Source: Marinitoga piezophila KA3
Lineage (GTDB): Bacteria; Thermotogota; Thermotogae; Petrotogales; Petrotogaceae
Assembly: GCF_000255135.1 (NCBI RefSeq)
Contig: NC_016751.1
Coordinates: 806,001 to 870,000 of the forward strand
Length of the DNA stretch: 64,000 nt
Reading direction: 5' to 3'
The first letter of the stretch is position 1. Every line of letters starts with the position of its first letter. Shown in pieces: positions 1 to 64,000 of the stretch. The translations under genes and the position numbers were made by a program. A model generated the notes under the pieces. It searched no databases, had not been told where the DNA came from, and saw only the letters and a list, made by a program, of their open reading frames with translations.

Positions 1-716
1 CAGAAGCAATAAAGATTTATTATACGGAATTTCATACTGAATCATTTAGTGATCTAATCTTAAAATCAAAAACTCTTAACCTCTTTTATGAGGCACCCGG
101 TGGAGAAGTTATAGAATTTTCCGGAATAATAGAAAAAAAATTTGGAGATATTATTCATATTAATTCAAAAACATTTGACGAAATATCAAAAGATAGTATA
201 TTAAAATTAAAGATTACCACAAAGGATTTCCCGGAATATGCAAAAGCACGAGTAATTTTAAAAACTCCATATGGTTATGTTTTAAAAATTATAGAAACAA
301 AAATAAGTAAAAAATCAAAATTAAAGGTTTTCTGGGGATTTGATTTTTATATAGGATTTAAAAACGATATAACTCCTCTTTTAAAGGAAAAGTTAACTCC
401 TGTTATGAAAAATATTTTAAAATCAAAATTTAAAAGAGCAAAATGCAAGATTTTTGGAGCAGAAGGGATTATTTTCACTATTAATAGTGAAAATGATGTA
501 TTCAAGGTTGGAGATGTTGTGATATTTCACATAACAGAATTTGGCGAAAGTTTATATATTCCGGCAACTTTAATAGAAAAAAAGACCGGGTTACATTGCA
601 ATGAATATACTTCGAAATTTTTTGAATTACCTGAAAGAATGCAGGCTGCAATTTATAGACTTATATTCAGGAGACAAGCTTCTATACGTTCAATTGGCGG
701 GTTTCATGAAGAATAA
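1..716 (+). CDS. PilZ-like domain protein, 5' end outside window
   Basis: The frame is open from the first base to the TAA at 714-716 (about 237 codons), so the gene starts to the left of the window and the internal ATG at 405 is not its start. The last 30 residues (FFELPERMQAAIYRLIFRRQ followed by ASIR) have the pattern that ends many YcgR/PilZ c-di-GMP receptor domains, where a short strand is followed by a helix with paired arginines. The preceding 200 residues are beta-rich, as in the two-domain YcgR type. No clear RxxxR plus D/NxSxxG pair is visible, so c-di-GMP binding is not shown. A strong terminator follows at once. The PilZ assignment is an inference from the C-terminal pattern. Confidence 0.55.
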   Translation, partial: EAIKIYYTEFHTESFSDLILKSKTLNLFYEAPGGEVIEFSGIIEKKFGDIIHINSKTFDEISKDSILKLKITTKDFPEYAKARVILKTPYGYVLKIIETKISKKSKLKVFWGFDFYIGFKNDITPLLKEKLTPVMKNILKSKFKRAKCKIFGAEGIIFTINSENDVFKVGDVVIFHITEFGESLYIPATLIEKKTGLHCNEYTSKFFELPERMQAAIYRLIFRRQASIRSIGGFHEE

Positions 717-720
717 AAAA

Positions 721-748
721 ATCCCCGAACTAAGTTCGGGGATTTTTT
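721..748. terminator. Rho-independent terminator, likely bidirectional
   Basis: A perfect 10-bp stem (721-730 with 734-743) has a TAA loop, is preceded by A-rich sequence and followed by six T. It can end the PilZ-like gene on the plus strand and the tRNA-Phe transcript arriving on the minus strand. Confidence 0.9.
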
Positions 749-823
749 GGTGGCCAGGGACAGAATCGAACTGTCGACACCTGGATTTTCAGTCCAGTGC
801 TCTACCAACTGAGCTACCTGGCC
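748..823 (-). tRNA. tRNA-Phe (GAA)
   Basis: A 76-nt cloverleaf on the minus strand with acceptor GGCCAGG/CCTGGCC, encoded CCA, D-loop GCTCAGTTGGTAGAGC, anticodon loop CTGAAAA (GAA) and T-loop TTCGATT. It is the last of three tRNAs in one transcript. Confidence 0.97.
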
Positions 824-835
824 ACTATTTAAAAA

Positions 836-911
836 TGGTGGGTGCTGCAGGGATCGAACCTACGACCTTCTGCTTGTAAGGCAGACGCTCTCCCAGCTGA
901 GCTAAGCACCC
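836..911 (-). tRNA. tRNA-Val (TAC)
   Basis: A 76-nt cloverleaf on the minus strand with acceptor GGGTGCT/AGCACCC, encoded CCA and anticodon stem-loop TCTGC-CTTACAA-GCAGA, giving anticodon UAC. It is the middle tRNA of the cluster. Confidence 0.97.
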
Positions 912-925
912 ACTCATGTTTTATC

Positions 926-1001
926 TGGCGCCCCCAACGGGATTTGAACCCGTGTCTTTGGCGTGAAAGGCCAATGTCCTAGGCCGCTAGACGATGGGGG
1001 C
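926..1001 (-). tRNA. tRNA-Glu (TTC)
   Basis: A 76-nt cloverleaf on the minus strand with acceptor GCCCCCA, discriminator G, encoded CCA and anticodon stem-loop TTGGC-CTTTCAC-GCCAA, giving UUC. It is the first tRNA after the promoter at 1024-1052. Confidence 0.97.
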
Positions 1002-1023
1002 AATCTCTTTCACAACCGAGTAT

Positions 1024-1052
1024 ATAATACCAGAAATATCAAAAAAAGTCAA
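1024..1052 (-). promoter_or_regulatory. Promoter of tRNA-Glu/Val/Phe cluster
   Basis: Reading on the minus strand, TTGACT (1047-1052) is followed by a 17-nt spacer ending in TGG and then TATTAT (1024-1029). This is a near-consensus housekeeping promoter with an extended -10. The -10 ends 22 nt before the tRNA-Glu 5' end. Confidence 0.85.
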
Positions 1053-1073
1053 GAAAACAATAAGTTAAAAAGT

Positions 1074-1679
1074 TTAAGAGTTCTTTTCTATTGTTGTAAT
1101 ATTATTCAATATCCTAAATAACTTTTCAAATGCTCTTTTTCTATGACTTATTTTATTCTTTACTTCCTGTCCCAATTCTCCAAAGGATATTGTATAACCA
1201 TCTGGAATAAATATTGGATCGTATCCAAATCCTTCCTTTCCTGAAATAGAATAACCAATCTTACCTTTTACCTCTCCTTCAACAGAGAATAACAGGTTCT
1301 TTTTTGGATCATAATATGTAGCAACACAAACAAATCGTGCTGTTCTTCTTTCGTATGGAACGTTATTTAATTTTTTTAGTATATATTTCATTTTTTCATT
1401 ATAGCTTTTCCCTTCCATAAACCTTGCAGAATATATGCCAGGAAATCCATTTAATATATCTATTTCCAATCCCGAATCATCAGCAATTACCGGCATTCTT
1501 AAAAGTGTTGCTGCCTCTATTGCTTTTTTTATTGAATTTTCTATAAAGGTTTTTCCGTCTTCATTAACAGAAAAACCCTTTATTATTTCAAAAATTCCTC
1601 TTAACTCAATATTTTTTGGCTTTATCTCATTTATTTCTTTTACTTTATGTTTATTTCCAGTGGCAAGATATATCGTCAT
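1074..1679 (-). CDS. rdgB: XTP/dITP diphosphatase (RdgB/HAM1 family)
   Basis: A 201-residue protein that hydrolyses non-canonical purine triphosphates (ITP, dITP, XTP) to monophosphates and so cleans the nucleotide pool. It begins with the family motif TIYLATGNKHK (substrate-binding loop) and has the catalytic DDSGLEID stretch near residues 67-74, then PGIYSAR and a C-terminal GYDPIFIP and SHRKRAF. The length is typical. Its start codon overlaps the end of rpe by 4 bp. It is the last gene of a long operon, with no obvious terminator before the tRNA promoter. Confidence 0.95.
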   Translation of the reverse strand: MTIYLATGNKHKVKEINEIKPKNIELRGIFEIIKGFSVNEDGKTFIENSIKKAIEAATLLRMPVIADDSGLEIDILNGFPGIYSARFMEGKSYNEKMKYILKKLNNVPYERRTARFVCVATYYDPKKNLLFSVEGEVKGKIGYSISGKEGFGYDPIFIPDGYTISFGELGQEVKNKISHRKRAFEKLFRILNNITTIEKNS

Positions 1680-2335
1680 TCTCCCAAACCAACCTTCTTC
1701 AATTCTTCTGCTGCTTTTGCAGAATCTTCCTGATGAAACACTCCAGCACCAACAACAAATTCTCTAACTCCTGCAAGATATAAGTCTCTTATATTTTTCA
1801 ATCCAACACCACCATCAACCTCTATGGTAACATTAAGGTTCTTTTCATCTATCATAGATTTTAATTTTCTTATTTTCTCTAAAGATGAAGGAATAAACTT
1901 CTGTCCTGTAAAACCTGGATTTACACTCATTATAAGTACTCTATCTAAATATGGCAATATTTCTTCGAGGAGAAATACAGGAGTATGTGGGTTTAATGAA
2001 ACACCTGCATCACAACCCAATTCTTTTATTTTTGATACTGTTCTATGTAAATGTGTTGTTGCTTCATAATGTACGGTAATACCATGAACTCCCATTTTCG
2101 CATAATCTTCAATATATCTATCTGGATCCACTATCATTAAATGTGCATCAAGATATAGATCTGTTACTTTTTTTACTGCTTTAACGATAGGGGTTCCAAA
2201 GGATATATTAGGAACAAACATTCCATCCATAACATCAATATGAATACCATCAACATTGTTTTCTACTTTTTTTATTTCCTCTCCCAATTTTAAAAAATCA
2301 GCAGCTAATATTGAAGGGTATATCTTCATTTCCAT
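1676..2335 (-). CDS. rpe: Ribulose-phosphate 3-epimerase
   Basis: A 219-residue TIM-barrel enzyme interconverting ribulose 5-phosphate and xylulose 5-phosphate in the pentose phosphate pathway. Visible motifs are SILAADF at the N-terminus, HIDVMDG (metal-binding His32 and Asp34), MSVNPGFTGQ (phosphate loop) and EVDGGV with the second catalytic Asp. The ATG at 2335 has GGAGG five bases upstream. It overlaps rsgA by 10 bp and shares an operon with transketolase, which uses the same pentose phosphates. Confidence 0.96.
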   Translation of the reverse strand: MEMKIYPSILAADFLKLGEEIKKVENNVDGIHIDVMDGMFVPNISFGTPIVKAVKKVTDLYLDAHLMIVDPDRYIEDYAKMGVHGITVHYEATTHLHRTVSKIKELGCDAGVSLNPHTPVFLLEEILPYLDRVLIMSVNPGFTGQKFIPSSLEKIRKLKSMIDEKNLNVTIEVDGGVGLKNIRDLYLAGVREFVVGAGVFHQEDSAKAAEELKKVGLGE

Positions 2336-3228
2336 CTTTTCCTCCTTATTCTTCTGTTATATTCTTCCACTTCGTTATATATTTTCAAATAATTTTTGTA
2401 TCTTATTTCAGAGATTTCTCCATTTTTAACAGCATCTTTTACACCGCAATTTGGTTCATTTATATGAACACAGTCATTAAAACCACAATACATTGAATGT
2501 TCATCAAATTCTATAAAGAATTCTTTTAGTTTTTCCGGTTCAAAATCATATACTTCAAGTGCTGCAAAACCCGGAGTATCAGCAACAAATCCTCCAAAAT
2601 CAAAGCTTAACAGTTCTGTATATGTAGTTGTGTGTTTTCCGCGTTGAAGTTTTTCTGAAATCTCTCCAACTCTCAATTGTAATCCTGGATTTATAGCATT
2701 TAATAATGAGGATTTTCCAACTCCAGACATTCCTGCAAATGTAGAAACTTTATTTTTTAGATACTCTTTTATTTCATCTATACCTATATTCTTTTTTGCA
2801 CTTGCAAGAACTACAGGATATAATGGTGAATATATTTTCATAAATTCATCTATTTCGTTTTGTTCAAGCAGATCTACTTTATTTAATACAATAACACAAT
2901 CAAGATTATTTTTTTCAACCTGTACAAGAAACTTATCTATTATCAAATAATCAACTTTTGGGCTTTTTAAACAGGTTACCAATATTGTTTGATCAACATT
3001 TGCTATTTTAGGTCTATACAGCATATTTTTTCTTGGCAATATATTCTCTATTTTTGCACCGCCAACCCCATCAATTGAGTATTCAACATAATCCCCTACA
3101 ATAGGTTTTATTTTTTGAAGTTTGAATTTTCCCCTTAAATATGCTGTTATCTTTTCATTTGTTTCAAGATCTAAAAGTTCCAATGTATTGGAATGAAATC
3201 GAGTCACTATTCCTTTTTTTATTTTCAC
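2326..3228 (-). CDS. rsgA: Small ribosomal subunit biogenesis GTPase RsgA
   Basis: A 300-residue circularly permuted GTPase that acts in late maturation of the 30S subunit. An N-terminal OB-like domain (about residues 1-70) precedes the permuted G domain: G4 NKVD at 116-119, G1 GMSGVGKS at 166-173, G3 DTPG at 217-220. A C-terminal zinc-binding segment has Cys248, Cys253, His255 and Cys261. The order G4-G1-G3 is diagnostic of the YjeQ/RsgA family. It overlaps the PASTA gene by 4 bp. Confidence 0.96.
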   Translation of the reverse strand: MKIKKGIVTRFHSNTLELLDLETNEKITAYLRGKFKLQKIKPIVGDYVEYSIDGVGGAKIENILPRKNMLYRPKIANVDQTILVTCLKSPKVDYLIIDKFLVQVEKNNLDCVIVLNKVDLLEQNEIDEFMKIYSPLYPVVLASAKKNIGIDEIKEYLKNKVSTFAGMSGVGKSSLLNAINPGLQLRVGEISEKLQRGKHTTTYTELLSFDFGGFVADTPGFAALEVYDFEPEKLKEFFIEFDEHSMYCGFNDCVHINEPNCGVKDAVKNGEISEIRYKNYLKIYNEVEEYNRRIRRKRWK

Positions 3229-3737
3229 TTATTCACCTCCGAAGATGCTACCTTTAAAATTATCGTATCGCCTTCCATTACAGGTGTATTTGGTTTCGGC
3301 GTCATATCAATTACCGTCTCAATTTTTTCGTCTGGATAATAAATTTTAATAATCTTATATTTTAATTTATATTCAGTCAAAAATTCTTCGGCAACCTCAA
3401 CAGGAATTCCTATTAAATCAGGCACTTTTAATTTTTCAATACGCCCTAATTGAATAAATACATGTCTTCCTTTTTTTACTTTTGTATTGGCTGGAGGATC
3501 TGTATATAATACGCTATCCCCAACCCCTTTTACAATTGGAATAAGTCCTTTTTCTTTTAGAGCATTTATTGCTGTTTCTTTGTCTTCACCCATTAATGAA
3601 GGAATACTCACATATGTATTTGCATTAACAAAAGCAAATATTAACAGGAAAAATATTGTTCCACCTGTTATTAATCCAAGAATAAAAAGTATTAAATTTT
3701 TTATACCTTTTTTTATATATCTAAAGACATTTTTCAT
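3225..3737 (-). CDS. Membrane-anchored protein with two PASTA domains
   Basis: A 170-residue protein with a basic cytoplasmic N-terminus, one membrane segment (about residues 13-38) and two PASTA repeats outside (about 43-97 and 98-165), each with the P-x-L-x-G start and a GDTI/GRHV end. PASTA domains usually form the extracellular, peptidoglycan-sensing part of Ser/Thr kinases such as PrkC or of PBP2x. Here neither kinase nor transpeptidase is attached, and none is encoded in the operon. It overlaps rlmN and rsgA by 4 bp each. A cell-wall sensing role is an inference. Confidence 0.85.
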   Translation of the reverse strand: MKNVFRYIKKGIKNLILFILGLITGGTIFFLLIFAFVNANTYVSIPSLMGEDKETAINALKEKGLIPIVKGVGDSVLYTDPPANTKVKKGRHVFIQLGRIEKLKVPDLIGIPVEVAEEFLTEYKLKYKIIKIYYPDEKIETVIDMTPKPNTPVMEGDTIILKVASSEVNK

Positions 3738-4774
3738 TTTAAATTAATACCCTTTTTTCTCATTTTTAATTGGCCACATGCAGCGTCAATATCTGTTCCT
3801 TTTTCAATTCTTAATGTTGCCTCTATACCATTTTCCTTGAGTTTTTTCACAAAATTTGTAAGGAATTTTTTTGAAGGTCTTTCAAACCCTGCCGGATTTG
3901 GATTAACTGGAATTATATTTACCATTACCTTTAATCCTTTTAATATTTCTGCAAGTTTTATCGCATCTTCTTCTGTATCGTTAAATCCTTTTATGGCTAT
4001 ATATTCTATAGTTACCCTATTTTTCGTCTTTTGCTGATATACCTTAGCTGCCTGTAATACCTGTTCTATAGGATATTTTGAATTAATTGGCATAATCTGA
4101 TCTCTCTGATAATTTGATACTGCATGTAAAGATATTGAAAGTCTTATATCAAGCTCAAAATCTGCAAGTTCTTCTATTTTATCGGCAATTCCTGCTGTTG
4201 ATATAGTGATATGTCTTGCGCCAAGATTTTTCATTTTTTTATTATTCCAATTTCTAATGGCTTTTATTACATTATCATAATTTAATAATGGTTCTCCCAT
4301 GCCCATTAAAACTATATTGTTTATATTTACATTTTCCAATTTTTCTATTGCAAGTACCTGAGCTATAATTTCACCTGTGGATAAATCTCTTTCAAATCCG
4401 CTTGCTCCAGTTGAGCAGAACTTACATTTTAATGCACAACCAACCTGTGAGGATATACATGCTGACACCCTGTTAGGATAAAAAAGTAAAACAGATTCAA
4501 TTGTTCTGCCATCTTCCAATTTCCATAGGAATTTTGTTGTTTTATCCTTTTTAGATCTCTGTATATCTACAGGTTCTGGAATGTATATATAAAAATAATC
4601 GTCCAATTGCTTTCTCATTTCTTTAGAAAGATTTGTCATTTCATAGAAATCAAAAACATGTTTTTTAAATATCCAATCCAATACCTGATCCACTCTAAAC
4701 TTTTGCAAATTTATCTTTTTAAATTCTTCTATTAATTCCTCATAACTATAGTCTAAAATATTTTTCTTCACCAT
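3734..4774 (-). CDS. rlmN: 23S rRNA (adenine-C2)-methyltransferase RlmN
   Basis: A 346-residue radical-SAM enzyme that methylates C2 of A2503 in 23S rRNA (and A37 of some tRNAs). The 4Fe-4S motif is Cys113-x3-Cys117-x2-Cys120 in VGCALKCKFC. The glycine-rich SAM motif MGMGEPLLN is present, as is the C-terminal GTDIDAACGQL carrying the methyl-accepting cysteine. The length is normal. It lies between a radical-SAM gene of unknown function and the PASTA gene. Confidence 0.95.
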   Translation of the reverse strand: MVKKNILDYSYEELIEEFKKINLQKFRVDQVLDWIFKKHVFDFYEMTNLSKEMRKQLDDYFYIYIPEPVDIQRSKKDKTTKFLWKLEDGRTIESVLLFYPNRVSACISSQVGCALKCKFCSTGASGFERDLSTGEIIAQVLAIEKLENVNINNIVLMGMGEPLLNYDNVIKAIRNWNNKKMKNLGARHITISTAGIADKIEELADFELDIRLSISLHAVSNYQRDQIMPINSKYPIEQVLQAAKVYQQKTKNRVTIEYIAIKGFNDTEEDAIKLAEILKGLKVMVNIIPVNPNPAGFERPSKKFLTNFVKKLKENGIEATLRIEKGTDIDAACGQLKMRKKGINLK

Positions 4775-4791
4775 TTCATACTCCTCCTATT

Positions 4792-5595
4792 TTAAAATAC
4801 GCAGCATTCATAGCTCCACGTAATTTCAAAGTTCTCTTCCTGGGCAATCTTTATGGTATTTTGAACTGGTTGCACTATTTTGTCTGCAATATATAGCAAT
4901 TTTTCCTGTAATTCCCTCCTGTACCTTCCTTTTGGATGCATACACCCTAAGGTTAATTTAATTCCTGAAATTTTTTCTTTAGCATACTCAAAAATTTTAA
5001 TTACTTCTTCTATTTCTGGCGGTTCTCTATCTTCAAAATATGATCCCGGAGTTGGTATAAAAACAAGGAATACTATATCTGAAACATTATACTTTGATAA
5101 TCTGTCTATAGCTTCAATCTCATGGGTTGTTTTTCCACCGTTAAGACCTATTGTTATATGTGGTTTTACGTTAAATTTCATATTTATAAGGTTATCAAAT
5201 GTATCCCACATATCTTCAAATTTATCAACGCCATATACTTCCAACATTGTTTCAGCATTTCCAACAAGATCAAAGGATATTGCATCGCTAATTTCTTTTA
5301 TTTTTTTCAATTCTTTTTTATCCATAAATCCTGTATGTAAATTGTATTTAAATCCATACTTTTCTTTGTATTCTTTTAAACGTTCCACAAAATTATATAC
5401 AGGCACCTTTATCTCTGAATTCATCCCTCCACTTAATAATAAAGATGTCATATTTGAAAAATTATCTATTTCGTTAATTGTTGCCATATGTTCTAAATAA
5501 TGCTTATTACAATGTTTGCAATTGAGATAACAATAATTTCCAGTTAGAGATATGGATTTTGTATTCTGCATTTTTACAAAATGTATCTTTTTCAT
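4792..5595 (-). CDS. Radical SAM protein of unknown substrate
   Basis: A 267-residue protein with a CxxxCxxC cluster motif (Cys22, Cys26, Cys29 in YCYLNCKHCNKHYL), so it should bind a 4Fe-4S cluster and cleave SAM. Following segments (LLSGGMNSE, FDLVGNAE, IGLNGGKTTHE, LGCMHPKGR) fit a partial TIM barrel. The chain ends in a Cys-Cys pair four residues from the C-terminus. The substrate cannot be read from sequence. It overlaps rnc by 4 bp and precedes rlmN, which suggests an RNA-related or housekeeping job, but that is context only. Confidence 0.75.
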   Translation of the reverse strand: MKKIHFVKMQNTKSISLTGNYCYLNCKHCNKHYLEHMATINEIDNFSNMTSLLLSGGMNSEIKVPVYNFVERLKEYKEKYGFKYNLHTGFMDKKELKKIKEISDAISFDLVGNAETMLEVYGVDKFEDMWDTFDNLINMKFNVKPHITIGLNGGKTTHEIEAIDRLSKYNVSDIVFLVFIPTPGSYFEDREPPEIEEVIKIFEYAKEKISGIKLTLGCMHPKGRYRRELQEKLLYIADKIVQPVQNTIKIAQEENFEITWSYECCVF

Positions 5596-6314
5596 TGCTG
5601 ATCTCCTTTAAATCTTTCACATGCTTCTTTTGCCGCAAGTTGTTCTGCAACTTTTTTAGATTTTCCAATCCCCTTGCCATATACTTTGCCGTTTATCTTA
5701 ACCTCAACAACAAATGTTCTATTGTGGGGTGGGCCATCCTGTCTCACAAGATTGTATTCTGGCCTTATTTTTAAATCTTTCTGGGTTAATTCCTGCAATC
5801 TTGTTTTATAATCAAGAAAGAGTTTCCCCTCAATTGACTGTTGAATATATTCGTTTAGGTTCTTTAATGCAAATTCCTTTGCTTTTTCAAAACCCAATGA
5901 AAGATATATCGCAGCAATTATAGCCTCAAATAGGTCTGAAACAATGGAATGTTTTTCTCTTCCACCAAACTTTGCCTCATTTTTGCTGAGTAATATATAA
6001 TCGCCAAGATTGAGTTTCTTAGCTGCTTCAAAAAGTATTAATTCACTCCCTACTGTGGCTCTAACTCTTGCCATATCTCCTTCATTGAGATTGTAATTTT
6101 TGAATAAATGCTCTGCTATTATAAGATTTAATACAGAATCCCCAAGAAATTCCATTCTTTCATTTGAATTGATATCTCTCCCTCTTGATTTATAATCATT
6201 AGCATAAGAAGAATGACAAAGAGCCTCAAATAGAAGCTCTTCGTCTATATTTTCAATACCAATTATCTTTTTTACTGCTTTTACTATCTTTTTCTCATGA
6301 TCATTAATTATCAT
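5592..6314 (-). CDS. rnc: Ribonuclease III
   Basis: A 240-residue double-strand-specific endoribonuclease that processes rRNA precursors and structured mRNAs. The signature NERMEFLGDS is at 51-60, a second catalytic region (VSDLFEAIIAAIY) lies near 122-135, and a C-terminal dsRNA-binding domain runs from about 163 to 235 (LQELTQ through KVAEQLAAKEA). Its likely targets in this window are the perfect stems that flank the 16S and 23S genes. Confidence 0.96.
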   Translation of the reverse strand: MIINDHEKKIVKAVKKIIGIENIDEELLFEALCHSSYANDYKSRGRDINSNERMEFLGDSVLNLIIAEHLFKNYNLNEGDMARVRATVGSELILFEAAKKLNLGDYILLSKNEAKFGGREKHSIVSDLFEAIIAAIYLSLGFEKAKEFALKNLNEYIQQSIEGKLFLDYKTRLQELTQKDLKIRPEYNLVRQDGPPHNRTFVVEVKINGKVYGKGIGKSKKVAEQLAAKEACERFKGDQQ

Positions 6315-8203
6315 TTACTTATTTTCTCCTTTACTATTTCATAAAGGGATTCTTCATCTAATTTAAAGATCTTGAATAATAATGCATTGCTTCCTGATGG
6401 TGAATAATTGTCTACACCTAATACCTCTATACCAGCTGGTTTTATTCCATTTTCCACTACAGATTTTGAAAATTCTACAAATAATCCGTTGTATTTATTA
6501 TGGTCTTCGTAGATTATTACTTCTGTATTTTCAATATATTCTTTTATTTTTGCTGCATCAAATTCAAGTGGTGCTGACACGTTTATTACTGTAATCTTTA
6601 TTCCTTCTTCTTTTAATTTATCTGCTACATTAACAGCCTTATGTGCAACACTTCCATGAGTTAATATTGTTACTTTTTCACCTTTTCTTAAGATATCCAT
6701 TTTACCATATTCAAATGTATAACCTTCACCAAAGAATGGTTCTCCAGCTTCATTTAAGATTACAGGAATCTTTGATCTACCCATTGCAATTACTACATTA
6801 CCAGGTGTTGAAGCTGCGTATCTTACAGCTTTATCTGTCTGGTTAGGATCAGCTGGAACAATTAATTTTGTATCAAAGAAACTTCTTACTATACCTACAT
6901 AATTAATTTCATGATGTGTTTTTCCATCTTCACCTATATCAATACCACAGTGAGTTACTGCTGTTTTTAAGTTTGTATGGTTTATATCGTTTAATCTTTG
7001 TTGGTTAAATGTTTCATCAAGACCAAATACACCGAAGTCTACAAAGAATGGAACTACTCCACAAACTGACATTGCACCTGCAATTGTTGCTGCGTTATGT
7101 TCCTGAATACCTATTTGAACATAGTTTTCTGGTGCAACCTTTTCAAACTTTTCAAGTTTTACTGATGGTTTTAAATCACAATCTACTGCAACAACAGGTA
7201 CTTTACCTTTATTTGCTTTTGCAAGATCTGCTATTGCATTACCAAAGGCTCCTCTGTTATCAATCTTATCTTTTTTTGTATAAACAATAGGTGTTTCAGG
7301 TTCTGCTACTACTGTATTATCTTCAAATTCTAATTTTTCTCTAATTAATGGTAATTTGCTTCTCATTTCTTTATATTTTTCTATATCATTTTCAACACCA
7401 AGTTCTTTTAATGCTTTTTCAAGAGCATCTTCTTTTAATGGTGCTCCATGATATTCATGTCTGTTTTCCATAAAGGAAACGCCTTTACCAATTATTGTTT
7501 TGGCAATAATTACTGTTGGACCGAGTTTATAATTTTTTGCTTCTTCAATAGCATTTAATATCTGCTCAAAATCATGCCCATCAACTTCCAATACTTTCCA
7601 ACCGTCAGCTTCATATTCCTTTGCAATATCAACAAATAATACGTCTCTTGCTCTTCCAGAGATTTGTATATCGTTATAATCAACCAATACTGTAAGATTG
7701 CTTAATTTTTCCTTTACAGCCGTTCTTCTTGCTTCTGCTATCTGCCCCTTTGGTGATTCACCATCACTGTGTAATACAAATACTCTATAATCTGCACCTG
7801 TTATCTTTGATGCTAAAGCCATACCTACTCCTGCAGATAATCCCTGTCCAAGGTTTCCTGTTGTCCATTCTACTCCAGGGATACCTCTTGTTATATGGCC
7901 TTCAAATATTGAACCTGGATGTCTGAACCCTGCTAATACATCATCTGGATTAAAGAATCCAAGTCTTGCAAGTGCTGAATATACACCTGGTGATGTATGA
8001 CCGTGACTGATTACAACTCTATCTCTTTTTGGATCATATGGATTTTCTGGATCTATATTTGCAACGTTAAATACGCTTAAATATAGATCTATAGAGGACA
8101 TTGAACCTCCTGGATGTCCTGATTTTGCAACTGTTGTCATTTTCAAAATATCTGCTCTACATATTTTTGCAAGTTCTTTTAATTCTTTCAATGATTTTTT
8201 CAT
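6311..8203 (-). CDS. tkt: Transketolase (single-chain)
   Basis: A 630-residue thiamine-diphosphate enzyme that transfers two-carbon ketol units in the non-oxidative pentose phosphate pathway. The N-terminal half carries SGHPGGSMSS and the cofactor region SDGESPKGQ...DYND. The middle half has GIQEHNAATIAGAM with the cofactor-activating Glu, and the C-terminal half has THGSVAHKAV. In many bacteria these halves are two genes; here they are one. It overlaps rnc by 4 bp and shares the operon with rpe. Confidence 0.93.
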   Translation of the reverse strand: MKKSLKELKELAKICRADILKMTTVAKSGHPGGSMSSIDLYLSVFNVANIDPENPYDPKRDRVVISHGHTSPGVYSALARLGFFNPDDVLAGFRHPGSIFEGHITRGIPGVEWTTGNLGQGLSAGVGMALASKITGADYRVFVLHSDGESPKGQIAEARRTAVKEKLSNLTVLVDYNDIQISGRARDVLFVDIAKEYEADGWKVLEVDGHDFEQILNAIEEAKNYKLGPTVIIAKTIIGKGVSFMENRHEYHGAPLKEDALEKALKELGVENDIEKYKEMRSKLPLIREKLEFEDNTVVAEPETPIVYTKKDKIDNRGAFGNAIADLAKANKGKVPVVAVDCDLKPSVKLEKFEKVAPENYVQIGIQEHNAATIAGAMSVCGVVPFFVDFGVFGLDETFNQQRLNDINHTNLKTAVTHCGIDIGEDGKTHHEINYVGIVRSFFDTKLIVPADPNQTDKAVRYAASTPGNVVIAMGRSKIPVILNEAGEPFFGEGYTFEYGKMDILRKGEKVTILTHGSVAHKAVNVADKLKEEGIKITVINVSAPLEFDAAKIKEYIENTEVIIYEDHNKYNGLFVEFSKSVVENGIKPAGIEVLGVDNYSPSGSNALLFKIFKLDEESLYEIVKEKISK

Positions 8204-8221
8204 CTTATCTTCCTCCTTAAC

Positions 8222-8443
8222 TTATTTTAATCTCCTTATCAGGATAAATATTATATTTAATACTGCACTTATAACCAACATTGTAGTTATGGGAAAATAA
8301 AATACAAAATTTTCTTTTTTTATGATAATATCCCCGGGCAAATGCCCTAATTTTATACCAGATTTTCCAATAACAATAATTATAATACCTATAACTATAA
8401 GCAATATACCCATTTCAATAAATATATTGCCAATTATTTTCAT
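8222..8443 (-). CDS. DUF2905 family small membrane protein
   Basis: A 73-residue protein with two predicted membrane helices separated by a short loop containing GHLPGDIIIKKENF, the conserved signature of DUF2905 proteins. The ATG at 8443 is chosen because GGAGG sits seven bases upstream; an upstream in-frame start at 8482 would overlap ricT and lacks that site. Function is unknown. It sits between ricT and tkt. Confidence 0.8.
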   Translation of the reverse strand: MKIIGNIFIEMGILLIVIGIIIIVIGKSGIKLGHLPGDIIIKKENFVFYFPITTMLVISAVLNIIFILIRRLK

Positions 8444-8444
8444 T

Positions 8445-9278
8445 TTATTCCTCCGTATTGCAGTTTTTCTTAAAATAATCAAATGGAAGTTTTACCATTA
8501 CCGGCTGATTATTTTCAATAATCTGGAGGGTTACCTGTTTCAAGAATATATTTACTGTAATTACCCTTGCAGGAACATTGTCATATTCAATTGTTGTTCC
8601 TTCATTAGGAATACATTTTAATGATTCTTCATAAAAATCATTTTCATATGCAAGACAGCACATTAATCTTCCGCATCGTCCGGAAATTTTTGCTGTGTTT
8701 ATTAACATCTGCTGGGTCTTTGCCATTTCCATTTTTATTGAATCGAATTTCCTTAAAAACCTCGAACAACATGTCATTTGACCACATAAACCCATTGATC
8801 CAACCATTTTTACTTCATCTCTTATACCTATCTGCCTTAACTCTATCCTTGCCCTAAATTCCTTTGCAAGTTCTTTTACCAATTCTCTAAAATCCACTCT
8901 CGTATCTGAACCAAAATATACAATTACTTTTGAACGGTCAAATATATATCTCGCAGATAATACCCTCATTGGGAGCTGCAATTCTTTTACCTTTATTTCA
9001 GTAACCTCTTTTACCTTTCTTGCAAGTTTTTTATTTTCTTCATATATTTCCATATCTTCATCATTTAATCTTCTTAAAATAGTGGTAACTTCATATCCAA
9101 TTTCTTCAAAGGTTAATTCTTTAGGACCTAAAATTACCTTTCCAACATCAAGCCCCATTGAAGTATTTACCAATACTAAATCACCTATTTTTATATCTTC
9201 TCCGTTACTTGCATAATATAAAATAGGTGATAATTTTGTTATTTCAACCCCATATACTAAAGCCTTTAAATTTATCAT
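8445..9278 (-). CDS. ricT: PSP1-domain protein, RicT (YaaT) family
   Basis: A 277-residue protein of the PSP1/RicT family. In Bacillus, RicT joins RicA and RicF in an iron-sulphur complex that stimulates RNase Y cleavage and affects sporulation and competence. The conserved cysteines are visible: Cys165, Cys170, Cys171 (LCGQMTCC) and Cys202, Cys207, Cys208 (RCGRLMCC), with SGRCGRLMCCLAYE the family signature. The neighbours yaaR and holB are the same as in the Bacillus yaaR-holB-yaaT cluster. No RicA or RicF gene is in the window. Confidence 0.9.
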   Translation of the reverse strand: MINLKALVYGVEITKLSPILYYASNGEDIKIGDLVLVNTSMGLDVGKVILGPKELTFEEIGYEVTTILRRLNDEDMEIYEENKKLARKVKEVTEIKVKELQLPMRVLSARYIFDRSKVIVYFGSDTRVDFRELVKELAKEFRARIELRQIGIRDEVKMVGSMGLCGQMTCCSRFLRKFDSIKMEMAKTQQMLINTAKISGRCGRLMCCLAYENDFYEESLKCIPNEGTTIEYDNVPARVITVNIFLKQVTLQIIENNQPVMVKLPFDYFKKNCNTEE

Positions 9279-9281
9279 TAT

Positions 9282-10274
9282 CTATTCCTCCTTATCTGAA
9301 AAGAAAGCATGCAAAAACCTGAAAAACATCGTTGTTATAACTAAATCAAAGTTTAAATTTGATATATTTAAACGAGTAAGGTTATCACACCATTTAATGT
9401 TTTCATATATGTTTTCAAAGTTTAGTTTGAAATTTGAAAATCCAAAAAACTCATACATTTTTAACGAAGAAAATTCTTTCCAATAGCTGGAAAGTCTATA
9501 TACATATGCATCATGATATAGTGAAAGAAATAATCTGGCAAATAGTTTTATTGTATCTAATTTATTTGCTATAGAATTCTTTTTTGATATTATTTTATCA
9601 ATTACACTTTGAATTTCTATTAAGTCCAGATTTTCAAATCTTTTTATCAATTCAAAAAAAGCTTCGTATTTTAATAATTCCTTTTCTGTATCTTCATCTT
9701 CACTAAGAATTATTTCAACAAGTTCAAGATTTTTTAATCCCTTCAAAGAGTTTATCATTTCAATTAATTTACTTTCATTATCTATATTATCAAAAATATA
9801 TTTCGCCAATTTATAATTACTATTTATAGAATAAGAAAATTCTATATATATTTTTTCATTTTTTTCTTTTATTTTTTTTCCTATATCTGAATTTGGAATG
9901 AGTATTTTATATAATCTACTTCTAATTGTTGGTAATAAATTATACCATTTTGTTGTTGTTGAAAGCATCACTGCAAATGTTGGCGGTTCTTCGAGAATTT
10001 TTAATATCGCATTTGCTGCCTGTTGATTCATTTTGTCAATTTCATGTATAACAACTAATTTATATGAAGAAAAATTTGGTTTATATTCAAGAAATTCCTG
10101 CATTTTCCTTATATCATCAATCTTTATATTTCCTTTTTCAGGAAATATTTCATATACATCGTTTATGTTAATCTCTTTTTTTACTTCATTTACTATTTTA
10201 TATAAGTAATTAATATCACCATTGACAAAACACAAAGAACTTCCTGAAAATGTATTAAGTGACTTTATTTTAAT
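9282..10274 (-). CDS. holB: DNA polymerase III delta-prime subunit (HolB), probable ATT start
   Basis: About 330 residues, the clamp-loader delta-prime subunit. Seen are HEIDKMNQQAANAILKILEE (helicase-like motif) and LLPTIRSRL (sensor/SRC region). The P-loop is degenerate, as expected for delta-prime. No ATG, GTG or TTG with a usable ribosome site exists. The GTG at 10283 lies inside the GAGGTG Shine-Dalgarno itself, and the ATG at 10322 has no site. GAGGTG is spaced six bases from an ATT at 10274, which would give a typical (M)KIKSLNTF start. The upstream yaaR stop overlaps this site. Confidence 0.82.
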   Translation of the reverse strand: MKIKSLNTFSGSSLCFVNGDINYLYKIVNEVKKEININDVYEIFPEKGNIKIDDIRKMQEFLEYKPNFSSYKLVVIHEIDKMNQQAANAILKILEEPPTFAVMLSTTTKWYNLLPTIRSRLYKILIPNSDIGKKIKEKNEKIYIEFSYSINSNYKLAKYIFDNIDNESKLIEMINSLKGLKNLELVEIILSEDEDTEKELLKYEAFFELIKRFENLDLIEIQSVIDKIISKKNSIANKLDTIKLFARLFLSLYHDAYVYRLSSYWKEFSSLKMYEFFGFSNFKLNFENIYENIKWCDNLTRLNISNLNFDLVITTMFFRFLHAFFSDKEE

Positions 10275-10284
10275 GTGTATCACC

Positions 10285-10746
10285 TCATTTATATAAATCA
10301 AGTAATAATCCATTAATGGCATCTATTTTTTTAGCATATACAAAAGCTCCACTCTCATTTTTTAAAATTTTATCTGTTAATTCCTTTAATTCCTTATTTA
10401 CCTGATCCGCAACAACATAAAAATTTTTCTCTCTAAAATTTAACTTCGATTCTAATTTATATAAATTTTTTTCTATCTTTTTCAAAAAGTCTTTGACGCT
10501 TTTTTTATATTTTTCAAGATTCCTTTCAACTGGAGACCTTTTAAACTCTGCACCATATTCTTCTATTTTTTCAAGCAATTTTTCAAGATCCTTTTTTATT
10601 ATATCCGCTTCATTTAAATCAAGAATTTCAGAAAAAGTTGTCTTTCTTTTTCGAGACGCTTTACTTTTTTTAGATGATTTTTTATTTTTTACCTTGCTAT
10701 TTTCGGATTTTTGAGCAGAACTTCCTGACATGGGGTTTATAAACAT
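10285..10746 (-). CDS. yaaR: YaaR family protein (DUF327)
   Basis: A 153-residue soluble protein with a very basic, low-complexity N-terminus (about residues 10-35, Lys/Ser/Arg-rich) and a helical body (EILDLNEADIIKKDLEKLLEKI, then long charged helices) ending ALNGLLLDLYK-like, matching the YaaR/DUF327 family that lies beside holB in Firmicutes and Thermotogae. The ATG at 10746 is chosen over the GTG at 10755 because the latter is part of the GGAGGTGG ribosome-binding site. Function is unknown. It is the first gene of the 12-gene operon. Confidence 0.8.
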   Translation of the reverse strand: MFINPMSGSSAQKSENSKVKNKKSSKKSKASRKRKTTFSEILDLNEADIIKKDLEKLLEKIEEYGAEFKRSPVERNLEKYKKSVKDFLKKIEKNLYKLESKLNFREKNFYVVADQVNKELKELTDKILKNESGAFVYAKKIDAINGLLLDLYK

Positions 10747-10772
10747 AACAGCCACCTCCCCCTTTACACATT

Positions 10773-10781
10773 ATTATACCA
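10773..10781 (-). promoter_or_regulatory. Extended -10 promoter of the yaaR-rdgB operon
   Basis: On the minus strand TGG directly precedes TATAAT (10773-10778), 26 bases before the yaaR start codon. No good -35 is spaced correctly (TTAGAC is only 12 nt upstream), so recognition would rely on the extended -10. Confidence 0.6.
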
Positions 10782-10830
10782 TATTAAGTTGTCTAATAAG
10801 TAAAAAGATTAATTTAAAAACTAATAATAA

Positions 10831-10864
10831 TTCAATAAAGGGGGACAACGCCCCCTTTATTGAA
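10831..10864 (-). terminator. Terminator after jag
   Basis: A perfect 14-bp stem (831-844 with 851-864 in this kilobase) with a 6-nt loop and a G5/C5 core lies just beyond the jag stop codon. The T-run on the minus strand is interrupted, so it may be partly leaky or serve mRNA stability. Confidence 0.75.
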
Positions 10865-10877
10865 TTTCATAACTTTA

Positions 10878-11528
10878 TTATGCTTTTATTTTTGACTTAA
10901 CGCTTTTTATTATTACTTTTCTATATGGCTCCAATCCAATAGATTCTGTTTCTAAATGAGGATATTTACTTCTTACATATTCATGAACAATTCTTCTTTC
11001 ATATGAAAACATCGGAGCTAATTCTATTTTGTCATTTGTTTCATTTAATCTTTTTACTGCATTATCAACTATTTCATATATTTTCTCTTTCTTTTTTCTC
11101 CTATATTCACCAACATCAAGATTTACATCTATCTTGGTTGAGGATAATCTATTCACAAAAATAGATAATATATGTTGCATAGCTCCTATAGTTCTTCCAT
11201 ACTTTCCAATTAATTTACCGAGTCCATCTCCTTCAAGCCTTACAAGAATATTTTTTCCCTGAAAGTTAATTGAATAATCAAAATCGCCGTCAAAGTTTTC
11301 GAGAATATCACCCAAAAACTCGTTTAACCTATTAATCATATACTTTTCATTCAAAAAAGCGTTAATAATAGCTGGTTTGTTTCCTATCCCAAGAAAACCT
11401 TTTTTTGGTTGTTGAATCACTTCAAAGTTAATTTCTTCAGGTGTAACACCAAAAAATTTTACCGCTTCTTCAAATGCTGCATCGATACTTTTCCCCTCAA
11501 AGTCCTTTTCTCGAATCTTAATATTCAT
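10878..11528 (-). CDS. jag: Jag/KhpB-type RNA-binding protein (Jag-N, KH, R3H)
   Basis: A 216-residue RNA-binding protein. An N-terminal Jag domain (about 1-50, with ...KGFLGIG near its end) is followed by a KH domain with GKLIGKYGRTIGAM and a C-terminal R3H domain (LAPMFSYERRIVHEYV). Orthologues (SpoIIIJ-associated protein, KhpB) bind many RNAs and affect cell shape. The start at 11528 has GGAGGTG upstream; an in-frame upstream start would overlap yidC heavily. It lies directly behind yidC, the conserved order. Confidence 0.92.
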   Translation of the reverse strand: MNIKIREKDFEGKSIDAAFEEAVKFFGVTPEEINFEVIQQPKKGFLGIGNKPAIINAFLNEKYMINRLNEFLGDILENFDGDFDYSINFQGKNILVRLEGDGLGKLIGKYGRTIGAMQHILSIFVNRLSSTKIDVNLDVGEYRRKKKEKIYEIVDNAVKRLNETNDKIELAPMFSYERRIVHEYVRSKYPHLETESIGLEPYRKVIIKSVKSKIKA

Positions 11529-11556
11529 TTTTAAAGAGCACCTCCTAATGCTAAAA

Positions 11557-12897
11557 CTATTTTGCTTTATATGGCTTTGGCCCAAGCCCAAAAAATTCCC
11601 TTACGGTTAAGCCTTTTATATTGTTCTTTTTATTTACGTAATATGTAATGAATACCTGTAATATAGCATTTGTTACCCAGTAAATGAATATTCCTGTTGG
11701 CAATCCTATAAATAAGAATGGGAATATTATCATCATAAATGCTGTGTTCCAGGCTGTTTTTCTATCTGTAGCTGATTGCAATGCATTAAAGAAGTATGCT
11801 GCAACACTAATTAAAACAAGCAAAATATTTTGTTTGAATCCACCCTGAGAAAGATCTGACCATATTAAGAACTGTGGATTATATGCAAATGTCCCCTGAT
11901 AATAATTAATTGCACCGTATAATATCCAGAATATTGGTAATTGTATAAACGCTGTTAAACAACCATCTGCTGGATTAATTTTGTGCTCTTTATACAATTC
12001 CATCAAAGCCTGTTGCTGTCTTTGAGGATCTTTATATTTTTTCTTTATCTTTTCAACTTCTGGTTGTAATCTTCTCATTTCTATCATAGATTTTGTCTGT
12101 CTATGATAAAGCGGGTATAACAATAACCTTATAACAAATGTAAAGATCATTATAGCCCAACCAAAGTTTCCTGTAAATTTGTATAGCCACCATAAGAATG
12201 TAACAAAACCATAATTTATATACCATAACCAGTTAATTGCTCCAACCTGTTTTGATAATTCCTTTATTCTATCGTATTTTTCAGGAAATACCTGTTTTAT
12301 AAATACATATTTCCTTGGTCCCATATATGCTTTAAATGTTTTGGAACCAGAAATCATTATGGAATTATTTTCTATTGGTATATCCTTTGAATCAAAAATG
12401 AAAATGGATTTTATTGGTTTCGCAAGATATGAGATCAATAATTCATTATCTACAGCCACTGTATTTGGATAAGAGATAGTAGGAATTATAACCTTTCCAT
12501 TTATATTTTTAAACGATACATCAAAATCATAATATGGTGAATTATAGAACTTATAACTTTTTTCTCCACCATTTTTAAATAAAAATGTAATTTCAACATA
12601 TTCTTTGTCTTTTCCTTCTGTAATTTTATATGACTCCGGTAATATTTCATTACCATTTTCATCTAAAATATCAAAACTGTCATTATAATATTTATAGATA
12701 TTTAAAAAAATTGTATTGCTTCTATTCTGTAAAATACTAAAATCCTTCATATGTCCGTTTAAATCAAAATTTACTTCATATAATCTCATTTGCAGTGAAA
12801 TCTCTGTAGCTTTTGTTGTTATTGTATATTCTGGCATTTGTGTAAATACAAAAATACTTAGGACCAAGAGTCCTATAATTAATAATGCTTTTTTCAA
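11557..12897 (-). CDS. yidC: Membrane protein insertase YidC
   Basis: A 446-residue insertase that places proteins into the inner membrane alone or with SecYEG. It has one N-terminal membrane helix (about 3-20), a periplasmic domain of roughly 190 residues as in Gram-negative YidC, and then the conserved membrane core (from [25 protein letters not shown] to the final helices). The start codon is TTG at 12897 with AAAGGGGTG upstream and overlaps yidD by 4 bp. The large periplasmic domain supports a diderm cell. Confidence 0.95.
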
Positions 12898-13157
12898 TTT
12901 TTTGCACCCCTTTGTTTATTTTTATTATGTGGTATAAATACAAATTTTTCAGGAACTGGATCTATCCCGCCCTGGTGAAAAGGATTACACCTCAATATTC
13001 TCAATATTCCAAGATATAATCCTTTTAATGCTCCAAACCTCTCAATTGCTTCATATGTATATGTTGAACATGTTGGGTAATATATACATTTTGCCGGTTT
13101 ATAAGGCGAGATATATTTTTTATATATTTTAATCAGCCCTAAAAATATTCTTTTCAT
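12894..13157 (-). CDS. yidD: Membrane protein insertion efficiency factor YidD
   Basis: An 87-residue protein with the family motifs [31 protein letters not shown] and [14 protein letters not shown] broken here into their conserved parts (three Cys and the HQGG loop). It assists YidC-dependent insertion at the inner membrane. It overlaps rnpA and yidC by 4 bp each, the usual rnpA-yidD-yidC order. Confidence 0.94.
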
Positions 13158-13504
13158 TTTAAATTCTCCGCTATATCTAATAAAATATTTTTTATCTCCT
13201 CAAATGTTAAATTATCAAATTCTTTTGAAAGTGTCTTTCGTGGAAGGAATATAATATCAAATTCTTGTGGAAAGAGACTTTTATTTCTGCGATATATCTC
13301 TCTGATATATCTTTTTAATTTATTTCTTTTATGTGCTTTTCCAAATTTCCTTTTTATCGTTATTCCAATTCTGGAATAACCCAATTCATTTTTTAAATAA
13401 ACAACCACAAAATATTTGTTTACATGTCTCTTTCCACAAGAAAAAAGTTTGTCAAAGTCTCTTCTGAGATAGATTCTTTCAAATTTCTTAAATGTCTCTC
13501 CCAT
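13154..13504 (-). CDS. rnpA: Ribonuclease P protein component
   Basis: A 116-residue basic protein that binds the RNase P RNA and aids 5' maturation of tRNAs. Motifs seen are the FxxxF start ([12 protein letters not shown]), [21 protein letters not shown] (the RNR signature region) and a C-terminal amphipathic helix. It begins one base after the rpmH stop codon. Confidence 0.94.
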
Positions 13505-13505
13505 A

Positions 13506-13640
13506 TTAAACAGCTAATCTTTTTCTTCCTTTAGCTCTTCTTCTTCTTAATACAGCTCTTCCACCTGGAGTTCTTGATCTTACGAGAAATCCATGTGTGT
13601 TCTTTCTTTTTCTTCTGGAAGGTTGATATGTTCTTTTCAT
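13506..13640 (-). CDS. rpmH: 50S ribosomal protein L34
   Basis: A 44-residue, very basic protein read on the minus strand: it starts [18 protein letters not shown] and ends KGRKRLAV, the universal L34 pattern. The start at 13640 is preceded by AAGGAGG. It is the first gene of the rpmH-rnpA-yidD-yidC-jag operon. Confidence 0.97.
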
Positions 13641-13684
13641 CTTCATGCCTCCTTATATATTTTTTTGATATTATACCTTCAATT

Positions 13685-13714
13685 ATTATACCTTTTAAAT
13701 GCTTTTTATGTCAA
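13685..13714 (-). promoter_or_regulatory. Promoter of rpmH operon
   Basis: On the minus strand a consensus TTGACA (13709-13714), an 18-nt spacer and a consensus TATAAT (13685-13690) lie 45 bases before rpmH. A second TATAAT-like box lies closer to the gene. Confidence 0.85.
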
Positions 13715-13778
13715 TAAACAAAGTTACAATTCCTTTTTTTTTAAGAAAAAATTCTAAATCATATAATAATTTTGTGTT

Positions 13779-15458
13779 TTATTTAATACTTTTTATCTGT
13801 TGCATCCTTAATTCAATTACCTGAAGTAATTTATAATATTCTTCATCGGTGATTTCTCCAACTCTAAAATCACAATGATAATATCCTGTAAAAATTTCCT
13901 GTTTATTTATAATTTCTCCTATTAAATTTACTTTTACGCTAAAAGCCTCAAAATTAATTACCATTTTTGTTTCAGCCATTGAGTCTATCTTTTCCTTTAA
14001 TGCATAAAAAACTATATTTTTATTTGAAATTGTCTCTATATGGGCTTTAAAAGCTTTTTCATTATCAAGTCTCCAGACATATTTATTTACAAATATTACT
14101 TTCTTTAAAGGTATTCCAATACCTGTTAAATTCCATTTTATAGAAACATTTTCATCATCTTTAACACTTCTATCTATTTTTGCAATATAACCCAATTTAT
14201 TTCTTCCAACAACCTTACACTTTGTATTTATAGGCATATTATTTACATAATACTCAAGATCAAAGTATTTGTCTATTGTTAAATATTCATTGGAGATATT
14301 TATTATATTACCGTTAACTTCTACTTCTTCTGTTGCAACATATAAAGTAATATAATCTTTTTTTGCATCTATTACCTTTGCTTCTACAAGAGTTTTTTGA
14401 TTATTTACATCAAGACTTAAATAAATATCTTTATATTTTAATGTATGTGTTTGATATAATCCTCCATAAAACTCCGGTATTATCTTTATAACTATATCAA
14501 CAACGTCTTTATCAAGTTTTCCTATTTTCGCCATATTACTTAATACCTTTATTGCTTCTTCCATACTTAGCGCTTTACGCCACGGCCTATTTGATAACAA
14601 AGCATCTGTAACCTCCGCCACAGCAAGAATTCTTGACAAAAATGGAATTTCATTATTCATTCTTTTATTATAACCACTTCCATCAAGAAATTCGTGGTGA
14701 AATTTGGCTATCTCAACATATTCAGAAAAATAGTCATTACCAGCAAAAAGAAAATCAAGTTTATATGTATGTTTTTTTACCTCTTCAATTTCAGATGGAG
14801 TTAATTTCCCGGATTTTTGTAATATGCTTTTAGGTATCCAGATTTCACCAAAATCATGTATTAAAGATGCATAAAATAATTTTTCAACATCTTTTTGATC
14901 AAGCTTTAAATTTTCAGCTATTAACAGGGATAATTCAGAAATCCTCAAAGAATGATAATATGTATATGCATCATGCGCTTTTAAAATATACAATAAAGAA
15001 TTTATATTTTGTTCAACAGCATATTCTTTTAAATAATCATCTTTAATATCCAATAATATAGATAAAATCTGTTTTGCATTTTCATTTATTATTTTTTTTA
15101 CATTCATAATGGCATTTTTGCCTTCTGCCTGATCAACTATAAAATAAATAAAGCCCAGATCTTTATTTCTAAACTTTATTAATTCTCCAATAGCAAAATA
15201 ATTTTCAATTCCTTCAAAAAAGTGTTTATTAATACTCTCCTCATACTTTACTATATTAAAATGCGATTCTTTAAATTTATCCTCAACCGAAAAATACATA
15301 TTTTCCATTGCAATATCATAATTCTTTAATTTAGAATCATAATATGAGATAATTTTAAATAAATTATCAGATAATTTGATTCCGAGAATAAATCTAAAAT
15401 CTTTTAAGGTTATTTTGGCAATAATCTGATTTAACTCTTTTAATACATTCTCAATCAT
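13779..15458 (-). CDS. HD-GYP-type phosphodiesterase with PilZ-like C-terminus
   Basis: A 559-residue cytoplasmic protein. The N-terminal 140 residues look GAF-like. The HD-GYP domain (about 155-330) has HD at 201-202, HHE at 254-256 and DGSGY at 259-263. It departs from consensus: HDFGE instead of HDxGK, and GYN instead of GYP. The last 220 residues are beta-rich and end DFRVGEITDEEYYKLLQVIE, like a YcgR/PilZ domain. HD-GYP domains degrade c-di-GMP (or cGAMP); a PilZ tail could sense the same nucleotide. It lies two bases after the LysM gene, in one operon. Confidence 0.8.
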   Translation of the reverse strand: MIENVLKELNQIIAKITLKDFRFILGIKLSDNLFKIISYYDSKLKNYDIAMENMYFSVEDKFKESHFNIVKYEESINKHFFEGIENYFAIGELIKFRNKDLGFIYFIVDQAEGKNAIMNVKKIINENAKQILSILLDIKDDYLKEYAVEQNINSLLYILKAHDAYTYYHSLRISELSLLIAENLKLDQKDVEKLFYASLIHDFGEIWIPKSILQKSGKLTPSEIEEVKKHTYKLDFLFAGNDYFSEYVEIAKFHHEFLDGSGYNKRMNNEIPFLSRILAVAEVTDALLSNRPWRKALSMEEAIKVLSNMAKIGKLDKDVVDIVIKIIPEFYGGLYQTHTLKYKDIYLSLDVNNQKTLVEAKVIDAKKDYITLYVATEEVEVNGNIINISNEYLTIDKYFDLEYYVNNMPINTKCKVVGRNKLGYIAKIDRSVKDDENVSIKWNLTGIGIPLKKVIFVNKYVWRLDNEKAFKAHIETISNKNIVFYALKEKIDSMAETKMVINFEAFSVKVNLIGEIINKQEIFTGYYHCDFRVGEITDEEYYKLLQVIELRMQQIKSIK

Positions 15459-15460
15459 AA

Positions 15461-16171
15461 CTATTCCCCTTTTAATTTTATATTATTGGCATTCCCCACA
15501 ATTATATACATATCCTTTTTAATAAGTTCTGGTTTTTTTAGATTATTTACTTTCAACAAATAATCTACAGAAACTCCAAAAATTCTTGAAATTTTATATA
15601 ACGTATCTCCTTCTTTAATTTTATAGTATATATAATCATCTTTTAAAATTGGTTTTTGATAGTATTTTTCAAAAACATTTTCATCTATAGCATAAAAATC
15701 CCTTGGATTTGTGTCTCTTATTATAAATGAAAAATCATTAAATCCTGACATATCTGTACTTTCTGAAGAAATTATTTCTCCATGTACAGAAATATTTTCA
15801 TATAAAATCAATATGGAAATATTGGAATTTCTTATTTCTTTCGAATATTTTTTCAAAACGTCATCTGTTTTCTGTATTACAAAACCATCCTTTTGTATTT
15901 CACGTTCTGTATTTATTATCCCCATAACAAATACCTCATTATTATTATAGAGATATTTAGTGTATGGCATATAATATTCTTTATCTTTATATATCAAATT
16001 AGCCACTAACAATGGCATATTATAATCAAAAAGGTTTTCATTAAAGGTTATATTATAAAAATTTTTATACGACGGAAGTTCATAATACCCTTCATTACTT
16101 TTCATAAAGGTAATCGAAAAAGAGAGTATAGAAAAAATTATCATTATTATTAAAATAACATACCTTCTCAT
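15461..16171 (-). CDS. LysM-domain envelope protein
   Basis: A 236-residue protein with an N-terminal signal or anchor helix (about residues 4-22), a central region without recognised domain, and a C-terminal LysM repeat (about 181-226: YKIKEGDTLYKISRIFGVSV...NNLKKPELIKKDMYI). LysM binds peptidoglycan, so the protein likely sits outside the inner membrane on the wall. It is cotranscribed with the HD-GYP gene, which hints at a link between c-di-GMP and the envelope, but only by position. Confidence 0.8.
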   Translation of the reverse strand: MRRYVILIIMIIFSILSFSITFMKSNEGYYELPSYKNFYNITFNENLFDYNMPLLVANLIYKDKEYYMPYTKYLYNNNEVFVMGIINTEREIQKDGFVIQKTDDVLKKYSKEIRNSNISILILYENISVHGEIISSESTDMSGFNDFSFIIRDTNPRDFYAIDENVFEKYYQKPILKDDYIYYKIKEGDTLYKISRIFGVSVDYLLKVNNLKKPELIKKDMYIIVGNANNIKLKGE

Positions 16172-16207
16172 TTAATTGCCTCCCATAAACATACTATTTC
16201 GAATTAT

Positions 16208-16216
16208 ATTATATCA
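16208..16216 (-). promoter_or_regulatory. Extended -10 promoter of LysM/HD-GYP operon
   Basis: On the minus strand TGATATAAT lies in the 53-bp gap between the Nif3-like gene and the LysM gene, 36 bases before the start codon. No clear -35 is seen. Confidence 0.5.
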
Positions 16217-16224
16217 TAATAAAA

Positions 16225-16962
16225 TTAAATTTCATTATATACATCAATAAAAATTGTTTCTAATCCGAATTTTTTTTCTAAAATTTCTCCAATTGCTTTT
16301 ACACCAAATGTTTCTGTTGTATAATGACCGGCATTTATATAGTTTATCCCTATTTCTTTTGCTATATCTCTGATATGTTCTTTTACCTCTCCTGTAATAA
16401 ATGTATCAACCTCTGTGTTTTCAAGTGCATCTATAATATATGATGCTCCACCGGAAATAATAGCTATTTTTCTTACATATTCCTTATTTTTATAAATAAA
16501 TAAATCTTTTCTTTGAAATACTTCCTCCATTTTTTCTTTGAATTCTGAAAATGGTATTTCTTTTTCATACTCGCCTATAACTCCATAATCAAATGGAATT
16601 ATATTTTTCAAATTCAATCTTTTAGCAATTTGTCCATTATTTCCATATTCAATATGCGAATCAAGAGGTAAATGATATCCCATTAAAGTCATATCGTTTT
16701 TTATAACCCATTCAACACGTTTTTTCAAATATCCTCTTAACTTAAAAAAGTTTTTTCCAAATATACCATGATGTACAAACATCATATCCGCATTTTCTTC
16801 AATAGCTTTTTCTATAAATTCAAGATTAAACGAAACACCTATTGCAACCTTTTTTACTTCACTTTTTCCTTCAATTTGAATTCCATTAAAACAAAAATCA
16901 TTAAATTTTTCAACTTCTAATAATTCATTTAAATATTTTTCTATCTCAAAAACATTTGCCAT
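16225..16962 (-). CDS. Nif3-like dinuclear metal-centre protein (DUF34/GTP cyclohydrolase I type 2 family)
   Basis: A 245-residue protein of the Nif3/YbgI family, which forms toroidal hexamers with two metals per subunit. Metal ligands are visible: His64-His65 (FVHHG), His96 and Asp100 (YHLPLD), and His212 with Glu216 (GHYTTE). The biological reaction is not settled for the family; metal delivery and hydrolase activities have been suggested. It stands between the msmK terminator and the LysM operon. Confidence 0.92.
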   Translation of the reverse strand: MANVFEIEKYLNELLEVEKFNDFCFNGIQIEGKSEVKKVAIGVSFNLEFIEKAIEENADMMFVHHGIFGKNFFKLRGYLKKRVEWVIKNDMTLMGYHLPLDSHIEYGNNGQIAKRLNLKNIIPFDYGVIGEYEKEIPFSEFKEKMEEVFQRKDLFIYKNKEYVRKIAIISGGASYIIDALENTEVDTFITGEVKEHIRDIAKEIGINYINAGHYTTETFGVKAIGEILEKKFGLETIFIDVYNEI

Positions 16963-17016
16963 TTTTATCCCTCCATCTTTTTATTTTATCATTTTATTTT
17001 TCCATATATGTTGAAA

Positions 17017-17038
17017 AATCCCCCGAAAACGGGGGATT
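17017..17038 (-). terminator. Terminator after the msmK-like gene
   Basis: A 9-bp stem (17017-17025 with 17030-17038) with five G-C pairs and a 4-nt loop is followed on the minus strand by five T. Confidence 0.88.
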
Positions 17039-17046
17039 AATTTATA

Positions 17047-18159
17047 TTATTTTTTTAAAATTGCTTTTTCTGTTTCCTTATCAAATGCGTGCATAGTATG
17101 CATTTCAAGAAGCAATTCTATTTCCTGTCCTTCTTTTGCTTTTGTTATTGGATCAACTTTTGCAACAAGTGATTGTCCTCCAACATTTACATGTAATAAT
17201 GTTTCACTACCAAGAGGTTCTACAACATCAACAATACCTTTAATTATTGCATCACCTTCAATTTCACCTTTAAATAATTCTTTATCGTGAATATTTTCTG
17301 GTCTAATACCAAATACAACATCCTTATCAATATAATCAGCGAGCATATCTTCATAATCTTTTGGAACCTTAACCTTAAATCCTTCTGCAGTTACCCATAA
17401 TCCTCCATCGCCTCTTATAATCTTTGATTCAATAAAGTTCATAGGTGGTGTTCCAATAAATCCTGCAACAAATTTATTTGCTGGTTTAAAGTATACTTCA
17501 TGTGGTGAACCTATTTGCTGAATAACACCGTCTTTCATGATAACAATCTTATCAGCCATTGTCATAGCTTCAACCTGATCATGTGTAACATAAACTATAG
17601 TAGCATTTAATCTATGATGTAATTTTTTCAATTCACTTCTCATCTGTACCCTTAATTTAGCATCAAGGTTTGATAAAGGTTCGTCAAATAAGAATACCTT
17701 TGGATCTCTAACAATAGCTCTACCAACAGCAACCCTTTGTCTTTGACCACCTGATAATTGTTTTGGCTTTCTATCTAAAAGATGTGCAATATCCAAAATT
17801 TTTGCTGCATCTTTAACTCTTCTATCAATTTCATCTTTTGGAAATTTTCTTAATTTTAATCCAAATGCCATATTATCATATACTGTCATATGTGGATACA
17901 AAGCATAATTCTGGAAAACAAATGCAATATCTCTATCCTTAGGTTCAACATCATTAACAACCTTACCATCTATTAATAATCTTCCACCTGAAATTTCTTC
18001 AAGTCCTGCAATCATTCTCAATGTTGTTGTTTTACCACAACCTGATGGACCTAATAAAACGCAAAATTCCTTGTCTTCAATAGTAAAATTTGCCTGTTTA
18101 ACAGCATGAAATCCATTAGGGTAAATCTTATCAATATTTTCCAATACAACCTGTGCCAT
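17047..18159 (-). CDS. Sugar ABC transporter ATP-binding protein (MsmK/UgpC/MalK family)
   Basis: A 370-residue ATPase of carbohydrate importers. Walker A GPSGCGKT is at 37-44, the Q-loop FQN near 82-84, the signature LSGGQ at 135-139 and Walker B with LFDEPLSNLD near 155-164. The C-terminal third (from about 240) is the TOBE/regulatory region. No permease or binding protein adjoins it, so like MsmK it probably energises several importers, such as the one at 36-39 kb, which has no ATPase. Upstream by 16 bp is an antitoxin gene that appears to share its promoter. Confidence 0.93.
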   Translation of the reverse strand: MAQVVLENIDKIYPNGFHAVKQANFTIEDKEFCVLLGPSGCGKTTTLRMIAGLEEISGGRLLIDGKVVNDVEPKDRDIAFVFQNYALYPHMTVYDNMAFGLKLRKFPKDEIDRRVKDAAKILDIAHLLDRKPKQLSGGQRQRVAVGRAIVRDPKVFLFDEPLSNLDAKLRVQMRSELKKLHHRLNATIVYVTHDQVEAMTMADKIVIMKDGVIQQIGSPHEVYFKPANKFVAGFIGTPPMNFIESKIIRGDGGLWVTAEGFKVKVPKDYEDMLADYIDKDVVFGIRPENIHDKELFKGEIEGDAIIKGIVDVVEPLGSETLLHVNVGGQSLVAKVDPITKAKEGQEIELLLEMHTMHAFDKETEKAILKK

Positions 18160-18175
18160 TTAAAACACCTCCGAT

Positions 18176-18436
18176 TTATTCAATATCTTCTATTTCTTTA
18201 AAAATATCCTTTATATCTTCATATTTCGAAGGATCTCCTATTTCAAGCAAATAAAGATCCCTTATTTCATCTATAAAATTCATAAGTTTTTTAAACTTAT
18301 CAAAACCAATTACAACAAATTCAGGTTTTCCATTTTTTGTTATAACGATAAAGTTTTTTTTGGATTCTTCAGTAACTCGGGAAAATTTTGATTTTGCTTC
18401 AGCGACACTATAAAATTTTAAATTTTCTATATCCAC
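18176..18436 (-). CDS. Phd/YefM family antitoxin, no toxin partner visible
   Basis: An 86-residue protein. The N-terminal half is a Phd/YefM fold: YSVAEAKSKFSRVTEESKKN, then FIVITKNGKPEFVVIGFDKFKKL, which binds DNA in this family. The acidic C-terminal tail (KYEDIKDIFKEIEDIE) is where a toxin would be bound. No RelE-, Doc- or PIN-like gene follows; 16 bp downstream lies the msmK-like ATPase. A perfect 18-bp palindrome overlaps the promoter, as expected for autoregulation. It may therefore act as a transcription factor rather than an antitoxin. Confidence 0.85.
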   Translation of the reverse strand: MDIENLKFYSVAEAKSKFSRVTEESKKNFIVITKNGKPEFVVIGFDKFKKLMNFIDEIRDLYLLEIGDPSKYEDIKDIFKEIEDIE

Positions 18437-18449
18437 AAAGATTCCTCCT

Positions 18450-18467
18450 TGACTATAATTATAGTCA
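18450..18467. promoter_or_regulatory. 18-bp palindromic operator over a -10 box
   Basis: TGACTATAATTATAGTCA is a perfect 18-bp palindrome that contains TATAAT in both orientations and ends 14 bases upstream of the antitoxin start codon (the GGAGG site is in between). A palindrome laid over the promoter is typical of Phd/YefM autoregulation. Confidence 0.75.
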
Positions 18468-18480
18468 TTATTGTTTTAAA

Positions 18481-18930
18481 ATAAAAACCTGTTGAAAGGT
18501 AATAAGAATTCAATATAACAAATTAAATGGAATAAAAGGTAAAATACGCCTTTTTTCATTAAATAATAAAAATTTTGTTCGTCTTTTTGGTGTTGATTGA
18601 GAAAAATAAAAACTTCCTCATACGACTTGAGTGCTAATCTTCGAAAAATCTCTTTGAAAGTAGAAAAATAATATTCACTCAGACATCACCTCCTGCGCTG
18701 CTTCGCTAAAAATCACATCCGTGTGATTTTGAGTGAAGACGAACATGGACGTGAGTCTGCAACGGCCGGCGGGAACGAGAATTTTTGAGGATTCGAATTT
18801 TCTACCGTTTGAGCGAACATTATTCGTACTATTTTCTTCACCAGTTGTTTTCATTTTTTACAACTGTCCTATAATGCCTGTTGTAAAAATTCTTCGTTCT
18901 GGTTAGTTTTATTACTTCTATTATACAACA
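18481..18930. other. Gene-free structured island
   Basis: This 450-bp stretch has no convincing gene. Seen are a perfect 9-bp hairpin AAAATCACA/TGTGATTTT (about 18709-18730); a 10-bp inverted repeat TTTTTACAAC (18855-18864) with GTTGTAAAAA (18880-18889); a competing CAGTTGT (18842-18848) with ACAACTG; and an unusually GC-rich core with AACGGCCGGCGGGAACGAG. On the minus strand there is a strong ribosome site (GCAGGAGGTG near 18693) followed by a 66-codon open frame without a usual start codon. A TATAAT at 18919-18924 (minus strand) could start transcription. It could be a structured RNA, a small mobile-element remnant or a decayed gene. Confidence 0.5.
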
Positions 18931-18962
18931 AAAAAGCGCAGGATTTTAATCCTGCGCTTTTT
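18931..18962. terminator. Terminator of the tRNA-Leu/fMet/Met cluster
   Basis: A nearly perfect 15-bp stem, AAAAAGCGCAGGATT with its complement, with a very short loop. It is A/T-flanked on both sides, so it can act in either direction; on the minus strand it lies just past tRNA-Met. Confidence 0.9.
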
Positions 18963-18963
18963 C

Positions 18964-19040
18964 TGGTGGCGGCGAAGAGACTCGAACTCTTGACACTGCG
19001 GGTATGAACCGCATGCTCTAGCCAACTGAGCTACGCCGCC
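18964..19040 (-). tRNA. tRNA-Met (CAT), elongator
   Basis: A 77-nt cloverleaf on the minus strand with a fully paired acceptor GGCGGCG/CGCCGCC, encoded CCA and anticodon stem-loop TGCGG-TTCATAC-CCGCA. A paired 1-72 position and no GGG/CCC anticodon stem mark it as the elongator, not the initiator. An Ile2 identity by CAU modification is less likely from the body sequence. Confidence 0.93.
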
Positions 19041-19050
19041 ATATAAAAAA

Positions 19051-19127
<77 letters not shown>

Positions 19128-19156
19128 CCACGTAATTTCCTTCTCTATAAATAAAA

Positions 19157-19245
19157 TGGTGCCGAGGGAGGGACTTGAACCCTCACGGGTGTCTCCACCC
19201 AACGGATTTTAAGTCCGCAGCGTCTGCCAATTCCGCCACCTCGGC
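19157..19245 (-). tRNA. tRNA-Leu (TAA)
   Basis: An 89-nt class II tRNA on the minus strand with acceptor GCCGAGG/CCTCGGC, anticodon stem-loop CGGA-CTTAAAA-TCCG (UAA), a long variable arm (GGGTGG/CCACCC-like) and encoded CCA. It is the first tRNA of its cluster. Confidence 0.96.
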
Positions 19246-19272
19246 AACCTTTCTGGTTGAAAAACCATGATT

Positions 19273-19301
19273 ATTCTACCATCTTTTTCCTTTTTTGTCA
19301 A
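19273..19301 (-). promoter_or_regulatory. Promoter of tRNA-Leu/fMet/Met cluster
   Basis: On the minus strand a consensus TTGACA (19296-19301), a 17-nt spacer ending TGG, and TAGAAT (19273-19278). It again has an extended -10, and lies 28 bases before tRNA-Leu. Confidence 0.88.
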
Positions 19302-19361
19302 TACTTTTTTCGTTACAGTATTCTTTCTGAATTTCTCTTTTTCATTAATAATAATTTATAT

Positions 19362-20078
19362 TTATAAGTCCCAATCTACTTCTTCTTTTCCAAAATCAAA
19401 TTCAACACCAAATGTTATAAATGATATAGTACCAAAATTTAAACTTATTGTATATGGTAATTTTACATCTTCAAAATCCATTTCATCTTTATATGCAAAA
19501 ATGTTTAATGATAATCCATATTTTGCAAATAATGAAAGATTATTATCATACCTGTATTTTATTTTAAGTCCTGCATCTATTATATTTATATTTATCTTTT
19601 TCAATTGTTCATTTAAACTATCTATAAAATTTGTTTCATCAGCGGAAGAAGTATTATTATCTTCAGAAGTTGTATTTCCTTCACCAATACCTATATCTCC
19701 GCTTCCCTTAATATTAAACTTTTTATAAAAAACCATATTATATCCACCATAAAGAGCTAACTCGGTTTTTGGTTCTTTAATTAAATAAAATGCTCCTCCA
19801 ATTCCACCATAACCTAAATTTACTCCAATTGAAAAATTAACATCTTTTTCTGCTCCAAGTTTAGTAGTTTCCATTTTAGCATTTAAACTTCCTGAAACTC
19901 CTGATAATGTTATATATGTTTCAAACATTCCCATATTATATCCAGCAACAAAATTATTATTTAAAACTGATATAGCATTATTTCCTGGATTATATAATCC
20001 AAATTCAAAGAAAAGATTTCCTGAAAACATCATTGTAGAAACCACTAAAATTGCAATAAATAAATAGACTTTTTTCAT
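19362..20078 (-). CDS. Secreted protein, probable outer-membrane beta-barrel
   Basis: A 238-residue protein with a signal peptide (MKKVYLFIAILVVSTMMFSG). The mature part has alternating hydrophobic strands with many Gly and aromatic residues (LGYGGIGGAFYLI, LALYGGYNMVFYKKF) and ends in strands rich in Phe/Gly (ISFITFGVEFDFG), like a small outer-membrane barrel. A Ser/Thr/Asn/Asp-rich loop lies in the middle (about 130-150). The ATG at 20078 fits the GAGGAGG site; the site overlaps the stop of the upstream giant lipoprotein gene, so the two are cotranscribed. No family is recognised. Confidence 0.65.
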   Translation of the reverse strand: MKKVYLFIAILVVSTMMFSGNLFFEFGLYNPGNNAISVLNNNFVAGYNMGMFETYITLSGVSGSLNAKMETTKLGAEKDVNFSIGVNLGYGGIGGAFYLIKEPKTELALYGGYNMVFYKKFNIKGSGDIGIGEGNTTSEDNNTSSADETNFIDSLNEQLKKININIIDAGLKIKYRYDNNLSLFAKYGLSLNIFAYKDEMDFEDVKLPYTISLNFGTISFITFGVEFDFGKEEVDWDL

Positions 20079-20092
20079 CAACCACAACCTCC

Positions 20093-23000
20093 TCATTTAT
20101 TATAATAATTTTTTATTATGGATTTTTCAGGTGTGTTATGTCCTTCAATTTTTATAGCATATAAATTTCCATCCCTGCTTGTAATATATAAAATTCCATC
20201 TTTTATAATTGGACTTGAAACAATACCATATCCACTATTAAATATCCAATCGATGCTATAATCTTTATTTAATGCATAAACTTTAGAATCTAAACTTGCA
20301 AAGTATATATAACCTTTATCATCAAAGGTAGGTGTCGAATAAATTTCACCATCAGTTTTAAATTTATTTATTAATTCTCCTTTTGGATTTAAAACATAAA
20401 GATAATAATCGAGACTTCCAAAATATATATTTCCATTTTCATCTATGCTAACCTTTGTTTGTATAGAACTATTGGTTCTAAATTTAAATATTAACTTTCC
20501 AAATTTTGATATTTTATACAAATAATTATCATCGCTGCCTATATAAATATTTCCTTCTTTATCTATAGCTGGAGATGATTTTACAGATCCTCCAGTTTTA
20601 AATTTCCAGTTTAATTCACCTCTTTCATTAAGAGAATAAACATATGAATCTGAACCACCAAAAATTATATTTCCATTATAAAATGCAGGCATTGATAATA
20701 TATAATCATTTGTTTTAAAGGTCCATAAAATATTTCCATTTAAATCTATTGAATATAATACACCTTTTGATGTGCCAACATAAATTCTGTTATTTGCTAT
20801 TAATGGAGTTGAAAGTATTTTACCTCTCAAATTCAATTTCCAGTTTAAAGTACCATCATTTGTTATTGAATACAACCTTCCTGAGCTGTCTCCAAAATAT
20901 ATATTTCTTCCATCATCGGTATTTGGAGACGCAATAATTTCAGAATTTGTTAAAAATCTCCATTTTAAAACACCTTCAAAAGATACTGCATAGAAATATC
21001 TATCGTAGCTACCAAAATATATTCCACTATTTAATACTAAAGGTGTATTTTCTATCCATCCTTTAGTTTTATAATTCCATTTAATCTTACCATATGGATT
21101 TACAGTTTTAAAACTCCATATAGGCCCTTCTTTTACAGCGTTTCTGGAATCTTTAACTATAACCTTCCAATAATATGTAGTTTTTGGTTTTAATTTTTCA
21201 GGAGTATAGGTTAATGTGTCAACATTTCTCAATACTACTTTTAAATTATCTTTATCTTCTCCAAAAAAGACTGTATACTCCAGTTTATCTCCATCCATAT
21301 CATAAGCCATCCAGCTTAAAGTTATATCCGTAGGAACATTTACCTCTCCATTGGATGGTTCAGGATTATCCGGACCAAGAGGCAACAAATTCTTAACTAT
21401 TTTTATCTTTCCAACATTATAATTATTCTTTTTAAATGCTGGCCATTGAGCCTTTTCATTTAAACCCTTATCTTCTACGATAATAGAATATAAATTTCCA
21501 CTAACATCGCTAAAAATCAAATTATTATTATCTAAAAGTAGATTAGAATCTATTATATCTTCTACTTTAAATTTCCAATTTAATCTTCCTCTTGTATCGA
21601 GACAATATATATTGTGGTCATAACTGGAAATATATATATTTCCTTTATCTCCCAATACAGCTGATCCAGTTATTATATATTGAGTTTTAAACTTCCACTT
21701 CAAGGTTCCATCAGAATTTATTGCGTATAAATAATTATCCCAACCACCTATATATATTGTGCCATTTTCATCAACTACTGGAGATGATTTAATATAACTT
21801 TCTGTTTTAAAACTCCATCTTAAATTGCCGTTATAATCAAGAGAATATACATATCCATCTTCACTGCCTATATATATATTTTCATTGTTATCCAAAGCTG
21901 GAGTTTGAGAAATTCTATTTTCAGTTTTATACTTCCATCTTAACGTTCCATCTCTATTAATTGCATATAAATAGCCATCCCAACTTCCTATATACAATGT
22001 TCCGCTTCTTCCGATAACTGGACTTCCGCTAATTGAATTATTAGTCTTAAACTTCCACTTTAATGTTCCATCTGGATTAACTGCATATAGATAACCATCC
22101 CAGCTTCCTATATATATTATTCCTTTATTATCAATTACAGGTGAAGCAGTTATAATATCTTCACTTTTAAATTTCCACTTTAAATCTCCATTTTTATTTA
22201 AAGCATATAAGTATCCTTCATTATTTCCGAAATAAATAAGATTATCAGCATATAATGGCGTTGACCATATTTTATTTTCTGTTTTAAACCTCCAGATTAT
22301 AGATCCTTTTGAATCCAATTTATAAAAATATCCACTATCATTTCCAATGTAAATATTACCTTCATCATCCAGTACCCCATTACCTTTAATTCTATTTCTG
22401 GTATAATATTTCCAATTTAATTTTGGTTCATATTTAATCTTTATATCATATATCTTACTTTCGACATAATTTCCTTTTCCATCTTTTACTGCTATTTTTA
22501 ATTTATATCTTTTACCAGGAGAAAATTCTGAAATTCTTATTTTATTTTCACTATAATTTTCTACTACTTTCTTTAAAGAATCTATATTATTTCCAAAATA
22601 AATATCATATAACAGAGGATCATTATCAATATCTTTTGAAGCAAAAACAATTGTTGAATCTTTTGAAATAGCCTCACTTATATCTGGAAAAATAATTTCA
22701 GGCTTCTCCGGAGCATGTGATGTAACAAAATCAAAAACATCGCTTTCATTTCTATTTCCAAGCTCATCAAAAACCTCAACTTTCCAGTAATATTGCTTTC
22801 CAGGTTCAAGTTTTTGATTTAAAGAAAATTCCGGTACATCTAATCCTTCAGCTATTTTTTCCAGACTATCAATAGATTGTCCAAAATAAAGATTAAATAA
22901 TAGCTTTTTACTATCTTTATCTCTCGCAATCCATTTTAATACAGGAGATAATGAGACATTGGTATAATGATTAACCGGATTTTTTTCAACAGGTTTATCC

Positions 23001-24478
23001 GGTGCATAATTTACCTTAAATTGAATTGTATTACTAAAAATAGAAAAATTGCTATCTTTTGCTGCTAATTTTAGGAAATATGATACATTTCCGTCTAAAT
23101 TTTCTAAATAATAGCTCTTTGCTGATAAATTCCCAGCAATTAATTTTAAATTATTCTTTGATGTTCCAAAATATAAATCATATTTTAAATTCTCTCCATT
23201 TAAATCTTTAGAATCCCAGACAACTTTGATTTTATCTTTAATTAAAGTATTTGAATTATTAGCTGGATAGATAATTCGAACATTTACAGGTGGCAAATTA
23301 ACATATTGCCTATTTAATAAACCATATGAATATGTCCAATACAATTCTTCTTTTCTTAGATTCTCAATATCAATAGAAACAATACTATTTTCAGATACAA
23401 AATAAATTTTTCCATCATCTAAAAAGATATTGGTATTGGTAATTTTTTTCTTAATTTCATATCTTGATAAATTCTTTTTATTAAAATCAAAAATAAAAAT
23501 AGTTCCATCAATTGCTCCGGTAACAATTCCTTTATTAGTAAGAATAGATTTAGCAATTAAATTGTTTACAGATACTTTTTTAACAAGTTTAAAATTAGAA
23601 TTGTACATATAAATATTGCCTGTAGTGGTAAGATAAATATTTCTATTTTTATCGACTAATATATTTAATAATATTCTATCGTTATCAAAATGCTTTTTCC
23701 AAATAGTTTTTCCATTAGTAGAAATAACATATAGCCATTTTGTACTTGTAATAACATATATATTCCCCAAATTATCTGATGCAAAATTACCAATAACACT
23801 TCCATTAACCTTAGAAGTAGCAATTTTATCACCTAAAGAATTAAAAATATAAATATTCCCCTGAATATCTCCAAAAACAACATTATTATTATAGGTAACA
23901 AGCAATTTTGAAGTAACTGAAGTATTTAAACTATTTATCCAGACCTTTTTAAAATCAACAAATTTAATAATATTACCATTCACAGTTAAAATATAATATT
24001 CATCAAATGGAGTTAAAGCAATGGATTTAATATTATCCTCAAATTTAAAATTAAAGAGATTATTATTGGAAAAATTATAAAAATAAAGTGTATTGCCGTT
24101 AGAAAAAACAAGCTCAGATTTATTGGAAATGAGAAAGTTGCTAAACAAAGAAGATTCAAATTTTTTAGAAAAAATCATCTTAAAATCTTTAAAAACATAT
24201 AAAGTATCAAGATCATGAAAAGCAATATAATCTTTATATGTAATGAAAGAACCTCTAATTTTGGTATTAATATCAATAGTCTTTATATTAAAAGTCTGAC
24301 TACTTAATGCAGCGTTATTGGATTTTGAAGTAGTATTCGAAGAAGACGCAATAAAAGGATTTTTAAAGATACTGGAAATATCAAAATTAAATAATCCATT
24401 AAAATAATTAGAAGAGCATGAACTTAAAACAAAGATCAAAAAAATAAAAATAATATAATTAATTATAAATTTTTTCAT
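20093..24478 (-). CDS. Giant lipoprotein with PQQ-type propeller repeats and fibronectin III-like domains
   Basis: A 1461-residue protein with a lipoprotein signal (lipobox LSSC, Cys21). An N-terminal degenerate propeller covers about 50-380. FN3-like modules, each with the element YDLYFGTSKNNL/LYFGQSIDSL/IYFGNNIDSL, cover about 395-700. A regular propeller with repeats of the type DNKGxIYIGSWDGYLYAxNPDGTLKW covers about 705-1015. A fourth FN3-like module (about 1040-1130) and a third propeller (about 1135-1450) follow. The repeats resemble BamB/PQQ quinoprotein blades without a visible cofactor site. An envelope scaffold or glycan-binding role is only an inference. The barrel gene follows. 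Confidence 0.85.
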   Translation of the reverse strand: MKKFIINYIIFIFLIFVLSSCSSNYFNGLFNFDISSIFKNPFIASSSNTTSKSNNAALSSQTFNIKTIDINTKIRGSFITYKDYIAFHDLDTLYVFKDFKMIFSKKFESSLFSNFLISNKSELVFSNGNTLYFYNFSNNNLFNFKFEDNIKSIALTPFDEYYILTVNGNIIKFVDFKKVWINSLNTSVTSKLLVTYNNNVVFGDIQGNIYIFNSLGDKIATSKVNGSVIGNFASDNLGNIYVITSTKWLYVISTNGKTIWKKHFDNDRILLNILVDKNRNIYLTTTGNIYMYNSNFKLVKKVSVNNLIAKSILTNKGIVTGAIDGTIFIFDFNKKNLSRYEIKKKITNTNIFLDDGKIYFVSENSIVSIDIENLRKEELYWTYSYGLLNRQYVNLPPVNVRIIYPANNSNTLIKDKIKVVWDSKDLNGENLKYDLYFGTSKNNLKLIAGNLSAKSYYLENLDGNVSYFLKLAAKDSNFSIFSNTIQFKVNYAPDKPVEKNPVNHYTNVSLSPVLKWIARDKDSKKLLFNLYFGQSIDSLEKIAEGLDVPEFSLNQKLEPGKQYYWKVEVFDELGNRNESDVFDFVTSHAPEKPEIIFPDISEAISKDSTIVFASKDIDNDPLLYDIYFGNNIDSLKKVVENYSENKIRISEFSPGKRYKLKIAVKDGKGNYVESKIYDIKIKYEPKLNWKYYTRNRIKGNGVLDDEGNIYIGNDSGYFYKLDSKGSIIWRFKTENKIWSTPLYADNLIYFGNNEGYLYALNKNGDLKWKFKSEDIITASPVIDNKGIIYIGSWDGYLYAVNPDGTLKWKFKTNNSISGSPVIGRSGTLYIGSWDGYLYAINRDGTLRWKYKTENRISQTPALDNNENIYIGSEDGYVYSLDYNGNLRWSFKTESYIKSSPVVDENGTIYIGGWDNYLYAINSDGTLKWKFKTQYIITGSAVLGDKGNIYISSYDHNIYCLDTRGRLNWKFKVEDIIDSNLLLDNNNLIFSDVSGNLYSIIVEDKGLNEKAQWPAFKKNNYNVGKIKIVKNLLPLGPDNPEPSNGEVNVPTDITLSWMAYDMDGDKLEYTVFFGEDKDNLKVVLRNVDTLTYTPEKLKPKTTYYWKVIVKDSRNAVKEGPIWSFKTVNPYGKIKWNYKTKGWIENTPLVLNSGIYFGSYDRYFYAVSFEGVLKWRFLTNSEIIASPNTDDGRNIYFGDSSGRLYSITNDGTLNWKLNLRGKILSTPLIANNRIYVGTSKGVLYSIDLNGNILWTFKTNDYILSMPAFYNGNIIFGGSDSYVYSLNERGELNWKFKTGGSVKSSPAIDKEGNIYIGSDDNYLYKISKFGKLIFKFRTNSSIQTKVSIDENGNIYFGSLDYYLYVLNPKGELINKFKTDGEIYSTPTFDDKGYIYFASLDSKVYALNKDYSIDWIFNSGYGIVSSPIIKDGILYITSRDGNLYAIKIEGHNTPEKSIIKNYYNK

Positions 24479-24511
24479 TTTAATCCCTCCAAATTAAATA
24501 TATCAAAAATA

Positions 24512-24520
24512 ATTATATCA
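24512..24520 (-). promoter_or_regulatory. Extended -10 promoter of the giant lipoprotein gene
   Basis: On the minus strand TGATATAAT lies 34 bases upstream of the start codon, in the only gap between the rRNA terminator and the gene. No -35 match is evident. Confidence 0.5.
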
Positions 24521-24595
24521 AAAAATATAAAAAAATATATTTAATTTTGTATAAACTATTTATTAATAATAAATTATTAATAACATAAACAAAAA

Positions 24596-24617
24596 CCCCC
24601 AGTCTTTTGACTGGGGG
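24596..24617 (-). terminator. Terminator of the rRNA operon
   Basis: A 9-bp G/C-rich stem (CCCCCAGTC with GACTGGGGG) and a TTTT loop, followed on the minus strand by five T, directly after the 5S gene. Confidence 0.92.
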
Positions 24618-24628
24618 AAAAATAAAAA

Positions 24629-24744
24629 GAGGGGCGCTACCTACTCTCGCATGGACAAGCCATACTACCATCGGCCCGGATATGCTTAACGGTCGGGTTC
24701 GGGATGGGTCCGCGTGTTCCCATATCCGGTATCTGCACCCCTCA
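24629..24744 (-). rRNA. rrf: 5S ribosomal RNA
   Basis: A gene of about 115 nt on the minus strand; its ends pair (GAGGGGTGCAG with CGCTACCTACTCTC-side GCGCCCCTC). Loop sequences such as CCGAACCCGACCGTTAAGC are typical of 5S. The exact ends are estimated from the terminal stem. Confidence 0.93.
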
Positions 24745-24759
24745 ATCTCTCATTCACAT

Positions 24760-24778
24760 GTGCATAGTTACTCAATAA

Positions 24779-24786
<8 letters not shown>
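24760..24786 (-). other. 23S precursor processing stem, 3' half
   Basis: GTGCATAGT (24760-24768) and ATAAGGTCAAGG (24775-24786) are complementary to ACTATGCAC (27705-27713) and CCTTGACCTTAT (27688-27699) on the other side of the 23S gene. They form a helix of 21 pairs with one internal loop, a likely RNase III target. Confidence 0.8.
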
Positions 24787-27687
<2,901 letters not shown>

Positions 27688-27697
<10 letters not shown>

Positions 27698-27713
27698 ATC
27701 TTTCACTATGCAC
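27688..27713 (-). other. 23S precursor processing stem, 5' half
   Basis: Partner of 24760-24786: CCTTGACCTTAT and ACTATGCAC pair with the sequence after the 23S 3' end, closing the precursor loop for RNase III cleavage. Confidence 0.8.
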
Positions 27714-27725
27714 TTGTCAATGAGC

Positions 27726-27801
27726 TGGTGGAGTAGAGGGGACTTGAACCCCTAACCTTCTGCGTGCAAGGCAGACGCTCTCCCAGTTGAGCTACTACCC
27801 C
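27726..27801 (-). tRNA. tRNA-Ala (TGC), 16S-23S spacer
   Basis: A 76-nt cloverleaf on the minus strand with acceptor GGGGTAG/CTACTCC. The third pair is the G3-U70 wobble that identifies alanine tRNA. The anticodon stem-loop is TCTGC-CTTGCAC-GCAGA (UGC) and CCA is encoded. It is the only tRNA in the spacer; no tRNA-Ile is present. Confidence 0.97.
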
Positions 27802-27815
27802 TACTCCTTCACTAC

Positions 27816-27830
27816 TGAACAGAGACACCC
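27816..27830 (-). other. 16S precursor processing stem, 3' half
   Basis: TGAACAGAGACACCC is a perfect 15-bp complement of 29433-29447 in the 16S leader. The two close the 16S precursor and are a likely RNase III cleavage helix. Confidence 0.85.
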
Positions 27831-27846
27831 ATTCCTTTTTTCTCCT

Positions 27847-29390
<1,544 letters not shown>

Positions 29391-29432
29391 AGATTTCGAG
29401 TTCGATCTTAACTCTTTGAATCTACTTCCGCT

Positions 29433-29447
29433 GGGTGTCTCTGTTCA
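29433..29447 (-). other. 16S precursor processing stem, 5' half
   Basis: GGGTGTCTCTGTTCA pairs perfectly over 15 bp with 27816-27830 on the far side of the 16S gene. It lies in the 16S leader. Confidence 0.85.
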
Positions 29448-29514
29448 CTTGTCAAGGAGCTTCTCTTCCTTCTCTCTTTTTCTTCCAGACGCTCTCACCC
29501 GCGTCCGAGTATAT

Positions 29515-29543
29515 ATATTACCACCTTCTTCCTCTTTTGTCAA
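29515..29543 (-). promoter_or_regulatory. rRNA operon promoter
   Basis: On the minus strand a consensus TTGACA (29538-29543), a 17-nt spacer ending in GTGG and TAATAT (29515-29520), with a TG extended -10. It lies about 125 bases before the 16S 5' end, leaving a leader that holds the processing stem. The rest of 29391-29740 is leader and AT-rich spacer with no further gene. Confidence 0.88.
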
Positions 29544-29697
29544 CTTACAGTTTCGTTAATTTCGTTAAACGTACGTGAATTCATTCTTTTTATCTTCTAT
29601 AAACCTTTATTTATAATGTTTTTAGATTTTTTATTTTTATTTATTTTTTCTGATTTTTTTGCTTGACATGGATACGATTTTTTATTTTTAAAAAATA

Positions 29698-29706
29698 TGT
29701 TATAAT
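29698..29706 (+). promoter_or_regulatory. Extended -10 promoter of the small lipoprotein gene
   Basis: TGTTATAAT lies 35 bases before the start codon. A consensus TTGACA at 29663 is 32 nt away, too far to be its -35. Confidence 0.55.
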
Positions 29707-29740
29707 TAAGTTTAAAACTTTTTAATTCGGAGGTGTTTTT

Positions 29741-30226
29741 ATGAAAAAAATAGGTTTTTTTAGTATTTTTATTTTATCTTTATTATTTATTTTTTCTTCC
29801 TGTCTCGATAGAACTCAAATCTTGAATAATGAAAATGACACTAATACTGATGATATCGTTTTATTGGATTGGAAGGATTGGTCTGTTGCAGAAGGACATT
29901 ACTTATCTCCTTTAAAGGTTTTTACCTTTGATTCCACAGCTATTTTAAATTTCAATTTTGAACTTACTCATTGGGATGGCGATTATGGCCTTGAATTTTA
30001 TGTTCTTACAGAAGATGATTTCGATAATTTATATTATGATAAAAGTTTTAACTATGTACTTCATAAGATTTTTTATACTGAAAATAATTATACATTCTCC
30101 GGAGAAATTCCAGAAGGAAGTTATGTTTTTGTTATTGATAATGCACGTGGCGGTGATGAACAACCAGATAATGATGATGAAAATGATTATGCTACCTTTA
30201 ATTTATATGTGACTCAGAATAAATAA
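29741..30226 (+). CDS. Small lipoprotein of unknown function
   Basis: A 161-residue protein with a lipoprotein signal (FIFSSC, lipid-bearing Cys21). The mature part is acidic and rich in aromatic residues and predicted strands (LNFNFELTHWDGDYGLEFYVL ... EIPEGSYVFVIDNA), ending in an Asp/Glu/Asn cluster and a last strand. The alternating pattern resembles small beta-sandwich domains such as PPC, but no family can be named. GGAGGTG precedes the ATG. It has its own promoter and terminator. Confidence 0.75.
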   Translation: MKKIGFFSIFILSLLFIFSSCLDRTQILNNENDTNTDDIVLLDWKDWSVAEGHYLSPLKVFTFDSTAILNFNFELTHWDGDYGLEFYVLTEDDFDNLYYDKSFNYVLHKIFYTENNYTFSGEIPEGSYVFVIDNARGGDEQPDNDDENDYATFNLYVTQNK

Positions 30227-30253
30227 AAAACCCGCTCAAATCGAGCGGGTTTT
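30227..30253. terminator. Bidirectional terminator between lipoprotein gene and asnS
   Basis: AAAACCCGCTC pairs with GAGCGGGTTTT across a 5-nt loop. A-tracts and T-tracts on both sides suit convergent transcription from the lipoprotein gene (plus) and asnS (minus). Confidence 0.9.
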
Positions 30254-30257
30254 ATTA

Positions 30258-31556
30258 TTATGGATACACTCTATATAATGTTCTTGCAAATGGTATTGCT
30301 TCTCTTATATGTTTAAGGCCGCATATCCAGGCTACTGTTCTTTCAATTCCAAGACCAAATCCACTGTGAGGAACTGAACCAAATTTTCTTAAATCAAGAT
30401 ACCATTGATATTCTTCTACTGGTAAGTTGTTTTCTTTTAATCTTTCAATTAATACATCTTCCTGCCAGATTCTTTCAGATGCACCAATTATTTCACCATA
30501 TCCTTCAGGTGCAATCATATCATCACATAATACTACATCTGGATTTTCTGGATCTGGTTGCATATAGAATGCCTTTACTGATTTTGGATATTTTTCTATA
30601 ATAACAGGTTTATCAAATTCTTCAGAGATTAATGTTTCATCATCTGCTCCGAGGTCTTCACCCCATTGTATATCCGAACCCTTTTTATTTAATAATTTTA
30701 TTGCTTCTGTATATGTAATTCTTGGGAATGGCGCTTCTATTTTTTCGAGTTTACTTATATCCCTTCCAAGAGCAACTAAATTTTCAGAAGCATTTTCAAG
30801 GACTTTCTTAACCACATATGATACAAGATTTTCCTGTAATCTCATATTGTCTTCATGTGTATAATAAGCAACTTCTGCCTCATTCATCCAGAATTCTATA
30901 AGATGTCTTCTCGTTTTTGACTTTTCAGCCCTGAATGTTGGACCAAGATTGTATACTTTACCTAAAGCCATAGCTGCTGCTTCAAGATATAACTGACCTG
31001 TCTGTGCAAGATATACTTTTCCATAATCAAAATAGTCTATTTCAAATGTATTTCCTGCACTTTCACCAATTGAACCTGTAAATATTGGAGTATCAATTAA
31101 TACAAAACCTTCGTTGTTATAAAATTCTCTTATAGCTTTTATTATTTCATGTCTTACCTTTAATATATGGAATTGTCTTCTTGATCTTAACCATAAATGT
31201 CTGTGTTCCATTAAGAAATCAATTCCGTGTTCTTTCTTTGAAATAGGATAATCTTCTGATGGATTATGTACTATTTCAACTTCATCAATGTGTAATTCAA
31301 ATCCAACTGGTGATCTTTGATCTTCAACAACTGTTCCTCTAACAATTAATGAGCTTTCCATTTTTAATTTTTTTACTTCTTTGTATTTTTCTTCACCAAG
31401 TGTTGATTTTTCAACAACTCCCTGAACAAAACCTGTTCCATCTCTTAATTGTAAAAATCCTATTTTACCACTAACTCTTTTATTCCAGAGCCAGCCTCTA
31501 AATTCAACTTTTTCACCTATATGTTTTTTCATATCTTTTATATATATCCATTCCAT
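30258..31556 (-). CDS. asnS: Asparagine--tRNA ligase
   Basis: A 432-residue class IIb aminoacyl-tRNA synthetase charging tRNA-Asn. The N-terminal OB fold (about 1-100) is followed by the catalytic domain with motif 2 ([21 protein letters not shown]) and motif 3 ([17 protein letters not shown]). The segments [10 protein letters not shown] and the [11 protein letters not shown] loop favour Asn over Asp. The ATG at 31556 has GGGAGGG upstream; the ATG five codons earlier is inside that site. Confidence 0.93.
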
Positions 31557-31603
31557 ACTTTTCCCTCCCAAATCACAATATTTTATTTATCTCTATTTTT
31601 TAT

Positions 31604-31632
31604 ATTATAACACGCTAATACAATTGTGTCAA
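31604..31632 (-). promoter_or_regulatory. asnS promoter
   Basis: On the minus strand TTGACA (31627-31632), a 17-nt spacer ending TGT, and TATAAT (31604-31609): a full consensus plus extended -10. It overlaps the divergent promoter of the ADP-ribosylglycohydrolase gene. Confidence 0.88.
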
Positions 31633-31638
31633 AATCTA

Positions 31639-31647
31639 TGATATAAT
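31639..31647 (+). promoter_or_regulatory. Extended -10 promoter of the ADP-ribosylglycohydrolase gene
   Basis: TGATATAAT lies 33 bases upstream of the start codon, divergent from the asnS promoter and only a few bases from its -35. Confidence 0.55.
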
Positions 31648-31680
31648 TAAAATATAAAAATCAGTCAAGGGGATGGTACA

Positions 31681-32565
31681 ATGAAAGAAACAAAAAATAG
31701 ATGTTTAGGTGCTTTAATTGGATTAGCAATTGGAAATGCATTAGGAGCACCTTTTGAATATATAGATATGGAAAAGCTTCCTGAAATAAATGATTTTCAT
31801 AGCGGTGGAATATATAATTTAAATGCCGGCGAATGGACAGATGATGTTTCTATGGCTCTTTGCCTTGCAGAAAGTTTAATAGAAGACGGTTTTGATTTTG
31901 ATAGTCAAATGAAAAAATATTTAAAATGGATTGATGAAGGTCTCTATTCCTGTAAAAAAACGGCTTTTGGAATTGATAACCAAACAATGGATGCATTAAT
32001 TCAATATGAAAAAGACGCTTCTTTGCCAAAGATAATAGATAAAGATTCACATAAACCTTTAGCAAGACTTGCTCCAATTCCTATGTACTTTAAAAATTCT
32101 TTTAATGATGCTGTTTTTTATTCAGGACAAAGCGCATATACCACTCATAATAATATCTATTCAATTCATTCATGCAAATTCATCGGTGGATTTATACAAC
32201 AGGCAATTAATGGCGCTACAAAACGCGTTTTATTAGAAGAAGTTCATAGACATATGGACTTAATTTATGATGTAAAACTTAAAATTGTTGATGTTACATA
32301 TAAAGATATAAATGATTTAATAAACGACGGAAAAGCCATAAATTCACTTGAAATAGCATTATGGACTATTCATAATACTAATTCATTTAAAGATGCTGTT
32401 CTAACAGCTGTTAGATTTGGCGGAGATACAGATACATTAGGTGCTATTGTTGGACAAATGTCTGGTGCTCTTTATGGATTAGAGAATATTCCAAAGGTCT
32501 GGCTTTTAAAGCTTGCAAAGAAAGATATGATATTGGAACTTGCAGAGAAGTTGTGTAATAAATAA
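31681..32565 (+). CDS. ADP-ribosylglycohydrolase family protein
   Basis: A 294-residue all-helical protein of the DraG/ARH family, which removes ADP-ribose from modified proteins or small molecules using two metal ions. The N-terminal metal site is WTDDVSMAL (Thr53-Asp54-Asp55), the opening GALIGLAIGNALGAPFE is conserved, and the C-terminal site is RFGGDTDTLGAI. Substrate cannot be told from sequence. No ADP-ribosyltransferase is visible in the window. A terminator follows. Confidence 0.92.
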   Translation: MKETKNRCLGALIGLAIGNALGAPFEYIDMEKLPEINDFHSGGIYNLNAGEWTDDVSMALCLAESLIEDGFDFDSQMKKYLKWIDEGLYSCKKTAFGIDNQTMDALIQYEKDASLPKIIDKDSHKPLARLAPIPMYFKNSFNDAVFYSGQSAYTTHNNIYSIHSCKFIGGFIQQAINGATKRVLLEEVHRHMDLIYDVKLKIVDVTYKDINDLINDGKAINSLEIALWTIHNTNSFKDAVLTAVRFGGDTDTLGAIVGQMSGALYGLENIPKVWLLKLAKKDMILELAEKLCNK

Positions 32566-32597
32566 GAAAATGCCTGTTCAAAATCAGGCATTTTCTT
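32564..32597. terminator. Bidirectional terminator between convergent genes
   Basis: AAGAAAATGCCTG pairs with CAGGCATTTTCTT around an 8-nt loop. It ends the ADP-ribosylglycohydrolase gene (plus) and the HD-GYP gene (minus). Confidence 0.87.
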
Positions 32598-33909
32598 AAT
32601 ATATCTTTTCTTTTAAGATATTGATTTTTTCTTTGATTATATTATATTTTTCTTCTTTTAATAGTGATTCTATTATATCTTCATCTATAATCCTATATCC
32701 ATTTTTTACCATATTATCAACTTTTTTATATACTATTGTATCTAATTTACCCTCCTTTGTTTCTTGGTATAAAATAGACATAGCCTCTTTTATTGTATAT
32801 GGATTTTTATATGGTCTTTCTTCTGTTAAAGCTGATAAAATATCTGCAAAGGTTAAAATTCTTACCTCCATAGGAATTTCATTACTCTTATATCTATGTG
32901 GATATCCAGAACCGTCAAGTTTTTCATGATGTAATAAGGATACTTCTGCAAATTCGTTTAATCCATTTATTTTCTTTAACATCAAGTATGTTCTAACTGA
33001 ATGCGTATTCATTATTTTCCTTTCAAAATCATTAAAAAATCCTGGTTTTTCAAGAATTTTCAATGGAACATAGATCTTTCCTATATCATGTAATAAACCA
33101 CTAATCATTAATTTAAACCCTTCATATTCACCAAGTATTTCTTTTCCAATATCTCTTGCAATATTTGACACGCGAAATGAGTGTTTTCGTGTAAATCTGG
33201 ATCTATAATCCACAAGAAATGTAAGCAATTTCATTGCATTCATTAATTCTTCACCACGTAATAATGCAATCTCTCTATCAATAAACAATTCAGGATATGG
33301 ATCATCAGAAAAAATTATAGACATTTCCCATGGATCCCTGAATATATCAAGTAAAGCTATTTTTACCTCGTTATCAATATTAAATTTTCTTGTGTAATCA
33401 ATAATATTTTCTAAAGTCTTTTCATATGCTTCTCTTTTTAAATATTTATCAAATACATACATTTTTGATAATTCATGAGAAACAGTTAATATATTAATTG
33501 TTTCCAATTCAAAATATGATTTATTCAGATTATTCTCCTTTAATATATATAAAATTTCACTTTCATTTTCTAAGCTTTCCATTTTCATTATCGAGGTATA
33601 AAACACATGAGAAATAAACAATGCTGCTTCTTGAGTGTCTTTATTCTCAAATAGTATTAAGAAATCATTTATATCTAAAAACTTAGAAAGAAATATATAT
33701 CCAAATCCTATCATTAATCCTTTTATATAGTTCTTTCCACCATCATTGAGATTTAACTTTTTTGAAAGAATTCCACTAATTTTTGCTGAAAATAAAGAGT
33801 AGTCTATAAAAAACTTCAATTCTCCATATGAAAAATCATTTAAAACAAGAATTAAATCTCGCATATCCACACTTCTAAAATTATTGGAAGAAAAACCCGG
33901 ATATTCCAT
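32596..33909 (-). CDS. HD-GYP domain phosphodiesterase
   Basis: A 437-residue cytoplasmic protein. The N-terminal 220 residues are helical and not recognised. The HD-GYP domain (about 225-410) is complete, with HDIGK at 274-278 and HHEKLDGSGYP at 327-337, so unlike the copy at 13.8-15.5 kb it matches the active consensus for c-di-GMP hydrolysis. It lies downstream of the chemoreceptor gene on the same strand with a 35-bp gap, which suggests cotranscription. Confidence 0.9.
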   Translation of the reverse strand: MEYPGFSSNNFRSVDMRDLILVLNDFSYGELKFFIDYSLFSAKISGILSKKLNLNDGGKNYIKGLMIGFGYIFLSKFLDINDFLILFENKDTQEAALFISHVFYTSIMKMESLENESEILYILKENNLNKSYFELETINILTVSHELSKMYVFDKYLKREAYEKTLENIIDYTRKFNIDNEVKIALLDIFRDPWEMSIIFSDDPYPELFIDREIALLRGEELMNAMKLLTFLVDYRSRFTRKHSFRVSNIARDIGKEILGEYEGFKLMISGLLHDIGKIYVPLKILEKPGFFNDFERKIMNTHSVRTYLMLKKINGLNEFAEVSLLHHEKLDGSGYPHRYKSNEIPMEVRILTFADILSALTEERPYKNPYTIKEAMSILYQETKEGKLDTIVYKKVDNMVKNGYRIIDEDIIESLLKEEKYNIIKEKINILKEKIY

Positions 33910-33944
33910 TGTGTCACCTCCAGCATATTATCAAATTAAAATGA

Positions 33945-35516
33945 CTATATGCTGAAAAAACTAATTCTCTTCTGTAATTCCTGTGATAATTCAGAAAGAT
34001 TATTGGAAACCGCATTCGTTTCTTCCAATGAAGCATTTACATTTTGTAATATTCCAAATATAGAATTGGTACTATTTGTTGTTTCTTCAACCAATGAATT
34101 TAATCTTGAAATTGCTGAAGCCATTTCCTGTAAAGTTGCATTTTGCTCTTCTGATGATGCTGTGATGGATTGTATCATTTCCTGTATATCAAGCATTGCC
34201 GTATTCAATTCATCAAAATCTTTTTCTATATTAAGAACATTTTCTGCTAATATATCTATAGCTTGTTCTGTTTCATCTACATTTTCAACTGAGCTTTTTA
34301 CCTCAATTACAAGACTCTCAAGAATTTCACTTATCTGTTCTGTCGAAGTTTTGCTCTGTTCTGCGAGCTTTCTTATTTCATCAGCAACTACAGCAAATCC
34401 CTTTCCTGCTTCTCCTGCCCTTGCTGCCTCTATTGCTGCATTTAATGCAAGAAGATTTGTTTGTTCTGTTATATTATTAATAGTTATTATTATTTCATTT
34501 ATATTTTCAGTGAAACGTGCTAATTTATCAAGAACAATTTTTGTATTATGACTTTTTTCTTTTGTCTTTTTTACTTCTTCTAATGTTTCTATTATGCTTT
34601 TTTTATTGTCATTTATTAATTTTGCTGAATTTTCACTTTTTTCAAGCAATTTCATTGCAACCCTTGAATTTTCATCTGCAGATGCAGACATCTCTTCTAT
34701 ACTTGCTGTTAATTCTTGTAAAGATGCTGAATTTTCCTGTGCTTCGCTATTTATCTTATCAAAAGTAATACTTAAATCATTTAAACTATTAGAAACCTCT
34801 GTTGTATTAGCCGCTAACTCCTCAGAGATTGCCGATGTCTCTGAAGATGCTGAAGAAATTGAGCTTATAATTTCCATTAATTTTTTTCTTAACTCTTCCA
34901 ATGATTTAGCTGCCTTCCCGATTTCATCATTAGAATTTATTTTATCCATTTCTATATTTAATCTTCCTTTTTCAATATCTGCAATTGTTGAAGAAATTGA
35001 TTTAATTGGTTTAACAAGATTTTTTGAAAGAATTATTGAAATAAATATTCCAATTATTATTGATAACGTTACCGATAAAATTAAATTAATCTTCAGTTTT
35101 GATGTTTTGGACGATATTATATTTTCCAGATCAGACAATATATTGTCAAAATCTTCAAAAATCTTTTGTGAGATTAATTTATATTGATTAAAATCTTTAT
35201 CTTTCAAAACAAAAATCATATTATCAAAATCTTTTTTTAATATATCTTTATTCTTGCTATTAAAATCTAAAAGCAATTCTTCTAATTTTTTATATAAAAG
35301 TGTAAACTTCTTTGAAATCTTTTCAACTTGAATATTACCTGAACTAATACTTTTATCATATTTCATGAAATCGGTTACAACATCCGAAAAAGAGGATATC
35401 ACTCCATATGATTTAGAAATAGAACTTAGGCTATAAAATGTAATTAGCGAAATCAACACAATTAAAATTATAAATACCAGGGAAAAAATCATTAATTTGT
35501 TCATCACACTATTCAT
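33945..35516 (-). CDS. Methyl-accepting chemotaxis protein
   Basis: A 523-residue chemoreceptor. A membrane helix (about 9-30), a helical periplasmic sensor (about 31-147), a second membrane helix (about 148-170), HAMP (about 171-225) and a long cytoplasmic coiled coil whose hairpin tip has [19 protein letters not shown]. The sensor is short and helical (four-helix-bundle type); its ligand is unknown. No CheW-binding pentapeptide is visible at the C-terminus. It likely drives the flagellar motor whose stator genes lie at 43-44.6 kb. Confidence 0.93.
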
Positions 35517-35859
35517 ATTTTCCCTCCTAACATTTTATAATGTATATATTTAGACTATATGTAATATAATTATAACTTTTTATTTTTTTTTTTGTCATTT
35601 TAGTTACAAAAAAGTAACTTATTTTATCATGTTCATCAAAGTTTTGTTTTTCATGTTGTATTTTATATATTAATAATCATTATTCAATAGAACCTAAGAA
35701 AAAAATATTATAAAATAAAATCTTATTTTCAAAAAAATATTTTTAACCTTTTATTAACATAATTTCGATTTCATTTGTTTTTATCTTTTAATATGCTATA
35801 TTTTCATATCATCCTTTTTAATTGTCAATAATGGATTTTTGAAAAAAAATTTTTTATTG

Positions 35860-35865
35860 TATAAT
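35860..35865 (+). promoter_or_regulatory. -10 box of the sugar transport operon
   Basis: TATAAT lies 66 bases before the start codon. The best -35 (TTTTTG at 35836-35841, spacer 18) is weak, which is compatible with regulated expression. Confidence 0.5.
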
Positions 35866-35877
35866 TAAAATGAAAAT

Positions 35878-35908
35878 TTTCTTTTTTATTTTTGAAATAA
35901 AAAAGAAA
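35878..35908 (+). promoter_or_regulatory. 14-bp inverted repeat in the operon leader
   Basis: TTTCTTTTTTATTT (35878-35891) and AAATAAAAAAGAAA (35895-35908) are perfect complements separated by TTG, between the -10 and the ribosome site. It may be an operator for the RpiR regulator encoded in the operon, or a leader hairpin. Confidence 0.55.
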
Positions 35909-35930
35909 TTCTATTAAAGGGGGTATTGTG

Positions 35931-37211
35931 ATGAAGAGATTATTGGTTTTGATAATGGTAGTTTTATTGGTATCTGCTGTATTCGCAAAGATTACTTTCT
36001 GGACAACAGAGGTTGAATCTAACAGAATGCAGAGAATTAGAGCTCTTGCAACAATTTTTAAAGCTCAAACAGGTATTGATGTTGAAGTTGTTCCTGTTGA
36101 AGAAAATGATTTATTGAAACAGATTCCTATTGCAAAAAATGCTGGAACATTACCTGATCTAATTGAAAGTGGTATTGAACCAATGTTGTTGTTAGGTTCA
36201 GAAAATTTCATGAATGTTGACCTTGCAACAAAGATTATAAATGATTTTGGTGATGTTTATAATGGTGCAGCAAGATTATTAAGTAATGGCGAAGGTAAAT
36301 ATTATGCAATTCCTTTCCACGCATGGGTACAGGGTATATGGTATAGAAAAGATTGGTTTAAAGCACAGGATCTTGGCGATCCAATAACATGGTATAATAT
36401 CGCTTTAGCTGCAAAGGTATTGAATAATCCAAAGAAAGGTGTTTATGGTATTATTTTACCTAAAAAGGCAAATGCTTATGCAGAACAGGTATTTACAGAA
36501 ATTGCTCTTGCAAATGGTGCAAGACCTATAGATGAAAATGGAAATGTAACCTTTAATACACCAGAAATGATTGAAGCTTTCAGATTCTATAAGGAATTGG
36601 GTAAATATTCAAAACCTGGTTTTACAGATGTTCTTGACGCTTTAAAGGGTTATTTAAGAGGCGAAACAGCAATGATTTTCTATTCAACTTATATTATGGA
36701 CGATATTGCTGTTGAAGAGGTACAAAGAGGAAGAATTGATAACTTTAATCCTCAATTAGTTGTTAATACTGGTTTTGCAAATAAAATGATTAATGTAAGA
36801 CCAACATCTTATGGACAGGTTGTAGCCCTTGGTATTACAAAGAATGCAAACGCAAGCGAAGTAGAAAAATTTGTTAAATTCCTTATGACAGATAAAAACT
36901 ATGTTTACTGGGTACATATGGCACCAGGCGGAATGAATCCAACAAGAAAATCTGTAGCTGAAAGTGATGAATTCCTTGATAATCCTGTTCTTGAAAGATA
37001 TGGAAAGGCTAAAATCGCAGAAATCGTTGCAGCACTTGATTCTGTAGAAAGATTTGAATTTATTAACGGTAAGGTTATTACAGATATGAGTAAATTAAGC
37101 GCTAATTTTGTTATAGGTAAGGCTATTAATTATATGTTTGCAAATGATTGGACACCACAGCAAACTGCAATGTGGGCACAAAAAGAAGCAGAAAAGATTC
37201 TTGGAAAATAA
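35931..37211 (+). CDS. Sugar ABC transporter substrate-binding protein
   Basis: A 426-residue secreted binding protein (MalE/family 1 type). A signal peptide (MKRLLVLIMVVLLVSAVFA) without a lipobox is followed by ITFWTTEVESNRMQRIRAL and a conserved bilobal pattern (PDLIESGIEP, YAIPFHAWVQGIWYRKDWF). The ATG at 35931 is preferred over the GTG at 35928 because of spacing from AAAGGGGG. Ligand is unknown, but the operon's phosphorylase suggests a glucosyl disaccharide or glucosylglycerate. A hairpin follows, so its mRNA may be in excess of the permeases. Confidence 0.9.
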   Translation: MKRLLVLIMVVLLVSAVFAKITFWTTEVESNRMQRIRALATIFKAQTGIDVEVVPVEENDLLKQIPIAKNAGTLPDLIESGIEPMLLLGSENFMNVDLATKIINDFGDVYNGAARLLSNGEGKYYAIPFHAWVQGIWYRKDWFKAQDLGDPITWYNIALAAKVLNNPKKGVYGIILPKKANAYAEQVFTEIALANGARPIDENGNVTFNTPEMIEAFRFYKELGKYSKPGFTDVLDALKGYLRGETAMIFYSTYIMDDIAVEEVQRGRIDNFNPQLVVNTGFANKMINVRPTSYGQVVALGITKNANASEVEKFVKFLMTDKNYVYWVHMAPGGMNPTRKSVAESDEFLDNPVLERYGKAKIAEIVAALDSVERFEFINGKVITDMSKLSANFVIGKAINYMFANDWTPQQTAMWAQKEAEKILGK

Positions 37212-37223
37212 TTCTTTTTCATG

Positions 37224-37253
37224 AAAAAGGGGGAATTCTGTCCCCCTTTTTTT
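37224..37253 (+). terminator. Intra-operon terminator/stabilising hairpin after the binding-protein gene
   Basis: AAAAAGGGGG pairs with CCCCCTTTTT across an 8-nt loop and is followed by two more T. It lies between the binding-protein and permease genes, the usual place for partial termination that gives more binding protein than permease. Confidence 0.8.
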
Positions 37254-37271
37254 AAAAAGGAGGTTTGAAAT

Positions 37272-38138
37272 ATGGCTGTGATGTCGTTAAAGGAACGTGA
37301 AGCGAGATTTGGCTGGAAATTGGTTATGCCAACTGTAATTTTAATTGCTTTGTTGATTTTATATCCTGTATTTTATAATATTTATCTTAGTTTTTTTGAG
37401 GTGTCAATTTCAGATGCCCCAAATAAGTTTGTTGGGTTGCAGAATTATAGAGAGATATTATCAGATCCTTCATTTTGGAAATCATTTGGAATTACTGTTC
37501 TGTTTACTGTTACAACTGTTGTAGGAAGTATTTTGTTGGGACTTGGAGTGGCATTATTGCTAAATAGGGAGTTTCCTGGAAGGAATATTGTTAGAGCTTT
37601 ATTGTTATTGCCTTATGTAACTCCATTAATTGCAATTGTTTTTGCCTGGAAATATATATTTTTACCTATTGATGGACCTTTAATGAAATTCCTTGCTAAT
37701 TTTGGCATGAATCCAGGAAATGACTTTTTAAATAATCCCAATAATGCTTTCTGGGTTGTTTCGATTTTTAATATATGGAGAAATTTCCCATTTGTTTATT
37801 TGATGATTTTATCAAGGCTTCAATCTATTCCTACAGATTATTATGAAGCAGCTGAAATAGATGGTGCAAGCGATTGGCAGAAGTTTGTTCATATTACATT
37901 ACCAGAATTGTATTTTGTTATAGGTTCTGTTGCCTTGCTAAGAGGTATCTGGAATTTTTACAAGTTTGATGAAGTTTATCTTATGTCAAAATTCGCTAAT
38001 ACTTTACCTATTTATATTTATGAAAAAGCATTTGCTGGATTACCGGAACAGGGTGTTGCTGCCGCTATTGCAACTATATTATTCGTAATAATGATTGCAT
38101 TAATCGGTATATATGTAAAGAAGGTGTTAAAATGGTAA
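37272..38138 (+). CDS. Sugar ABC transporter permease (MalF/UgpA type)
   Basis: A 288-residue inner-membrane permease with six predicted helices. The cytoplasmic EAA loop is YYEAAEIDGASDWQKFVHITLPEL (about residues 195-218), where the ATPase docks. A strong AAAAAGGAGG site precedes the ATG. It overlaps the next permease gene by 7 bp. The operon contains no ATPase gene. Confidence 0.94.
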   Translation: MAVMSLKEREARFGWKLVMPTVILIALLILYPVFYNIYLSFFEVSISDAPNKFVGLQNYREILSDPSFWKSFGITVLFTVTTVVGSILLGLGVALLLNREFPGRNIVRALLLLPYVTPLIAIVFAWKYIFLPIDGPLMKFLANFGMNPGNDFLNNPNNAFWVVSIFNIWRNFPFVYLMILSRLQSIPTDYYEAAEIDGASDWQKFVHITLPELYFVIGSVALLRGIWNFYKFDEVYLMSKFANTLPIYIYEKAFAGLPEQGVAAAIATILFVIMIALIGIYVKKVLKW

Positions 38139-39103
38139 AAAGAAAAAGCCCTTTGAAAATAATTGGTTTCTGGACTTTGATTATATTATTGGTAATATTT
38201 ATTACTTATCCATTTGCATGGATGCTTTCTGTATCTTTTAGATATGATACAGATGCTTTTGATCCTGGTATAATACCTAAACGCCCTACACTTGATACTT
38301 ATGCTATATTACTTGGATTTAAAAAGTCCATAAGAGAGGAATTGAGTAATGAGCAACAACAATTGTTGGATCTTATAAAAACTTTGCCTAAAGACCAGCA
38401 AGAAGCTGTTCTTGCTCAAATAAATGCACAAAGAAAAAAGGAGTCATTCCCATTTTTAAGATTTTTTAGAAATTCTTTGCTTCTTGCAGGTTTGAGTGCT
38501 CTGGTAAGTTTAATTTTATCGGTTTTCGGAGCATATGCATTTAGTAGGATTGAGTTTAAGGGGCGAGGAACTATTCAAAGAGGTGTTCTTGTAGTTTATC
38601 TCTTTGGAGGCACTATACTTGCAGTACCTCTATATCAAATTTTTGTAAAAATTGGATTGACATCATCAGGGATTTCTTCCGCTATCGCTTTATTCATTAT
38701 ATATATTGTTCAAACTATACCTGTTTCTTTGTATATGCTTGGTAATTATTTTAGAACAATTCCAAGATCTATTGAAGAAGCTGCTATTATTGATGGTTCT
38801 TCAAGAATGGGCGTTATCACAAAGATAATAATTCCTTTATCTTTACCTGCTATAATTACTGTATATATATATGCGTTTATGATAGCCTGGAATGAGTTCT
38901 TATTTGCTTCAATTTTTGTAAGACCATTCCCGGAATTTTATACTCTACCTCTTGGTTTAAATGAAATATTTAATTCTGAACATGCAATATGGGCAAAAAT
39001 GATGGCAGCATCTGTTGTTACTGCAGTACCTGTTGTTATTATGTTTATGATGATGGAAAAATATTTAACAGGTGGATTAACTGCCGGTGGTGTAAAAGAA
39101 TAA
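38132..39103 (+). CDS. Sugar ABC transporter permease (MalG/UgpE type)
   Basis: A 323-residue permease, longer than the usual 275-280. The extra length is a polar segment after the first helix (about residues 50-105, with ELSNEQQQLLDLIKTLPKDQ) that is probably periplasmic. The EAA loop is IEEAAIIDGSSRMGVITKII. It ends with the typical LTAGGVKE tail. It overlaps the upstream permease gene. Confidence 0.93.
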   Translation: MVKRKSPLKIIGFWTLIILLVIFITYPFAWMLSVSFRYDTDAFDPGIIPKRPTLDTYAILLGFKKSIREELSNEQQQLLDLIKTLPKDQQEAVLAQINAQRKKESFPFLRFFRNSLLLAGLSALVSLILSVFGAYAFSRIEFKGRGTIQRGVLVVYLFGGTILAVPLYQIFVKIGLTSSGISSAIALFIIYIVQTIPVSLYMLGNYFRTIPRSIEEAAIIDGSSRMGVITKIIIPLSLPAIITVYIYAFMIAWNEFLFASIFVRPFPEFYTLPLGLNEIFNSEHAIWAKMMAASVVTAVPVVIMFMMMEKYLTGGLTAGGVKE

Positions 39104-39118
39104 AAGAGGTGACCATTT

Positions 39119-39931
39119 ATGATTATAAACCAAATAAAAGGTATATATAACTCTCTTACAAAAAGAGAAAAAAAAGTAGCTGATTATATTATTGAAAGGG
39201 CTGATGATGTAATTCATTATAGTATTACTGAATTGGCAAATTGGGCTGAAGTAAGTGAAACAACTGTTTATAGAGTGATTAAGAAACTGGGATTTAACGG
39301 TTATCAGGATTTTAAAATTTCTCTTGCCAAAGAATTATCCGAGCCTGTTTTTGAAACAGTTGAAACTGAGCAGGATATTTTTTCAAATCTATATAATAAG
39401 ATTTGTAAAAGTTTAAGTCTTATAAACCAGAATCTCGATAAAGATTTGTTGAATAGAGTAGCTGAAAGAATTCTTGCATCTAAAAAACTTATATTTTTTG
39501 GTGTTGGAAGATCTTTTCCTGTTGCTCTTGATAGTTCACTAAAATTTGCTGCTTTAGGTTTTTCTGCAATGGCATACAGCGATCCTCATATGCAGGTTAT
39601 TGTTGGCGCTGGATTAACCTCTGAAGATACTGTTATTTCAATAAGCCATTCAGGATTTATACGTGATGTGTTTAAATCAACTCAAGTTGCAAAGGACGCT
39701 GGAGCTTTTACCATTGCTATTACATCAGGTGTAAATTCACCTTTAAGTAAGATTTCAGATATTGTTATATATACTACACCAAGCGATCCTTCTGAGAATG
39801 AGTTTACCCATGATAGAATAGGCGAAATGTATATGATAGAAATACTTTATAACCTCGTGGTTTCAAAGAAATTTACAGATAAACATTTTAATAAGTTGAA
39901 AAATGTTATTGAGCCAAAAAAGTTCCAGTAA
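39119..39931 (+). CDS. RpiR-family transcriptional regulator (HTH-SIS)
   Basis: A 270-residue regulator. The N-terminal helix-turn-helix (about 1-77, with SITELANWAEVSETTVYRVIKKLGFNGYQDFK) is followed by a SIS domain (about 105-255, with IFFGVGRS and VISISHSGFI) that binds phosphosugars in this family. The usual Asn before the SIS repeats is present. It lies inside the sugar operon, 15 bp after the permease gene, and likely controls it, perhaps through the inverted repeat at 35878-35908. Confidence 0.92.
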   Translation: MIINQIKGIYNSLTKREKKVADYIIERADDVIHYSITELANWAEVSETTVYRVIKKLGFNGYQDFKISLAKELSEPVFETVETEQDIFSNLYNKICKSLSLINQNLDKDLLNRVAERILASKKLIFFGVGRSFPVALDSSLKFAALGFSAMAYSDPHMQVIVGAGLTSEDTVISISHSGFIRDVFKSTQVAKDAGAFTIAITSGVNSPLSKISDIVIYTTPSDPSENEFTHDRIGEMYMIEILYNLVVSKKFTDKHFNKLKNVIEPKKFQ

Positions 39932-39945
39932 AAGAGGTGTATTTT

Positions 39946-41631
39946 ATGCATAAGAATATATACGATAAATTAGAATTTTTATATGGCGATGAAGCAAAAG
40001 GTGTATATCAAAAACTTATGAATATTATTGAAAAATATAAAATTTCTGATAAGGATTTTGATTTTTCGGAAAAGGACGTTATTTTAATTACTTATGGTGA
40101 TTCTATAAAGAAAAATAATGAAAAGCCTTTAAATACTTTACATCATTTCTTAAATGAATATGTAAAGGATAGTATTAATACTGTACATATACTTCCATTT
40201 TTCCCTTATTCATCTGATGATGGCTTTTCTGTAATTGATTATAAACAGGTTAATCCAGAATTGGGCAGTTGGGAAGATATTCAATCGCTCTCAAAAGATT
40301 ACAAACTAATGTTTGATGCAGTTATAAATCATATTTCCAAAGAAAGCAAATGGTTTCAGGAATATTTAAAGGGAAATAAAAAATACAAAAATTATTTTAT
40401 TGAACAGGAGCCTGTGGAGGAATTAAAGAATGTAACTCGTCCAAGGGCACTACCTTTATTACATGTATATAAAACTGCTTCAGGCGAAGAAAAACATATC
40501 TGGACTACATTTAGTGAAGATCAAATTGATTTAAATTATAAATCTACAGATTTGTTCCTTGAAATTGTTGAAATATTGCTTTTCTACGCAAAAATGGGAG
40601 CTAAATTAATAAGACTTGATGCTATTGGATATTTATGGAAAGAAATTGGAACATCATGTATCCACTTAAAACAAACACATGTAATGATTCAGTTGTTTAG
40701 AGATATTTTAAATCTCACAGCCAAAGACGTTATTCTGATTACAGAAACAAATGTCCCGCATCATGAAAATATTTCTTATTTTGGAAATGGATATAATGAA
40801 GCTCAAATGGTTTATAATTTTTCACTTCCTCCCCTTGTTTTATATTCTTTTTTATTTCATGATGCGACTGTTATATCAAAATGGGCTTATACATTAGAAA
40901 CACCATCTGATAAGACTACTTTTTTCAATTTTCTCGCTTCACATGACGGCATTGGATTAATGCCAGCAAAAGGAATTTTAAAAGATGAAGATATTGATTT
41001 TCTTGTTGAACATACTTTAAGAAATAACGGACTTGTTTCTTATAAAAGCAATCCTGATGGGACAAAATCACCGTATGAGTTGAATATTAATTATTTTGAT
41101 GCTTTGTACGATGAAAACGAATCAATGGAATTGAATATAAGAAAATTTATTTCCGCTTATGCAATTGCTGCTGCAATGAAAGGTATTCCAGGTATTTATA
41201 TTCACAGTTTATTGGGATCACGAAATTATCTTGAAGGTGTTAAAATCACCGGAATGAACAGAACTATTAATAGAGAAAAATTGAATTATGATACCTTAAT
41301 TTCAGAATTAAACGATAAAAGTTCTTTAAGGTTTAAGATATTTAATACCTTCAAACATATGCTGGATATTAGGAAGAAACACAAAGCATTTAATCCAAAA
41401 GGAAAACAAATGGTTATGTTTTATGATGATTCTGTTTTTGCATTTATGCGAGAATTTAAAGATGAAAGAGTTCTTGTTTTAACCAATGTTGCTAATAGAG
41501 AAATTACTCTTGATATTGATAATCCGCTTTCTAAAAATCCTTATGACTTTTTAAATAACACTTCTGTTGATATTTCCGATAATAAACTTCATATTATTCT
41601 TAAGCCATATGAAACCAAATGGTTGAAATAA
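39946..41631 (+). CDS. GH13 subfamily 18 glycoside phosphorylase, probably glucosylglycerate phosphorylase
   Basis: A 561-residue phosphorylase. The barrel carries nucleophile Asp225 (IRLDAIGYLW), acid/base Glu267 (ITETNVPH) and Asp334 (ASHDGIGLMP). It matches sucrose phosphorylase in plan, but the segments RPRALPLL, TTFSEDQIDLNY, GTSCIHLKQTH and SPYELNINYFDAL look closer to what I remember of the YcjM/glucosylglycerate phosphorylase branch. The product would be glucose 1-phosphate plus glycerate (or fructose, if sucrose). The ATG at 39946 follows GAGG. A terminator follows. Confidence 0.82.
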   Translation: MHKNIYDKLEFLYGDEAKGVYQKLMNIIEKYKISDKDFDFSEKDVILITYGDSIKKNNEKPLNTLHHFLNEYVKDSINTVHILPFFPYSSDDGFSVIDYKQVNPELGSWEDIQSLSKDYKLMFDAVINHISKESKWFQEYLKGNKKYKNYFIEQEPVEELKNVTRPRALPLLHVYKTASGEEKHIWTTFSEDQIDLNYKSTDLFLEIVEILLFYAKMGAKLIRLDAIGYLWKEIGTSCIHLKQTHVMIQLFRDILNLTAKDVILITETNVPHHENISYFGNGYNEAQMVYNFSLPPLVLYSFLFHDATVISKWAYTLETPSDKTTFFNFLASHDGIGLMPAKGILKDEDIDFLVEHTLRNNGLVSYKSNPDGTKSPYELNINYFDALYDENESMELNIRKFISAYAIAAAMKGIPGIYIHSLLGSRNYLEGVKITGMNRTINREKLNYDTLISELNDKSSLRFKIFNTFKHMLDIRKKHKAFNPKGKQMVMFYDDSVFAFMREFKDERVLVLTNVANREITLDIDNPLSKNPYDFLNNTSVDISDNKLHIILKPYETKWLK

Positions 41632-41633
41632 AA

Positions 41634-41659
41634 GCGAGGGCAAACTCCCTCGCTTTATT
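41634..41659. terminator. Terminator of the sugar operon
   Basis: AAGCGAGGG pairs with CCCTCGCTT around a short loop, right after the phosphorylase stop codon. The minus-strand pseudogene reads through it. Confidence 0.85.
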
Positions 41660-42322
41660 ATTATTTTTATTTATCTCTTCAAGTATTTTAAGAAGACTTT
41701 CTTTCACTTCAAAATTTGGATAGTCCAGTATATATTTTTTCTTTAATCCATATTTTTTTATTCCTTTAAAGGTTAAATACCCTGCCTGCGTAAAGAAGAT
41801 ATTTGCTTTTGCATCTTCTATTTCTCTTGTTGAGAAATCTTCTGCACTTACTGGTGTTTTTACTAAATCTTCATACTCTATCTTTTTGCCTTTTATATAT
41901 TCATACAAAAAACTTGGTGAGCCACTTTCAAACCAGAAGTTTTGGAATTCTTTTTCTGAAAAAAATCTCAATATTGAATATGGATTATATACTGTATGTT
42001 CTCCGTCAAATGAAAATCCATTATAATATCTCTTCATTTCTTCAAGCAATTCTTTTTCTGTTATATATTCGTCTATTAAAATTACCACTTTTTCTTTTTT
42101 TGAAAGTTTCATTATTAATTCATCAAATGCAAATGTATAATCTGTTTCAGTTATCTCTATTCCGTTTCTTTCACCTTCCTGCTCTATCATCTTTACCAGA
42201 CTTTTTTTGAATTTTTCTTCGCTCTCCGTTGATGATTTAAACAGGTTTAATCTTATTATTGGATACTCTTTGAAATCCCATTTGTCATATATATATGTCC
42301 CTTTGAATAACTCTTTTTCTCC

Positions 42323-42360
42323 TTTGAATAAATAATATAATTTTGAATAAATAATATAAT
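42323..42360. repeat. Exact 19-bp tandem duplication
   Basis: TTTGAATAAATAATATAAT is present twice in direct succession (42323-42341 and 42342-42360). Nineteen is not a multiple of three, so it frameshifts the pseudogene. Confidence 0.95.
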
Positions 42361-42631
42361 GTTGATACTGTTAAACTTTTTCCAAATCTTCGTGGCCTTG
42401 ATAAGAATGTTGGTATTCCTGAATATACCATTTCCAATATATATTTTGTTTTATCTACATATATATAATCTCCTGTTATTATTTCCTTATAATCTTCTAT
42501 CCCTACTGGTAACTTCTTCACTGCTTTCCACCTCCCTATATTATGATTATATCATAATAATTCCCAATTCACTTTTATTTTTTTATTAATCCATTAATAA
42601 AATTATTTTTACATTCATTTTACTTATTTTG

Positions 42632-42660
42632 TTGACAATTTTTTTATTTTTATATAAAAT
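42632..42660 (+). promoter_or_regulatory. Promoter for the small ORF-motA-motB unit
   Basis: TTGACA (42632-42637), a 17-nt spacer and TAAAAT (42655-42660). It leaves a 140-nt leader before the small ORF. No sigma-28 type box is seen. The rest of 42522-42799 is AT-rich without a gene. Confidence 0.65.
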
Positions 42661-42799
42661 TCTTAATAGAACAAAGTTCTTTTTTATTAAAAGTTATTAT
42701 TTTCACTAATTTCGTTTTAAGTTGTTTAATATTTATGTTCATTTCTATTTGCATAGAATTTCCAAAATATATTATCAACATAATTAAAGGAGGTATTTT

Positions 42800-42946
42800 A
42801 TGAAAATTCCTCAAATAATTAAATTACCTGAGGATATTTTACAATATAGAAAAAAAGATAAAGTTTTGCTTCTTTCTCCAGAAAAAGCTGGTGCCATTGT
42901 ATTAAATGATATTGAATATAAAATTTTTTGTGAATTTTTGAACTAA
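42800..42946 (+). CDS. Small protein of 48 residues upstream of motA, PqqD-like or gene remnant
   Basis: A strong ribosome site (AAAGGAGG, eight bases before the ATG) starts MKIPQIIKLPEDILQYRKKD, which continues KVLLLSPEKAGAIVLNDIEY and ends in KIFCEFLN before a TAA. The pattern of a short strand, a second strand containing VLND, then a helix recalls PqqD-type domains and the N-terminus of some radical-SAM maturases, but the match is weak. Twenty-five bases later motA begins. It may be a genuine small protein or the surviving start of a deleted gene. Confidence 0.55.
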   Translation: MKIPQIIKLPEDILQYRKKDKVLLLSPEKAGAIVLNDIEYKIFCEFLN

Positions 42947-42971
42947 AAAATATCGAGGAGGAGGTATAAAG

Positions 42972-43742
42972 TTGGATCTTTCTACTTTAATAGGATTGGG
43001 TTTGGCTTTTGTTGCTATATTAATTGGTGGATATTCAGGATTAGGACAATTATGGGATACAAACTCCTTCTTTATTACTGTTTTAGGTTCAGTTGGTGGT
43101 ATGATGATTGCTGCGCCAAAAGATATATCTTTTAAATTTGTAACAGCAATAATGATGGGAATAAAAGAACCTAAAATTGATTCGGTCGAAATTTTAAAAA
43201 CATTATATTCATTTGCAGAAAAAGCAAGAAGAGAAGGTTTAATATCCCTTGAAGCAGATCTTGAAGGCCTTGATAACGAATTTATGAAAGAAGGTTTAAG
43301 GGCTGCAGTTGATGGTACTGATCCAGAAGAAATAAGGAAAATCCTTGAAATAAAAATGGAGTTATTTGAAGCAGAACAGGGAAAATGGTCAGGTCTTTTA
43401 AATACCTGGGGCACATTAGCTCCGGCATACGGAATGATTGGAACGCTGATAGGTCTCGTTTTGATGCTTGGTAGTTTGAACGATCCATCTACTATAGGTC
43501 CTAATATGGCTATTGCTCTTATTACAACGTTATACGGTGCTCTTGTTGCAAATATATTCACCTTACCGATAGCCGAAAAAATAGGAAGAAGAACATCAAT
43601 ACAGGTAAATCTTTTAAGGATGATAACTGAAGGAATATTATCAATAGTTTCAGGTGAAAACCCAAGATTAATGGAAGAAAAACTAAAAGCATTTTTAAGC
43701 CCTGATGAAAAGAAAAAATATGAATCAGAAAAAGAAGGGTGA
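42972..43742 (+). CDS. motA: Flagellar motor stator protein MotA
   Basis: A 256-residue stator subunit with four membrane helices: a pair at about 3-50, and a pair at about 150-205 with APAYGMIGTLIGLVLML. The large cytoplasmic loop carries the conserved charges (EGL and DP.. segments, ARREGLISLE) that touch the rotor. The start is TTG at 42972 with GGAGGAGG upstream. motB follows after 5 bp. Lone stator genes are usual in this group, where other flagellar genes are elsewhere. Confidence 0.93.
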   Translation: MDLSTLIGLGLAFVAILIGGYSGLGQLWDTNSFFITVLGSVGGMMIAAPKDISFKFVTAIMMGIKEPKIDSVEILKTLYSFAEKARREGLISLEADLEGLDNEFMKEGLRAAVDGTDPEEIRKILEIKMELFEAEQGKWSGLLNTWGTLAPAYGMIGTLIGLVLMLGSLNDPSTIGPNMAIALITTLYGALVANIFTLPIAEKIGRRTSIQVNLLRMITEGILSIVSGENPRLMEEKLKAFLSPDEKKKYESEKEG

Positions 43743-43747
43743 TATAA

Positions 43748-44629
43748 ATGGCAGATAAATGTAAAAAAGATGAAGGGCCACCACCACCACCTGGTTGGCT
43801 GGCAACATTCAGTGATTTAAATTCGTTGCTTATGACATTCTTTGTTATGTTGTTCTCCATGGCAACAATTTCACCCGGTAAATTCCAGCAGGCAGCAGTA
43901 AGTTTTAGAAGTCCCTTTAGCGGAACGCCACCAAGTGTTTTGACGGGTGGAAAAAGTCTATCAGAAGAAAGCTTAATTACATCAAATCCTGGAATTAGAG
44001 TTGAACTTTTCAGACTACAGGACAATCCAAAGTATAAAGGAAGAATAACAATAGAAGAAAATGACAAAGGAACAATAATAAAAATGCAGGACATGGCATT
44101 TTTCGAGCCTGGTAGCGCTCAATTAACCAAAGATGCAAAAGAGTTGTTATATAAATTGGGTATAATTCTAATAGAACATTCAAACAATGCAATAGAAATA
44201 TATGGATTTACAGATGACAGACCGCCAAAAGAACAATTAATATATCCATCAAACTGGCATTTAGGAGCCGCGCGTGCAGCAAGTGTGGCAAAATTCTTTA
44301 CAGAAGAAATGAAAAAGAAAAGAACACTTGAAAGATTGGCAGAAGTAAAAGCCGGGAAATTTGATCCTGATTATTACTATAATCCTGAAAGATTCTATCC
44401 AATCTCAGAAGGAGATAAAGACATATTAAAAGATATACAAAAATTAAAATCAAACACCGAAGCAGAAAAGATGAAATTAAAAGAGGAATTTGAAAAAGGT
44501 ATAATAGATATTGCAACCTTGAAAACAAAAGAAAAAGAATTAGATGAAAAATACAAAAATGATCTTGATAGACTAAGACATCTATACAGAAGAATTGATT
44601 TATTGATTTTAAGACAGCGCTTGAGATGA
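43748..44629 (+). CDS. motB: Flagellar motor stator protein MotB with helical insertion
   Basis: A 293-residue stator subunit. A short N-terminus with PPPPPGWLATFSDLNSLLMTFF has the single membrane helix and the channel Asp23. The OmpA-like peptidoglycan-binding domain (about 105-290) has FTDDRPP and SNWHLGAARAASVAKFF. Between the latter and the last strand (RRIDLLILRQRLR, 281-293) lies an insertion of about 58 highly charged residues (222-279), predicted helical or coiled coil, not found in ordinary MotB. A weak A/T hairpin follows the gene. Confidence 0.9.
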   Translation: MADKCKKDEGPPPPPGWLATFSDLNSLLMTFFVMLFSMATISPGKFQQAAVSFRSPFSGTPPSVLTGGKSLSEESLITSNPGIRVELFRLQDNPKYKGRITIEENDKGTIIKMQDMAFFEPGSAQLTKDAKELLYKLGIILIEHSNNAIEIYGFTDDRPPKEQLIYPSNWHLGAARAASVAKFFTEEMKKKRTLERLAEVKAGKFDPDYYYNPERFYPISEGDKDILKDIQKLKSNTEAEKMKLKEEFEKGIIDIATLKTKEKELDEKYKNDLDRLRHLYRRIDLLILRQRLR

Positions 44630-44640
44630 TTTTTTACAAT

Positions 44641-44669
44641 CCAGAAAAAAAATCTTCATTTTTTTCTGG
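44641..44669 (+). terminator. A/T-rich hairpin after motB
   Basis: CCAGAAAAAAA pairs with TTTTTTTCTGG across a 7-nt loop. It is a weak stem with few G-C pairs, so termination may be partial. Confidence 0.5.
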
Positions 44670-44747
44670 TATATTCTATTTGTTAATTTCAGGTTAATTC
44701 ATTTATGTGAATATTTTAGAAAACTTTTTTACAGGAGGTATCCACAG

Positions 44748-44777
44748 ATGAGAAGAAGAGAGATATTATCAATTTAA
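44748..44777 (+). CDS. Nine-residue leader peptide MRRREILSI (candidate)
   Basis: A very short ORF with a strong site (ACAGGAGG, nine bases before the ATG) encodes MRRREILSI and ends with TAA. About 85 bases later comes an intrinsic terminator, and then the ABC exporter genes. Short leader ORFs before exporters (such as bmrB before bmrCD in Bacillus) sense ribosome-targeting drugs by stalling. That function is an inference here. Confidence 0.55.
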   Translation: MRRREILSI

Positions 44778-44796
44778 AAGTTAATAAAAATAAATA

Positions 44797-44885
44797 CGAC
44801 AACGGGAGAACTTTGCCTTTGTTTTTGAAAAAAGGTATGTGATTTTTTTGTCAATTTTTAACCCCGCGTTGTCGGGGTTTTTTTT
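44797..44885 (+). promoter_or_regulatory. Attenuator: terminator with competing upstream segment
   Basis: The terminator stem is AACCCCG (44860-44866) with CGGGGTT (44873-44879), loop CGTTGT, followed by T up to 44885. An upstream CGACAACG (44797-44804) is perfectly complementary to CGTTGTCG (44867-44874), which covers the loop and part of the 3' arm. The two pairings exclude each other, so this is a terminator/antiterminator switch between the leader ORF and the first exporter gene. Confidence 0.65.
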
Positions 44886-44918
44886 GTTGCCAATTTAACT
44901 TTCGGGGGTGATAAGTTT

Positions 44919-45869
44919 ATGAAAGAATTTTATAAGTATTTTTTTGATTTTCACAGATTATTACCAAAAAAGCTTTTTTATCAAAAAGTATTTCTTGATC
45001 TTTTATATGTTTCAAGAGAAATTATAAATCTTTTTATACCGATGATTTTTGGTAAATTGGTAAATTCTCTTGGAAGTGAAACAGTATGGATTAACCTGAA
45101 ATTGTTTATAATTGTTTATATACTAAGGGATTTAATAGGTGAAGGAGAAGGATTGTTCCGAACATCTTTAAATGATGTTTCTATACCTGCTTATTTTTAT
45201 CAGGTTTCTATTAAAAATGTTCTTAAGAAAAAAGATAATATTTCTCCTGCAAAAGAGATGGATAAGATTTTTGATTTTAGATATGCATATAGGTTTTTTT
45301 ATGATTCATTCACTCTTTTATTTGCATTATTGCCTTTGTTGCTTGTAGCATTTACTGTTATTATTTTCGTTCAAAATATAGTTATAGGAGTTTTAACGAT
45401 TATAGGCGCAATTTTTTTAACTTTCAGTGCAAATAAGAAGATGAAAGAAGCGTCAAAGGCTTCTAAATTTATGAATGATAGTGAATATAATGTTGCCGCT
45501 GTTGTGGAAGATGTTTTAAATGGATATCAGGAGATAAAGAGTTTTAGAAGTTTTGAAATACCTTTAAAATGGGTAATTGATGCTTATAAAAATTTAAAAC
45601 GTTCTTATATTGCATATGGAAATGTGGAATTAAAATATGCTGTTACCTATGAAATAATAAGTGTTTTATTAAAACCCATTTCGTTATTATATTTAGGTTT
45701 TATGATTTTTTCAGGAAATATGCAGGCAGGAAATGCTTTAGCTATAATGATGTATATCGACTATTTTAATGATTATTTTTCTCTTTATTTAGATGATATG
45801 GATTATATATCCTGGATGGTTGAAAAGGCAAAAACTGCTTATAATAAATATTTAAAGGAGGTTGCATAA
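44919..45869 (+). CDS. ABC exporter membrane domain protein (first half-transporter, no ATPase domain)
   Basis: A 316-residue protein that resembles the six-helix membrane domain of type IV (multidrug/lipid) ABC exporters: REIINLFIPMIFGKLV and later LMIFSGNMQAGNALAIMMYI. It stops where a nucleotide-binding domain would normally begin. A strong GGGGGTG site precedes the ATG. The ATPase gene begins two bases after its stop, in another frame with its own ribosome site, so the split looks real and not a frameshift. Confidence 0.85.
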   Translation: MKEFYKYFFDFHRLLPKKLFYQKVFLDLLYVSREIINLFIPMIFGKLVNSLGSETVWINLKLFIIVYILRDLIGEGEGLFRTSLNDVSIPAYFYQVSIKNVLKKKDNISPAKEMDKIFDFRYAYRFFYDSFTLLFALLPLLLVAFTVIIFVQNIVIGVLTIIGAIFLTFSANKKMKEASKASKFMNDSEYNVAAVVEDVLNGYQEIKSFRSFEIPLKWVIDAYKNLKRSYIAYGNVELKYAVTYEIISVLLKPISLLYLGFMIFSGNMQAGNALAIMMYIDYFNDYFSLYLDDMDYISWMVEKAKTAYNKYLKEVA

Positions 45870-45870
45870 T

Positions 45871-46650
45871 ATGTTTATATCTTTTGAAAATGTTGAATAT
45901 AAATATAATGAGACAGTGATTCTTGATAATTTTAATATTCAAATAAATAAAGGAGAAAAAATTGCTCTTGTAGGTTCAAGTGGTGAAGGAAAAACTACTA
46001 TTATACGATTGTTGTTGAAATTTTTAACACCACAAAAAGGGAGAATATTAATAGAGAATAATGATTTAAAAGATATTCCAGATGAGGAATGGTATAGAAG
46101 AATTGGTGTATTGAGTCAGAATGCGCATATTTTCAACAGAACATTAAGGGAAAATCTTTTAATAGCAAAACCATCAGCAACTGATAAAGAATTATTAGAA
46201 GCACTTGAAAGATCAGGCTTAAAGAAGTTTCTTGAAAAAAGAAATGGTCTTGAAACGCAACTTGGCAGTAAAGGTGTTGCCATTTCAGGAGGAGAAAGAA
46301 CAAGAATAGCGCTTACACGATTGTTATTAAAAGATCCAGAATTTCTTATTCTCGATGAACCGCTTGAAGGTGTTGATAAATTAGTGGAAAAAGAGGTTAT
46401 AGAAAATATCAGGAATTTTATAAAAGATAAGACTTTGCTTTTAATTTCTCATAGATTCAGCATTTTATCCTTAACTGAAGAATTTGCTGTTTTACAGGAT
46501 GGTAAGATTGTGGAAAAGGATAAATTCCATAATTTTTCTGAAAATAGTCTTTTAAAGAAATTTTTCAAGGCGGAAAATGAGCTTACTGAAAAATTCAGAA
46601 GGGGGAAGGAGAATGGGAACGCTGATAAAATGGATTATGAAGTCCAATAA
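45871..46650 (+). CDS. ABC exporter ATP-binding protein, stand-alone
   Basis: A 259-residue ATPase with all motifs: Walker A GSSGEGKT (35-42), Q-loop Gln83, signature ISGGE (138-142), Walker B FLILDEP (158-164) and H-loop His194. It is most like the ATPase domains of multidrug exporters (FENVEYKYNETVILDNFNIQI), which are usually fused to a membrane domain. The ATG at 45871 follows AAAGGAGG. The C-terminal 40 residues are basic and non-conserved, and overlap the start of the next gene. Confidence 0.9.
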   Translation: MFISFENVEYKYNETVILDNFNIQINKGEKIALVGSSGEGKTTIIRLLLKFLTPQKGRILIENNDLKDIPDEEWYRRIGVLSQNAHIFNRTLRENLLIAKPSATDKELLEALERSGLKKFLEKRNGLETQLGSKGVAISGGERTRIALTRLLLKDPEFLILDEPLEGVDKLVEKEVIENIRNFIKDKTLLLISHRFSILSLTEEFAVLQDGKIVEKDKFHNFSENSLLKKFFKAENELTEKFRRGKENGNADKMDYEVQ

Positions 46651-47545
46651 AAAACGTTATGTGGAAATAACTATACTTAATATTTGCGGTATTTTATCTT
46701 CAATTGCAATTTCTTATTCTGCTGTAATCAGTAAGGATATTATAAATTTTGCCATTGAAAAGAATGATAAATTTTATTTTTATTCAATTATATTTTTCTT
46801 TCTGGTTATTATAGGACATATTACATTTGGTATAAGCAAAGCATATGTTTCGTATTTTAAGGGAGGATATATGCACGATGCAGGAATATATACGTATAAA
46901 ACTATTATTAATAAGAATTTTCAGGATTTTATTAAAAAAACGCCTGCACAATATGCAGAACTTTCGTTAAGAACAGTAGAAAAGGTTGCAAATACACTTT
47001 CTAATTATGCAACTATGGGTGGCCTTGTTTATTTTTTCAAGTTGTTTATTTATATGAGCACTATTTTTGTTCTTGATTATTATTCGGGTCTGGCTTCCAT
47101 TTTATTTTCTATAATATTAATTTTATTATTATTGGGTTCAAATGCCTATTATTATCCAAGAAGCAAAAAATTAAATGATCTGGAATTGGAAGTAAAGGAA
47201 TATGTTTCAGATATGTTTGCAGGAAAATTTGAAAGTGCTCTTTTTAATGCTATAGATCATGAAATGGTTTCTTATAATAATTATGTAAAAGATTACTGGA
47301 AAAGATTAAGAAAGCTATATATAATCGATTTATTATATTCAAATACTTCAAGACGTTTTATTTCAACATTGTTTTATTTTTATATTGTTTATAGAGGAAT
47401 TAAATTAAATGATGTAGGAAAATTGTATTCTATGACAACTATATTTATTATGATAAGAATGCAACTTTATAATGCAATGGGGGCCTGGCATGCTATAAGA
47501 GAGGGTATGATAGCTGCAAAACAATTGGAAGAATTTGTTGGATAA
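46613..47545 (+). CDS. ABC exporter membrane domain protein (second half-transporter, no ATPase domain)
   Basis: A 310-residue protein with about six membrane helices, related in plan to the first membrane protein of the operon but clearly divergent. It also ends before any ATPase domain (AWHAIREGMIAAKQLEEFVG then stop), and a terminator follows. The start at 46613 is chosen from AAGGAGA upstream; the longer in-frame start lies within the ATPase gene. With a single ATPase gene in between, the complex may be two unlike membrane subunits on an ATPase homodimer. Confidence 0.82.
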   Translation: MGTLIKWIMKSNKKRYVEITILNICGILSSIAISYSAVISKDIINFAIEKNDKFYFYSIIFFFLVIIGHITFGISKAYVSYFKGGYMHDAGIYTYKTIINKNFQDFIKKTPAQYAELSLRTVEKVANTLSNYATMGGLVYFFKLFIYMSTIFVLDYYSGLASILFSIILILLLLGSNAYYYPRSKKLNDLELEVKEYVSDMFAGKFESALFNAIDHEMVSYNNYVKDYWKRLRKLYIIDLLYSNTSRRFISTLFYFYIVYRGIKLNDVGKLYSMTTIFIMIRMQLYNAMGAWHAIREGMIAAKQLEEFVG

Positions 47546-47554
47546 AAATTAAAA

Positions 47555-47592
47555 AACACCGGGAGAATTTAATCTCTCCCGGTGTTGATTTT
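47555..47592. terminator. Bidirectional terminator between ABC operon and ppdK
   Basis: AACACCGGGAGA pairs with TCTCCCGGTGTT (12 bp) around an 8-nt loop, with T and A tracts on both sides. Confidence 0.9.
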
Positions 47593-47595
47593 TTA

Positions 47596-50259
47596 TTAGT
47601 CAGCGTAGTTTACGAATTTTCCTCTCTTGAATTTAACAGCTGCCTGTGCTGCTGCTAATCTTGCAATTGGAACTCTGTATGGTGAACAACTTACATAGTC
47701 AAGCTGTGTTTTGTGGAAGAATTCGATTGATTCTGGATCTCCTCCGTGTTCACCACAAACACCTAATTTTAATTCTGGATTTACTGATCTACCGTAATCT
47801 TTTGCAATTTTAACCATTCTACCTACACCTGTTTGATCAACGTGTTTGAATGGATCTTTTTCGTAGATTCCTTTTTCGATGTAATCGTTGATGTATTTTC
47901 CGTAATCGTCTCTTGAGAAACCTAATGTCATCTGTGTTAAGTCGTTTGTACCAAAGCTGAAGAATTCAGCAACTTTAGCAATTTCGTCTGCTGTTACAGC
48001 TCCTCTTGGAACTTCGATCATTGTACCAACTTTGTATTCAAGATCTACTCCTGCTTCTTCGATTAATTTGTCTGCTGTTTCTCTTACGATTTTGTCAAGG
48101 TATTCTAATTCTTTTACTGTTCCTACTAATGGAATCATGATTTCTGGTTTAACTTTTTTACCTTCTTTTACCATTTCAATTGCAGCAAGGATTATAGCTT
48201 TTGTTTGCATTACTGCAATTTCAGGATATGTTATAGCTAATCTTACACCTCTGTGTCCCATCATTGGGTTGAATTCGTGTAAGTTTTCTACGATTTCTTT
48301 TAATTCTTCTACACTTACTCCTAATTGTGGAGCTAATTCTTTCATCTGTTCTTCGTCGTTTGGAAGGAATTCGTGAAGTGGTGGATCCAATAATCTGATT
48401 GTAACAGGGAATCCTTCCATAGCTTCAAATAATCCCTTGAAGTCTTCTTTCTGTAATGGTAATAATTCTTCTAATGCTGCTTCTCTTTGTTCTACTGTTT
48501 TTGATACGATCATTCTTCTCATTTTCTGGATTCTGTCGCCTTCAAAGAACATGTGTTCTGTTCTACATAATCCAATACCTTCCGCTCCGAAGTTTCTTGC
48601 AACTGTTGCATCTCTTGGAATATCAGCATTAGCTCTTACTCCTAATACTCTTATTTCATCTGCGAATTCTAATAATTCAGCAACTTCTCCTTCTAATCCT
48701 TTTGGTTTTATTGTTTTTACTTTACCGAGGTAAACTTTACCTGTTGTACCATCAATTGAGATCCAGTCTCCTTCTTTTACTTTAACTCCTCTTGCTTCAA
48801 ATTCTTTTGCTTCTTCATCGATTACAATTTCTCCAGCACCAACGATAGCTGGTTTACCCATACCTCTTGCAACAACTGCTGCGTGTGATGTCATACCACC
48901 TGTTGCTGTTAAGATACCTTCAGCTGCGTTCATACCTCCAACATCTTCTGGACTTGTTTCAGGTCTTACAAGGATAACTGGTGTTCCTTCTTTTGCTAAT
49001 TTTTCTGCATCATCAGCGCTGAATACAACTTTACCTGTTGCTGCTCCTGGTGATGCTGGTAATCCTTCTCCAATTTCCTGTGCTTTTTTGATTTCTTCTT
49101 CATCAAATGCAGGATGTAATAATTTGTCGATTTGATCAGGAGCTACTCTCATAACTGCTGTAGCTTTATCAATTAATCCTTCTTTTACTAAGTCAACAGC
49201 GATTTTTACTGCTGCTTTAGCTGTTCTTTTACCAGTTCTTGTCTGTAAGAAGTATAATTTTCCTTTTTCTACTGTAAATTCGATATCCTGCATGTCTTTA
49301 TAGTGAAGTTCTAATTTGTCCATTATTTCTGTTAATTGTTTATATACATCAGGCATCATTTCGTTTAATTTTTCAAGTGGGTATGGTGTTCTGATACCAG
49401 CAACAACGTCTTCACCCTGTGCATTTGGCAAGTATTCACCGTATTTTACTTTTTCACCTGTGTTAGGATCTCTTGTGAAACATACTCCTGTTCCACTATC
49501 TTCACCCATGTTACCAAATACCATCATAACAACGTTAACAGCTGTTCCTAATAATTCTCCTTCTTTAATTCCATTGATAGCTCTATATTTTATTGCCCTT
49601 TCATTCATCCAGCTACCAAATACAGCTTCTATAGCAATCCATAATTGTTTTTTAGGATCTTGTGGGAATTCTTTTCCTGCTTTTCTATAGATTTCTTTGT
49701 ATAATTCTACAACTTTTTTGAAGTCTTCTGCTTCTAATTCGATGTCTAATTTTACACCTTTTTCTTCTTTTACTTTGTTTAATGCTTCTTCAAAATCGTG
49801 ATGTGGAATTCCTAAAGCAACATCACCAAACATTTGCATGAATCTTCTGTATGCATCATATGCAAATCTTGGGTTACCTGTATTTTTTGCTAATGCTTCT
49901 ACTGTTTCATCGTTTAAACCTAAATTTAAGATTGTATCCATCATACCTGGCATTGAAACTGCAGCACCTGATCTAACAGATACTAATAATGGATTATCTT
50001 TGTCACCAAATTTCTTTCCTGAAACTTCTTCTAATTTTTTCATTGCTTTATCTACTTCTGCTTCAAGTGTTTCAGGGAATTTTCTATCGTGTTTCCAGTA
50101 ATAGTCACAAACTTCTGTTGTAATTGTAAAACCTGCAGGTACTGGTAATCCTAATCTTGCCATTTCAGCAAGGTTAGCACCTTTACCTCCAAGTAAGTTT
50201 TTCATTTTTGCGCTACCTTCTGCAATTCCTCCACCGTAAAAATATACCATCTTTTCCAT
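47596..50259 (-). CDS. ppdK: Pyruvate, phosphate dikinase
   Basis: An 887-residue enzyme that interconverts pyruvate, ATP and phosphate with phosphoenolpyruvate, AMP and diphosphate. The N-terminal ATP-grasp domain (AGFTITTEVC, MMDTILNLGLND), the swivelling domain with the phosphorylated His in GGMTSHAAVVARGMGKPAIVGAGE, and the C-terminal PEP barrel with GTNDLTQMTLGFSRDD and GVCGEHGGDP are all in order and full length. The gene is much richer in regular codons than its neighbours, as expected for high expression. It is central to PEP-based glycolysis. Confidence 0.97.
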   Translation of the reverse strand: MEKMVYFYGGGIAEGSAKMKNLLGGKGANLAEMARLGLPVPAGFTITTEVCDYYWKHDRKFPETLEAEVDKAMKKLEEVSGKKFGDKDNPLLVSVRSGAAVSMPGMMDTILNLGLNDETVEALAKNTGNPRFAYDAYRRFMQMFGDVALGIPHHDFEEALNKVKEEKGVKLDIELEAEDFKKVVELYKEIYRKAGKEFPQDPKKQLWIAIEAVFGSWMNERAIKYRAINGIKEGELLGTAVNVVMMVFGNMGEDSGTGVCFTRDPNTGEKVKYGEYLPNAQGEDVVAGIRTPYPLEKLNEMMPDVYKQLTEIMDKLELHYKDMQDIEFTVEKGKLYFLQTRTGKRTAKAAVKIAVDLVKEGLIDKATAVMRVAPDQIDKLLHPAFDEEEIKKAQEIGEGLPASPGAATGKVVFSADDAEKLAKEGTPVILVRPETSPEDVGGMNAAEGILTATGGMTSHAAVVARGMGKPAIVGAGEIVIDEEAKEFEARGVKVKEGDWISIDGTTGKVYLGKVKTIKPKGLEGEVAELLEFADEIRVLGVRANADIPRDATVARNFGAEGIGLCRTEHMFFEGDRIQKMRRMIVSKTVEQREAALEELLPLQKEDFKGLFEAMEGFPVTIRLLDPPLHEFLPNDEEQMKELAPQLGVSVEELKEIVENLHEFNPMMGHRGVRLAITYPEIAVMQTKAIILAAIEMVKEGKKVKPEIMIPLVGTVKELEYLDKIVRETADKLIEEAGVDLEYKVGTMIEVPRGAVTADEIAKVAEFFSFGTNDLTQMTLGFSRDDYGKYINDYIEKGIYEKDPFKHVDQTGVGRMVKIAKDYGRSVNPELKLGVCGEHGGDPESIEFFHKTQLDYVSCSPYRVPIARLAAAQAAVKFKRGKFVNYAD

Positions 50260-50305
50260 GTGTTTCTCCCTCCTTATCGAAAGAAAATTTACGAAAAATT
50301 CAAAA

Positions 50306-51292
50306 TCAGAATTCTTCTCTTTTTAATTCCCTTCTCATTAATTCATGTATTGCCTTTTGTGGATTTTTGTTTAGATATAATACTTCATATGTTTTTTCCA
50401 CTATTGGCATTTCTATTTGTAATTCTTTTATTTCTTCATATAACGCTTTACAGGTATATACACCTTCAGCAACCATATTCATGTTTTCAATGATTTCATT
50501 TAATTTTTTGCCTCTTCCTATCATTTCGCCGACATATCTATTTCTACTATGCTGACTATTACATGTAACTATCAAATCTCCAAGGCCAGCAAGTCCCATA
50601 AAGGTTTCTTTTTTAGCACCTTTTTTTTCACCATAACGGATTATTTCTGTAAGCCCTCTTGTTATTAATGCAGCTTTTGCATTATCCCAACCACCTATGC
50701 CATCAATAACCCCTGCTGCTATTGCTATTACGTTTTTTATAGAACCACCAAGTTCAACACCTATTACATCTGTTTGAGAATATACTCTGAATGATGCATT
50801 GCTAAATATTTCTTGAACCTTTTCAGCATATTCCAGATTTTCAGAAGCAGCTACAACGCTTGTTGGAACATCTCTTGCTACTTCTTCAGCATGACTTGGG
50901 CCACTTAAAACTACGTATTTTAAATCTGTAAGTATATCCTTTAAAATTTCGCTTATTCTTTCCTGTGTTTTTATTTCTAATCCCTTTGCAAGATTTACTA
51001 TGATTTGTCCGTTATAATAACTTTTGAAGTTATTTGCTACTTCTCTTACTGCCTGCGTTGGCACTGCCATTACAATAATTTCCGAATTTTCTATAACTTC
51101 TTTTAAATCCATAGAAGGCTTTATGTTTTTTGGTATTGAAATTCCTGGAAGATAATAAGGATTTTCTCCGTTTTTTAAAGCATTAAAGACGTTTTCTTCT
51201 CTTGTCCATATTAAAACTTCATGTCCATTGTTTAATAATACTTTAGAAATAGCTGTTCCCCAACTTCCTGAACCAATTATTCCTATTTTCAT
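50306..51292 (-). CDS. gpsA: Glycerol-3-phosphate dehydrogenase [NAD(P)+]
   Basis: A 328-residue enzyme reducing dihydroxyacetone phosphate to sn-glycerol 3-phosphate for membrane lipids. The Rossmann motif is KIGIIGSGSWGTAIS at the N-terminus, followed by the family signature GSIKNVIAIAAGVIDG and GLAGLGDLIVTC. The ATG at 51292 follows CGGAGG; a start ten codons earlier would lie across that site. It lies between ppdK and the MazG gene. Confidence 0.95.
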   Translation of the reverse strand: MKIGIIGSGSWGTAISKVLLNNGHEVLIWTREENVFNALKNGENPYYLPGISIPKNIKPSMDLKEVIENSEIIVMAVPTQAVREVANNFKSYYNGQIIVNLAKGLEIKTQERISEILKDILTDLKYVVLSGPSHAEEVARDVPTSVVAASENLEYAEKVQEIFSNASFRVYSQTDVIGVELGGSIKNVIAIAAGVIDGIGGWDNAKAALITRGLTEIIRYGEKKGAKKETFMGLAGLGDLIVTCNSQHSRNRYVGEMIGRGKKLNEIIENMNMVAEGVYTCKALYEEIKELQIEMPIVEKTYEVLYLNKNPQKAIHELMRRELKREEF

Positions 51293-51327
51293 TCTTTTCC
51301 TCCGTTTATATAACGTTTTCAATAAAT

Positions 51328-51336
51328 ATTATATCA
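51328..51336 (-). promoter_or_regulatory. Extended -10 promoter of gpsA
   Basis: On the minus strand TGATATAAT, 36 bases before the gpsA start and in the short gap after the MazG gene. No well-spaced -35. Confidence 0.5.
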
Positions 51337-51358
51337 TAACTTTTGTAACAATCTGGTG

Positions 51359-51754
51359 TTAAAGTTTTTTATTTTTTTCTCTTTTTTCTGCTTCTTTTCG
51401 TTCTTTCCAGATTTTTGACGCTTCTTCTTTTGTTATTGGTTTATCCCAGAATAACCAGGGTTTTCTATTGGATATTTTATTTACTACTCCATTTATGATT
51501 TTTTCAGATGAAACATTATAATCACGTTCTGCAATTTTTAAAACGAGAAATGCATCATATATGAGATCTCCAATTTCTTCTTCAAGATTTTCAATATCTT
51601 CATTTTTTATGGCTTCTCTTATTTCATTAATTTCAGATTCCGTTTCGTTAAGCATATATTCTGTATTTATAGAACTTATCCATGGACATTTTTCTATATT
51701 TCTTTGAACAATGTCATATAATTTTTTAAATTCTTCCAGAAATTTTTTATCCAT
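51359..51754 (-). CDS. MazG-like nucleotide pyrophosphohydrolase
   Basis: A 131-residue all-helical protein of the MazG superfamily. The core motif CPWISS...ETESEINEIREAIKNED...LEEEIGDLIYDAFLV provides the EExxE...ExxD metal site for nucleotide triphosphate hydrolysis. The C-terminal KPWLFWDKPITKEEASKIWKE matches the family's tail. The usual CPW-x-QTH motif is altered (CPWISSINTEYML), so substrate range is uncertain. The ATG at 51754 fits the AGGTG site better than the GTG at 51763. Confidence 0.85.
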   Translation of the reverse strand: MDKKFLEEFKKLYDIVQRNIEKCPWISSINTEYMLNETESEINEIREAIKNEDIENLEEEIGDLIYDAFLVLKIAERDYNVSSEKIINGVVNKISNRKPWLFWDKPITKEEASKIWKERKEAEKREKNKKL

Positions 51755-51763
51755 ATATTTCAC

Positions 51764-52669
51764 CTAATATATTAAATATAAGTCTTCTGGTATTTTTGAT
51801 ATTGCCCCATATTCAAAGAGATTTTTCATGTATAAGTCTGTTATTTCTTTTATATTTTTTGAGTAATATATTTCTGATCTTGTTGCTGCTTTTCTTAATA
51901 CTGGTTCCGGCATTGTTTTCATTGTATCAAAAACGAATTTTATTGCTTCATCAAAGCTGTTTTTATAGAATACATTTGCTGAACATTCGTATTCATTTAA
52001 TACTTTTTTTACCATCTTCATATCGTTATTTATTATTTTTTCGGATACAAATATTCCCGCTATTGGTAATTTTTCTTCTTTTAAATTGAATATGTCAGCA
52101 TATACTTTTTGAAAGTCAAGCTGCGCCTTAACCTTGCCTTTTGTTTTTATTTCTGCAAGTGATACAAATGGTTCTGGAAGAACAGCTATCTTTTCTTTTC
52201 CAGCTGCAAGCATTTGTATTATTTCCGGACTACTTGTAACATATACAATTTCAAAGTCCATGTTTTTGCTTTTTTTTAATATTTTCAATATCACATCTGC
52301 TGTTTGGCCTGGGCCATGCAATGTAACTATTCTTTTTCCTTTTAATTCATCAACATTTGTAATCTTTTCTGAGGAAATTAGATAAAATGTTTTCCATAAC
52401 GATACTCCTGCAAGTTTATATTTTGCGCCTTTATTCACCATCTCAATTCCAAGTGCAACAGGTAATATGATGAAATCTGCCTGTTGCTTTAACATTAATG
52501 TTTGAGCTTGATCTATTGTTCTCCAATAATCTGTTTTTAAACCCGGTACTCCATCTATATACAATCCTGCTGCTGGTAATAATGTTGGCCCCAATGGGTT
52601 ATAAAACGTTGCTGAGAAAACTGAAATCATCAATAATAAAATCATTCCCGTTATTAAACCTTTTTTCAT
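51764..52669 (-). CDS. NMT1/SsuA-like ABC transporter substrate-binding protein
   Basis: A 301-residue secreted protein with a signal peptide (MKKGLITGMILLLMISVFSA). Typical segments of the nitrate/taurine/thiamine-precursor binding family follow: GPTLLPAAGLYIDG, QADFIILPVALGIEMV, LKGKRIVTLHGPGQTADVIL and AVLPEPFVSLAEI. No lipobox and no permease or ATPase gene adjoin, unlike most such systems. It lies 14 bp after the Ig-like lipoprotein gene. The ligand is not predictable. Confidence 0.85.
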   Translation of the reverse strand: MKKGLITGMILLLMISVFSATFYNPLGPTLLPAAGLYIDGVPGLKTDYWRTIDQAQTLMLKQQADFIILPVALGIEMVNKGAKYKLAGVSLWKTFYLISSEKITNVDELKGKRIVTLHGPGQTADVILKILKKSKNMDFEIVYVTSSPEIIQMLAAGKEKIAVLPEPFVSLAEIKTKGKVKAQLDFQKVYADIFNLKEEKLPIAGIFVSEKIINNDMKMVKKVLNEYECSANVFYKNSFDEAIKFVFDTMKTMPEPVLRKAATRSEIYYSKNIKEITDLYMKNLFEYGAISKIPEDLYLIY

Positions 52670-52683
52670 AAAAGAATCCCTCC

Positions 52684-53967
52684 TTATTTTAAAGAAATTG
52701 TGAATATATTTATAGTATTAAAATCTTTGGATTTTATGTATAATTCAATTTTTGTTGGATAATCATCAAGTATAGTATTAAAAGTATATATATTCCCTTT
52801 TAACCGCAGGTGTTTTTTTAGTTCACTACTGGAAAATTCTTTTTCTTTTATAGTATTTGAATAAAATACTTTTATTTTTTCAATTTTTATATTTTGTGCA
52901 AAATTTGAATTTCCATCGTATACAGAAAATTCCACCGAGAAATTTTTTCCTATTTTTTTATTTAATATTATAATTTTTCTCGGAAATGGTTTTACTTCTA
53001 TTTTTAATTCACCGTTTAATTTGTAATTACCATTGTAAAATTCTACTTTATATATTCCAGGATATACACCACCTATTACTTCTATATAATTTTCATCGTA
53101 ATTTATTTTTATTTTTGGAGTATATATATTGTCAGAAATTATTTTATATCCTAAATTTTTTATTCCAGGTATTAAATTTCCGTATCTGTCGTATAACTTA
53201 TATTTTATTTTTTGTATTATAAAATCTTTTTTATTTTCTGAATATGTGGCAACTTTAACGATGCTATTGTCAAAGCTAATTTGTTTTATTATATCTGGAA
53301 TTACGGAAAATTCTATGTCCTTTTTATTCCCATTAATGAACATGGAAAATATATATTTTCCTGGTCTGGTTAAATTATACAAATTTAACATATAAGATCC
53401 CTCAGAGATATGTTCAATATCGTATTTTACTACTGGATATAATTTTATTTCCTTTATTTTTTTTACTATGCTATTTCCATATTTATCTATAAAATAAATT
53501 TTTAATGGTATTTCAACTTTTTTATTGGCAATAAATATTTTTTTATCCAATTCTACTTTTAAATTTATGGGTGTTGCTGGAAGTATTTCTATATTTAAAT
53601 CTGTTGATATATCACTATGATAAAAGGTTAATGTATATGTTCCAGCCTTTGTAAAATTTTTTAGATGCAATAAACTACCTTCCAATGTTGCTGTTGCATT
53701 AGTAGAATCAGAATTTATTTCAATTTTATCAACGTAATTTTCAGGATTTAAATTCTTTAAATCCTTTATTTCTAGATTTATCGGAATTTGTTTTTCTTTA
53801 AAAGCTATATATTTATTCTTTTCTATAATTATATTGAGTTTTTGTTCTTTTTCTATTATTTTTGCAATTTTATCTTGTTGCGCTTTTTCTTTATTAAAAT
53901 CAAAAAGAGAACAACCTGATAACATCACAAGTATTATTATAATTAATATACTATATGTTTTTTTCAT
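52684..53967 (-). CDS. Lipoprotein with Ig-like repeats
   Basis: A 427-residue protein with a lipobox (MLSGC, Cys19). The rest is almost wholly beta, in about four repeats of 80-100 residues, each ending like AGTYTLTFYHSDISTDLNIE, RPGKYIFSMFINGNKKDIEF or YPGIYKVEFYNGNYKLNGEL. This is the pattern of filamin/Ig-like invasin folds. It likely sits on the inner or outer membrane facing the periplasm. It is cotranscribed with the substrate-binding protein gene. A precise role cannot be given. Confidence 0.75.
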   Translation of the reverse strand: MKKTYSILIIIILVMLSGCSLFDFNKEKAQQDKIAKIIEKEQKLNIIIEKNKYIAFKEKQIPINLEIKDLKNLNPENYVDKIEINSDSTNATATLEGSLLHLKNFTKAGTYTLTFYHSDISTDLNIEILPATPINLKVELDKKIFIANKKVEIPLKIYFIDKYGNSIVKKIKEIKLYPVVKYDIEHISEGSYMLNLYNLTRPGKYIFSMFINGNKKDIEFSVIPDIIKQISFDNSIVKVATYSENKKDFIIQKIKYKLYDRYGNLIPGIKNLGYKIISDNIYTPKIKINYDENYIEVIGGVYPGIYKVEFYNGNYKLNGELKIEVKPFPRKIIILNKKIGKNFSVEFSVYDGNSNFAQNIKIEKIKVFYSNTIKEKEFSSSELKKHLRLKGNIYTFNTILDDYPTKIELYIKSKDFNTINIFTISLK

Positions 53968-54070
53968 ACTTTTCCTCCGTTTTTTGATATAATTAATATT
54001 GGTTTCTATTATAAAACCTTATCCTGTTTAATTATACCTTAAAATATCAACAATTTCAAAGGAGGATTTT

Positions 54071-55195
54071 ATGTCAGATAAAAAACTACAATTTTTTATT
54101 TTTTTTAATATATTTTTTCTTGCTATTATTGTAAATTCCATACCCCCATTAATGACTACTTTGCAGGATAATTATTCTTTAACAATAGGGTTTTCTTCTT
54201 TTTTACCTCTGGCGAGAACTATAGGAAATATGAGTGTTTCTATTATAGGAGCTTTTATAATAGCAATATTAGGTTTAAGAAATAGTCTCCTTTTAGGCAT
54301 TATTTTTGAAATTCTCGGTGTTTTTTTATTTATTATTTCAAAAGATATTTATACATTGATTTTTTCTATGTTTTTTATAGGTGCTTCTATGGGACAAACT
54401 ATTTTATCTTTAATTTCTATGTTTGATCATTTGCCTGAAGAATTTCAAAAATATGGATTGTTACATGCTTTTTTTGGTTTCGGCGGAATAACAGGTCCTT
54501 TGATTATATCTTTTATTTTAAGAAATAATATTAATTATAAATTTCCTTTTTATATTTATGAATTTGTATTTCTATTTATTTTCTTTTTTATTATTTTGAA
54601 AAAGGTTCCAGAAAACGTAAAATATAAAGCTTTTAAATTTACTGAAGCTCTTTCAGTCTTAAAAAATAAATTTATCATATATATCCTGGTAATTTTTATT
54701 ATGTATTCCGGTGTGGAAATTGGAGCTGTCACATGGGCTGGTAATCTTTTTACTGATCAATTTAATATCCCAAAGGATTCAGCTTCGATTTTTATTAGCT
54801 TATTCTGGGTATTTTTTACAATTGGAAGATTACTAACTGATACATTGTATAAGAAATTTAATTTTACTCTTACAACTATTTTTTCATTGTTTTCAGCAAT
54901 TACTTTAATTATTATGATTTCAATAAAGTCTTTTTCTCCATATGCTTTTTCAATATTAGGAATTATGCTTGGACCAATTTTTCCTGTTACACAAAAATTT
55001 TTGAATTCTCACTTATCTCATAGGGAAGTCGGCCTTGTTTCCGGAATTGTTTCTTTAAGTATAGGAATTGGTGCGTCTATTATTACAACTCTTATGGGTT
55101 TCGTGGGAGATTTTTCTATTTTATATAGTTACTTAATTCCTATTACCGGTCTTCTAATAGTTTTTATCTTTTCAATAATGGTAAGAAAACTATAA
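54071..55195 (+). CDS. MFS transporter
   Basis: A 374-residue membrane protein with about 11-12 helices. It has the MFS pattern, with sequences like LARTIGNMSVSIIGAFIIAILGLRNSLLLG in the first half and FWVFFTIGRLLTDTLYKKF in the second, separated by a cytoplasmic loop near 180-200. The closest plan is the FucP/sugar porter type (GFGGITGPLII), but substrate is uncertain. An AAAGGAGG site precedes the ATG. It is divergent from the Ig-like lipoprotein gene and has its own terminator. Confidence 0.85.
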   Translation: MSDKKLQFFIFFNIFFLAIIVNSIPPLMTTLQDNYSLTIGFSSFLPLARTIGNMSVSIIGAFIIAILGLRNSLLLGIIFEILGVFLFIISKDIYTLIFSMFFIGASMGQTILSLISMFDHLPEEFQKYGLLHAFFGFGGITGPLIISFILRNNINYKFPFYIYEFVFLFIFFFIILKKVPENVKYKAFKFTEALSVLKNKFIIYILVIFIMYSGVEIGAVTWAGNLFTDQFNIPKDSASIFISLFWVFFTIGRLLTDTLYKKFNFTLTTIFSLFSAITLIIMISIKSFSPYAFSILGIMLGPIFPVTQKFLNSHLSHREVGLVSGIVSLSIGIGASIITTLMGFVGDFSILYSYLIPITGLLIVFIFSIMVRKL

Positions 55196-55201
55196 TTTAA
55201 T

Positions 55202-55236
55202 AAAAAATACCGGGCAGTAACTGCCCGGTATTTTTT
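55202..55236. terminator. Bidirectional terminator at the end of the ribosomal-protein operon
   Basis: A 16-bp stem (AAAAAATACCGGGCAG with its complement) around a TAA loop. It ends the MFS gene on the plus strand and the rpsN-rplQ operon on the minus strand. Confidence 0.93.
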
Positions 55237-55239
55237 ATA

Positions 55240-55650
55240 TTATTCTGCTTTTTCTTCTTCTTTATTTTCAATGCTTTCTACTAATTGTAATAATGATAAT
55301 TCTGCTGCATCTCCTCTTCTGTATCCAATCTTTAAGATTCTTGTGTATCCGCCATTTCTATTTTCGAATTTTGGAGCGATTTCATCAACAACTTTGTTTG
55401 TGAATCTTCTGTCGTTGAAGTATCTGTTAATCTGTCTTCTTAATGCAACACTTCTATCTTTGTTATCTGTTGTTTTTGCTTCTTTTGCTTTTGTTAAGAT
55501 TTTTTCTACTAATGGTCTTACTGCCTTTGCTTTTGCTGTTGTAGTAATGATGCTACCGTGTTCAAATACTTCTCTTGCTAAGTTTTTTAATAATGCTTTC
55601 CTATGTGAAGCGTATCTGCTTAATTTATTTACCTTTACTCTATGTCTCAT
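55240..55650 (-). CDS. rplQ: 50S ribosomal protein L17
   Basis: A 136-residue protein starting [20 protein letters not shown], typical of L17, and ending with an acidic tail (NKEEEKAE). It is the last gene of the spc/alpha operon, 5 bp after rpoA, right before the terminator. Confidence 0.97.
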
Positions 55651-55655
55651 GGTTA

Positions 55656-56705
55656 TTAGGCTCCTCCCTTCTGGATCTCGTCATAATCCAACTGGAATTT
55701 CTCTTTTAATTCCTTTCTAATTTCATCTAAAGATTTTTTACCGAAGTTTTTGATTTTCATTAATTCATCTGGATCCTTCTTTAATATGTCTCTTACTGTA
55801 TTGATTTTTTCTCTCTTTAAACAATTTTTTGCTCTTTTGCTTAAATCGAGCTCGTCTATTCTTGTTTCAAGAACTTCAAGACTTACATTTTTAAATTCTT
55901 CTTCTACTTCCTGACCAGCAATTTCTTCTGAAACATTTGTTTCCATTGATTCTGGAATAGCTTCAGCTTCTGTTAAATCTATCTCTTCTCTCCATGATGA
56001 GTAGATTATATTAAAGTGTTCAATTAATATTTTTGTGGCTTTTACCAATGCTTCTTTCGGATCTATAGATTTTTTTGTCCATACTTCAAGTATTAATTTA
56101 TCATAGTCTGTTCTTTTTCCAACACGAACTTTTTCTGTGAGATAATTAACTCTAATTACAGGACTATATACACCATCTATATAAATCATTTCAATGTCCT
56201 TTGAAAGATCCATTTCTGATGTTGATACAAATCCTTTTCCTACTGTTGCATATAATTCCATTTCAAATTTTTTGTTTGCATTCATTGTTGCAATTTTAAA
56301 ATCAGGATTTGCAATTTCAATACCTGGTGGTGTAATTATGTCTCCTGCTTTAATTTCTGCTGGTCCCATTTTTTCTATTCTTAAAACTATTGGTTCTTTT
56401 AAATTTCCAATGTTATCAAAATCTACAACTTTTAATTCAACTTTTTTAAGGTTAACTGTTATTTCAAGTATATCTTCCTGTACGCCTTCAATTACATCAA
56501 ATTCGTGTAATTTACCAGGAATTCTTATGCTTGTTATTGCAAGCCCTGGTATTGAGGATAATAATACTCTTCTTAATGCGTTACCTATGGTAACCGCATA
56601 TCCTCTTTCAAGAGGCGACAGGACAAATCTTCCATATTTGTATTCTAATTCTTCTGATTCTTCTAATGTTTCTAATATCATCTTTTCCGGTTTTACAAAT
56701 TCCAT
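55656..56705 (-). CDS. rpoA: RNA polymerase subunit alpha
   Basis: A 349-residue alpha subunit. The N-terminal dimerisation and assembly domain (about 1-235) has [21 protein letters not shown]. An acidic linker (about 238-270) precedes the C-terminal domain that binds UP elements and activators ([22 protein letters not shown] ... [15 protein letters not shown]). Its ribosome site GGGGG is the continuation of the 3' arm of a hairpin at 56715-56737. Confidence 0.97.
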
Positions 56706-56714
56706 TCATTACCC

Positions 56715-56737
56715 CCAATTTAGCTTTCCTAAATTGG
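56715..56737 (-). promoter_or_regulatory. Hairpin abutting the rpoA ribosome-binding site
   Basis: CCAATTTAG (minus strand) pairs with CTAAATTGG over 9 bp with a 5-nt loop. The 3' arm runs directly into the GGGGG Shine-Dalgarno of rpoA. It lies in the 89-bp gap after rpsD, the longest gap in the operon. S4 is a known translational repressor of this operon in other bacteria, so this could be a control site. Confidence 0.6.
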
Positions 56738-56794
56738 AGTGCACCCCCTTTCTTTTTGTTAGGCGCGTTGTTGCGATCATCATACAAACAACTA

Positions 56795-57424
56795 TTATTT
56801 TGAGTAAAGCTCGATAATAGCCTGTAAGTCTACTGGTACATCCATTTCGTCTAATGTTGGTAATCTTAAGAATGTTCCTTTAAATGCATTGTAATCTACT
56901 TCTATCCAGTCTAACTTTCTGTTTGCCTTTTGAGCTAATTCGATTCCCTGTTTAATTGGTAATGCTGATCTGCTCTTTTCTTTTACTTCAATTACATCTC
57001 CTGGTCTAACTCTGTATGATGGTATATCAACTTTTTTACCATTTACAAGGAAGTGACCATGTCTTACTAATTGTCTTGCTGTTCTTCTGTTTACTGCAAA
57101 ACCCATTTGATATACAACATTGTCAAGTCTTGTTTCTAAAACTCTCATTAAGTTTTCTCCTGTGTTACCTTCTTTTCTTGATGCTTCCTCAAAGTATCTT
57201 CTGAATTGTCTTTCTAATACACCATAAATTCTTTTTAAAGCCTGCTTTGATCTTAATTGCATTCCATATTGTGTTGGTTTTTTAGCCTGTTTTCCGTGCT
57301 GACCTGGTGCGTATGGTCTTTTTGCAATTGCACATTTATCTGTATAACATCTTTCGCCTTTTAAGTATAATTTAAATCCTTCTCTTCTACAAAGTTTACA
57401 AAGAGATCCTATATATCTTGCCAT
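56795..57424 (-). CDS. rpsD: 30S ribosomal protein S4
   Basis: A 209-residue protein that nucleates 30S assembly. An N-terminal zinc-finger-like Cys set ([28 protein letters not shown]) is present: this is the cysteine-containing S4 form. It is followed by the S4 RNA-binding domain ([33 protein letters not shown]) and the usual C-terminus. It lies between rpsK and rpoA. Confidence 0.97.
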
Positions 57425-57445
57425 TACATTCCCTCCTCTTTGGCC

Positions 57446-57829
57446 TTACATTCTTTTTCTTTTCTTTGGTCTACAACCGTTATGAGGTATTGGAGTTTTA
57501 TCTTTTATATTTTCAATTGCCAATCCTGCTGCTTGTAAGGTTCTTATTGCTGATTCTCTTCCAGCTCCTGGTCCTTTTACATATACATCAAGTCTTTTTA
57601 CACCATATTTTAAAGCTTCTTTTGCAACTTTATCTGCTGCTAACTGTGATGCATATGGTGTTCCTTTCTTTGTTCCTGAAAAACCAGCTGTTCCTCCACT
57701 TGCCCAGAATAATGTATTTCCTGCTGGATCTGTTAAAGTGATAATTGTGTTATTGAATGTTGATTGAATATGCACAACTGCTTTTTCAAGAGATATCTTC
57801 TTTTTCTTTTGTGCTGATCTTCTAGCCAT
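57446..57829 (-). CDS. rpsK: 30S ribosomal protein S11
   Basis: A 127-residue protein with the S11 core: [39 protein letters not shown] and the C-terminal [18 protein letters not shown]. It forms the platform of the 30S subunit. It is 15 bp after rpsM. Confidence 0.97.
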
Positions 57830-57844
57830 TGCTAAACCTCCTTA

Positions 57845-58213
57845 TTACTTTTTCTTACCGATTTTTGAAGGTCTTGGACCTTTTCTGGTTCTTGCATTTG
57901 AATGTGTTTTTTGTCCTCTTACTGGTAATCCATTCTTATGTCTGTAACCTCTGTATGATCCGATTTCAATTAATCTTGAAATATTTTTCTGAATTTCCTG
58001 TCTTAATTCACCTTCAACAAGGTAATGTTCGTTGATGAAATGTGTAATTTTACTGATTTCATCATCTGTTAATTCTTTTGCTCTTTTGTCAGGATCAATT
58101 CCTGTTGATTCTAATATTTCCATTGCTCTGTGTCTTCCTATACCATAAATATATGTAAGAGCAATGAATAACTTCTTGTTGTTTGGTACTTCAACACCCA
58201 AAATACGTGGCAT
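57845..58213 (-). CDS. rpsM: 30S ribosomal protein S13
   Basis: A 122-residue protein of the 30S head, contacting P-site tRNA and 50S. The helix-two-turn-helix segment [20 protein letters not shown] and the basic tail [20 protein letters not shown] are diagnostic. Confidence 0.97.
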
Positions 58214-58235
58214 TCAACTTTCCCTCCTTTAAAAA

Positions 58236-58352
58236 TTATCCCTGTCTTTGGTTGTGTTTAGGATTCTTTGAACAAATTACCCAAACTCTTCCTTTTCTTC
58301 TGATAACTCTACAGTGTTCACATCTTTTTTTAACTGAGGCTCTTACCTTCAT
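58236..58352 (-). CDS. rpmJ: 50S ribosomal protein L36
   Basis: A 38-residue zinc protein read on the minus strand: it starts [20 protein letters not shown] and ends NPKHNQRQG, with the Cys-x2-Cys...Cys...His zinc site of the L36 form. The gene sits between infA (4-bp gap) and rpsM. Confidence 0.96.
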
Positions 58353-58356
58353 TTGC

Positions 58357-58608
58357 TCATTCCTCCTCGCTGCTTGGATTTTTCTTTATTCTTTCTCTTC
58401 TTATTATTCTTCCTCTGTTTAAATCATATATTGATACTTCAACTATCACTCTATCTCCTGGAACTAATCTTATAAAGTTTTTTCTCATTTTTCCAGAAAT
58501 ATGTGCCAATATTTTATGACCATTATCCAATTCCACTCTAAAAGTAGCATTTGGTAATGACTCAACAATATGACCTTCCATTACAATAACATCATCTTTT
58601 TTTGCCAC
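58357..58608 (-). CDS. infA: Translation initiation factor IF-1
   Basis: An 83-residue OB-fold protein that binds the 30S A site during initiation: [27 protein letters not shown] ... [22 protein letters not shown]. The start is GTG at 58608, six bases after GAGGTG; the GTG at 58617 is part of that site. It follows map by 19 bp. Confidence 0.95.
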
Positions 58609-58627
58609 GATAATCACCTCTCGGGCC

Positions 58628-59380
58628 TTAATCTAATTTTGTTAATACTTCAGGACCATTTTCTGTTACTACAAGACTGTTTTCATAATGTGCAGATAAT
58701 GAGCCATCTGCTGTTACTGCTGTCCAACCATCATCAAGCACTTTTACTCGCCAATCTCCCATAGAAACCATAGGTTCAATAGCAAATGTCATGTTTTTTC
58801 TAATTAATGGTCCTTTTCCTTTTACACCATAATTAGGAATTTGTGGATCTTCATGTAATTTTCGACCTACACCATGTCCTACATACTCTTTTATTATTGA
58901 AAATCCCTGAGACTCTACATATGTTTGTATCGCGTTACCTATATCGCCTATCCTGTTTCCAGGTCTTGCCTGCTCAATTCCAAGCCAGAATGATTTTTCT
59001 GTAACTTCAACGAGCTTTCTCACTTCTTCTGGAACTTCTCCGATTATAAACGTTCTTGCGGCATCTGCTATGTATCCGTCTAATGTAAGTCCCATATCAA
59101 TTGAAACTATATCTCCATTTTTAAATACTTTTTCTTTTGTAGGGAATCCGTGAACGATTTCTTCATTTACAGAAATACATGTTGCATATGGAAAACCTGC
59201 ATAACCTTTAAATGTAGGAATAAATCCTTTTTCTTTCATATAGCTATTTACAAATTTTTCTACCTCATATGCGCTGGATCCCTCAACAACTAAATCCTTT
59301 ATTTTCTCAAAGAGGATAGCGAGCTGCCTTCCAGCTCGCCTCATTTTATCTACTTCTGAATTAGTTTTTATTAATATCAT
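58628..59380 (-). CDS. map: Methionine aminopeptidase, type I
   Basis: A 250-residue metalloprotease that removes initiator methionine. Metal ligands lie in [23 protein letters not shown] (two Asp), [18 protein letters not shown] (His), FAIEPMV and [10 protein letters not shown] (Glu). No N-terminal extension, so it is the short bacterial type I. It overlaps adk by 4 bp. Confidence 0.96.
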
Positions 59381-60036
59381 ACTATCCCTTCCAATATATT
59401 AAACACTTTTTTTGTAACTATTTCTACCGTACCACTGCCGTCAATCGTAAAGAAATTGTTATTTTTCATATAAAATTGTATTACAGGATATGTTTTTTCC
59501 ATATAAACTTTGTATCTATCTCTTACTACATCTTCTTTATCATCATCTCTCTGGATTAACTGCGTTCCACATTCATCACAGATATTATCAACTTTAGGTT
59601 TTAATGTGATAAGATTGTAGATTTTACCGCATTTTGGACAGATTCTTCTGTTTGTAATCCTTTTTACAACTGTTTCTACATCTACTTCGAAATATAATGA
59701 TGCAGTAATTGGATTTTTTATTTCTTCAAGTAATTTTTCCAATCCTTCTGCCTGCGGTAATGTTCGCGGAAATCCATCAAGAATAAATCCCTTTTCTACA
59801 TCTTTTTGCTGTAATCTGTTTTTAATTACTTCGAGCATTATTTCATCTGATACAAGCTGGCCTTTTTCAAGAATTTCTTTTACTTTATTACCAAGCTCGC
59901 TACCAGAAGCAACTTCTGCTCTTAACATATCTCCAGTGGATATGTGGGGAATTCCATATTTTTTTGAAACCTCTTTAGCTATGGTTCCTTTTCCAGCTCC
60001 CGGAGGTCCAAAGAATAAAAGGTTTAATTTAGACAT
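59377..60036 (-). CDS. adk: Adenylate kinase
   Basis: A 219-residue enzyme (ATP + AMP = 2 ADP). The P-loop is GPPGAGKGT (10-18), with the AMP-binding STGDMLR and DGFPRT motifs. The long LID domain carries four cysteines (Cys133, Cys136, Cys153, Cys156), so it is a zinc-binding long form, common in thermophiles and Gram-positives. It follows secY by 2 bp. Confidence 0.97.
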   Translation of the reverse strand: MSKLNLLFFGPPGAGKGTIAKEVSKKYGIPHISTGDMLRAEVASGSELGNKVKEILEKGQLVSDEIMLEVIKNRLQQKDVEKGFILDGFPRTLPQAEGLEKLLEEIKNPITASLYFEVDVETVVKRITNRRICPKCGKIYNLITLKPKVDNICDECGTQLIQRDDDKEDVVRDRYKVYMEKTYPVIQFYMKNNNFFTIDGSGTVEIVTKKVFNILEGIV

Positions 60037-60038
60037 TA

Positions 60039-61316
60039 TTATCTCCTCCCGCGGAGTTTCCCCTTCTTCATAAATCCTTCATACTGTCTTGTGATCATGT
60101 GTGCTTCAATCTGCTGCATTATATCAAGGGCAACCCCAACTGAAATAAGTGCTGAAGTTCCACCAATCCAGATATTTACACCTGCTGCACTTCTGATTAA
60201 GTATGGTAATAATGAGATAATTACAAGGAATACTGCACCAATAAATGTAACTCTCATCATTGTTTTTGTTATGTAATCTGATGTTGGTTTTCCAGGTCTA
60301 ATTCCTGGTATAAATCCACCATATTTTTTGATGTTTTCTGAAATGTCGTTTGGATCAATAACAACTGAATTATAGAAATATGCAAAGAAGAATATTAAAA
60401 TTGCATATAATACAAGATATAATGGTGTTCCATAACCAAACCATTTGCTTACCCAACCTGCACCTGTTGCTGTTGCAAGCATTGATGGTAATGTCATAAT
60501 TGCTGAAGCAAAGATAATTGGTAAAACTCCTCCACCATTAACCTTTATTGGTATGTATGTTGATGCTCCACCATAAATCTTGTTTCCTACAACTCTTTTT
60601 GCATATTGAACGTTTATTCTTCTTTCTGATGTCTGTAAGTAAATTGTACCAATTACAACTGCAATTGCAATAATTATAAGTACTATCCATTCAAATACGC
60701 TTAATCTTCCAACAAAACCACTTGCTATGTACTGTGGATATCTTGCAACAATACCTGCAAAGATCAATACAGAAATACCATTACCTATACCTTTTTCTGT
60801 TATCATTTCACCTAACCATAATAAGAACATTGTACCTGCAACAATAGAAATTGTTGAAACAATTAAGAATACAAAATAATTTAAATTTGCTGCTCTATAA
60901 GCAGAAACACCCATAGAGAGGAATAAACCTTGAAGGATAGCAAGACCTAATGTTACCTGTCTTGTTAACTTTCCAAACTTTTTCCTTCCCTCTTCCCCTT
61001 CTTTCAACATTTCTTTCAAACTTGGTATTACAGATGACAATAACTGTAATATAATCGATGCATTAATATATGGTGTAACACTTAAAACAAATATAGAAAA
61101 TTGTTTTAAAGCACCACCAGCAAATATATCAAAAAAACTTATTAATCCCTGTGATGATGTTCCAAGTCCAGCTAAAAAGCTTTCCCATCTTGCTAAATCT
61201 ATTCCAGGAATAGGTATATAAATACCAACCCTGAATGCAATAAGTGCTAACAATGTAAATATAATACGATCCCGGAGTTCCGGGATCTTCCACATATTTT
61301 TAAATGCATCTTTCAT
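60039..61316 (-). CDS. secY: Protein translocase subunit SecY
   Basis: A 425-residue channel subunit with ten membrane helices. Signatures are GGALKQFSIFVLSVTPYINASIILQLL near the second helix and the C-terminal SALISVGVALDIMQQIEAHMITRQYEGFMKKGKLRGRR. The start overlaps the rplO stop by one base; GAGGTG precedes it. Confidence 0.97.
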   Translation of the reverse strand: MKDAFKNMWKIPELRDRIIFTLLALIAFRVGIYIPIPGIDLARWESFLAGLGTSSQGLISFFDIFAGGALKQFSIFVLSVTPYINASIILQLLSSVIPSLKEMLKEGEEGRKKFGKLTRQVTLGLAILQGLFLSMGVSAYRAANLNYFVFLIVSTISIVAGTMFLLWLGEMITEKGIGNGISVLIFAGIVARYPQYIASGFVGRLSVFEWIVLIIIAIAVVIGTIYLQTSERRINVQYAKRVVGNKIYGGASTYIPIKVNGGGVLPIIFASAIMTLPSMLATATGAGWVSKWFGYGTPLYLVLYAILIFFFAYFYNSVVIDPNDISENIKKYGGFIPGIRPGKPTSDYITKTMMRVTFIGAVFLVIISLLPYLIRSAAGVNIWIGGTSALISVGVALDIMQQIEAHMITRQYEGFMKKGKLRGRR

Positions 61317-61771
61317 TATTCGATCACCTCGACCTTACCGCCGGCTGATACTATTTTTTCCTGTGCTTTTTTACTAAATGCATGTGCTTTTACTGTTAAT
61401 GGTTTTGTTAATTCTCCATTTCCGAGAATTTTTACACCATCATTTAACTTCTTTAATATTCCTTTTTCAAGTAATTTTTCTGGTGTAACTTCTTCATTTG
61501 CTTCAAATCTGTTTTCTAAAACTGATACATTTACTATTGCATATACCTTTTTGAAAGGTGCATTTGTAAATCCGTATTTTGGAATTCTTCTGAATAATGG
61601 TGTTTGACCACCTTCAAAACTTGGTCTTACTTTACCTTTACCTCTTGATTTTTGACCTTTGTGTCCTTTACCTCCAGTTTTTCCTAACCCAGAGCTCCAT
61701 CCTCTTCCGGTTCTCTTTGCTACTTTTCTTGATCCTTCGGCGGGTCTTAAATCAGATATTTTAAGAGACAT
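61316..61771 (-). CDS. rplO: 50S ribosomal protein L15
   Basis: A 151-residue protein with the N-terminal glycine/basic stretch [25 protein letters not shown] and [18 protein letters not shown]-like core, and a C-terminal globular domain. The ATG at 61771 follows GGGGG; the in-frame upstream start at 61804 overlaps rpmD and is less likely. Confidence 0.96.
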
Positions 61772-61784
61772 CTTTGCTACCCCC

Positions 61785-61970
61785 TCATTCTTCAATTTCT
61801 TCAACTGTTACAAGATGTTGAACTTTTCTTATCATTCCTCTTATTTCTGGTCTATCTTCTTTTACTACTACCTGATTTGTCTTTCTCAATCCTAAGGCAT
61901 CTAAGGTGGCGAGTTGTCTGTAATTCTTACCCGCTCTTCCTCTTACTAATTTTATTTTTAACTTAGCCAT
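61785..61970 (-). CDS. rpmD: 50S ribosomal protein L30
   Basis: A 61-residue protein: [29 protein letters not shown] then [23 protein letters not shown], the L30 pattern. It lies between rpsE (3-bp gap) and rplO. Confidence 0.96.
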
Positions 61971-61973
61971 TTA

Positions 61974-62507
61974 TTATCCCTCCTTATGGGCACCCTGGAA
62001 TACCTTTGTTACACTCAAATCTCTGAGTTCTGCATATTCTTTTGGTGATTTTAATTCTTTCAATCCGTTTAATGTAGCTTTTGCTAAATTAATTGATGTT
62101 GTTGAACCCAATGCTTTTGAAAGGATATTGTGTACTCCTGCTAATTCAACAACTGCACGAACTGCTGCAGAAGCAATAATACCTGTACCAGGTCCAGCTG
62201 GTTTTAAAAGCACTTTTGAAGCATCCTGTCTTCCAAATACTTCATGTGGGATTGTTCCATTTTTTACAGGAACTTCTATCATATTTTTCTTTGCATTTTG
62301 AATTGCTTTTCTTATTGCTTGTGGAACTTCTCTTGCATTTCCACTTCCTACTCCAACTTTACCATTTCTGTTACCTACTACAGCTACAACCCTGAATGAT
62401 ATATTTTTACCACCAGTTGTAACTTTTGTAACTCTTCTAATTTCTATTATTCTTTCTTCAAATTCTTCAGCAGCTGCTGAAGCCATTAAATTTTTATCTA
62501 AGGCCAT
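61974..62507 (-). CDS. rpsE: 30S ribosomal protein S5
   Basis: A 177-residue protein with the double-stranded RNA-binding-like N-domain ([36 protein letters not shown]) and the C-domain ([29 protein letters not shown]). It affects decoding accuracy. Confidence 0.97.
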
Positions 62508-62524
62508 TATCTGTCAACACCTCC

Positions 62525-62887
62525 TTAAAACTCGAGACCTGCTTCACGTGCAGCATCTGCTAATGCTTTTACTTTTCCGTGATATTTGAAGCCGCCTCTG
62601 TCAAATGCTACTTTAGCAATACCTTTTTCTTTTGCTCTTTTAGCAACTAATTTTCCTACTTCTTTTGCTGCATCAATGTTCCATGTCTTTTCAAGATTTA
62701 ATTCTTTATCTAAAGTAGAAGCAGCTGCCAATGTATGTCCTTTTGTATCATCTATAATTTGAACATAAATATGTTTATTGCTTTTGAAAACTACCATTCT
62801 TGGTCTTTCAGGAGTTCCAAAAACTTTTCTTCTAACCCTTAAATGTCTTTTTCTTCTTAATTTTTTTCTTGGTGTGGGTTTAATCAT
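62525..62887 (-). CDS. rplR: 50S ribosomal protein L18
   Basis: A 120-residue 5S-binding protein: [35 protein letters not shown], with the C-terminal [28 protein letters not shown] that is characteristic of L18. Confidence 0.97.
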
Positions 62888-62901
62888 CTGGTCAGCCTCC
62901 C

Positions 62902-63456
62902 TTAAACTTTCTTACCTTGTTTTCTAATGATTACCTCGCCAACATATTTGATACCTTTTCCAGAGTATACATTTGGTTTTCTAAATCTCTTAATTTTTGC
63001 TGCAACTTCACCAACTAAGTATTTGTCAATTCCTTTTACAATTACTTTATTTGGTGCTGGTACTTCAATTGTTATTCCTTCTGGTGGAATATATTCTATT
63101 GGATGTGAGTAACCAAGTTCTAATACTAATGTTGAACCCTGTAATTTTGCTCTGTATCCAATACCAATAATTTCTAATTCTTTTGTGAATCCTTCTGTTA
63201 CACCTTTAATCATATTTTTAACAAGTGATGCATATGTACCCTGGAACATATTGATTTTCTTTGCATCACTTTTTCTTTTCATTGCTGATTCATTACCTTC
63301 TACTTTTATTTTATTATCTTCAATTACGAATTTTACATATGGTAAATATTCCTGTGTTAATTCACCTTTAGGGCCTTTTACTTTAATTTCTTTTTCGTTT
63401 ACTGTCACTTCTACCCCATTTGGTATATCTATTGGATTTTTTGATATACGTGACAT
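62902..63456 (-). CDS. rplF: 50S ribosomal protein L6
   Basis: A 184-residue two-domain protein starting [19 protein letters not shown], with the domain-2 signature [22 protein letters not shown]. It is near the sarcin/ricin loop of the 50S subunit. Confidence 0.97.
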
Positions 63457-63470
63457 TTATTCAGCACCTC

Positions 63471-63875
63471 CTACCAAACGTAACAAATTAATTCTCCACC
63501 GACTCCGAGTTCTCTTGCTTCTTTGTCGGTAAGAACACCTTTTGAAGTTGAGATTATTGATATTCCCATTCCACCTTTTACAACTGGAATTTTATCTTTT
63601 GATACATATACTCTTCTACCTGGTTTTGATACTCTTATTATGCTCTGAATTACTCTTTGTCTGTTCTTTCTGTCACCTTTGTATTTTAACTGTATTTTTA
63701 ATATACCCTGTTTTCCATCTTCGATAAATTTATAATCTGCAATATAACCTTCTCTTTTTAATATTTCAGCTATATTTCTCTTTAAGTTTGATGCTGGAAC
63801 TTCTACACTTTCTTTCATAACAAGGTTTGCATTTCTTATTCTTGTAAGCATATCTGCTACGGGATCACTCCACAT
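63471..63875 (-). CDS. rpsH: 30S ribosomal protein S8
   Basis: A 134-residue protein starting [19 protein letters not shown] and with the signature [31 protein letters not shown] at the C-terminus. In other bacteria it represses the spc operon by binding its mRNA. Confidence 0.97.
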
Positions 63876-63888
63876 TAAGATTCCCTCC

Positions 63889-64000
63889 TTACCAACTTGC
63901 CTTTTTAACGCCTGGTAATTTTCCTTCCAAGGCTAATTTTCTGAAACATACTCTACATAAACCGAATTCTCTATATACAGCTCTTGGTCTTCCACAAACT
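63889..64000 (-). CDS. rpsN: 30S ribosomal protein S14, 5' part outside the window
   Basis: The last 36 codons are seen: [19 protein letters not shown] followed by [17 protein letters not shown] and a TAA. The cysteines in CGRP and CRVC belong to the zinc ribbon of the short, zinc-binding (type Z) S14. The start lies beyond the right edge. Confidence 0.95.

Follow-up and report, generated by a model that had tools for sequence, protein, structure and literature searches.

A candidate ribosome-mediated transcription attenuator upstream of a three-gene ABC exporter in Marinitoga piezophila and other Thermotogota

The exporter locus and its leader region

The window analyzed here is a stretch of 64,000 nucleotides from Marinitoga piezophila KA3 (contig NC_016751.1, positions 806,001 to 870,000), whose genome comprises 2.24 Mb in two contigs (2,231,407 and 13,386 bases). 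It carries an ABC exporter operon located between motB, which ends at 44629, and the convergent ppdK (Table 1). As a preliminary description of this DNA had reported, the exporter is split, with a transmembrane (TMD) subunit, an ATP-binding subunit (NBD), and a second TMD subunit encoded by separate genes, and all complete exporter operons seen in this study contain two TMD genes for one NBD gene. This TMD-NBD-TMD layout with a single separate NBD gene (window 44919-47545; loci L038, L040, and L041) is unusual for type IV exporters because these mostly fuse TMD and NBD. The AlphaFold model of the first TMD subunit (pLDDT 78) has TM287/288 and PCAT1 as top PDB matches, its structural match list further including TmrAB, EfrCD, and BmrA, and the closest solved chains for the NBD are of the ABCB/MDR type. 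The modeled fold is that of drug/peptide exporters, and the fold together with the regulation discussed below suggests drug export by this operon.

Upstream of the exporter, the preliminary description had pointed to a 9-codon open reading frame (ORF) with a strong ribosome site, and to an 8-nt segment perfectly complementary to the loop and 3' arm of a terminator. These elements are present as described, the complement being exact; only the spacing is corrected, since the segment begins 19 nt, and not 20 bases, past the leader stop. The terminator was also listed independently by a terminator scan.

Several side observations were made around the leader. The motAB genes (window 42970-44627) are duplicated, with 97% identity over 1,658 bp to G000:C2:1989938-1991595, where a fliL-like gene comes after motB. 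Upstream of the leader, a 27-nt AT-rich stretch (44704-44730) of the type GTGAATATTTTAGAAAACTTTTTT is matched at 93% by positions 1501-1527 of locus L003, which precede a gene resembling pnp; this similarity may be due to chance. Right behind the U tract of the terminator, the sequence GTTGCnAATTT is kept in most leaders, and in some of them it can pair partly with the antiterminator strand.

Table 1. Positions of the leader elements and exporter genes in the window
Feature	Position	Strand	Basis or remark
Candidate extended -10 promoter element TGGTATATT, -10 = TATATT	44670..44675	+	Read from sequence; weak, without good -35
Shine-Dalgarno (SD) AGGAGGT of leader ORF	44733..44739	+	Sequence; SD-like sequence in 7/7 leaders
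Leader ORF MRRREILSI-stop (ATG 44748, TAA end 44777)	44748..44777	+	Arg/Lys-X-Arg/Lys (+X+) motif at residues 2-4; S-I-UAA end
Antiterminator strand CGACAACG	44797..44804	+	All eight pairs kept in 7/7 leaders; starts at leader nt 49-51
Spacer with hairpin of GCCUUUG...AAAAAGGU type	44805..44859	+	Length (about 57-119 nt) and sequence vary
Intrinsic terminator AACCCCG/CGGGGTT, hexaloop CGTTGT, U tract	44860..44885	+	Stem-loop 44860-44879, T tract to 44885
Terminator loop and first 2 nt of 3' arm, CGTTGTCG	44867..44874	+	Exact complement of antiterminator strand
GTTGCCAATTT after U tract	44886..44896	+	Alike in most relatives
Shine-Dalgarno of first exporter gene	44904..44910	+	Sequence; ATG at 44919
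ABC exporter TMD subunit 1, type IV exporter fold	44919..45869	+	PF00664 E 4.8e-9; AlphaFold model
ABC exporter ATP-binding subunit (NBD)	45862..46650	+	PF00005 E 4.7e-32
ABC exporter TMD subunit 2	46577..47545	+	PF00664 E 1.1e-4, below curated cutoff; position kept in relatives

Distribution and covariation of the leader

A protein search of 103 Thermotogota genomes recovered the orthologous TMD-NBD-TMD operon in nine of them and did not recover it in the remaining members of the genus and family of the window. The eight other carriers belong to one single other family and include two Thermosipho metagenome-assembled genomes, the named relatives, in agreement with the Thermotogota-like origin that the preliminary description had guessed. 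The same leader anatomy precedes seven of the nine orthologous exporters (the window and six of the eight relatives), and the leader ORF, the intrinsic terminator, and the predicted antiterminator pairing are each present in all seven. Their peptides in the relatives read MRKNKNFFRTI, MRKSKFVFGTI (twice), MRKIRIFSETI, MRKIRTFSETI, and VRKIKTYSKTI, each with a Shine-Dalgarno sequence, and promoters of the TTGACA-N17-TATTAT type lie shortly 5' of the leader. Their antiterminator strand is CGGCAACC or CGACAACT, 12 to 14 nt past the leader stop, and their terminators have GGTTGC or AGTTGT as loop and GCCCCG/CGGGGC or GCTCCG/CGGAGC as stem. In all seven cases the terminator lies between the leader ORF and the exporter, 35 to 41 nt upstream of the exporter start codon, and the distance from the leader start codon to the antiterminator strand is constant (nt 49-51) despite ORFs of 9 or 11 codons.

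A sequence profile running from the Shine-Dalgarno sequence to the antiterminator strand retrieved exactly the seven loci from the 103 genomes with E values no higher than 1e-11. The next hit came from the window genome (E = 1.6e-4) and the others were weaker, and we regard all of these as noise. An Rfam search gave nothing near gathering scores for window positions 44600-45000 and nothing in five relatives.

The two remaining orthologues (L008 in G060 and L009 in G054), from sister genomes, have the exporter without leader ORF, antiterminator, or terminator. A strong promoter and a 4-codon ORF led by a Shine-Dalgarno sequence (GTG ATT ATC AAT TAA) still lie upstream of them; the upstream ORF (uORF) of vmlR encodes MIN (PMC9226507). 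At another locus (L026/L093, G068), the leader and terminator are intact and the first exporter gene is broken by stops or a frameshift. Transposase genes lie 5' of the exporter in G066 (L040, 1029-3212), consistent with movement of the operon.

Alignment of the seven leaders, from the window and the six relatives of another family, provided the comparative test that the preliminary description had set for its own refutation, and both the leader ORF and the pairing came through it with compensatory changes. The eight antiterminator pairs are standard pairs in 56 of 56 cells, and two of them change on both sides (G-C/A-U and C-G/G-C/U-A). The covariation score of this helix reached 0.250 (0.091 for shuffles), and shifted registers of the pairing were at most 52% paired. 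The terminator stem covaries too. The closing pair of the loop itself could be an alternative cause of such co-change; in the window, this closing pair is broken, yet each of its two bases keeps its partner in the upstream strand. Seven of seven leader terminators, vs 1 of 45 other terminators of the same set of loci (an AT-rich match), are preceded by an 8-nt sequence complementary to their loop region. It is this comparative evidence, pairing in seven of seven with compensatory changes vs 1 of 45, that takes the helix beyond chance. Covariation supports the antiterminator pairing, and the geometry of the two helices suggests that antiterminator and terminator exclude each other.

Leader peptides and ribosome position

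The seven leader ORFs have 9 to 11 codons, in frame, with a Shine-Dalgarno sequence and an ATG or GTG start. Frame, the M-R-[K/R] start (one with V for a GTG start), and the [S/T]-I-UAA end are kept in all seven peptides, and the middle varies. Arg/Lys-X-Arg/Lys within residues 2 to 5 occurs in 7/7 leaders vs 11 of 212 ordinary ORFs (5.2%), the seven motifs being homologous and hence not seven independent events. It corresponds to the arrest motif for ketolides and macrolides that was defined with ErmDL (PMC8298421) and that Mef(E)L, ErmKL, and MsrAL also contain (PMC4335068). Homology to the Firmicutes leaders of the MTxSMRLR type was not found in a comparison with the peptides of PMC4335068, the motif alone being in common. 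Its presence in all seven leaders fits drug sensing, a reading that is plausible.

The macrolide site of the 23S rRNA in the window genome reads GACGGAAAGACC, which we take to be the unmodified A2058/A2059 sequence (23S numbering), so that macrolide-class drugs should be able to bind. Chloramphenicol and linezolid prefer Ala, Ser, or Thr at the penultimate position of the peptide. The conserved penultimate Ser/Thr of the leaders fits this preference, and thus a second stall point at the leader stop codon, as in MsrDL, is possible.

Folding predictions gave a less simple picture than the two-state switch implied by the preliminary description. On the window alone, the RNAfold check that it had called for says little: the single-sequence fold of the window region is no better than shuffles (z -0.60) and does not display the antiterminator. 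In each of the seven leaders, the terminator is predicted to be the more stable structure, exceeding the antiterminator by 1.5 kcal/mol (window) to 16 kcal/mol, and this preference holds with or without a ribosome at codon 3, codon 4, or the last codon. When the ribosome was moved through all positions, at either 37 or 65°C, the computed cost of opening the antiterminator strand followed no consistent trend, and ribosome placement had no consistent effect on the predicted fold. For a classical three-way switch, partners of the antiterminator strand were sought in the 5' untranslated region and ORF, in the spacer, and after the terminator; no conserved anti-antiterminator was found in these regions (Fisher P = 0.14, 0.21, and 0.08, respectively). 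A simple two-state switch is likewise unsupported, as the terminator wins whether or not a ribosome is present and no anti-antiterminator is conserved.

Ribosome positions do not account for the toggling. If the toeprint is taken to fall 15 nt 3' of the first base in the P site, a ribosome at the stop codon would have its front edge 3 to 5 nt short of the antiterminator strand in the leaders of the six relatives and 10 nt short of it in that of the window, and a ribosome arrested at codon 4 would leave ~24 nt free. Of five relatives tested, four have a spacer hairpin that outdoes shuffles (z -2.7 to -4.4), unlike the window (z -0.4); the hairpin could serve for pausing, a role proposed in the case of vmlR, or bring both strands together.

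Proposed attenuation model and its alternatives

We propose, with somewhat more confidence than doubt, that a ribosome-mediated transcription attenuator controls the three-gene ABC exporter through stall-induced antitermination, the inducers probably being translation-blocking drugs. By default, RNA polymerase would halt at the intrinsic terminator and not reach the exporter genes. Upon exposure to a macrolide-type drug, or upon a general translation slow-down, a ribosome would stall near the start of the leader ORF, most likely on Arg/Lys-X-Arg/Lys, and the freed 8-nt segment would engage in the covarying helix with the terminator loop and the top of the 3' arm, hence allowing transcription to enter the exporter genes. 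The weakest step of this model is how the ribosome would bias the pairing, for which our guess is a kinetic or steric effect. A ribosome that has reached the end of the ORF, with its edge 3 to 5 nt (10 nt in the window) off the segment, could hinder the long-range helix, and one arrested at codons 3 to 5 would leave >20 nt free; it is because of these distances that we prefer, as an unproven option, an effect of the terminating ribosome.

Several lines of evidence argue for this attenuator. Among 103 Thermotogota genomes, the leader anatomy is exclusive to these exporters; the pairing holds in every cell of the alignment, with two double-sided compensatory pairs and a covarying terminator stem; the peptide ends and frame are kept, the arrest motif is present throughout, and the start-to-antiterminator distance is constant; and the unmodified sequence of the 23S site, the drug/peptide exporter fold, and published analogues point the same way. 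Against it stand the more stable terminator in 7/7 leaders, the lack of a consistent freeing of the segment by ribosome placement, and the missing conserved anti-antiterminator, to which are added the late appearance of the loop/3'-arm pairing during transcription, the weak promoter of the window, and the homology of the arrest motifs. Moreover, a classical attenuator needs its antiterminator strand to be hidden during normal translation, and no cause for hiding was found here. Of the drug- or translation-sensing attenuator put forward in the preliminary description, the leader ORF and the pairing are confirmed by their conservation, the drug-sensing reading gains support from the arrest motif, and the simple two-state switch is not supported.

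The exact fit of the segment to the hexaloop plus two bases, leaving out the 5' arm, would also suit a pseudoknot or kissing helix in which the segment docks on the terminator loop with the stem intact, tuning termination efficiency or shielding the short RNA that termination leaves, with the leader ORF perhaps only indirectly involved. The thermodynamic preference for the terminator, the absence of an anti-antiterminator, and spacer hairpins able to bring the strands together go in the same direction. However, the top of the stem must open, since the segment's invariant 5' CG has its partners in the 3' arm, and docking leaves the link to a conserved translated ORF without explanation; we consider it unlikely. 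The ORF itself could serve as a generic translation sensor, any loss of its translation raising read-through with no particular drug being recognized, as its strong Shine-Dalgarno sequence, the freely varying middle of the peptide, and the indifference of the fold to stall position would allow. The selective conservation of M-R-[K/R], of the +X+ motif, and of [S/T]-I-UAA speaks against such indifference to the peptide and makes this sensor rather improbable.

Since Arg/Lys codons open the leaders, with RRR in the window, ribosomes waiting for Arg or Lys tRNA as in Trp-type attenuation were also envisaged. This is very improbable: the relatives have no single-amino-acid run (R-K-x-K/R), the operon encodes an exporter and not a biosynthetic pathway, and trp-type logic would require a ribosome on the stop codon to cover the segment, for which the 12 to 19 nt between stop and segment are too many. 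Finally, an ordinary terminator lying by chance behind an unrelated short ORF would be compatible with a single-sequence fold no better than shuffles and with the occurrence of 8-nt complements upstream of ~2% of terminators by chance, but is scarcely credible given the conservation and compensatory changes across two families and the exclusive association with this exporter.

To our knowledge, it is chiefly in Firmicutes that leader peptides sensing drugs have been described, and our literature search, although not exhaustive, found no drug-sensing leader-peptide attenuator described in Thermotogota, as the preliminary description had stated. The proposed mode of action matches that of the mef(E)/mel, erm(K), vmlR, and bmrBCD attenuators. 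The closest known system is the mef(E)/mel attenuator (Mega), in which the leader peptide Mef(E)L, MTASMRLR, precedes the efflux operon, MTHSMRLR being the related peptide of erm(K)/erm(D) (PMC4335068). Both systems combine a short +X+ leader peptide, a strong Shine-Dalgarno sequence, an intrinsic terminator, and downstream efflux genes, and in both a long, hairpin-bearing spacer separates the terminator region from a segment past the ORF (6 nt there, 12 to 19 nt here) with which it pairs. In mef(E)/mel, however, the segment is sequestered by a stem-loop (R1/R2) containing the ORF, no such stem-loop being conserved here, and the target includes the poly-U tract instead of the hexaloop and two bases; the two show no sequence relation. 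The bmrBCD operon of Bacillus subtilis (PMC4191407) is also an ABC exporter under a ribosome-mediated transcription attenuator, and its BmrB leader, with an antiterminator predicted to be less stable than the terminator, is a precedent for this order of stabilities. BmrB is nevertheless a long leader, with terminator and antiterminator within the coding region, whereas here they lie downstream of a 9- to 11-codon ORF.

The vmlR leader of Bacillus (PMC9226507) shares a tiny uORF, a middle hairpin, an intrinsic terminator, and an antiterminator with the leaders described here, but its anti-antiterminator contains the uORF, an arrangement not found here, and its target gene encodes an ABC-F factor. 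MsrDL (MYLIFM-UAA, PMC10314930) is similarly short, ends with UAA, and is followed by an intrinsic terminator before the msrD resistance gene; the stalled ribosome is thought to act there directly on the terminator, which is 80 to 150 nt away in the present case. The uORFC-6-1 motif upstream of hflX in Bacillales (PMC8632094) is, like ours, a comparatively predicted uORF with Arg-Leu-Arg and a covarying RNA structure, but its gene and phylum differ and its structure overlaps the uORF.

The attenuator type itself is thus already known, and the strand-to-loop/3'-arm geometry without anti-antiterminator differs from textbook attenuators. A tentative hypothesis, to which we give limited weight, could be a loop-directed antitermination in which no anti-antiterminator takes part and the position of the ribosome alone decides, kinetically or sterically, if the upstream 8-nt strand enters the terminator by way of its loop, and which senses macrolide-like compounds in thermophilic vent bacteria. 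If the proposed attenuator is true, the leader geometry would work at 60 to 75°C in the early-branching, thermophilic Thermotogota and could constitute a compact system for probing how ribosome position influences termination. The conserved +X+ leader would then suggest that deep-sea-vent bacteria meet ribosome-targeting compounds and possess inducible pumps directed against them.
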